From Sphingobacterium thalpophilum (GTDB lineage: Bacteria > Bacteroidota > Bacteroidia > B-17B0 > Aurantibacillaceae), in the NCBI GenBank assembly GCA_943325195.2, contig CALPON020000020.1, forward strand, positions 1 to 32,600: a DNA stretch of 32,600 bases. Direction: 5' to 3'. The translations under genes were made by a program, and so were the position numbers. The notes below the pieces were generated by a model. The model had not been told where the DNA came from, ran no database searches, and saw nothing but the letters and a program-made list of their open reading frames with translations. This document shows, piece after piece, positions 1 to 32,600 of this stretch (position 1 is the first letter of the stretch; each line of letters opens with the position of its first letter).

Positions 1-272
1 AGTTCCTGCTGTTCCTGATATTTTATGGCATGAAGGAGTTTTTGAACCTTTCCGCTTTTTTCATACAGAAAGTAGGAACAGGCCATGATGAGTGGTACGC
101 GTCCAGCAAAGGCCATGTACATTGGACTGACAGCCTGTTTGTGATAATTACTGCGGGGCAGATTGATGCGGCAGTGATTGCAGATATGCGTTTCATGACG
201 ATAGAGATTGCGGCTACAGGCTTCGCAATGACGCGGATAAATTAATGACAAAAAATCGTTGATAACTGACAT
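1..272 (-). CDS. ComF family protein (N-terminal part, cut by window edge)
   Basis: The complement of the window start encodes about 90 residues in an open frame that begins with ATG at 272 and runs off the left edge. The N-terminus has a zinc-ribbon arrangement, with CxxC at residues 16/19 and CxxC at 31/34, embedded in a 'LIYPRHCEAC' context. This is the hallmark of ComF-type proteins. The segment near residues 70-85 (YEKSGKVQKLLHAIKY) matches the conserved region that leads into the phosphoribosyltransferase-like domain. Family members are cytoplasmic and linked to DNA uptake (ComFC) or annotated as amidophosphoribosyltransferases. The catalytic part lies outside the window. The gene is divergent from the coiled-coil gene at 316, and a TACCTTAG box sits 10 nt upstream of the ATG. 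I am confident of the family but not of a role in competence. Confidence 0.85.
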   Translation of the reverse strand, partial: MSVINDFLSLIYPRHCEACSRNLYRHETHICNHCRINLPRSNYHKQAVSPMYMAFAGRVPLIMACSYFLYEKSGKVQKLLHAIKYQEQQE

Positions 273-279
273 TGGGTAC

Positions 280-311
280 TTGCTAAGGTACTGATTTTGA
301 TTGTAATTTTG
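280..311 (+). promoter_or_regulatory. Putative promoter (-33 TTG, -7 TAATTTTG) of the coiled-coil gene
   Basis: TAATTTTG at 304-311 matches TAnnTTTG exactly. A TTG at 280-282 lies 21 nt upstream, within the 17-23 nt spacing reported for this phylum. The box ends only 4 nt before the ATG at 316, which suggests a leaderless transcript. The -33 region overlaps the divergent ComF promoter. Confidence 0.5.
283..290 (-). promoter_or_regulatory. Putative -7 box for the ComF gene
   Basis: The minus strand reads TACCTTAG, one mismatch from the Bacteroidota -7 consensus TAnnTTTG, and ends 10 nt before the ATG at 272. It lies between two divergent genes. No clear -33 element was found. Confidence 0.4.
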
Positions 312-315
312 AAGT

Positions 316-1248
316 ATGACAGAAGAAAAGCAGGAACAAAAGCAGGAACAAAAGCGCCGCAAGGGACTCCTCTTATGGTACATCATTATTTTTTTGATGA
401 TTACAAATGTGCTGACGCTGTGGCTCTGGCAGACATCGGAGCGGGAAATTGTCCGCGAAAAAATTATCACGAAAGAAGTGCAGGGAGAGAAAGCCAATCT
501 GCAAGAAGATTTATTGGCCCTGCGGGATGAGTATGCAGCGCTGCAGACCACTGATCAATTAATGCAGGCGGATATTGATGCCAAGAAATTGCGGATTGAG
601 GAATTGATGAAGGAGGCCGAAAAGCATAAAGGCGATGCCTATATCATCAAAAAGCTACGCGAAGAAACAAAGACCCTGCGTCAAATCATGATCGGGTATG
701 TACATACGATTGACTCCTTGGGCACGCTGAATAAAAGTCTAGTTGCGGAAAAAAAATCAGTCCTAAAACAACTCGATGTCGAAAAAGAAAAACAGACGAC
801 GCTTATTAAAGAAAAAGATCAATTAAAATCGACCATTGCCAAAGGTAGTATTCTCAGTTGTTTCAAAGTGTCGGCTCAACCGGTAAGTTATAAGCGGGGG
901 GGGAAAAAGGAAAGCGAAACAAATAAGGCCAAGCGCACAGAAAAAGTGAAAGTCTCTTTTACGCTCGGGGAAAATAAAATTGCAAGGGCAGGGGAGAAGA
1001 CCGTCTTCGTAAGAATCATGACGCCTGATGGAAAAGAAATGGCAAAGAGCTATGATGATAATTGCAAATTTGTGTTTAATCAAAGCACTGGTTATTTTGC
1101 AGGAAAAGAAGTCCTTAATTACGCCAACACCGAAATTAGCGGAGTCACCTATTGCGAAGGCCAAGGTGAGTTTGTGGCCGGCACCTATCTGGTCGAAATC
1201 ACCTGCGATGGGGTGGTGATTGGTAATACGAGCTTTAAGCTGGACTAA
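316..1248 (+). CDS. Membrane-anchored coiled-coil protein of unknown function
   Basis: This is a 310-residue protein that I cannot assign to a named family. A basic, Gln-rich N-terminus (two copies of KQEQ encoded by a 12-bp tandem repeat) is followed by one strong membrane segment at about residues 18-38. A long heptad-like, Glu/Lys/Leu-rich coiled coil follows at roughly 43-177. The last ~130 residues are richer in beta-type sequence and Gly/Thr and end in a compact domain with three Cys residues. The basic side before the membrane segment predicts an inner-membrane anchor with the coiled coil in the periplasm. Proteins with this layout recur as hypotheticals in Bacteroidota. A G8 tract lies at the coiled-coil/C-domain junction (896-903). 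The gene stands alone, divergent from comF. Confidence 0.8.
   Translation: MTEEKQEQKQEQKRRKGLLLWYIIIFLMITNVLTLWLWQTSEREIVREKIITKEVQGEKANLQEDLLALRDEYAALQTTDQLMQADIDAKKLRIEELMKEAEKHKGDAYIIKKLREETKTLRQIMIGYVHTIDSLGTLNKSLVAEKKSVLKQLDVEKEKQTTLIKEKDQLKSTIAKGSILSCFKVSAQPVSYKRGGKKESETNKAKRTEKVKVSFTLGENKIARAGEKTVFVRIMTPDGKEMAKSYDDNCKFVFNQSTGYFAGKEVLNYANTEISGVTYCEGQGEFVAGTYLVEITCDGVVIGNTSFKLD
327..355 (+). repeat. 12-bp tandem repeat, about 2.4 copies
   Basis: The unit aaagcaggaaca is repeated in frame and encodes the repeated Lys-Gln-Glu-Gln stretch just before the membrane segment. Because the period is a multiple of three, copy-number change would not shift the frame. Confidence 0.7.
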
Positions 1249-1416
1249 TCAAAAAGGAGTACTGCCCGGAATACCGTCCAGCAATTGTTCCGGAAGCGCT
1301 TCCTGCAGGCCTGTCGGCTTATTCGCAGTTTTCTCGTCAAAACTGTTGGATCTTTTAGCTGAGTTTATAACGCCTAGATAGTACAGCGGCTTTAACAGTT
1401 GTAGTGGATAATCCAT
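1249..1416 (-). CDS. Possible small ORF, 55 residues, unknown
   Basis: On the minus strand an ATG at 1416 opens a 55-codon frame ending in TGA at 1249-1251, directly against the TAA of the upstream plus-strand gene (1246-1248). The predicted peptide starts MDYPLQLLKPLYYLG and is hydrophilic afterwards, with no Cys, His or Trp. It has no signal peptide or family signature that I recognise. Support: the stop-to-stop abutment copies other convergent pairs in this window, codon use resembles that of neighbouring genes, and the ORF fills about two thirds of an otherwise empty gap. Against: a 55-codon frame can arise by chance and I see no ribosome binding site. Confidence 0.3.
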   Translation of the reverse strand: MDYPLQLLKPLYYLGVINSAKRSNSFDEKTANKPTGLQEALPEQLLDGIPGSTPF

Positions 1417-1495
1417 GAGGCGGGCACGTGTTTTACATGGCCAGTTTTTTTTCTTCCTTTTTTTTTAATAGTTTTAGTTTTTTGAAACAATAACT

Positions 1496-3364
1496 ATGAC
1501 TATTTCCAACCGTTTTTCTCTTACGGCCCTTTCTGTCTGGATGGGTAGCGCTCTTCTTTTTTCACAGCAGCCTGCGCAAAATCCCTGCGGCACTATTTCA
1601 CCGGATCAGCAGTGGGAGCAAGCCTTTCAGAAAGAAATAGCTCAGAAATTTCCCACTGCAGCTTCTCGTCAGCAACCTTCCGTGTATACCATTCCTGTTA
1701 TCATACACGTGATTCATGGTGGGCAGCCCGTAGGCACTTATCCTAACCTGGCACAGGGACAGCTCCTATCGCAGGTAAAAGTCCTGAACGATGATTTCGG
1801 AGGAATTGGTTATAATTTTGGAAATTATAATGGCCAGGCTTTTGCCAACTGGGCAGTTAACGAGGCACTGGCAGCCAATAGCACCGATGGACTTGGTCGC
1901 GTGAAAATCGCGAATTGTATGGTGCAATTTTGCCTGGCGACCAAAGACACCAATGGTAATGTTTTACCGGAGCCTGGAATAGACCGCATTAATTACGTCA
2001 CCAAAGGCTGGTCCAATCCCTACAGCATGAATAGTTATGCTTCTTTTAAAAGTCTGATCGACAATACCATTAAACCACAAACTATCTGGAACGTGTCTCG
2101 CTACATGAACATTTGGGTGACGGACGAGAATTTACAGGCCGCTGGGGGTTTGCTTGGCTATGCCACCTTTCCGCCATTAACCGGCCTAAGTGGTTTAACC
2201 GGAAGTTTCGGCACCGCCAATACAGATGGTTTTTGGTGTTATGCCAAAGCGTTTGGTTCAGTGGATCAATTTCCTTCGGGGACGTATTACAGCGGCAATA
2301 ATAGGGGGCGGACGTCCACACATGAAATCGGACATTACCTTGGTCTGCGCCATGTTTGGGGAGATGGCACCTGCGCGACAGATTATTGTGCTGATACACC
2401 GCCTGCAAGCGATAAAAATTTTAACGCCCCCAACTATCCTTACAAGGTCAATAGCTGCTCAGGCAATGCGCCGGATGGTGAAATGTTTATGAATTTCATG
2501 GACTATACCAATGACGATGCGAAGTACATGTACACGGCAGATCAAGGCTTGCGCGTGCAGACCGCTATGGCCGCCAGTCCCTATCGCAAATTTCTTGGGA
2601 CTCATAACCTCTGTACTGTGCAGCAGTATTCGGCGAGCAGTGCCTTCCGAGCGCCTGTATCGGTTTGCGGAACAAGTGCAGCCATTACGCTGACCAATCA
2701 GTCTTCTGGCACGCCTGTGCCGAGCTTCACTTGGAATGTGAGTGGGGGCGCCCTTCTCAGTCCCGGTGCCAATTCGCCTTATGCTTCGGTTATTTTTCCT
2801 TCTTCAGGAAGTTACACGGTTACCTTGACGGCAAATAATGGCACCCTGAGTACTTCACAGCGTGTGATTAATGTTACCGTCCCTTCTGTCACCATCTCCG
2901 GGGCACAGCACTATGAGTGTGAGGGCAAGGAACTTGTCCTCAGTGCCAGTGGTGGCATTGCATTCAGCTGGTTTCCGGGGGCACAGCAGTCGCCTTCTAT
3001 TGGTGTAACGGTCGCCGGTATTATGACCTATACTGTCAACAGTTATGGCGCTGGTAATTGTAATACGAGTTCAGTGATTATGATTGAAGCGCAAGATTGC
3101 TCGGGGCTTGCGGAATGGCAGTCGGCCTCCTCCGCGCTTCAGATAGCGCCCAATCCTGCACAGAATCTGGTAAAAGTAAGTCACAGCACACTGGGCGGTA
3201 CTTTAAGCCTGAAGGATGTGAGCGGGAAAACACTGTTGCTCCGTGAAGTGCGCAGCGGAGAGACCAGTACTGAAATTCAGGTCGCTGACCTGCTGCCCGG
3301 CTTCTACTTCGTTAACTGGCAAGGCACCGAGGGACAACAGTCCCGCGTCCTGATTAGGGAATAA
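1496..3364 (+). CDS. Secreted M43-family (cytophagalysin-like) zinc metalloprotease with PKD domain and T9SS sorting domain
   Basis: This 622-residue extracellular protease starts with a signal peptide (about residues 1-23). The catalytic domain carries the extended zinc motif HEIGHYLGLRHVWGD at 276-290, with ligands H276, H280 and H286 and catalytic E277. A Met-turn (MNFMDY, 332-337) completes the metzincin signature of the M43 pappalysin/cytophagalysin family. Four Cys between about 293 and 322 could form the disulfides typical of the family. A PKD-like beta domain follows at about 390-460 and a second Ig-like stretch at about 465-530. The last ~75 residues (from LQIAPNPAQN) form a type A T9SS C-terminal sorting domain. 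Export by Sec and then the type IX machinery is therefore expected. The gene is monocistronic, with no T9SS component nearby. The substrate is unknown. Confidence 0.93.
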   Translation: MTISNRFSLTALSVWMGSALLFSQQPAQNPCGTISPDQQWEQAFQKEIAQKFPTAASRQQPSVYTIPVIIHVIHGGQPVGTYPNLAQGQLLSQVKVLNDDFGGIGYNFGNYNGQAFANWAVNEALAANSTDGLGRVKIANCMVQFCLATKDTNGNVLPEPGIDRINYVTKGWSNPYSMNSYASFKSLIDNTIKPQTIWNVSRYMNIWVTDENLQAAGGLLGYATFPPLTGLSGLTGSFGTANTDGFWCYAKAFGSVDQFPSGTYYSGNNRGRTSTHEIGHYLGLRHVWGDGTCATDYCADTPPASDKNFNAPNYPYKVNSCSGNAPDGEMFMNFMDYTNDDAKYMYTADQGLRVQTAMAASPYRKFLGTHNLCTVQQYSASSAFRAPVSVCGTSAAITLTNQSSGTPVPSFTWNVSGGALLSPGANSPYASVIFPSSGSYTVTLTANNGTLSTSQRVINVTVPSVTISGAQHYECEGKELVLSASGGIAFSWFPGAQQSPSIGVTVAGIMTYTVNSYGAGNCNTSSVIMIEAQDCSGLAEWQSASSALQIAPNPAQNLVKVSHSTLGGTLSLKDVSGKTLLLREVRSGETSTEIQVADLLPGFYFVNWQGTEGQQSRVLIRE

Positions 3365-3413
3365 AGGAGTAGAAGGGAGTTTTTACAGCAACCGGGATTT
3401 TTTTTAAGAAAAA

Positions 3414-3899
3414 CTACTGTCGCCCCGGAGGCACTGGCACTTCACCCTGCAGGCAGGGAAGTGACCAGTCACACACTTTCACGATGGGCTGAAGTACCTG
3501 GCACTCGTATTTTTTTTTCGTAACGGTGACCTGAAAGGTCGACTTCTCCCATTCTTCCCGCAGGCAGAGTTTGTCGAAGTTCTCAATCGGCAGATTATTA
3601 GGCGTATATAGACGATAGCGCCAGGCTTCGTATATTTTATACCTGCCTTTTTTTAATTTTAAATGAAGTTTTCCTTCTGCATCTGTTCGCACCGAATCAC
3701 TTCTGCCATCATCGGAAAGCCAGATAAAAGTAGCGTTGCTTAAGGGCTTTGGTGTGGCGGCTTCTTTTTCCATTTCCTCCGTCGGCCTGGCCCCGCCGCA
3801 GTATGGCCGGGTGTAGGAAACAGGAATTTCGACACGTACTTTCTGCGCTGAAAGACTCAGCGGCAGGGCGAGAAGCAGGAGCAGACGATTTAATTGCAT
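3414..3899 (-). CDS. Small secreted Cys-containing protein, carboxypeptidase-regulatory-like fold, unknown function
   Basis: ATG at 3899 gives about 161 residues starting MQLNRLLLLLALPLSLSAQ, a clean signal peptide. TTG and GTG codons just upstream are less likely starts. The mature part begins with a PYCGGARPTEEM motif seen in small secreted Bacteroidota proteins. It continues with a segment (about residues 55-95) containing a TDAEGKLHLKLKKGRYKIYE-type pattern typical of transthyretin-like domains. Five Cys suggest disulfides outside the cytoplasm. The gene is last in an operon, 14 nt after the TonB-dependent receptor stop, so a periplasmic or surface helper of that receptor is a reasonable but unproven inference. 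It is convergent with the M43 protease gene. Confidence 0.75.
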   Translation of the reverse strand: MQLNRLLLLLALPLSLSAQKVRVEIPVSYTRPYCGGARPTEEMEKEAATPKPLSNATFIWLSDDGRSDSVRTDAEGKLHLKLKKGRYKIYEAWRYRLYTPNNLPIENFDKLCLREEWEKSTFQVTVTKKKYECQVLQPIVKVCDWSLPCLQGEVPVPPGRQ

Positions 3900-3913
3900 C
3901 ACCAAATATAGTT

Positions 3914-6280
3914 TTAAAAAAGAATCCGGTACTGTGGAATCACGAAAAAGCGCAGCTGATAATCTGTCTTCACTTGCTGATTGAGAATATCGTACGATTG
4001 TTGAAAGACGTTCAGATGGCGGGTGACATTCTGTATATCAATAGTGAATTCGTGTGTTAATCTTTTACTGTTATACCGGTAGCCGGGTTTCACATCAAGG
4101 CGGAAATAATCAGAGTACTTTTCGCTGAAAGCTCTGTTGACATCAAGTACTTCGCGGTTTTGCGCTATACTGGCAGCCAAGTTGATGGGGGTATAATATT
4201 TACCACCGGAGTAGGTGCCACGTGCATCCAAGCTAATGGCGTGGTGTTGTCCCAGCCGGATCTCTTTTCCGCAAAGCAGATTCAATACATAATTGCCGTT
4301 AAATGCAGTGTTTCGCAGTATCTGATCACTGCCTTTGTATTTACTGTCAAACAGACTGGCGGTCCACAAAAAATAATAGCCTTTACTAAAAAACTTCTCT
4401 AACGTTACCTCCAGGCCGTAATTAAATCCCGTGCCTCGGCTAACGAGGTTGTTCACGTTGGGACTGTTGAAGTCCGCTCCCAGATTTAATGCAGAGAAAT
4501 ACGAGGGATCCGATTTGACCGGTGCACGGTAGATGTACTGATAGTAGACTTCAGATTTAAAACGAAAATTGTTGCCAAGCGCTTGATCATAGGCCATGAC
4601 ACTATGTGCAGCACGCGTAAAATCGAGGCCGCGGTTGGTTTCTCTTCTTAGGCCTCCGCTGCTATCACTTGCAAAATAAATATACATGGGTTGCAGCTGA
4701 CTATGCAGTCCGGCCCCAAAACTAAGCGCCTGTTTATTATTAAAATTATAACGCAGTCCGCAGCGGGGTTCCAGACTTTGTGATCCGTTGAGTCCGAAGT
4801 ATTGATTATGCAAACCTCCTGTAATCATAAAGCGGTCACTAAATTTATGCTGCCATTGCGCAAAGGCACGCAGTAAAGTGCTACTGCCGCTATAATCACG
4901 CAAGGTGACAAAGGTGTTGTTACCGAAATAAAAATCATTACTATCCACAAATAACGTTTGGTATAAATCTAAATACACCCCAGCATTAAAAAAGTCACGT
5001 GCACTGAATTTTCGGTTGTAGATGGAATTTACCGAGTACTTGATGTTTCGCGTGGTTTGCCGGTACTCTGGTTTTAAATTTTTAAAGGTGTGAAAGCTGG
5101 TGTCTATGCGATCGGCCTGAATAAGGTTGATGTTCGCACTGAGACCGACATTGGTTTTTAGATAGGCATTGTTTTTAAAGAGATAAGTGTGTGTCAAGCC
5201 CGTAGCGCCGACATTGGAGCGGAAATAAGTGTCTCTCGCACTAATGCCGAAGAGATTTTGCCCCGCTTTTTTATCACTCTCCAGCAAAGCCACATAACTT
5301 AAACCACCGATGCCCCACCATGAGAATTTGCCTGCTTTTTTTGTGATGAAATCCGTTTTGAAGGTCAGATCCTGATATTGCGGAATCGCTGCGCCGGTTC
5401 CGAAATCAATGTTGAGTGCGTTAAAGACACTGAGGGTAGAGTAACGGTAATTAATCAGGAAGCTGGCATTTTTCCCCTTTCTAAAGGGCCCTTCTGCGCC
5501 CAATTCAAAACCATTAAATCCAACCTGGGCTAGGAACTCTCTTTTATCTCTGTTGCCTTGTCGCATCTTCAAGTCAAATACGCCGGAGGTGGCATTGCCA
5601 TAATCTGCTGCAAAAGCACCCGTCATAAAATCTGAATTTTCGAGGGTGTTGTTATTGAGAATACTGATGGGACCGCCTGTGGATCCAGCATTTCCGAAAT
5701 GATTGGGATTAGGAATGTCCAATCCGTTCAAGCGCCAAAGAATACCGGTTGGGGAATTTCCACGGATAATAATATCATTGCGTGAATCATTGGTGCCGCT
5801 GACCCCAGCAAAATTTGCGGCCATACGAGCTGGATCATTTCTGCTTCCTGCATAACGCGCCGCTTCTTCAGCACTGAAGACACGTGCACTCACAGTGCTC
5901 ATTTTATTATTGGTTTTTGTTTTATCCTGCTCACCGGTGATGACAACTTCTTCTGCCTGAATCACACTTTCTTCCAACTCTATATTGAGTATGGCTTCTT
6001 TACCGGCATTGAGAATAACGCTGACTGTTTTCTCCCGATAACCAAGGTACTGAAAACGAATTTGCAGCCGTCCCAATGGCACCTTTTGTAAGCGGAACTG
6101 CCCGTCTGCATCGGTGATGACCCCAATGACAGGTGTAATGCCTTCCACCTGCACAGCCACACCCGGCAAAGCCGATTGACTTTGCTTATCCACCACGCTC
6201 CCTTTAATGGTTTGGGTGAGGGATTGACTCAGTAGGTTGCTGCTAAAAGCCAGCAGAAAGAGGAAGCTGAAAGTGCGCAT
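3914..6280 (-). CDS. TonB-dependent outer-membrane receptor with N-terminal CarboxypepD_reg-like domain
   Basis: The protein has 788 residues. A signal peptide (1-18) is followed by a carboxypeptidase-regulatory-like domain at about 22-105 (GSVVDKQSQSALPGVAV ... DADGQFRLQKVPLG). The plug domain lies at about 115-245 and includes NDIIIRGNSPTGILWRLNGL and DYGNATSGVFD. The remainder is an aromatic-rich beta-barrel ending in a terminal Phe, as expected for outer-membrane assembly. Such receptors import a ligand across the outer membrane using TonB energy. The ligand cannot be told from sequence. No SusD partner is encoded next to it, so it is not a standard SusCD pair. The ATG directly follows the TGA of the upstream SDR gene, so the two are co-transcribed. 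Confidence 0.92.
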   Translation of the reverse strand: MRTFSFLFLLAFSSNLLSQSLTQTIKGSVVDKQSQSALPGVAVQVEGITPVIGVITDADGQFRLQKVPLGRLQIRFQYLGYREKTVSVILNAGKEAILNIELEESVIQAEEVVITGEQDKTKTNNKMSTVSARVFSAEEAARYAGSRNDPARMAANFAGVSGTNDSRNDIIIRGNSPTGILWRLNGLDIPNPNHFGNAGSTGGPISILNNNTLENSDFMTGAFAADYGNATSGVFDLKMRQGNRDKREFLAQVGFNGFELGAEGPFRKGKNASFLINYRYSTLSVFNALNIDFGTGAAIPQYQDLTFKTDFITKKAGKFSWWGIGGLSYVALLESDKKAGQNLFGISARDTYFRSNVGATGLTHTYLFKNNAYLKTNVGLSANINLIQADRIDTSFHTFKNLKPEYRQTTRNIKYSVNSIYNRKFSARDFFNAGVYLDLYQTLFVDSNDFYFGNNTFVTLRDYSGSSTLLRAFAQWQHKFSDRFMITGGLHNQYFGLNGSQSLEPRCGLRYNFNNKQALSFGAGLHSQLQPMYIYFASDSSGGLRRETNRGLDFTRAAHSVMAYDQALGNNFRFKSEVYYQYIYRAPVKSDPSYFSALNLGADFNSPNVNNLVSRGTGFNYGLEVTLEKFFSKGYYFLWTASLFDSKYKGSDQILRNTAFNGNYVLNLLCGKEIRLGQHHAISLDARGTYSGGKYYTPINLAASIAQNREVLDVNRAFSEKYSDYFRLDVKPGYRYNSKRLTHEFTIDIQNVTRHLNVFQQSYDILNQQVKTDYQLRFFVIPQYRILF

Positions 6281-6979
6281 TCAGGGGGTTGTTGAAGAAA
6301 CGGGAAGGGTTTTCCCATTGTAATAAATAAAAGCAGTGAGTGCAAAGTGACTAATGTATGCCCCCATCTGAGCAGGGGAAAGGGGTGCGCGGAAACCTGG
6401 AAAGGCTTGTGCCAGCATCTCAGTCTGCACGCTGCCAATAGCCAAGCAGTTGACGCTGATTTTCTGCGGTTTTAATTCCTCTGCAAGGCATTCTGACAAA
6501 CAGGCCAGCGCACCTTTGCTGCTGCTATAGGCACTCAGTCCGCTAAATTTAGAGCTACCTTGAACCCCGCCCATACTGCCGATGTTGACAATGTGCGCAT
6601 CGCCCTTTTTACTGAAATGAGGCAGCAGAGCCTGTATCAGAAGGAATGGCGTAAATACGTTGGTGTGGTATACCGCGGCTAGTTCTGCGGCCCGTATCGT
6701 CTGAAATGGTTTATTGACCAGGGCACCCGCATTATTGATGAGGAGGCGCACGGGCTTGTTGAGTCGCTCTACGAGTTTAACCAGACGCTGAATGCCGCCC
6801 TTTTTGCTGATATCGGCTTTGAGGGCCAGTACGTTCAATAGATTATCTTTTTTAATCCGTTTTTCCAGTCCTCGCGTGTCCCTGCTAACTGCCAGGACCA
6901 TGATTTGTGGGTTCTTTGCTAATTCTATGACTGTTTCGAGACCTATTCCTCTGGAAGAACCTGTGACAATGGCAAGCAT
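6281..6979 (-). CDS. SDR-family NAD(P)-dependent oxidoreductase
   Basis: This 232-residue classical short-chain dehydrogenase is close to the usual ~250. The cofactor motif TGSSRGIG is at 6-13 and the structural NNAG at 82-85. The catalytic triad is intact, with S135 (NIGSMGG), Y151 and K155 (YSSSK). The C-terminus is shorter than usual, so substrate specificity is not predictable. It is the first gene of an operon whose next gene, the TonB-dependent receptor, starts at the base after its stop codon. That suggests, without proof, that the reductase acts on something related to the imported ligand. The gene is divergent from a small outer-membrane barrel gene, with only 35 bp between the two starts. 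Confidence 0.92.
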   Translation of the reverse strand: MLAIVTGSSRGIGLETVIELAKNPQIMVLAVSRDTRGLEKRIKKDNLLNVLALKADISKKGGIQRLVKLVERLNKPVRLLINNAGALVNKPFQTIRAAELAAVYHTNVFTPFLLIQALLPHFSKKGDAHIVNIGSMGGVQGSSKFSGLSAYSSSKGALACLSECLAEELKPQKISVNCLAIGSVQTEMLAQAFPGFRAPLSPAQMGAYISHFALTAFIYYNGKTLPVSSTTP

Positions 6980-6997
6980 TTTTGTATTTTTATGCAG

Positions 6998-7005
6998 CGA
7001 AGATA
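6998..7005 (-). promoter_or_regulatory. Putative -7 box of the SDR-TonB operon
   Basis: The minus strand reads TATCTTCG, 18 nt upstream of the ATG at 6979. It differs from TAnnTTTG only by C for T in the seventh position, the same variant seen upstream of the SWIM gene and gmd in this window. Confidence 0.35.
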
Positions 7006-7014
7006 CTTTATTAA

Positions 7015-7608
7015 ATGAAAGCTCCGATGAGGAAACACCGTCTTTTATTCTCTCTCCTGTTCCTGCTAAGTCTGTCCATTAACGCTCAGGTGGATGAAGT
7101 GTATACCGGAAGTGCGGACCCTCTGCCCAAAAAAGAAAAACACTTTATGCTAGATGAGAAATGGCGGGAGAATCTGGTCTGGGGTGGAAATTTTCAGTGC
7201 TGGTTCGGAAATCCGACCTATATCTACCTTTCACCGGGACTGGGATATACTTTTTTTGAACATCTTCAGTTGGGACTGGGTTTAATATACAACCACACCA
7301 GTTATCAGACCCGCGGCACGTTATATAAACAAAATATTTACGGGGGTCATTCTTATGTCCGCTATTTGTTCGCGGAAAATCTGTTTCTGCAATTGCAGTT
7401 TGATAAATTAAAGCAACCAGATTTATTTTCAATCGATCCCAATGCCAAGCGCTGGGTGAATTATATGGTCGGTGGTTTTGGACTGCGCCAGCCTATGGGA
7501 GAGAAACTGGCCCTGAGTACCTCTATTCTTTATAATTTCCGTCGGGACCCTTTATCCATTTATCCCGGTGGTTTTATTATTCAATTCGGCGTTGTTGGTC
7601 AGTTCTGA
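7015..7608 (+). CDS. Small outer-membrane beta-barrel protein, unknown function
   Basis: The protein has 197 residues. The ATG at 7015 is used here. A second ATG at 7024 gives a more compact signal peptide (MRKHRLLFSLLFLLSLSINAQ) and may be the real start. After cleavage the protein shows repeated alternating hydrophobic/aromatic strands (YIYLSPGLGYTFF, LQLGLGLIYNHTSYQ, SYVRYLFAENLFLQLQF, GGFIIQFGVVGQF) and ends in Phe, as in 8-stranded outer-membrane barrels of about 170-200 residues. No enzymatic motif is visible. Its stop codon shares the TGATCA palindrome with the stop of the convergent protease gene, with no intergenic base. Confidence 0.8.
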   Translation: MKAPMRKHRLLFSLLFLLSLSINAQVDEVYTGSADPLPKKEKHFMLDEKWRENLVWGGNFQCWFGNPTYIYLSPGLGYTFFEHLQLGLGLIYNHTSYQTRGTLYKQNIYGGHSYVRYLFAENLFLQLQFDKLKQPDLFSIDPNAKRWVNYMVGGFGLRQPMGEKLALSTSILYNFRRDPLSIYPGGFIIQFGVVGQF

Positions 7609-9315
7609 TCAGAATTTTTTATTGGGATTAAAAGGCTTGGAAGTCGGCTGAATTGTGCTTAGCAGCGATTTTACTGCCGCAGGGTCTTTGGCCAGCTTAA
7701 GGGCTTCTGCTAAGTCCTCATCATCCCGCAGAGCGTGTTCAATCCTTCCACTCTGGAAATAATAGCGACTGGCAATTTCTTCTTCCAAATACGAAAGAAT
7801 GACTTTTTTGTGTTTACTCAGATCATCTTTTTTATTTTCCTGCATCTTCTTCACCAGCGCAGCGTACTCGGCGTTTAAGGCATCAAAATACTTTTCATCT
7901 TGTGCATTCTTTTTCAGCATTTCCAGATCCGCTTCGCTTCTGGTTTTGTAACTGTAGTCTTTATCGGACAGCCATTTTGTAAAATCCTCATAATCGGCAT
8001 CGCTCAGATGAAATTCACGCACTGCTGCAATAGTCTTGTGGCGCAAGGTATAAGCAGTTGCATAATTAAAGATGTGGTATTTGGAGATAAGGGCCATCAG
8101 AATATTTTCAAATTTTTGATCTTCTGTTTTTAGATCAGGCATTACACCGGCCCCATCGTATACAATGCGGCCGCCTTTCGTTTTAAAAGCGGTAATCAAA
8201 CTGTCCGGCACTTTTTCCACGCGCCCTTCTAGGTCCTTCGTGCTGTAATCCAGTGCCTGCACACAGCGGCCGCTGGGAATGTAATATTTGGCAACCGTGT
8301 ATTTGATTTTGGCATTGTAAACGAGGTCTTTGGTTTGCTGTACTAGGCCTTTTCCGTAGGTTCGTTTTCCAATTATGACCGCACGATCTAAGTCCTGTAA
8401 GGCGCCGCTTACAATTTCAGAGGCACTGGCACTATTTTCGTCCACCAGCACCAGCAGCGGTGTTTGAAGATCAATGGGCGTATTGACCGAGAGATAGGTT
8501 TTATCCCAGTCTGCCACCTTTCCTTTTGTGAAAACAATTTCCTGCCCTTTCTCCACGAAAAAATTAACGATGTTTACCGCTTCAATAAGCAATCCCCCGA
8601 GGTTCCCCCGAAGGTCCAGTACCAGACTAGTGCAGCCTTTTGCTTTTAAGGCCAGGAGCGCATCCCGGACTTCGCTGCTGCAGTTTTCGGTGAAGGAGGT
8701 CAGCTTAATATAGCCCGTTTCTGTATTTGGAAGTAGGCCACTATAGGGCACTGCCCGGGCTCGTATTTCCTCTCGCGTGAGGTTGAGTTCAGTCGGTAGA
8801 CTTTCGCCTGCTTTAATAACTTTAAGTTTCACGGCTGTACCCGCCTGTCCTTTGAGCAGACTGCTGATTTCATCGCTGCGTTTCTTTTCCACGTTGATGT
8901 TGTTAACTCCCACGATTTGATCACCGGCGCGAATCCCTGCTTTAAAAGCGGCAAAGCCTTCATAGGGCTCAGCAATAATAATTTTACCGTTTATGTCATT
9001 CACCGCTGCACCAATACCGCCGTACTCGCCAGTGGTCATGTACCGGTAATCTTCAATGTCATTTTCGGTGTAATACACCGTGTAGGGGTCAAGACTGCTG
9101 AGCATAGCGTCAATTCCCGTTTTCATCAACTGCCCCGGTTTGGTGCCATCTACATAACCGACGTTTAACTCGCGGTAGACGGAATAAAAAATATCGAGGT
9201 TTTTACTTATTTCAAAGTAATCCGGTGTCAGGGTAAAGCCAGTCACCAGAGTCGAAATCACCAGAAAAATGCCGGCCCGACGTTTATTTTTGTCAAAAAA
9301 CTGCTTAAAATTCAT
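7609..9315 (-). CDS. S41-family C-terminal processing peptidase with PDZ domain
   Basis: ATG at 9315 gives 568 residues. An in-frame TTG one codon upstream is less likely, because a strong GGAGGG lies 8 nt before the ATG. A membrane or signal segment at about 14-30 sends the protein to the periplasm. A PDZ domain at about 95-175 (EYGGIGAAV ... AGIRAGDQIVGVNN) precedes the S41 core. That core contains SASASEI with the inferred nucleophile S297 and GKRTYGKGLVQ with general base K322, at the same 25-residue spacing as in E. coli Prc (S430/K455). A helical region of about 180 residues follows. Such proteases trim C-termini or degrade periplasmic proteins. The gene is divergent from queA and convergent with the barrel gene. 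Confidence 0.93.
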   Translation of the reverse strand: MNFKQFFDKNKRRAGIFLVISTLVTGFTLTPDYFEISKNLDIFYSVYRELNVGYVDGTKPGQLMKTGIDAMLSSLDPYTVYYTENDIEDYRYMTTGEYGGIGAAVNDINGKIIIAEPYEGFAAFKAGIRAGDQIVGVNNINVEKKRSDEISSLLKGQAGTAVKLKVIKAGESLPTELNLTREEIRARAVPYSGLLPNTETGYIKLTSFTENCSSEVRDALLALKAKGCTSLVLDLRGNLGGLLIEAVNIVNFFVEKGQEIVFTKGKVADWDKTYLSVNTPIDLQTPLLVLVDENSASASEIVSGALQDLDRAVIIGKRTYGKGLVQQTKDLVYNAKIKYTVAKYYIPSGRCVQALDYSTKDLEGRVEKVPDSLITAFKTKGGRIVYDGAGVMPDLKTEDQKFENILMALISKYHIFNYATAYTLRHKTIAAVREFHLSDADYEDFTKWLSDKDYSYKTRSEADLEMLKKNAQDEKYFDALNAEYAALVKKMQENKKDDLSKHKKVILSYLEEEIASRYYFQSGRIEHALRDDEDLAEALKLAKDPAAVKSLLSTIQPTSKPFNPNKKF

Positions 9316-9323
9316 CAAAAAAT

Positions 9324-9329
9324 CCCTCC
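9324..9329 (-). promoter_or_regulatory. Strong Shine-Dalgarno GGAGGG of the S41 protease gene
   Basis: The minus strand carries GGAGGG with an 8-nt spacer before the ATG at 9315. This is unusual here, as nearly all other genes in the window lack a recognisable Shine-Dalgarno. It fixes the start at ATG rather than the adjacent TTG. Confidence 0.65.
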
Positions 9330-9427
9330 AAAGGCTTAAAAGTAAGCAAAATTGCTGCGTTTTGTGATTTACGAATGGGGTTTATCTTTTTTTATCGTCC
9401 GATAGTAAAAATATGCACTTTTTTTCT

Positions 9428-9435
9428 TAATTTTG
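9428..9435 (+). promoter_or_regulatory. Putative -7 box upstream of queA
   Basis: TAATTTTG matches TAnnTTTG exactly and is oriented toward queA. It would start a leader of about 120 nt that contains a small ORF and a terminator-like hairpin. No good -33 TTG was found at the expected distance. Confidence 0.4.
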
Positions 9436-9460
9436 CAGGCCGAATTAATCCCGTAAGATT

Positions 9461-9556
9461 ATGATTCACTGCTGCTTTCAGTTCAGAAATAGAACTGAAT
9501 TTTTTAACCGGCTTGGTTTCTTTTTTGCAGTTTCATTTCTTCCGGAATATTTATAA
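9461..9556 (+). CDS. Possible 31-codon leader ORF upstream of queA
   Basis: An ATG at 9461 opens a 31-codon frame closing with TAA at 9554-9556, five bases before the queA ATG. The frame contains the terminator-like hairpin. The peptide begins [15 protein letters not shown] and is rich in Phe (8 of 31), with no family match that I recognise. It could be a leader peptide or a chance ORF. Confidence 0.2.
9477..9505 (+). terminator. Terminator-like hairpin in the queA leader (possible attenuator)
   Basis: TTCAGTTC (9477-9484) and GAACTGAA (9492-9499) form a perfect 8-bp stem with a 7-nt loop, followed at once by six T (9500-9505). This is an intrinsic-terminator shape, though the stem is AT-rich. 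It lies downstream of the putative promoter and 56 nt before queA, so it would act within the leader rather than at the end of a gene. Confidence 0.5.
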
Positions 9557-9561
9557 AGACT

Positions 9562-10611
9562 ATGAAATTATCAATGTTTAAGTTCAATCTGCCAAAAGAA
9601 CTATTGGCAGAGCATCCCGCTAAGAATCGCGAAGACGCCAGAATGATGGTGCTTGAACGATCAACTGGCAAAATTTATCACAAGAAATTTAAGGATGTGA
9701 TTAATTATTTCGATGATGGGGACGTCATGATTCTGAATGATACCAAGGTTTTTCCTGCCCGTATGTACGGAAACAAGGAAAAAACAGGTGCCAAGATTGA
9801 AGTTTTTTTACTTCGTGAACTGAATGCTGAAAGTCGTCTCTGGGACGTACTTGTTGATCCTGCTCGTAAAATTCGTATTGGCAATAAACTCTATTTTGGA
9901 GAGGATGACAGTCTGGTAGCAGAGGTTATTGATAATACCACTTCTCGCGGACGGACGCTTCGTTTTTTATATGATGGCAGCTACGAAGAGTTTCGTAAAG
10001 TGTTATATGATCTCGGTGAGACCCCCCTTCCAAAATACATCAAGCGGGCTGCAGAGCCTGAAGATACGGAACGTTACCAAACGGTTTTCGCAAAAAATGA
10101 AGGCGCCGTGGCGGCACCTACTGCCGGTCTGCACTTCAGCCGCGAGTTATTAAAACGTCTCGAAATTAAAGGGGTTCAGTTTGCGCCTCTGACACTTCAT
10201 ATTGGTCTGGGAACCTTTCGCACTGTTGAGGTGGAAGATTTAACCAAACACAAAACGGAAAGTGAAGAAGTCCTCATCTCCAGTGATACCTGTAAAATTG
10301 TAAACGGGGCAAAGGATAGAAAACGCCGTGTGTGCGCAGTTGGGACCACCGTTATGCGGGCGATCGAGACCAGCGTGTCTACCACCGGTCATCTAAATCC
10401 CTATGTCGGATGGACGAATAAATTTATTTTTCCTCCTTATGATTTTAGTATCGCTAATTGCATGATTACTAATTTCCACATGCCAGAAAGCACTTTACTG
10501 ATGATGGTGAGTGCCTTCGGAGGCTACGATTTAGTTACCAAAGCGTATAAAGAGGCGATCAAAGAAAAGTACCGCTTCTACTCCTACGGGGATGTGATGC
10601 TGATTATTTAA
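9562..10611 (+). CDS. queA: S-adenosylmethionine:tRNA ribosyltransferase-isomerase QueA
   Basis: The protein has 349 residues, the normal QueA length. QueA transfers and isomerises the ribosyl group of S-adenosylmethionine onto 7-aminomethyl-7-deazaguanine in tRNA, giving epoxyqueuosine at the wobble position. Family landmarks are the N-terminal [22 protein letters not shown] region, [48 protein letters not shown] and FIFPPYDF, in the usual order. The first ATG (9562) is used; one at 9574 is also possible. No other queuosine gene is in the window. The long leader with hairpin is unusual compared with the short 5' regions of other genes here. An SRPBCC gene follows after 46 bp. Confidence 0.97.
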
Positions 10612-10657
10612 TTTATCTTTTTTCTGGCATAGGATTTTCTTCTTTTTCCAAAACGGA

Positions 10658-11107
10658 ATGAGCAGAACTTCTAACCTTTGCACGCATGTGATGATTGGGG
10701 TACCGCGAGAACTCGTGTGGTTGGCCCTTACCTCGCCTGAAATTATAAAACGCTATCTACCTTCGAGCATCTTCTCAACAAGCTGGAGGCCGGGTGAACC
10801 GATTGTTCGCACCGGTAGCCAGGGTGGACCTACTTACCGTGATAAAGGCATCGTCCTGAAATATAATCCGCCCCGCGAACTCAGTTATTCCTATTGGCCT
10901 TCCCGTAGCGGCCTAGCCGACCTTCCTGAAAATTATCAGCAGCTCACTTTTTTATTAGAGGAACAAGGCGAGGTAACGTATCTTAAGTGCAGCATTGAGA
11001 ATGCAGGAGAGGAAGAAATGAGCGCAATTGTCATGCAGGACTGGAAAATGAATTTGGCACGTCTAAAGATCCTTCTTGAAGACAGCACCGAGTTATCCGC
11101 CTATTAA
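10658..11107 (+). CDS. SRPBCC (START-like, AHSA1-type) domain protein
   Basis: This 149-residue cytoplasmic protein consists of a single SRPBCC/AHSA1-like domain. It has the helix-grip opening (VPRELVWLALTSPEIIKRYLP), the central F/W-S-x-W-x-x-G-x-x-I strand (STSWRPGEPIVRTG), then a DKGIVLKYNPPRELSYSYWP segment and a C-terminal amphipathic helix (MQDWKMNLARLKILLED). Such proteins bind small hydrophobic ligands or act in stress responses. The ligand is unknown. It follows queA at 46 bp on the same strand and may be co-transcribed. Its stop overlaps that of the convergent acetyltransferase gene by 4 bp (TTAA supplies both stops). Confidence 0.87.
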   Translation: MSRTSNLCTHVMIGVPRELVWLALTSPEIIKRYLPSSIFSTSWRPGEPIVRTGSQGGPTYRDKGIVLKYNPPRELSYSYWPSRSGLADLPENYQQLTFLLEEQGEVTYLKCSIENAGEEEMSAIVMQDWKMNLARLKILLEDSTELSAY

Positions 11108-11622
11108 CTCAGACGATAAAGTGACAGCACTGGCTGGTCGCCACTGAGGCGGATATGCTGCTGATAGTAAAAGCCGAGTTTCTGAAGTAAGGTAATCGCC
11201 CGTGCATTAATGGGCAAGGTGATCGCATCAATAATTTCCAATCCCTCTTTCTTAAACCAATGGTCCAACACGAGCCCAGCTGCTTCTTTTGCAAAGCCCT
11301 GCCCTGTATACGCGGGTAAAAATGAGAAGCCTAAATCTGCATACTGCAAACCCTCCCTTCGTATGAGTCCGCAAATGCCCATCGGGCTACCCGACTCTTT
11401 ATCTTCCACGCAATACAAACCAAATCCATGGTGGTAATAACTTGCGAGAGGTCCAGTCAGTAGGTACAATTTGGCATCCTCTAGTGTATGCACATCTCGG
11501 TTACCAATAAATTCAAGCCATCCCGGAGTATTGACCAATGTCAGAATGAATTCCGCATCCTGAATCTGCAGGTACCTTAAACGAATTCTGCTGCCAATTA
11601 ACTCTTTGTCCTGCTCCTTCAT
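11104..11622 (-). CDS. GNAT-family N-acetyltransferase (RimJ/RimL type)
   Basis: The protein has 172 residues. The opening IGSRIRLRYLQIQDAEFILTLVNTPGWLEFIG is typical of RimJ/RimL-like GNATs. A beta-strand with ADLGFSFLPAYTGQGFAKEAAGLVLDHWF carries the acetyl-CoA pyrophosphate-binding Q/R-x-x-G-x-G/A motif (YTGQGFAKEA). The ending INARAITLLQKLGFYYQQHIRL is the usual motif B. The acceptor (protein N-terminus, drug or other amine) is unknown. It is flanked convergently by the SRPBCC gene and divergently by the SWIM gene, 58 bp between starts. Unlinked function is likely. Confidence 0.92.
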   Translation of the reverse strand: MKEQDKELIGSRIRLRYLQIQDAEFILTLVNTPGWLEFIGNRDVHTLEDAKLYLLTGPLASYYHHGFGLYCVEDKESGSPMGICGLIRREGLQYADLGFSFLPAYTGQGFAKEAAGLVLDHWFKKEGLEIIDAITLPINARAITLLQKLGFYYQQHIRLSGDQPVLSLYRLS

Positions 11623-11666
11623 ACAAGGCGGTAAATTTAGAAATAAATTGCCAGCTCTGCTTTTTG

Positions 11667-11674
11667 TAACTTCG
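11667..11674 (+). promoter_or_regulatory. Putative -7 box of the SWIM gene
   Basis: TAACTTCG, the TAnnTTCG variant, ends 6 nt before the ATG at 11681. A TTG at 11648-11650 sits 16 nt upstream, slightly short for a -33 element. The position supports the ATG at 11681 over the upstream TTG at 11606 and implies a nearly leaderless message. Confidence 0.35.
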
Positions 11675-11680
11675 CTGACG

Positions 11681-13090
11681 ATGGCGCTAGATCTCCAGCA
11701 TTTTGAGTTTGATTTTTCTTCTTCCGTTTTAACGAAAGCCTGGCGGACTTATCTTCAGCTTCGATGGACCCGACTGCCCTTGGAGGGCAAACAGTCGCAG
11801 TTCCTCGTAAACGGCGAGCGCGTCAGTTTTCTGCGAGAGAAAAAAAAGATTCGCGAACTACACTGTAGTTGTAAAAGGGGTCCACTCTGCGTGCACGCTG
11901 CAGTGGCTCTTTTTGCTGCTGAAAATCTTCAGATAGAGCCGGTCCCCGCGGCGGAGAAGAACTTGCGTCGTCCAGTCTCCCGTCTGCACGCCGCCATTCA
12001 ACGGCAATTAAAAGGGGCAAAACGGCCGGCTCAACTTCCTGCATTCAAAACACTTGATTTCACGGGCATTCTAGCCTATTATCTGCACTTACCTACATTT
12101 GTTCAGGACGAAGCGGAGTTCAGGGAATGGGATGCTAAATTTCAAAAGGAAATCAGAACCTATATACGGGAGGGGCTGGACAGCATGTCTATCAAAGATT
12201 TGTTTGTGGCCTGTCTTCTAGCGCTTCGACCCACTAAAAACCATAGCGGCCGATCTTGGTCCTTTCTTATTGCTTTGTTGGTTCATTATCCTGTTGCACC
12301 GGATGATATAAAAACACTACAGCGCTCGCTGGGCCGTCCTTCTCCTGTGGATTTTCATTCAGAGGGTCCCGACTACCGCCTTATCAGTGCCTTGCAACTG
12401 CAGCTAGCAGGCGATTTGCGGGCAAATCGGAGGGCGACCTCAGCCATGGAAGCTCTGGCCCATGCGCATGCGTGGATTTGCCGAGGGTTTTTTAAAAAAG
12501 GAATGCGCTTGCTCAAAAATTATGTGTCTGATGAAAATGCCGCTCGTCGCATGCCGGAGCCTGCGCTGTTGGCTTTTGGTCTAGAGCAGAGTGTACAGGC
12601 GCAGGATACTGGCTACGAAGTTTTTTTTATCGCGATGCAATTACGTTATGCCTTGCAGGTCAATCCTTCTGCCTTGCATCGTCTGCGTGAGTTGCTGGGT
12701 GCCTCTGCCTTTCGCGAACTTGTTTTAACCCTCGCACAAGAAACGCCGGCCGACTGGCTTGAAAAGAAAAAGGACCTTCTTTTGGCGGCCGGGGACCGCA
12801 AGGCCTTACAGCTGTTTTTGAAACAGCCACTGCGCTTTAATTCCATTCTTCAGGTATTGACCGCAATTTTACCGCTAGTACCTGATAGGTGCAGTGACTT
12901 GCTAGTCAAAGCCATACCAGAGGCTTTGCAGGAGTCTGCCCGTCGCGAATGGCAAGAGCACATACTGTCCCAGTGTCAGCCTTACCTCAGCCGTCTGCCG
13001 TCTGCTCAAAGAGCGGAAATTGTAAAGCGCGTGATTGCCGCCATGGGCGAGCGTTCACATGTGTCGGACTGGTTTAAGGAAATGATTTGA
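11681..13090 (+). CDS. SWIM zinc-finger domain protein
   Basis: ATG at 11681 gives about 469 residues. The frame is open back to a TTG at 11606, but that start overlaps the divergent gene and adds no recognisable sequence. A SWIM zinc finger lies at about residues 60-77, with CSC, then CVH (C-x-C-xn-C-x-H), after a FLVNGERVSF strand. SWIM domains bind zinc and often nucleic acid or proteins and commonly accompany SNF2-type helicases. The remaining ~390 residues are helical, Leu/Ala/Arg-rich, resemble a repeat solenoid and contain no helicase motif. No SNF2 gene is adjacent. The function is unknown. Confidence 0.8.
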   Translation: MALDLQHFEFDFSSSVLTKAWRTYLQLRWTRLPLEGKQSQFLVNGERVSFLREKKKIRELHCSCKRGPLCVHAAVALFAAENLQIEPVPAAEKNLRRPVSRLHAAIQRQLKGAKRPAQLPAFKTLDFTGILAYYLHLPTFVQDEAEFREWDAKFQKEIRTYIREGLDSMSIKDLFVACLLALRPTKNHSGRSWSFLIALLVHYPVAPDDIKTLQRSLGRPSPVDFHSEGPDYRLISALQLQLAGDLRANRRATSAMEALAHAHAWICRGFFKKGMRLLKNYVSDENAARRMPEPALLAFGLEQSVQAQDTGYEVFFIAMQLRYALQVNPSALHRLRELLGASAFRELVLTLAQETPADWLEKKKDLLLAAGDRKALQLFLKQPLRFNSILQVLTAILPLVPDRCSDLLVKAIPEALQESARREWQEHILSQCQPYLSRLPSAQRAEIVKRVIAAMGERSHVSDWFKEMI

Positions 13091-13091
13091 C

Positions 13092-13412
13092 TTAGTCTTC
13101 CAACATAAAAACAGCTTCACCAAACTCATTAATGGCTTTGTTGTTTTTTTGTTCCCTGGCCAGCGTCAGTCCCGTTTTATAGAACGTGAGCGCTTCAGAG
13201 GGTCGATCTAGTTTTTCAAACAACTGGCCCAGCTGGTAATAAGCAGCGAGGTAATTGGAATCAATAGAGAGTACAATCCTGAACTGCGACTCGGCATCGG
13301 CCGGGGCAATAAGGTCTTTGGCATATTCTAATCCGAGTGCATAGTTTAGAAACAAATCTCCCGGTTCCTGTTCCAACATGGCCACAAGCTGCCCTGTGCG
13401 CTCTGTCTGCAT
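13092..13412 (-). CDS. Small tetratricopeptide-repeat protein
   Basis: This 106-residue soluble protein has about two TPR units. The pattern YALGLEYAK ... AESQFRIVLSIDSNYLAAYYQLGQLFEKLDRPSEALTFYKTGLTLA has the alternating small/aromatic residues (A-x-Y, L-G, A-P-like) of TPR helices. It has no signal peptide, so it is probably cytoplasmic. Its ATG overlaps the pheS stop by one base (TAATG), so it is co-translated as the last gene of the rlmD-pheS operon. TPRs mediate protein contacts. The partner is unknown and the link with pheS may only reflect shared transcription. Confidence 0.85.
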   Translation of the reverse strand: MQTERTGQLVAMLEQEPGDLFLNYALGLEYAKDLIAPADAESQFRIVLSIDSNYLAAYYQLGQLFEKLDRPSEALTFYKTGLTLAREQKNNKAINEFGEAVFMLED

Positions 13413-14434
13413 TAGGATGCGGTAAATTGCTTAATAAAACGAATGTCGTTTTCGAAGAACAAACGAATGTCTTTCACCTGATATTTAAGCATGGTGATGC
13501 GTTCAATGCCCATTCCGAAAGCAAAGCCTTTATATTTTTTTTCATCAATGCCGCAGTTAATCAAAACTTGCGGATCGACCATGCCACAGCCTAAAATTTC
13601 AACCCAGCCGGTGTGCTTGCAAACGTTACATCCAGCGCCTTTACAGATGGTGCAGGAGATGTCCATTTCAGCACTGGGCTCAGTGAAGGGGAAGTAGCTG
13701 GGACGCAGACGTATTTTTGTTTCTGCACCGAACATCTCTCGTGAGAAATGCAGGAGTGTGGCTTTGAGATCAGCGAAAGAAACTTTCTCATCAATGTATA
13801 AACCTTCCACCTGATGAAACTGGCAGTGTGCCCGCGCACTGATGGCTTCGTTGCGGTAAACGCGGCCTGGCGAAATAGTGCGGATCGGCGGCTTGGAATT
13901 TTGCATGATGTGTACCTGAACGCTGCTGGTCTGGGTCCGAAGGACCATGTCCGGATTTTGGCGCACGTAAAATGTATCCTGCATGTCACGTGCAGGATGG
14001 TTCTCAGGCGTGTTGAGGGCCGTAAAATTATGCCAATCATCTTCAATTTCATTCCCATCACTCACCGTGAAGCCCAGTTTTGAAAAAATACTGATGATTT
14101 CACGACGAACTAAACTCAAGGGGTGCCGTCCTCCTGCTATTGAAGCAGGATAAGCGGGGATGCTCAGGTCGATTTCCGGTTTGTTTTTTTCTTTATCGGA
14201 TTCAAATCGCTCTTTTAAATCATTGATTTTGTCCTGCGCGCGTGTACGCAAATCATTCAGTTTCTGGCCGACTTCCTTTTTCAGTTCACCGGGAACGGTC
14301 CTGAAGTCTTCGAATAAAGCACTGATTTCACCTTTCTTGCTCAGCCAACGAATACGGTATTCTTCCACCTCTTCTTTACTCTGAGCAGCGAAATGTTCTA
14401 CTTCTTCTAATAATCTGTGTATACGGTCTAACAT
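13412..14434 (-). CDS. pheS: Phenylalanyl-tRNA synthetase alpha subunit
   Basis: ATG at 14434 gives 340 residues (MLDRIHRLLEEVEHF), the normal PheS length. The longer open frame upstream would run into rlmD. The N-terminal coiled-coil arm (about 1-90) is followed by the class II catalytic core. Within it are HPLSLVRREIISIFSKLGF, DMQDTFYV, RTQTSSVQVHIMQ (motif 2 region), RAHCQFHQVEGLYID, a Cys-rich CTICKGAGCNVCKHTGWVEILGCGMV segment and the final FAFGMGIERITML (motif 3). PheS pairs with PheT to charge tRNA-Phe. pheT is not in the window, as is common in this phylum. It lies 13 nt after rlmD. Confidence 0.97.
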   Translation of the reverse strand: MLDRIHRLLEEVEHFAAQSKEEVEEYRIRWLSKKGEISALFEDFRTVPGELKKEVGQKLNDLRTRAQDKINDLKERFESDKEKNKPEIDLSIPAYPASIAGGRHPLSLVRREIISIFSKLGFTVSDGNEIEDDWHNFTALNTPENHPARDMQDTFYVRQNPDMVLRTQTSSVQVHIMQNSKPPIRTISPGRVYRNEAISARAHCQFHQVEGLYIDEKVSFADLKATLLHFSREMFGAETKIRLRPSYFPFTEPSAEMDISCTICKGAGCNVCKHTGWVEILGCGMVDPQVLINCGIDEKKYKGFAFGMGIERITMLKYQVKDIRLFFENDIRFIKQFTAS

Positions 14435-14447
14435 CGTTGTTGTAAAA

Positions 14448-15866
14448 TTAAGAATTTTTGTCGCGTCGCAGCAAAAGAGCAACGTTTTCAACATGTGCGG
14501 TCTGAGGAAACATATCCACCGCGCGAACCCGTGCCACGTAATAGTCTTCCTGCATTAATGCAATATCTCGCGCTTGCGTGCTGGGATTGCAGCTGACATA
14601 AACAATTTTTTCAGGCGCTGCCGCTAGCATCACACGAATTACATCTTCATGCATACCAGCCCGGGGGGGGTCGGTAATGATGACGTCGGGTTGGCCATGG
14701 GTCTTTATAAAATCGGCATTCAGCACATCCTTCATGTCCCCTGCAAAAAAATTCGTGTTCGTAATGCCATTGGTTTTTGAATTTTCAATTGCATCTTTTG
14801 TAGCATCTTCCACGTATTCAACGCCGGTGACTTTCGCCGCCGAGCGTGCAATGAAATTCGCAATGGTGCCCGTGCCGGTATAGAGGTCATAGACATTCTC
14901 CGTGCCGCTCAGTCCTGCAAAGTCCCGCGTAATTTTATACAACTCAAATGCTTGTTCGGAATTGGTCTGGTAAAAACTTTTGGGACTGATTTTAAATTTT
15001 AACCCTTCCATTTCCTCCGTGATATAATCTTTGCCGTGATAAGTTATCACATCGAGACCAAACAAAGTATCATTACCCTTTGGATTGTGCGTATAATGAA
15101 GACTAGTGATTTGCGGAAAATCAGATACCAGAAGGTCGAGAACGGCGAATACGTCTTTTTCTGACCATTCAAAAACACTCAACACCACCATCAGTTCACC
15201 AGTGCTGGTACTGCGGATAAGAAGGGTTCGCAATAAGCCGGTTTTCTGACGAATATCGAAAAAACTTAATCCGTTTTTAAGCGCAAAGGCTTTCACTGCA
15301 TTGCGGATTTCATTGCTGGGGGAAGGCTGGAGGTAACAATTTTGAATATCTAGAATCTTATCAAACAAGCCCGGAACATGAAAGCCCAATGCATCACGGT
15401 TTTCAATAACAACATCCTCCGCCATTTCCGCAGTGCTCAGCCATTTTTTATTACTGAAGGAAAACTCCAATTTATTACGGTAATAGTAGGGTGTGGCATT
15501 ACCAAGAATGGGTTCCGGCTGCGGAAACTCAAATTTGCCGATGCGCGTAAAGGCGTCAAGCACATATTTTTCTTTAAATTGTAATTGACTGCTGTAAGCC
15601 AAGTTTTGCCATTTGCAGCCACCGCAGGTACCAAAATGTTCACAGATGGGCGTCGTGCGCTGAGGGGAATAGCTCCTGAATGCCTGCACGCGGCCTTCGG
15701 CGAAACTGTTCTTTTTGCGGTGCACCATTACGTCCACTACATCGCCGGGAACAGCACCTTCAACGAATACAACCAGACCTTCGCTTTTGGCAATGGCTTT
15801 CCCTTCTGTGCTGATATCGACAATCTCGAGGTTCTCGAGTATAAAATTCTTCTTAATTTTAGACAT
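14448..15866 (-). CDS. rlmD: 23S rRNA (uracil-C5)-methyltransferase RlmD/RumA family
   Basis: ATG at 15866 gives 472 residues. An in-frame TTG at 15881 falls inside a -7 promoter box and is rejected. An N-terminal TRAM domain (about 8-65) precedes the iron-sulfur cysteines C75, C81 and C84 (CEHFGTCGGC), with a fourth in QNCYLQP. The Rossmann methyltransferase core has the SAM motif DLYTGTGTIANFIA, then ITDPPRAGMHEDV and the catalytic-Cys motif VSCNPSTQARD. The family transfers methyl groups to uracil C5 in rRNA or tRNA. RlmD targets U1939 in E. coli, and the exact target here is not provable from sequence. It is first in the rlmD-pheS-TPR operon and divergent from truA by 41 bp. Confidence 0.92.
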   Translation of the reverse strand: MSKIKKNFILENLEIVDISTEGKAIAKSEGLVVFVEGAVPGDVVDVMVHRKKNSFAEGRVQAFRSYSPQRTTPICEHFGTCGGCKWQNLAYSSQLQFKEKYVLDAFTRIGKFEFPQPEPILGNATPYYYRNKLEFSFSNKKWLSTAEMAEDVVIENRDALGFHVPGLFDKILDIQNCYLQPSPSNEIRNAVKAFALKNGLSFFDIRQKTGLLRTLLIRSTSTGELMVVLSVFEWSEKDVFAVLDLLVSDFPQITSLHYTHNPKGNDTLFGLDVITYHGKDYITEEMEGLKFKISPKSFYQTNSEQAFELYKITRDFAGLSGTENVYDLYTGTGTIANFIARSAAKVTGVEYVEDATKDAIENSKTNGITNTNFFAGDMKDVLNADFIKTHGQPDVIITDPPRAGMHEDVIRVMLAAAPEKIVYVSCNPSTQARDIALMQEDYYVARVRAVDMFPQTAHVENVALLLRRDKNS

Positions 15867-15878
15867 AAGTGTAGCCCG

Positions 15879-15886
15879 CAAAGGTA
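15879..15886 (-). promoter_or_regulatory. Putative -7 box of the rlmD-pheS-TPR operon
   Basis: The minus strand reads TACCTTTG, a full match to TAnnTTTG, ending 12 nt before the rlmD ATG. It is the mirror image of the truA box at 15896-15903. Confidence 0.55.
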
Positions 15887-15895
15887 CTAAAATCT

Positions 15896-15903
15896 TACCT
15901 TTG
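15896..15903 (+). promoter_or_regulatory. Putative -7 box of the truA operon
   Basis: TACCTTTG ends 4 nt before the truA ATG at 15908, so transcription would begin at or next to the start codon. With the rlmD box it forms an 8-bp inverted repeat with a 9-nt spacer. Confidence 0.55.
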
Positions 15904-15907
15904 GCTC

Positions 15908-16687
15908 ATGGCTCGCTATTTTTTAACGGTCTCCTATAACGGCAGAGAATATAATGGCTGGCAGGTGCAGGATAATACACCCAATACGGTGGAACAGGTG
16001 CTGGAGGAAAAACTCTCCATGTTGCTGAAACAAAAGGTGGATTTGGTTGGCTGTGGCCGCACCGATGCAGGTGTACACGCAAAAAATTACATTGCGCACT
16101 TTGATTCGCAGGGGGTTAATCTGCTGGATAATAAAGCACACTGGGTTTATAAATTTAATACCGTCCTGCCACCCGCTATCGCCATTACGGACATTCGTCT
16201 GGTGATGGATAATTCCCATGCCCGCTTTGACGCGACAGAACGCATGTACTACTATTTCGTCAGCCTTAAAAAGGACCCGTTTCGCGACGCTTTTACCTGG
16301 TATGTTTACGGTGACGTGGACTTTGAAGTCATGAACCGGGCAGCTGATCTACTGCTGGGGACACAGGATTTTACCAGCTTCAGCAAATTGCACACACAAA
16401 CCAAAACGAATATCTGCACCATTAAGAAGGCCGTCTGGCAAAGATATGGAACAGATGAATGGCGGTTTACCATAGTGGCGGACCGCTTTCTGCGAGGAAT
16501 GGTGCGCGCTATTGTCGGAACACTCGTTCAGGTCGGTAAAAATAAACTCACCATTGCTGATTTTGGAAATGTGATTGCTGCGCGCGACCGGCAAAAAGCT
16601 GGTAATAATGCACCTGCCAACGCCCTCTTCCTGACAGGCATCCGATACCCGGATACTATTTTTAAAACGGATGAAAGTGGCTGCTAA
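15908..16687 (+). CDS. truA: tRNA pseudouridine synthase A (TruA)
   Basis: This 259-residue protein makes pseudouridine at positions 38-40 of the tRNA anticodon arm. The N-terminal RYFLTVSYNGREYNGWQVQ and the catalytic motif GCGRTDAGVHA with nucleophile D53 are canonical. Further landmarks are HARFDATERMYYYFV, GTQDFTSFSK and FLRGMVRAIVGTLVQVG. It heads a plus-strand run of five genes. Its last 17 nt overlap the start of the ABC exporter gene in another frame, suggesting translational coupling. A -7 box sits directly before the ATG, implying a leaderless transcript. Confidence 0.97.
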   Translation: MARYFLTVSYNGREYNGWQVQDNTPNTVEQVLEEKLSMLLKQKVDLVGCGRTDAGVHAKNYIAHFDSQGVNLLDNKAHWVYKFNTVLPPAIAITDIRLVMDNSHARFDATERMYYYFVSLKKDPFRDAFTWYVYGDVDFEVMNRAADLLLGTQDFTSFSKLHTQTKTNICTIKKAVWQRYGTDEWRFTIVADRFLRGMVRAIVGTLVQVGKNKLTIADFGNVIAARDRQKAGNNAPANALFLTGIRYPDTIFKTDESGC

Positions 16688-18428
16688 ACTGAAAATCTCC
16701 TTAATCGGCCGTATATTATCCTACACCCGACCTTACAGAGGGCTCTTTGCGGGCTCAGTGGTGCTGACAGTTAGTCTGGCCGGCCTTTCCATCGTTCGGC
16801 CCCTGCTCATCAGTAAAGCTCTTAACCAGGCGGTGGTGCAAGAGGAAAGTACCAGCCTGTTAAATCAGATTGCGTTGCTGATTCTTACGTTTCTGGTTGT
16901 AGAAGCCATCCTTCAAATTATCAATATCCGGATTACGAATCTCCTCGGTCAGAACATTGTAAGAGATATCCGCAATGAAGTCTACCGCCATATTCTTCAT
17001 CTAAAAAATACTTATTTTGATAATACGCCGGTTGGAACGCTTGTCACCCGCGCAGTTTCAGATATTGAGAGTTTGAGCGATGTCTTTGCTCAAGGTTTTA
17101 TAGTTATTGCCGGTGATATGATTATGTTACTGATTTTTATCGCCGCTATGTTTATTAATAACTGGCTCCTGGCGCTGCTAGCCCTCAGTACCATTCCCCT
17201 TTTATTTATTGCCACCGCTCTATTTAAGCGGGGAGTAAAAAAAACTTTTACGCTTGTTCGAAATGCCGTGTCAGCTCTGAATACTTTTACGCAGGAACAC
17301 ATTACCGGAATGCGGCTGGTGCAGCTTTTTAATCGGGAGGATCAAGAATTTCAGAAATTCAAGCTTATTAATGCTGAGCATCGCAGTGCCAATATCCGGT
17401 CCATCTTGTATTATTCCATCTTTTTTCCGGTAGTGGAAATTCTTTCTTCTATTTCTGTTGCCTTGATTATCTGGTTTGTCGGTGTAAAGGGAAATAAATA
17501 CTCGGTAAATCTGGGGGATATTACGTTTTTCGTGATGATGATCAATATGCTTTTCCGTCCTATCCGAATGCTGGCAGACCGACTTAATACCCTACAAATG
17601 GGCATTGTATCTGCTGAACGTGTTTTTAAAGTACTGGATACCGATGAAAAAATTTCAGATACTGGCACCCGTCCCTTCGCGCAGGTGGAGAACGCAATTG
17701 AATTTAAGAAGGTGTGGTTTGCGTATAAGGACGAACATTTTGTACTTAAGGATGTCAGCTTTACGGTTAAGGCAGGTGCAACGGTGGCTTTGGTAGGGGC
17801 CACGGGGGCTGGAAAAAGTTCAGTTATTAATTTGCTGAGTCGTTTCTACGAATATCAAAAGGGAGTAATCAGCATTGATGGAAAGGACTTGAGAAGTTAT
17901 GAATTAAGTTCCCTTCGCAAGAACACCGGTGTGGTGCTTCAGGACGTGTTTATGTTTAATGATACCGTGCTGAATAACATTACACTGAATAATCCCAGTA
18001 TTTCTTTTGCTCAGGTCGAAGAGGCCACCAAAGAGATCGGATTATATGACTACATCCTTTCGCTACCGGGCGGCTTCAATTATCAGGTGAAGGAGCGGGG
18101 TCAGAGCCTCTCAGCAGGGCAGCGGCAGCTCATTGCTTTTATTCGCGCATATGTGTACCAGCCGGCCATTTTTATCCTGGACGAAGCGACTGCTACCATC
18201 GATACACAGACCGAACAACTGATTCAGCGGGCCGTGGAAAAGGTGGCGGAGGGACGCACCAGTATCATCATCGCACACCGCTTGTCGACCATTCGTCATG
18301 TCGACCATGTTCTCGTTTTCGATCAGGGGGAGATTATTGAATCGGGCACTATTCCAGAACTGTTAAGCCAGTCAAGTCGCTTTAAAACCCTTTATGAATT
18401 ACAGAACAAAAAAGAAATAATACTTTAA
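16671..18428 (+). CDS. ABC exporter, fused permease and ATPase (MsbA/lipid-drug exporter type)
   Basis: This 585-residue half-transporter matches the usual length of MsbA-type exporters. The N-terminal membrane domain (about 20-310) has six predicted segments and the coupling-helix motif region FDNTPVGTLVTRAVSDIESL. The ATPase domain has Walker A GATGAGKS (376-383), the signature LSAGQ (480-484), Walker B FILDEA with D504/E505, and an AHRLSTI switch His. It should homodimerise in the inner membrane and export a lipid or hydrophobic compound. The substrate is not assignable. It overlaps truA by 17 nt and is followed by trmB after 3 nt. Confidence 0.94.
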   Translation: MKVAAKLKISLIGRILSYTRPYRGLFAGSVVLTVSLAGLSIVRPLLISKALNQAVVQEESTSLLNQIALLILTFLVVEAILQIINIRITNLLGQNIVRDIRNEVYRHILHLKNTYFDNTPVGTLVTRAVSDIESLSDVFAQGFIVIAGDMIMLLIFIAAMFINNWLLALLALSTIPLLFIATALFKRGVKKTFTLVRNAVSALNTFTQEHITGMRLVQLFNREDQEFQKFKLINAEHRSANIRSILYYSIFFPVVEILSSISVALIIWFVGVKGNKYSVNLGDITFFVMMINMLFRPIRMLADRLNTLQMGIVSAERVFKVLDTDEKISDTGTRPFAQVENAIEFKKVWFAYKDEHFVLKDVSFTVKAGATVALVGATGAGKSSVINLLSRFYEYQKGVISIDGKDLRSYELSSLRKNTGVVLQDVFMFNDTVLNNITLNNPSISFAQVEEATKEIGLYDYILSLPGGFNYQVKERGQSLSAGQRQLIAFIRAYVYQPAIFILDEATATIDTQTEQLIQRAVEKVAEGRTSIIIAHRLSTIRHVDHVLVFDQGEIIESGTIPELLSQSSRFKTLYELQNKKEIIL

Positions 18429-18431
18429 TAG

Positions 18432-19100
18432 ATGCCAAGTAAACTGGAAAAATTCGCCGATGTAGACTCTTTTAAAAATTGCTTTACACTTTTCTTTGAA
18501 AATATTTCAAAGGGCTTTGCTTTAAAAGGCAAATGGTGCAGTGACTATTTTAAAAATCAGCAGCCCCTTGTGCTTGAATTGGGCTGTGGCAAGGGCGAGT
18601 ATACCGTAGGACTCGCAACAGCTAGGCTTGACAAAAACTTTATCGGTGTCGATATTAAAGGCAATCGGATCTGGACGGGAGCTAAAATGGCAATAGAAAG
18701 CCGTCTGAATAATGTGGCTTTTCTGCGTACGCGCATCGATTTTATTGAATATTGTTTTGAAAAAAACGAGGTCGACGAAATCTGGATTACTTTTCCAGAT
18801 CCACAACCACAAAGCACCCGCGCGCGTAAACGCCTCACGCATCCGATGTTTACCAACCGGTATAAAAATATTTTGAAGCCGGGGGGACTGGTCCACCTCA
18901 AAACTGACAGCACCAGCCTTTACGAATACACCTTGGAGACCATCGCTGAAAATAAATTCAATCTCATCTGGCACACGAATGACCTCTACAAAAATTGTCC
19001 GCCAGATCGCCAAGAACTCGTAAACATTAAGACCTATTATGAGAAATTGTTTACCGATCGTGGTGAGGATATCAAGTATATTGTCTTCCAAATTCATTAA
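18432..19100 (+). CDS. trmB: tRNA (guanine-N7-)-methyltransferase (TrmB)
   Basis: This 222-residue protein methylates N7 of G46 in the tRNA variable loop using SAM. The SAM-binding motif ELGCGKGEYT covers about 49-58, followed by FIGVDIKGNRIWTGAK and DEIWITFPDPQPQSTRARKRL. In proteobacterial TrmB the last region reads PDPWPKKRHHKRR; here the Trp is replaced by Gln. TDSTSLYEYT follows. Start spacing (3 nt after the ABC exporter stop) places it inside the truA operon. A long antisense frame over this gene is only a shadow. Confidence 0.95.
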   Translation: MPSKLEKFADVDSFKNCFTLFFENISKGFALKGKWCSDYFKNQQPLVLELGCGKGEYTVGLATARLDKNFIGVDIKGNRIWTGAKMAIESRLNNVAFLRTRIDFIEYCFEKNEVDEIWITFPDPQPQSTRARKRLTHPMFTNRYKNILKPGGLVHLKTDSTSLYEYTLETIAENKFNLIWHTNDLYKNCPPDRQELVNIKTYYEKLFTDRGEDIKYIVFQIH

Positions 19101-19127
19101 ACAAAAAAATTTGTAACTTACCTTCCA

Positions 19128-20903
19128 ATGACGAAGCCGCCGCTGCTAGACATAGTGAATCTGGTTACCGAGTTCCGAAGTGGTAACAAGACCAATCAGG
19201 CCATTAAGGGTGTTTCATTTTCGATTGCCCGTGGCCAGACAGTCGGCGTTGTAGGGGAAAGCGGCTCTGGTAAGTCAGTCACTTCTTTGTCCGTCATGGG
19301 ACTCATTCCAAATCCTCCCGGAAAAATCACCAATGGTCAGATAATTTTTTCTGATGCTGCCGAGGCCCCAACTGACCTGGTGTCTCTTCCCGAAACAGAG
19401 TACCGTAAGCTGCGTGGTAAATCCATCGCTATGATTTTTCAGGAACCGATGACGTCCCTCAATCCCGTGATGACCTGTGGTCGTCAGGTTCAGGAAGCCA
19501 TTCAGTTGCATCAGAAGGTAGATAACAAAACTGCACGCGAACGCTGCATCGAACTCTTCACAGAGGTTCAATTGCCCCTGCCTGAGTCCATGTTCGAGCG
19601 CTATCCGCATCAGCTTTCAGGGGGACAAAAACAAAGGGTTATGATTGCCATGGCCATGTCCTGTCAGCCAGCCTTGCTGATCGCAGATGAACCCACTACG
19701 GCCCTAGATGTGACGGTACAAAAGACGATCTTAGAATTAATGAAGGGCCTTCAGCGGAAGTATGGTGTTGGTATTTTATTTATTACACACGACTTAGGCG
19801 TCATCGCCGAAATAGCAGATGAGGTGGTTGTCATGTACAAGGGTACTGTGGTGGAACAGGGCCCCGTTAAACTTATTTTTAGTTCACCAAAGCATCCGTA
19901 CACGCGAAGTTTATTGGCTTGCCGGCCGCCACTGGACAATCGGCCCCGGCGTTTACCGGTGGTCAGTGATTTCCTTCAGTTTTCTGAAACGGGGGAAATG
20001 CTGCCTGCTGATGATTCACGTGCCGCAGTTCTGCGCGCAGATATCATCAGTGTGGAGGAACGTGCAAAGGCGCATCAGACGCTCTATGGCGGAAAAAAAA
20101 TATTGGAAGTCAAAGAACTTCGCACTTGGTTTCCTGCAGAGAAAAAAGTATTTGGTTCAGCAGCCTCTTTTATAAAAGCGGTGGACGATGTTTCGTTTGA
20201 TGTTTATGAGGGCGAAACCTTGGGCTTGGTCGGAGAGAGTGGGTGCGGAAAAAGTACATTAGGCCGTACAATTCTTAAATTAAATACTGCTTATAGCGGG
20301 GAAGTGCTTTTTGAGGGAAAAAACATTCTGCCACTTTCTGAGCGTGATTTTCGACCCTATCGTTCAGATATGCAACTCATTTTTCAGGACCCTTATTCAG
20401 CACTTAATCCGCGACTGACTGCGGGTGATGCAATAGCTGAGCCCATGAGGGTTCACGCGGAACTAAGTGCGGTCCAGCGCCGCGAACAGGTGTGTCATTT
20501 ACTTGAGAAGGTGGGTCTGGATCCGGGTTTTTATAATCGCTATCCGCATGAGTTCAGCGGGGGACAAAGGCAGCGGATTTGCATTGCCAGAGCATTGGCT
20601 TTAAAACCTCGGTTCATTATCTGCGACGAAAGTGTGAGTGCATTGGATGTAAGCGTGCAGGCGCAGGTCTTGAACTTGCTCAATGATTTAAAACGCGAAT
20701 TTAATTTTACGTATATTTTTATTAGTCATGATCTCAGCGTAGTAAAATACATGAGCGACCGCATGATTGTGATGAACAAAGGAAAGATTGAGGAAATGGG
20801 CGATCCAGATTTAATCTATTCCAACCCTGCCACCGCCTATACGCGGAAGCTGATTGAAAGCATTCCGCATAATCGCCTAGCAGAGCTTAGTAAGGCCTTT
20901 TAA
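19128..20903 (+). CDS. Fused two-domain ABC ATPase of the oligopeptide/dipeptide importer type (DppD-DppF-like)
   Basis: This 591-residue protein is a tandem fusion of two nucleotide-binding domains. The first has Walker A GESGSGKS (43-50), signature LSGGQ (163-167) and Walker B with D187/E188. The second has GESGCGKS (369-376), FSGGQ (476-480) and ICDES with E501. Both halves have the peptide-importer C-terminal element (HPYTRSLL after the first, ATAYTRKLI after the second). Such fused ATPases (YejF/GsiA type) drive peptide or related uptake, but no permease or binding-protein gene lies in the window. The permease partners must therefore be elsewhere. It sits 27 bp after trmB and 3 bp before the dedA-type gene. 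Confidence 0.95.
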   Translation: MTKPPLLDIVNLVTEFRSGNKTNQAIKGVSFSIARGQTVGVVGESGSGKSVTSLSVMGLIPNPPGKITNGQIIFSDAAEAPTDLVSLPETEYRKLRGKSIAMIFQEPMTSLNPVMTCGRQVQEAIQLHQKVDNKTARERCIELFTEVQLPLPESMFERYPHQLSGGQKQRVMIAMAMSCQPALLIADEPTTALDVTVQKTILELMKGLQRKYGVGILFITHDLGVIAEIADEVVVMYKGTVVEQGPVKLIFSSPKHPYTRSLLACRPPLDNRPRRLPVVSDFLQFSETGEMLPADDSRAAVLRADIISVEERAKAHQTLYGGKKILEVKELRTWFPAEKKVFGSAASFIKAVDDVSFDVYEGETLGLVGESGCGKSTLGRTILKLNTAYSGEVLFEGKNILPLSERDFRPYRSDMQLIFQDPYSALNPRLTAGDAIAEPMRVHAELSAVQRREQVCHLLEKVGLDPGFYNRYPHEFSGGQRQRICIARALALKPRFIICDESVSALDVSVQAQVLNLLNDLKREFNFTYIFISHDLSVVKYMSDRMIVMNKGKIEEMGDPDLIYSNPATAYTRKLIESIPHNRLAELSKAF

Positions 20904-20906
20904 ACT

Positions 20907-21545
20907 ATGTGGGACGCGTTAAAACAACTTACCGATCCAAATAGTATCATCGAGTTGGGTGGACTGTGGTTTTTGCTACTTGTTATTTTTTCAGAGACCG
21001 GCCTGCTGGTTGGTTTTTTTTTACCAGGTGATAATTTGATTCTGTTGGCGGGAATTCTCTGTAAGGCACGTCCTGAATTAATGCATGTGGATTATTTTCC
21101 ACTGGCCCTACTAATGGTCACTGCAGCGGTGCTTGGCAATACTGCTGGCTACTGGTTCGGACGGAAAGCCGGAGAGAAACTGTATGCGCGAAAGGATAGT
21201 TTCTTCTTTAAGAAACGCCACCTGGAAGCCACACGCGCTTACTACAATAAATATGGTGGAAACACAACCCTCGTTCTTGCCCGTTTTTTGCCCATCGTCA
21301 GAACATTTGCTCCAATTATTGCCGGGGCCATCGGCATTGACTTTTTAAAATTTATGTTTTTTAATCTGTTGGGTGCTCTTGCCTGGATTTTTAGCCTGTC
21401 GGGAATCGGTTATTTTCTCGTACAGCTTTTTCCATCCATCACAGACTACATGGGCTATATTTTTTTAAGCCTCATTATTCTGACGGCCCTTCCTGTTTTG
21501 CGCTTGTTTTGGCGCAACCGGTCCAAATCAGAATCCCAGGGGTAG
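20907..21545 (+). CDS. DedA-family (SNARE-associated/VTT) membrane protein
   Basis: This 212-residue multi-pass inner-membrane protein has the VTT-domain signature: an N-terminal ETGLLVGFFLPGDNLILLAG re-entrant region, GNTAGYWFGRKAGEKL, then ARFLPIVRTFAPIIAGAIG with its functionally important Arg residues and MFFNLLGALAWIFSLSGIGYF. DedA proteins are implicated in flipping or recycling phospholipid and undecaprenyl phosphate and in envelope homeostasis. It is last in the truA operon. Its final 18 bp overlap the 3' end of the convergent tolC-type gene. Confidence 0.93.
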   Translation: MWDALKQLTDPNSIIELGGLWFLLLVIFSETGLLVGFFLPGDNLILLAGILCKARPELMHVDYFPLALLMVTAAVLGNTAGYWFGRKAGEKLYARKDSFFFKKRHLEATRAYYNKYGGNTTLVLARFLPIVRTFAPIIAGAIGIDFLKFMFFNLLGALAWIFSLSGIGYFLVQLFPSITDYMGYIFLSLIILTALPVLRLFWRNRSKSESQG

Positions 21546-22937
21546 ACCCTGATAATAATCCAGCACCTGGAGTTTAAAAATGTAATCGTATTTTGAACGG
21601 AGTAAATTACTCTCCGCAGAAAATAATTTTGTCTTGCTGAGATTGTAATCAAACACACTGATTACGCCAGCTTCAAATTTCTGTCTTGCATAATCGAAGG
21701 AAAGCTGCGCGGCTTCAACACTAGATTTTTGCGCATTATAGTTATTAAAAGCCGCTTTTGAGTTGGCATAGGCTTGTGCTATATTTTTATATAAGGTCTG
21801 CTGGTTTAAGTCCTGACTCAGCCTCGCAGTAAGTGCATTAATCTGTGCGTTTTTTACTGCGGTATGTGTCTGCAGTCCATTATAAATCGGCAGATTGATC
21901 TGAAAGGCTAAACTTTTATTGACATTGCTTTTAAATTGATCAGCAAAAGGTTTGGGTTGAGTTATGAGCGACACAATGGGTGTATAGACAACCTCACCGC
22001 TGCTGGTGATGCCCGATTCCTGAAGTCCTGTAATGCTGGTGCCAACAATGTCTTTTGCTAAACCGGATGTTCCTGTTCCCAGACTCGCATTAAAGCTGAG
22101 CGTGGGACTTCTCAATCCTCTTGCAGCAGCCAGGCGGCGCTCTGCACTTTGAATCTGATATTCCGCACTCTTGATTCCAGGCTGGGTTTCCAAACTCTTT
22201 TTATACATAGTGGCAATAGTGTTGTTGCTGCTATTTTCTTTCAGTAAGCTGAGATCAGGTCGTTGGATTTTAAAATTGCTCACAGTGTCCAGATTCATTA
22301 ACTGTCTCAACTGAAGTAGCGACAACTGATAGTTATTGTCCGCTGCCGTTACATTGGCTTCTTCCATAGCCAGTTGTGAACGAATCTCGAATTCCACACT
22401 GCGGGCCTGACTGCCCGCTGCAACCAGCTTCAGCGTCCGCTCCATTTGTTCACGAGTAATCTCAAATTGGTTCTGCGATATTTTCAAAAGCTCTTCGTTG
22501 AAGATCACACCAATATAAGCATTGGCAATGGTGAGCGATAAGTCGTTCCCTTGTTGCTTCAGATTCTCAACACTGCTGAGGTAATCCAATTCACTGGCTT
22601 TGATGTTATTGTACTGATTGAGTCCGCTCCAAAGCACCACCTGGCCGCTGACAAAAAAGTTTTGACTCAGTACCTGCGTATTGGCAAAGGTATTAGTGAA
22701 ACGGTCAATGGTCTTACCAAAGTTGTAAGCGTGATTAGCGCCGGCATTCACAGAAGGCAAAATACCAGCTTTGTTTTGCGTCGCATTGTTTTTTCGTATT
22801 TGGTTACTCAGCTCTGTCTGCTGCAGACTGATGTTGTGCGACATCGCATAGTTAATGCATTCCTGCAGACTCCATGCATTTTGAGCGGTCGACGAAAAAA
22901 TGAGTAGACTGAATAGGAGAAAAAAATACTGTTTCAT
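21528..22937 (-). CDS. TolC-family outer-membrane efflux protein
   Basis: The ATG at 22937 (MKQYFFLLFSLLIFSSTAQ, a signal peptide) gives 469 residues. The frame is open for another 58 codons upstream, but that part overlaps the preceding gene and is non-homologous-looking. The opening AWSLQECINYAMSHNISLQQTEL is the typical start of Bacteroidota TolC proteins. Long alpha-helical stretches follow, with an internal duplication (SFNASLGTG, QINLPIYNG, YKNIAQAYANSKAA, ARQKFEAGVISVFDYNLSKTKLFSAE). It should form a trimeric channel-tunnel for efflux or type I secretion. No membrane-fusion or pump gene is adjacent. A weak -7-like TATCTTTA lies at 22962-22969 on the minus strand. Confidence 0.94.
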   Translation of the reverse strand: MKQYFFLLFSLLIFSSTAQNAWSLQECINYAMSHNISLQQTELSNQIRKNNATQNKAGILPSVNAGANHAYNFGKTIDRFTNTFANTQVLSQNFFVSGQVVLWSGLNQYNNIKASELDYLSSVENLKQQGNDLSLTIANAYIGVIFNEELLKISQNQFEITREQMERTLKLVAAGSQARSVEFEIRSQLAMEEANVTAADNNYQLSLLQLRQLMNLDTVSNFKIQRPDLSLLKENSSNNTIATMYKKSLETQPGIKSAEYQIQSAERRLAAARGLRSPTLSFNASLGTGTSGLAKDIVGTSITGLQESGITSSGEVVYTPIVSLITQPKPFADQFKSNVNKSLAFQINLPIYNGLQTHTAVKNAQINALTARLSQDLNQQTLYKNIAQAYANSKAAFNNYNAQKSSVEAAQLSFDYARQKFEAGVISVFDYNLSKTKLFSAESNLLRSKYDYIFKLQVLDYYQGLPLGF

Positions 22938-23026
22938 ATAATTGTATTGCCACTTTAAAATTAAAGATAATTCAGACGCCCGGCAGGATTTCCACAGCAT
23001 CTTACACCAGCGGTCGTTTTCAGGGA

Positions 23027-24130
23027 TTAGGATGCCTGAGTCAGAGCAGCTTGTTTGCGGGTATGACTGCGGTTCAAAAGAATAACAATGGAAAGAAATA
23101 AACCACCGCAAATCAGAACCGTGAGCAAACTGAAGGTGGCTGCAAAATAATAGGTAATCAGACTCGCTGCAATGGTAAGCACGCTAAAAAGATAAATAAT
23201 TATAACTGTCCTAGCATGCGAATAACCGCAGTCCAATAATTTATGATGAATGTGATTTCTGTCTGCCATAAATGGCGATTGTCCACGCAGAGCCCTGATT
23301 ATAAAAACACGTAAGGTGTCGAGAAGGGGGTAAATCAATGCAGAGATGGCAAAAACGGGCTTGCTGATATGCACCCAAAAGGAATCTAATTGCTGAATTG
23401 GAAATTCAATCACCTTGATGGCAAGCACACAGATAAACATGCCGATTACGAGTGAACCAGAATCCCCCATAAAGATTTTCGCAGGAGAAAAATTAAATAT
23501 TAAAAAACCACTCAGTGCCCCCGCCAGCGCAAAGGACAAAGAGGCGTAGCCAAATTCATTGGCGTAGACAAACCAGACACCAAATGCACTACTAGCAATA
23601 AAGCCGATGCCTGCTGCGAGCCCATCCACACCATCCACCAGATTGAATGCATTAACCACCACAACATAAGTAAAAATAGAAAGGAATACGCTTCCCCACA
23701 CGGGAATGCCATACACACCGAAGATGCCATAAAGCCCGGTTATCCGGATATCCCCCATCAAAACCAGAATCAAGGCCACGACAATATGAGCAAATAATTT
23801 TTTTACAGGGGCTGTCCCAATGATGTCGTCTTTTACTCCCACAAAAAATAAAATTAAACTGGTGGCAATCACGAGTTTAAATTCATTCACAGCTTTGTAA
23901 ATCTTTTCATAGTCCACCAAATCTTCGGTGTTGAACCACAGGGCATAGGCAAATAAAGTGCCTGCATAGATAATAATGCCGCCAATCGTTGGGACAGAGC
24001 GCTTGTGAATTTTACGTTCCTCGGTAGGGGAGTCAATAAGTCGTTTTAAAACCGCCACTTTGATCAGAGCAGGGGTGGAATATAAAACTACTATGAAGGA
24101 GGTGAGAAATACCAGTATTAGTGCTGCCAT
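23027..24130 (-). CDS. Polyprenyl-phosphate GlcNAc-1-phosphate transferase (WecA/TagO, MraY family)
   Basis: ATG at 24130 gives 367 residues with about ten membrane segments. It should transfer a HexNAc-1-phosphate from a UDP-sugar to undecaprenyl phosphate, the first step of a lipid-linked glycan. Signature motifs are VKDD (D101/D102), NAFNLVDGVDG (160-170), MGDSGS (221-226) and NHIHH (292-296). MraY itself is expected elsewhere with the murein genes, so the WecA-like assignment is preferred. Its ATG overlaps the stop of the Wzi/RemB-like gene by one base (TGATG). It is the last member of the tightly coupled gmd-fcl group. Confidence 0.92.
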   Translation of the reverse strand: MAALILVFLTSFIVVLYSTPALIKVAVLKRLIDSPTEERKIHKRSVPTIGGIIIYAGTLFAYALWFNTEDLVDYEKIYKAVNEFKLVIATSLILFFVGVKDDIIGTAPVKKLFAHIVVALILVLMGDIRITGLYGIFGVYGIPVWGSVFLSIFTYVVVVNAFNLVDGVDGLAAGIGFIASSAFGVWFVYANEFGYASLSFALAGALSGFLIFNFSPAKIFMGDSGSLVIGMFICVLAIKVIEFPIQQLDSFWVHISKPVFAISALIYPLLDTLRVFIIRALRGQSPFMADRNHIHHKLLDCGYSHARTVIIIYLFSVLTIAASLITYYFAATFSLLTVLICGGLFLSIVILLNRSHTRKQAALTQAS

Positions 24131-25683
24131 CAAAAGTCGTAATACAAATTATATAAACTGGTTCTTAGCGATATATAGAAATAAGTGCTGCGGTTTTCTA
24201 CCGACATAAAGTTATGAAAATTCTGGCTTCTTACAATAGCTCCCCCACATAGTTGCAGTTGGTAGGCGGGATTAAGGACAAAACCGGCGCGACCATTCAG
24301 TATGTTGACGGTATTTGCGCTAGTGTATGCGGACTCATGCAACTGGCTCTGGATTCTTCCCGCAACAAAAAAGCGTTTGTACTGGTAGCTCAGAGTGCTT
24401 AGAAGTTCCTGACCTTCCCCCGGCCCATAAGCTAGCGCCTGGTTGTAATGCTGGTAAGGCGAAACCGAACTGGTGTAGCTACGGGGAGATACGAAATTGT
24501 ATTCCGCCTGCAACCGCAGTCCGGGAATAACCTTACTGAAGTAATTGAAGCCGACCTGAAAACCATAGTCACTTTTTTCTTTGCTGCTTTTCTGCAGCCG
24601 GTCCAGCAGATACTGTCCGTAAAGGTTAAACGTCTGACTGAGTTTCATGCGGAGGTCCGCGCCAATCAGCAGATTATTTTTGTTATCCAGTCCGTAAACC
24701 GCTGCATTGCAAAAAAGCAGGGGATTCAGATAATTCCAGTTCAGCTGCTGGCGATTTTTACTATCTCCTGCCTGCCAGACCAAGCCCTGAAACAAGCCAA
24801 TATTGAGCCATTTCGCAGGATTGAAACTCAGGTATTGAAAAGCAGCGGCCTTTTTCTGGAACAAGCGCTCCGTATTGGGATTAATAATCGCGGAGGCTGA
24901 CACGAGATTCATGAGTGCGGCATAAATGGTGGTATACTGGAGCCGGCCTTTGAACCATTGCGTGGTTAGTCGGAGATAGGGATAGTTAAACGAATTGTCG
25001 CTGAGCAGCAAGGAACGGTAACCATAACCAATCTTTTGCTTCCCATGTCCTACTTGAAGATGCAAGTGCTCGCCAGCCCGATATGAAAACATACCGGAAC
25101 TAAATGCATAGTCGTAACCCCTGTCCTTAAAGCTTTTCCAGCGACCCTGTCCCGGCACCACCTCTGCGCTTCGCACTTGTTTATCGACATATAATGGAAA
25201 AATACTTTGGTTTTCAGCAAACAGGGTTTCAAAATAAAACCGTTCACCAATTTGTCCCGCTCCAATGATGCCGCGGGTGTTGGTAAATAAATTCAAATGC
25301 GCAGTATCTGAAAAATCTTTTCCGCCCTGCAGGTTCAAGATGGGGTCGATGCGAAGTTTAAATTTTTCTGCCTTTACTTCCAGATCGATAAAATCACGAT
25401 GAAATAATTTATCTCGCAACCAAGATCCTTTTTTTAGGGACTGCAGGCTGTCAGGTACATACTTATAATTGCCGGACAACAGCGGCAAATAGGGCTGTAT
25501 GCCACTGTGCACAGTGACGTCCCGAGTAGCAAGACCCCTTTCTACCTGGGCATTGCTGAAAGCATCTGTTGGTAGATTGTAGAATTGTGCGCGACTATTG
25601 AGTGAAAAAAATAATATAAATAGGAGGACTGTTTTGGTAGAGACAGGACGCAGAAGCTGAGCGATTATTTTTCCCAGGGGCAC
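24130..25683 (-). CDS. Outer-membrane beta-barrel protein, Wzi/RemB-like
   Basis: The protein has 517 residues and starts at GTG 25683. There is no ATG before the signal peptide, and the GTG overlaps the fcl stop by one base (TAGTG). After a signal/anchor (to about residue 33, SRAQ) come many amphipathic, aromatic-rich strands, ending in Phe: an outer-membrane barrel. Sequence features such as GDSKNRQQLNWNYLNPLLFCN, YGLDNKNNLLIGADLRMK and RLQAEYNFVSP resemble proteins annotated in this phylum as capsule-assembly Wzi or gliding-motility RemB. Lying between GDP-fucose synthesis and a glycan-initiating transferase, a role in surface polysaccharide attachment or motility is plausible. I cannot decide between these from sequence. 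Confidence 0.78.
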   Translation of the reverse strand: MPLGKIIAQLLRPVSTKTVLLFILFFSLNSRAQFYNLPTDAFSNAQVERGLATRDVTVHSGIQPYLPLLSGNYKYVPDSLQSLKKGSWLRDKLFHRDFIDLEVKAEKFKLRIDPILNLQGGKDFSDTAHLNLFTNTRGIIGAGQIGERFYFETLFAENQSIFPLYVDKQVRSAEVVPGQGRWKSFKDRGYDYAFSSGMFSYRAGEHLHLQVGHGKQKIGYGYRSLLLSDNSFNYPYLRLTTQWFKGRLQYTTIYAALMNLVSASAIINPNTERLFQKKAAAFQYLSFNPAKWLNIGLFQGLVWQAGDSKNRQQLNWNYLNPLLFCNAAVYGLDNKNNLLIGADLRMKLSQTFNLYGQYLLDRLQKSSKEKSDYGFQVGFNYFSKVIPGLRLQAEYNFVSPRSYTSSVSPYQHYNQALAYGPGEGQELLSTLSYQYKRFFVAGRIQSQLHESAYTSANTVNILNGRAGFVLNPAYQLQLCGGAIVRSQNFHNFMSVENRSTYFYISLRTSLYNLYYDF

Positions 25684-26624
25684 TACCAGACTTTTACATT
25701 TTCTTTTTTGCGGAAGTCGGCATATACCAGTCGGATTCCCTCCTCCAGTTCGATGCGGTGTTTCCAGCCGAGATGGTGCAGGAAGCTAACATCCATTAAT
25801 TTCCGCGGTGTTCCATCTGGCTTGCTCAGGTCGTGGCTGATACTGCCTTCGTAACCCACGATTTTCTGTATGATGAGTGCTAACTCTTTAATAGAAAGAT
25901 CGGTGCCAGTTCCAATATTGACATGTTGTTCGCCGCTGTAATGTTGCATCAGGTAAACACAGGCATCACCTAAGTCATCTGCATGCAGGAATTCGCGCAG
26001 CGGCGAGCCGGTCCCCCACATCTCGACCGAAGGAAGCTGTTGTTCCTTTGCTTCGTGAAACTTGCGGATGAGTGCCGGCAGTACATGCGAATTGCTGAGG
26101 TTATAACTGTCGTTTGGACCATATAAATTAGTCGGCATCACCGAAATAAAATCACAGCCGTACTGACGGCGGTAGCTTTCACACATTTTTATCCCCGCGA
26201 TTTTTGCAATCGCATAGGGTTCATTCGTCTCTTCCAGGAAACCACTTAATAGATAGGCTTCCTTCAGAGGCTGCGGGGCCAGTTTCGGATAAATACAGCT
26301 AGAACCTAGAAACATTAATTTTTTAGTCGCGTATTGATAGGCCGCATGAATCACATTGTTCTGAATCATGAGGTTTTCATACAGAAAATCCGCCCGGTAA
26401 ATATTATTTGCCTGAATGCCGCCTACTTTGGCGGCAGCAAGAAAAACGTAATCCGGTTTTTCATGCGCAAAAAAAGCAGTCACTGCCTGCTGATTGCGGA
26501 GGTCAAGGCTGGAGGAGTCGCGTAATACAAAGTTTGTAAAGCCTTTTTGAAGCAAATTGCGGTGAATGGCAGACCCCACCATGCCGCGGTGACCCGCAAT
26601 ATAAATTTTCGAGGAAAGTTCCAT
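25683..26624 (-). CDS. fcl: GDP-L-fucose synthase
   Basis: This 313-residue NADPH-dependent epimerase-reductase converts GDP-4-keto-6-deoxymannose to GDP-L-fucose. The Rossmann motif [10 protein letters not shown] spans 10-19. The active site has GSSCIYP (107-113) and Y137/K141 (YAIAK). Typical flanking segments are [25 protein letters not shown] and [18 protein letters not shown]. The substrate is made by the gene just upstream (gmd), 21 nt away, so the two form a two-enzyme route from GDP-mannose. The product supplies fucose for a surface glycan. Confidence 0.96.
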
Positions 26625-26645
26625 GCGTGAATTCTGCTTCTGTTT

Positions 26646-27734
26646 TTATTCTTTGTAGTTTAGAATTTTATGCCCGCCCTCCAATAAATATTTATCGCGA
26701 CGGAATAATTCCAGATCTGCTTGAACCATTTCCTTACACAAAGCTTCCACCGTGTAAGTCGGGGTCCATCCTAATTTGTTTTTTGCTTTGGTGGCATCTC
26801 CTACGAGTAATTCCACTTCAGCGGGACGGTAATATTTCGGGTCGATTTCAACCAGTACTTTACCGCTTGCTTTGTCGTATCCTTTTTCATTTTCAGCACT
26901 GCCTTTCCATTCCATGGTCACACCTACTTCCGCAAAAGCCATATTGATAAACTGGCGGACGGTGATTTTGATGCCCGTTGCCAGAACAAAGTCGTCCGGC
27001 TCTTCCTGTTGCAACATGCGCCACATGCCTTCTACATAATCTTTAGCATGGCCCCAGTCGCGCTCACTGTCGATATTGCCCATGAACAATTTGTCCTGCA
27101 TGCCAAGGCTGATTTTCGCCACCCCGCGGGTAATTTTGCGGGTAACAAAAGTTTCTCCTCGCAGGGGACTTTCATGATTAAATAAAATACCATTGCAGGC
27201 ATACATGCCGTAACTTTCGCGGTAGTTCTTGGTAATCCAGAAACCGTAGAGCTTAGCAACACCGTATGGACTGCGTGGATAGAAGGGTGTGGTTTCCTTT
27301 TGCGGAATTTCCTGCACCAAGCCATACAATTCACTCGTAGAAGCCTGATAAAATCGGGTCTTCTTTTCCAATCCAAGTATACGAATAGCCTCGAGAATAC
27401 GCAGTGTGCCTAATGCATCTGAATTCGCGGTGTATTCGGGAGTCTCGAAACTGACTTTTACATGACTCTGAGCAGCCAGGTTATATATTTCATCCGGTTG
27501 CACTTCCTGCACAATCCGAATCAGATTGGTACTATCCGTTAAATCGCCGTAGTGTAGTTTAAAACTAACGTTCTTTTCATGCTGATCCTGATAAAGGTGA
27601 TCAATCCGATCTGTATTAAAAAGCGAGCTCCGGCGCTTGATACCGTGCACAGTGTAGCCTTTGCTGAGCAGGAGTTCGGCTAGATAAGCGCCGTCTTGTC
27701 CTGTGATACCTGTAATAAGTGCTGTTTTTGCCAT
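26646..27734 (-). CDS. gmd: GDP-mannose 4,6-dehydratase
   Basis: ATG at 27734 gives 362 residues ([20 protein letters not shown]). An upstream frame extension has no family resemblance. This extended SDR carries the NAD(P) motif GITGQDG (9-15) and the active site STSELYG with T133 and E135. Catalytic Y157/K161 lie in the [10 protein letters not shown] motif. The segments [21 protein letters not shown] and [20 protein letters not shown] are diagnostic of Gmd. It catalyses the first committed step of GDP-L-fucose (or GDP-rhamnose) formation. It is first in the minus-strand glycan operon, with a putative TAATTTCG -7 box upstream. Confidence 0.97.
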
Positions 27735-27757
27735 AGTGATTTCAATTAACAATATTA

Positions 27758-27765
27758 CGAAATTA
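27758..27765 (-). promoter_or_regulatory. Putative -7 box of the gmd operon
   Basis: The minus strand reads TAATTTCG, the TAnnTTCG variant, 23 nt upstream of the gmd ATG, in the 108-bp divergent gap before the DUF3098 gene. Confidence 0.35.
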
Positions 27766-27813
27766 TCTGGATGGTTTTTGCGAAAGAATGCGCTGATGTG
27801 GTCTAATTTTACT

Positions 27814-27821
27814 TATATTTG
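27814..27821 (+). promoter_or_regulatory. Putative -7 box of the DUF3098-uppP operon
   Basis: TATATTTG matches TAnnTTTG and ends 21 nt before the ATG at 27843. A TTG at 27819-27821 in the coding frame is part of this box, which argues against it being the start. No convincing -33 element was seen. Confidence 0.5.
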
Positions 27822-27842
27822 GGCAGCTTAAACAACCTTCAG

Positions 27843-28094
27843 ATGTCAGTTGCGCAACCAACCTTCACAAAAAAGAATTATCTGCTCCTCATCGCCGGCC
27901 TCGTTCTTATTGGGCTGGGCTATTTGCTCATGATTGGTGGCGGGAGCGAAGATCCTAATGTGTTTAACGAAGAGATTTTCAGTTTCCGCAGAATTACACT
28001 CGCGCCGATGACTTGTTTGCTTGGCTTCATCGTTATTATTGCTGCAATTATGTGGCGCCCTGCAGCTGCTTCTAACGCATCTGATGTAAAATGA
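27843..28094 (+). CDS. DUF3098 membrane protein
   Basis: The ATG at 27843 gives 83 residues. There are two membrane segments, about residues 16-32 and 55-72, separated by the conserved GGGSEDPNVFNEEIFSFRR loop with FNEEIFSFRRI typical of DUF3098. The family is confined to Bacteroidota and is usually a neighbour of ftsX and uppP, as here. The function is unknown, but the conserved context points to envelope or division work. Its stop overlaps the next ATG (ATGA). Confidence 0.88.
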   Translation: MSVAQPTFTKKNYLLLIAGLVLIGLGYLLMIGGGSEDPNVFNEEIFSFRRITLAPMTCLLGFIVIIAAIMWRPAAASNASDVK

Positions 28095-28495
28095 CGCTCT
28101 CCGAAGCTCCGGTAAAAAAAAGGCGCGTAGGAAAATTCATCTCTATCACCCTGCTTGTAATTTTCGCTCTCGCTGCGGCTTACCTCGGTATCTGCAGCAT
28201 CACTTACAGTGACGGCACCCGGTCCGGAATTCTCACCAAAGTAAGTCGCAAAGGATTTGTATTTAAAACATATGAAGGGGAATTGAATGTGGGGGGATTA
28301 AATCAGGGGGATGGCACCATTATGCCGGCAAGTATTTTTTTATTTTCTGTCCGTGAAAAAACTGTTTATGATGAGCTTGAAAAATTGCAGGGGCGAAAAG
28401 TTATCCTGCATTATCATCAAGTGGTGAAAAATCTTTTCTGGCAGGGTGAAACTGATTATTTTATTACCGCGGTCAGACCCGCCACCAATTTATGA
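28091..28495 (+). CDS. Small membrane-anchored conserved hypothetical protein
   Basis: This 134-residue protein has a basic N-terminus (VKKRRVGKF), one membrane segment at about 14-37 and a soluble domain of about 95 residues. The domain has a YSDGTRSGILTKVSRKGFVFKTYEGEL strand-rich start and a LQGRKVILHYHQVVKNLFWQGETDYFIT ending. Similar Bacteroidota proteins are often mis-named in databases after an unrelated dehydrogenase; I see no enzymatic motif. It overlaps DUF3098 and uppP by 4 nt (ATGA) on each side, so it is a translationally coupled member of this operon. Confidence 0.8.
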   Translation: MTLSEAPVKKRRVGKFISITLLVIFALAAAYLGICSITYSDGTRSGILTKVSRKGFVFKTYEGELNVGGLNQGDGTIMPASIFLFSVREKTVYDELEKLQGRKVILHYHQVVKNLFWQGETDYFITAVRPATNL

Positions 28496-29283
28496 CGTAT
28501 CTGCAAGCTTTTATTATTGCGGTAATCGAGGGGATTACCGAATTTCTTCCGGTCTCAAGCACAGGACACATGATTCTTGCCGATGCGCTGCTGAAAGTAG
28601 AGAATAAGGATTTTACGAAGACTTTTGAAATCGTGATTCAACTGGGGGCCATTCTTTCTGTGGTCGTCCTTTATTTTAAGAGGTTTTTGGCTGGATTTAA
28701 TATCTATCTGAAGCTCGGCGTCGCTTTTATCCCCACAGGGGTCATTGGTTTTTTGGCATACAAAACAATTAAACATTATCTCTTTAATCCTTTCACCGTC
28801 AGCATCTCCCTCATCGCTGGTGGCATTGTGCTAATTTTGCTGGACCGCTGGAGTGAGAAAAAAGAAAGCCAGTTTAAATCGGTGGAGGAAATTAGTTTCG
28901 CTTCCGCATTTAAAATTGGTCTGATTCAATGCCTGTCGATGATACCCGGGGTTTCTCGGTCGGCCGCTACCATCTTTGGTGGCGTCAGTGCAGGTTTCAA
29001 CAGAGCCCAGGCGGCTGAATTTTCTTTCCTCTTGGCTGTCCCCACCATGCTGGCAGCCTCGGGTTATGATTTGCTGAAGGAAAAGGACAGCATTCATTCT
29101 GATGATTTGACGCTTCTCCTTTTTGGAGCGGCCATTGCTTTTATCGTCGCATTGCTCGCCATCCGCGGCTTCATCAGTTTCCTTACCCGCTATGGTTTTC
29201 GGCACTTCGGCTATTACCGAATTATACTAGGAACCTTGTTTCTAATCTACGCCCTTAGCACCGGGCTGCAACTGACGGACTAG
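28492..29283 (+). CDS. uppP: Undecaprenyl-diphosphate phosphatase (UppP/BacA)
   Basis: This 263-residue integral membrane enzyme dephosphorylates undecaprenyl diphosphate so the carrier can be reused for murein and glycan synthesis. Both consensus regions are present: EGITEFLPVSSTGH (13-26, with E17 and H26) and PGVSRSAATIFGG (from 152, with R156). About eight membrane segments are visible. It is coupled to the upstream gene by a 4-nt overlap. Function links it to the WecA-type transferase encoded across the divergent promoter. Confidence 0.96.
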   Translation: MTYLQAFIIAVIEGITEFLPVSSTGHMILADALLKVENKDFTKTFEIVIQLGAILSVVVLYFKRFLAGFNIYLKLGVAFIPTGVIGFLAYKTIKHYLFNPFTVSISLIAGGIVLILLDRWSEKKESQFKSVEEISFASAFKIGLIQCLSMIPGVSRSAATIFGGVSAGFNRAQAAEFSFLLAVPTMLAASGYDLLKEKDSIHSDDLTLLLFGAAIAFIVALLAIRGFISFLTRYGFRHFGYYRIILGTLFLIYALSTGLQLTD

Positions 29284-29370
29284 TCTAATAACATTCTCCC
29301 GTTGATAATTAGCAGCAGAGTGGGTGCAGACCTGTCGCTGAGAATGATAATTTCGAATCTATAATCTTCT

Positions 29371-30240
29371 GTGAAAGAAAAGCTATCCCCCAAGAATCTG
29401 CGTACCTCGGGCGCCACCGTCATCATCAGCCTATCCTTGGTACTGTTTATGTTGGGTGCGCTGGGACTATTGATTATCAATGCCAACAAACTCATTGTAC
29501 ATTTTAAGGAGAATGTGGGTTTTCAGGTGTACCTGAAAGATACCGCAACAGCCGCTCAGACGGATCAGCTGATTCAAGAATTAAATAATGCTTCTTTTTC
29601 AAAAAATGTAGCACTAATCACCAAAGAGCAGGCCGCACAGAAATTAAAGAGCGATTTGGGTGAAGATTTTGTCGCCTTTCTGGGTAGTAATCCGCTGCTC
29701 AATTCATTGGAAGTAAAGTTGAACGCAGATTTTGCCAATAGCGATACCCTGCAGCTTATTGAAAAAGATTTGCTTCAAAAGGCGTTTGTGAAAGAAGTAG
29801 TTTATCAAAAAGTCATGATCGACAGTCTTCAAAAAAATACCCGCGCCGTCGCTTTTTTTATTCTCATTTTCAGCAGTGCGCTCTTAATTGTGGCTATTGC
29901 CTTAATTAATAATACGATTCGATTGTCCATCTATTCGCAACGGTTCCTCATTCGTACCATGTACCTGGTCGGAGCTACCAGAGCGTTTATCAGTAAACCT
30001 TTTATCTTCAAAGGATTCCGGCAGGGGGTCATTGCAGGTGTCATTGCCAGCCTGATGTTAAGTGGTTTTTTAATGCTCAGTGCCCGTTATATTCCTGATT
30101 TACTTCAACTTCAGGATGAGAATATCCTGCTAATTCTCTTTACTGGAATCATCGTCGTTGGCGTCATCATTTCTGCCTTTAGTGCTTTGCTGGCGGTGCT
30201 ACGTTATCTTCAGTTGAAAAGTAGCGACCTCCATTTTTAG
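29371..30240 (+). CDS. ftsX: FtsX-family cell-division ABC permease
   Basis: The protein has 289 residues. The start is GTG 29371; an in-frame stop at 29362-29364 leaves no earlier start. The FtsX topology is clear: a first membrane segment (about 15-38), then an extracytoplasmic loop of ~130 residues (FKENVGFQVYLKD ... VVYQKVMIDSLQKN). Three membrane segments follow, with the LINNTIRLSIYSQRFLIRTMYLVGAT cytoplasmic motif. FtsX works with the ATPase FtsE to control peptidoglycan hydrolases at division. ftsE is not in the window, as is usual in this phylum. It follows uppP after 87 bp that contain no convincing terminator or promoter. Confidence 0.94.
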   Translation: MKEKLSPKNLRTSGATVIISLSLVLFMLGALGLLIINANKLIVHFKENVGFQVYLKDTATAAQTDQLIQELNNASFSKNVALITKEQAAQKLKSDLGEDFVAFLGSNPLLNSLEVKLNADFANSDTLQLIEKDLLQKAFVKEVVYQKVMIDSLQKNTRAVAFFILIFSSALLIVAIALINNTIRLSIYSQRFLIRTMYLVGATRAFISKPFIFKGFRQGVIAGVIASLMLSGFLMLSARYIPDLLQLQDENILLILFTGIIVVGVIISAFSALLAVLRYLQLKSSDLHF

Positions 30241-30274
30241 GTATTCTTAACCATTAATGTTAAACAGGATTACT

Positions 30275-30282
30275 TATCTTTG
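30275..30282 (+). promoter_or_regulatory. Putative -7 box of the Bax inhibitor-1 family gene
   Basis: TATCTTTG matches TAnnTTTG and ends 17 nt before the ATG at 30300, in the 59-bp gap after ftsX. Confidence 0.5.
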
Positions 30283-30299
30283 TTATTATTTTTATCGTC

Positions 30300-31034
30300 A
30301 TGGACAATAATTTACGTAACACCAATTTTGAAAAGTTTGAGTATGCCACTATTGTGGCGGAAAACAAAATTCTGAAATCTTCTTTTGCTTGGATGGGTCT
30401 TGCCTTGGTGCTGACTTCGGTTGCCGCTTACTTTTTTGCTTCCGTTCCAGCTTTAACCAGCCTGCTGATCACACAGACAGAGACAGGAACAAAACTCACC
30501 ATCCTTGCTTATGTGGTCATGTTCGCTCCGCTGTTGTTTGTCCTGGGAATTAATTTTGGATTACAACGACTCTCTCTGCCCGCATTGATAGGCTTGTTTC
30601 TGGCTTATGCGGTGATTAATGGGATTAGTTTTAGTTTTATATTTGCCATCTATAGCCTCGGCTCTATCGTCAACGTGTTTCTAAGCACCGCCGCTTTGTT
30701 TGGCGTAATGGCCGTAGCTGGGTATACAACACGCACCGACCTGACTAAGATGGGAAGCCTCCTCATGATTGGCGTCATCGGAATTGTGATCGCCAGCCTT
30801 ATCAATTTCTTTACCAACAGTTCGACACTAGATTATATGATCAGTATTCTGGGCGTGATTATTTTTACCGGTCTGACCGCTTACGATGTGCAGAAACTCA
30901 AAAATCTCAGTCAGGAAGCAGATTACAGTCCGAACGCCGGCAAATACGGTATTATTGGCGCACTGACCCTGTACCTGGACTTTATCAACTTGTTCCTCTT
31001 TTTGCTCCGCCTGTTCGGGGGAAGAAAAGATTGA
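30300..31034 (+). CDS. Bax inhibitor-1/YccA family membrane protein
   Basis: This 244-residue protein has seven predicted membrane segments, preceded by a short soluble N-terminus (NFEKFEYATIVAENKILKSSFAWMG). It belongs to the BI-1/YccA (TMBIM) family. The segments NGISFSFIFAIYSLGSIVNVFLSTAALFGVMAVAGYTTRTDLTKMGSLL and FTGLTAYDVQKLK are diagnostic, including the conserved Asp/Tyr near the C-terminus. Members act in calcium leak or protease (FtsH) regulation in other bacteria; the role here is not known. It has its own promoter box and a strong terminator, so it is probably monocistronic. Confidence 0.95.
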   Translation: MDNNLRNTNFEKFEYATIVAENKILKSSFAWMGLALVLTSVAAYFFASVPALTSLLITQTETGTKLTILAYVVMFAPLLFVLGINFGLQRLSLPALIGLFLAYAVINGISFSFIFAIYSLGSIVNVFLSTAALFGVMAVAGYTTRTDLTKMGSLLMIGVIGIVIASLINFFTNSSTLDYMISILGVIIFTGLTAYDVQKLKNLSQEADYSPNAGKYGIIGALTLYLDFINLFLFLLRLFGGRKD

Positions 31035-31053
31035 GCCACTCATTTAACGATTG

Positions 31054-31079
31054 AGCCGTTCCTAGGAACGGCTTTTTTT
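31054..31079 (+). terminator. Intrinsic terminator after the Bax inhibitor-1 family gene
   Basis: AGCCGTTCCTAGGAACGGCT (31054-31073) is a perfect 20-nt palindrome able to fold into a GC-rich stem. The T-tract runs from 31073 to 31079. It lies 20 nt past the stop and is the only textbook terminator in the window. Confidence 0.9.
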
Positions 31080-31200
31080 ATGCCTTTACTTCGTGAGTCT
31101 GGCTTACGAATGAGTGAAAAATAAGGTGTTTGGTTTGTTTTTACGATAACTTTACTAGACGGCTGGAATTAAAGCGTAACTTAGTATAACGGATTTGTAT

Positions 31201-32600
31201 TTGCTTCGCACATATTTACTTTTTCTTTTTCTTTTTGTACTGCTGGCTGCGCAAGGGCAGAACAGCAACAACAATTGTGCGAGTGCAAGTCCTTTCTGCA
31301 CGGGACAGACGATGAATTTTCCCGCCACAACGGGTGTGCAGAACTCTCAGGCCGGACCTTATTATGGTTGTCTTGGCTCTCAGCCTAATCCCGCCTGGTT
31401 CTTTTTTCAGACTCAGACAGCTGGCTCCATGTCTTTGGTTATGTCCGCAGCGAATGACATTGATTTTATTTGCTGGGGACCTTTTAATTCCTTATCCGGG
31501 GCCTGCAGTAACCTCACCCAGGCGAACGTGAAATCTTGCAGTTACAGCGGTGCAGCGACCGAAACCTGTACCATTGCCAATGCCATTCCTGGCGCTTTTT
31601 ACTTGCTGCTAATCACCAATTTCTCGAATACACAGCAGAACATAACCTTTAATCAGTCCAATGCCAATCAGCCAGGCGCCGCGACTACCAACTGTGGTTT
31701 TGTTTGTGTCGTATCGCCCACAAACAGCGGCATCATTTGCGCCAATAGTCCCGTCACCTTGTCGATTACTGCCAACACTAGTTCTGCCGTAACTTCCTTC
31801 ACCTGGCTGGGCCCTAATAGTTATGGTTCCAATCAAGCCATACAGGTGCTAACGGGTCTGCAGGCCAGCGGGGTCTATACGTTGATGGGTACTGTTAATT
31901 CAACCATCAACGGAACACCTTATACGAATACCTGCCAGGCCACCACGAATGTCAGCGTCGTGGCGTATCCACAGTTCACCATCAACCCATCATTGGCAAC
32001 CATTTGTCAGGGTGGAAGTGTTACCGCCGCCGTGGCTTTCACGAATACCGGCCCTCCCCCAGTTGCGCAGTTTAACTGGCAGGCAACCTTGCCAGGTAGT
32101 ATTATATGGGCACCACAGCAGAGCAGCACCCTCATTCAGCCGCCTATTCTGCCAGCTACCACCTCGCTTGCTACAATGGTCTATAGTTTAACGGTTACGC
32201 CCGTGTTAAAGAATTGCCCCACGACGCAAACCATGGCCATCATTATTAATAATCCTTTTACGCCATCACTCGGTTTGCCGGGACCACTGTGTAATAATCA
32301 GAATCCCATCATTCTGGCTGCAACTCCTGGAGGGGGAACCTGGAGTGCCAATCCGGCACTGAGTGCCTCCGGACAGTTCAGCCCTAGTATCTCTGCTATC
32401 GGCACCAATACCGTCCGTTATTCTGTAAGTGTCGGCCTTTGCGATGTCTCCAATACCGGCACCATCGAAGTCAGCCGTTTCCACACGGCAGCGCTCTCTG
32501 GGAGTGTCAGCACGCGGTGTGTTCAGGATCCTGTGTATTACCTCAAGAACATTGTTCAAGATACCACCACAGGTAGTTGGAGCGGAACCAGTGTGTCCAA
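31201..32600 (+). CDS. Large secreted adhesin-type protein, probable T9SS cargo (N-terminal part, cut by window edge)
   Basis: An open frame from 31180 runs to the window end. The upstream in-frame stop (31177-31179) leaves only non-ATG starts before the signal peptide; TTG 31201 is used here and TTG 31195 is possible. The signal peptide reads LRTYLLFLFLFVLLAAQGQ. The mature start NNCASASPFCTGQTMNFPATTG, with PYYGCLGSQPNPAWFFFQTQTAGSM and DIDFICWGPF, is a module found at the N-terminus of very large Bacteroidota surface proteins. Those usually end in PKD/SprB-like repeats and a gliding-motility-associated C-terminal domain. Ig/PKD-like repeats of ~80 residues follow (about 180 onward). The C-terminal sorting signal is outside the window, so T9SS export is inferred. 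Confidence 0.82.
   Translation, partial: MLRTYLLFLFLFVLLAAQGQNSNNNCASASPFCTGQTMNFPATTGVQNSQAGPYYGCLGSQPNPAWFFFQTQTAGSMSLVMSAANDIDFICWGPFNSLSGACSNLTQANVKSCSYSGAATETCTIANAIPGAFYLLLITNFSNTQQNITFNQSNANQPGAATTNCGFVCVVSPTNSGIICANSPVTLSITANTSSAVTSFTWLGPNSYGSNQAIQVLTGLQASGVYTLMGTVNSTINGTPYTNTCQATTNVSVVAYPQFTINPSLATICQGGSVTAAVAFTNTGPPPVAQFNWQATLPGSIIWAPQQSSTLIQPPILPATTSLATMVYSLTVTPVLKNCPTTQTMAIIINNPFTPSLGLPGPLCNNQNPIILAATPGGGTWSANPALSASGQFSPSISAIGTNTVRYSVSVGLCDVSNTGTIEVSRFHTAALSGSVSTRCVQDPVYYLKNIVQDTTTGSWSGTSVS

Follow-up and report, generated by a model that had tools for sequence, protein, structure and literature searches.

A conserved hairpin in the queA leader of a Bacteroidota family, and arrays of similar hairpins that may serve as decoys

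The queA locus and its leader

The window analysed here is a stretch of 32,600 nucleotides, contig C20 of an assembly of 2.9 Mb that, with a T9SS sorting domain among its family matches, has the look of Bacteroidota. It contains queA, identified by NCBIfam model NF001140 with 454 bits against a cutoff of 324, and the features of its leader are collected in Table 1. We designate as P0 the small hairpin behind the promoter box, as P1 a long-range helix, and as P2 a second, larger hairpin. A perfect inverted repeat, TATCG-TC-CGATA, lies at 9393-9404, 5' of the queA promoter box, and is a possible operator in the intergenic space common to queA and the divergent peptidase gene. A second QueA-like protein of about one-third identity, matched in two pieces, is encoded at G000:C10:25647-26828 of the same genome and has counterparts in most genomes of the genus.

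Table 1. Features around queA in the window, with the two hairpin arrays of the same genome (G000, contig named)
Feature	Position	Strand	Remarks
C-terminal processing peptidase (S41)	7609-9318	-	divergent from queA; TIGR00225 271 bits, cutoff 218.6
-7 promoter box TAATTTTG	9428-9435	+	letters read in the window; Bacteroidota-type TAnnTTTG
P0 hairpin	9446-9461	+	stem TAATC/GATTA (9446-9450 with 9457-9461), loop CCGTAA (9451-9456)
Near-invariant 14-mer AATCCCGTAAGATT	9447-9460	+	single copy in its own genome
P1, 5' strand	9451-9464	+	CCG 9451-9453, AAGA 9455-9458, ATGA 9461-9464; minimum-energy fold; competes with P0
31-codon Phe-rich ORF	9461-9556	+	ATG 9461-9463, TAA 9554-9556; not conserved
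P2 hairpin (hairpin of the original prediction)	9477-9499	+	8-bp stem TTCAGTTC (9477-9484) / GAACTGAA (9492-9499), loop AGAAATA
P2 loop AGAAAT	9485-9490	+	possible pseudoknot with ATTTCT 9535-9540, incompatible with P1 in this species
TTTTTT after P2	9500-9505	+	not conserved
P1, 3' strand	9533-9545	+	TCAT 9533-9536, TCTT 9538-9541, CGG 9543-9545; 17-29 nt 5' of queA start
queA, tRNA preQ1(34) S-adenosylmethionine ribosyltransferase-isomerase	9562-10611	+	NF001140 / TIGR00113 above cutoff
Array L379, four hairpins	G000:C36:8000-21171, ~8863-8971	-	behind TAnnTTTA box
Array L380, two hairpins	G000:C169, ~5147-5188	-	behind TAnnTTTA box

The leader was compared with 88 P0-anchored leaders, with one miss (L043, an outgroup locus with no P0) and with L248 dropped as a duplicate. 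Because some genomes occur twice among the 88, the statistics are given for 45 non-redundant long leaders and eight short ones; two family loci without P0 (L196 and L204) were excluded from the structure statistics.

The original prediction read this leader as a promoter followed by an attenuator. Its landmarks, namely the promoter box, the ATG, the stem with six T residues, and the queA start, are all in place, and the letters of the hairpin are perfect in this species, but the attenuator meaning did not survive the comparison. Any hairpin followed by a T-run is present in just four of the 45 long leaders, the stem is AT-rich, and a consensus scan of positions 7000-14000 found seven terminator-like sites, against 8.7 +/- 3.4 in shuffled sequences, which is the level of chance. 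We therefore hold it to be highly improbable that the hairpin at 9477-9499 and its T6 act as an attenuator or terminator. The 31-codon ORF proposed as a leader feature is likewise not conserved: 36 of the 53 leaders (45 long and eight short) have an ATG behind P0, and the ORFs that it opens differ. A leader-peptide attenuator was rejected on the same ground, as the peptides behind the P0 ATG differ among the 53 leaders.

Other parts of the original prediction fared better. The box at 9428-9435 has the form TAnnTTTG, the Bacteroidota -7 promoter consensus. It stands beyond chance, as 36 of 44 distinct leaders have a similar box 9-14 nt 5' of the P0 core; the spacing is 26-39 nt in four of the 44, and 74 and 190 nt in two, and in two the search pattern found no box. 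A sigma-70 style promoter scan proved uninformative in this phylum. The statement that there is no preQ1 riboswitch signature also holds, because the Rfam 15 covariance models gave nothing at gathering score in the whole window and nothing above the chance level in 9300-9700, where the best E value was 0.84 and no preQ1 class was present among five matches with E<=10. The broader view of the queA leader as a structured, conserved, and probably regulatory RNA was borne out by the comparison with relatives, and its centre proved to be a sequence that had gone unmentioned, the strongly conserved AATCCCGTAAGATT, which lies a short way 5' of the previously proposed hairpin.

Conservation of P0 before queA

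QueA was matched in 39 of 40 genomes of the genus and in 83 of the 87 genomes of the family, which is the whole order in the genome set used. Seventy-nine of the 83 matches are full-length, and the removal of two loci without upstream sequence (L025 and L197) leaves 77 testable genomes, including G463, whose QueA match has an in-frame stop. The genomes outside the 77 have only QueA fragments or paralogues of about one-third identity (G462, G465, G466, and G476), or no match (G034, G434, G439, and G456). P0 is present 5' of queA in 75 of the 77, at QueA identities down to 75%. The exact 14-mer is found in 69 of the 87 family genomes and lies 5' of queA in 68 of them (in G034, it stands at a contig end, without queA), and seven more genomes have a variant P0 before queA, two with a variant stem and five with a variant loop. 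The loops of the 75 family hairpins are CCGTAA in 70 genomes and CTGTAA in five (G440, G441, G442, G444, and G457, from three genera). P0 is missing before queA in two family genomes, G472 and G438 (rows L196 and L204), and G472 nevertheless has a hairpin array.

The departures in the stem are still paired, namely GATC/GATT (L195; G025) and AATC/GGTT (L198; G443), and L039-L042, which are related loci, have AT instead of TA as the fifth pair. In nearly all queA leaders, the element can be written as AAUC-CYGUAA-GAUU. Over its 49 distinct family versions, the second pair is UA in 48 and UG in one, the fourth is AU in 48 and GU in one, and the fifth is UA in 47 and unpaired in two. It should be mentioned that earlier counts of the queA stem were conditioned on AATC or GATC; an unconditioned recount agrees with them.

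In a sample of the phylum (395 genomes), the 14-mer occurs in 11 of the 394 genomes besides its own, and QueA is found in none of the 14-mer loci of these 11 genomes (about 3 kb each). Our criterion for P0 picked out one of the 68 outgroup queA loci (L044-L111), namely L084. By eye, the outgroup locus L062 has CCCGTAAG with a 3-bp stem (AGC/GCT) directly before the queA ATG, possibly a remote P0 with a compensatory change, and L098 has CCGTAA with weak flanks.

The place of P0 within the leader varies. In the eight short leaders (six of the 75 family genomes plus L041 and L042), it stands 0-6 nt before the start codon. It is also kept where queA follows atpG: an upstream ORF ending in GAEAL.. 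was seen in 17 rows, representing 15 distinct loci, 14 of which have P0, and the one such ORF that was checked, in L035, is atpG by TIGR01146. Because P0 is kept behind atpG, and because its distance from the -7 box varies (9-39 nt where the box is near), it belongs to the RNA and not to the promoter. The same facts bear on the alternative that AATC-N6-GATT is a DNA operator, a site for a transcription factor, as might be thought of an inverted repeat that most leaders have shortly downstream of the promoter box. Against this stand the non-palindromic centre, whose conservation equals that of the arms, the varying distance from the promoter, and the persistence of the element behind atpG and at the ATG; moreover, the stems of the hairpin arrays vary with their pairing kept. 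An operator is, in our judgement, scarcely credible.

Alternative folds of the leader

In the long leaders, the sequence GUAAGA, which consists of the end of the P0 loop and the first bases of the stem, is complementary to a UCUUAC-like element that mostly lies 18-31 nt before the start codon (first leader set). The exact TCTTAC occurs 3' of P0 in 14 of the 45 non-redundant long leaders, against 1.04 in shuffled sequences, and the copy in the window, TCTTCCGG, has one mismatch. When P1 is defined as the pairing of at least four of the six GUAAGA bases with the last 45 nt, it appears in the minimum-energy fold of 33 of the 45 long leaders, compared with 7.5 in shuffles; P0 appears in the best fold of seven, and 22.9 would be expected from shuffles. 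In the window itself, the minimum-energy fold pairs CCG-AAGA-AUGA with UCAU-UCUU-CGG. With P1 over-represented and P0 under-represented among these computed folds, the long leaders seem to be built to hide P0. The hairpin is weak, too: in L041, L115, and L117, where P0 is the sole predicted helix, the energies of the whole leaders are -0.7, -3.0, and -3.9 kcal/mol.

The original prediction had proposed a search for compensatory changes in the stem at 9477-9499, and such changes are present among 28 genus leaders chosen by hand: the stem is CAGUUC/GAACUG here, and its equivalents in genus leaders are CAGUAU/AUACUG, CAGUAC/GUACUG, GGAUCG/CGAUCU, and GGAUUG/CAAUCC. Judged from these alignments, P2 is a second stem, at the level of the genus. 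Its loop often pairs with a downstream sequence, for example TTGAGTC/GACTCAA, TTTAAGTCG/CGACTTAAG, and GTTGAGCA/TGCTCAAT, with AGAAAT/ATTTCT in the window. Such pairings of 7-9 bp occur in L006, L009, L032, L033, L016, L018, L020-L023, and L029, that is, in some but not all of the 28 leaders.

These folds invite a comparison with the preQ1 riboswitches of classes I-III, which, like the element described here, are leader RNAs of queuosine genes; the account of their folds in PMC11625349 includes HLout pseudoknots for the preQ1-II and preQ1-III types, and the possible pairing of a loop with a 3' element is shared. The leader could thus be a new riboswitch, in which the P0 loop and the downstream UCUUAC form a pseudoknot that binds preQ1, Q, or SAM in the manner of preQ1-II or -III. 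In support of this, queA is a Q gene, and in its leader a variable hairpin lies enclosed between the P0 loop and the distal 3' element with which that loop pairs, a layout reminiscent of the HLout pseudoknots. On the contrary, the eight short leaders keep the core hairpin alone and have no room for a 3' element before the start codon, the letters of the 3' element are poorly conserved (the 14 exact copies among 45), bare hairpins recur in the arrays, and no Rfam riboswitch matches the leader. We consider a riboswitch improbable. It may be added that queA is not known as a usual target of preQ1 riboswitches.

Hairpin arrays and a candidate decoy system

Two genomes have additional copies of the 14-mer, and these led to hairpins that have the same loop and are arranged in tandem. 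The arrays consist of 2-12 hairpins, mostly 20-60 nt apart, and of 100 loops counted at 23 loci, 82 are CCGUAA and nine are CUGUAA, the same C/U variation as in the P0 of queA. Stems of at least four pairs flank 77 of 90 clustered loops, compared with 25 of 716 control loops. For array hairpins closed by a C-G pair (80 distinct ones), pairing at stem positions 2-4 holds in 233 of 240 cells, whereas permutation of the 3' letters gave a mean of 175 and a maximum of 187 (2000 permutations). These two tests are the less biased ones, as a set of 57 array hairpins and the 44 used for covariation (93% paired; covariation 0.761 vs 0.316, in agreement with the permutation result) had been chosen for at least four pairs, so that the counts on them are biased.

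Pairs of CCCGTAAG at distances of 16-46 nt gave 56 matches in 14 of the 87 family genomes, and the control gave, by our count, two matches in two genomes. By itself, the 10-mer CCCCGTAAGG is no more frequent in the genus than its backward reading (103 matches each, by our count); the signal of the arrays is their clustering and their stems, not the abundance of the 10-mer. Across the 395 genomes of the phylum sample, the pattern was no commoner than its backward control (10 genomes against 28, by our count); beyond the family, therefore, weight is given solely to hairpins checked by eye. Rows of covarying hairpins were recognised by eye in G072 and in the GC-rich genomes G174, G281, and G379, and in the latter three 42 of 42 cells are paired, against a permutation mean of 28.

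The arrays also have promoter-like and terminator-like ends. A TAnnTTTG or TAnnTTTA box lies within 100 nt upstream of 13 of 15 family arrays, compared with 131 of 900 control intervals, and a terminator is within reach of 10 of 20 arrays, compared with 14 of 340. For neither of the two arrays in the window's own genome did the scan detect a terminator; at L380, one with a longer loop was seen by eye. In the arrays L394, L396, and L398, the last hairpin is itself the terminator. The arrays, to judge by such boundaries, look like free-standing units, and eight array loci had no match in Rfam 15 at E<=0.1.

A census was made in six genomes with a hairpin model, R1, built from 44 rows that include the P0 of the window and many array hairpins. 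The first look gave 356-810 candidates per genome, of which 150 went on to scoring, so that weak copies may have been missed. Among the 150 scored candidates of the window's own genome, matches with E<=1 are confined to the two arrays (four hairpins on C36 and two on C169) and the queA leader, where the match to P0 spans 9443-9464 with an E value of 0.022, P0 itself being a training row. In G001, a genome of one contig, the 150 scored candidates yielded one array and queA; further single matches on the same basis number one in G002, one in G029, and three in G452. The only single copy, or the main one, is at queA, which suggests a queuosine-specific factor.

The main rival to recognition by a factor is a structural reading, in which C(CCGUAA)G, through unusual stability or resistance to nucleases, is a favoured loop in the phylum and in some phages and is used in terminators and RNA ends; P0 would merely protect the 5' end of the queA mRNA, and the arrays would be RNA-stabilising repeats. 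The same loop closes terminators, in the three arrays mentioned above and in viral contigs, as would be expected of a loop that is just stable. Nine viral contigs (L399-L407) have two successive hairpins with CCGTAA loops, of which the latter precedes a T-rich stretch; the search pattern contained 22 fixed bases, so that by estimate chance matches are unlikely, and in L405, the one contig checked, the pair lies behind the gene for the major head protein (PHROG 138). In most leaders, P0 also follows the -7 box closely, as would suit an RNA end. On the other hand, P0 is weak by the energies given above, and the A/U letters of its stem are nearly fixed. In most long leaders, another predicted stem opens P0, the short leaders have it at the start codon, and behind atpG it need not lie at an RNA 5' end. 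For these reasons we think the structural reading unlikely, if not negligibly so.

Weak as it is, the hairpin is near-invariant, occurs at one gene and in decoy-like arrays, and is masked by a competing stem; together these properties speak for a trans-acting factor that recognises it. We infer that a factor binds P0, that its binding may lower queA expression, and that the arrays act as decoys; to the whole reading, P0 as a factor-binding hairpin that controls queA together with CsrB-like decoy arrays, we would give an even chance of being correct. The queA leader would then be a conserved cis-regulatory RNA element, with P0 at its core: a weak CYGUAA-loop hairpin recognised by the factor. 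With P0 free and bound, translation of queA would be reduced. In short leaders, P0 would act on or beside the start codon, and in long leaders it would compete with P1, which would sequester its loop. The array RNAs, with their many copies of the hairpin, would act on the factor as CsrB does on CsrA, by titration. Among the points against this proposal are the two family genomes that have queA but no P0, one of them with an array, and the finding that, by the strict pair pattern, arrays occur in only 14 of the 87 family genomes. Bacteroidota generally lack Shine-Dalgarno sequences (PMC3155529).

The decoy RNAs CsrB and RsmZ titrate CsrA and RsmA, which recognise a GGA loop. The present system shares with CsrA/CsrB a hairpin-loop motif at the start of an mRNA and multi-hairpin units that resemble RNA genes, with a promoter-like box and often a terminator, known here from sequence. 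It differs in its loop, CYGUAA instead of GGA, and in its single recognised mRNA target, queA, compared with the many of CsrA. Given this loop, the arrays are not members of the CsrB/RsmZ decoys and only look able to work in a similar way; of that family, they have the multi-hairpin layout and nothing more. In the Bacteroides RbpB/FopS system, an RNA-binding protein of Bacteroidota is likewise combined with multicopy sRNAs (PMC11697453), but FopS, as described there, has a single-stranded 5' stretch and one terminator hairpin, and no hairpin array.

The factor might even be an enzyme of the pathway itself. Some mRNAs contain anticodon-like elements by which enzymes that bind tRNA regulate themselves, an example being a yeast aminoacyl-tRNA synthetase at a putative anticodon mimic (PMC6542539). 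The anticodon loop of the organism's own tRNA-Tyr is C-U-G-U-A-A-A, similar to the C-Y-G-U-A-A of P0. Since tRNA-Tyr is in the substrate class of TGT and QueA, one can imagine that QueA (or TGT) binds CYGUAA hairpins as mimics of this loop and represses its own mRNA via P0, with array RNAs, which may carry the modification, titrating the enzyme or reporting its activity. An anticodon-arm mimic would present U33-G34-U35 in a loop of seven nucleotides, whereas the loop here has six, and C stands for U33 in most copies, the Y of YGU being C in 70 of the 75 family P0 loops and U in five. This variant of the factor-binding reading seems to us a long shot.

To our knowledge, few post-transcriptional regulators have been described in Bacteroidota, and we found no report of the P0/CYGUAA-array element in the open-licence literature of PMC. 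The conserved queA hairpin and the decoy-like arrays, which Rfam does not match, offer a bait for a new RNA-binding regulator, one that the bait may tie to the control of queuosine. The arrays occur also in the inspected GC-rich relatives of the phylum sample.

The neighbours of the arrays mostly differ between genomes, according to a comparison of N-termini and of all proteins against all at 20 loci. The pairs L383/L392, L385/L393, and L386/L387 have common flanks, L382/L393 and L386/L393 share one protein, and no other Q gene was recognised by eye among the neighbours at the 20 loci. The arrays of L385/L393 and L386/L387 lie 74-224 nt 5' of homologous genes, in the same orientation, for small proteins that by eye are secreted or outer-membrane-like. 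Family searches with three neighbouring proteins identified atpA and atpG at an array of G012 and trmD at an array of G452. The former array (L384, G012:C54, about 5784-6169) has 12 hairpins and stands behind atpA-atpG, the site that in other genomes is occupied by queA with P0; it may have grown from a queA leader.
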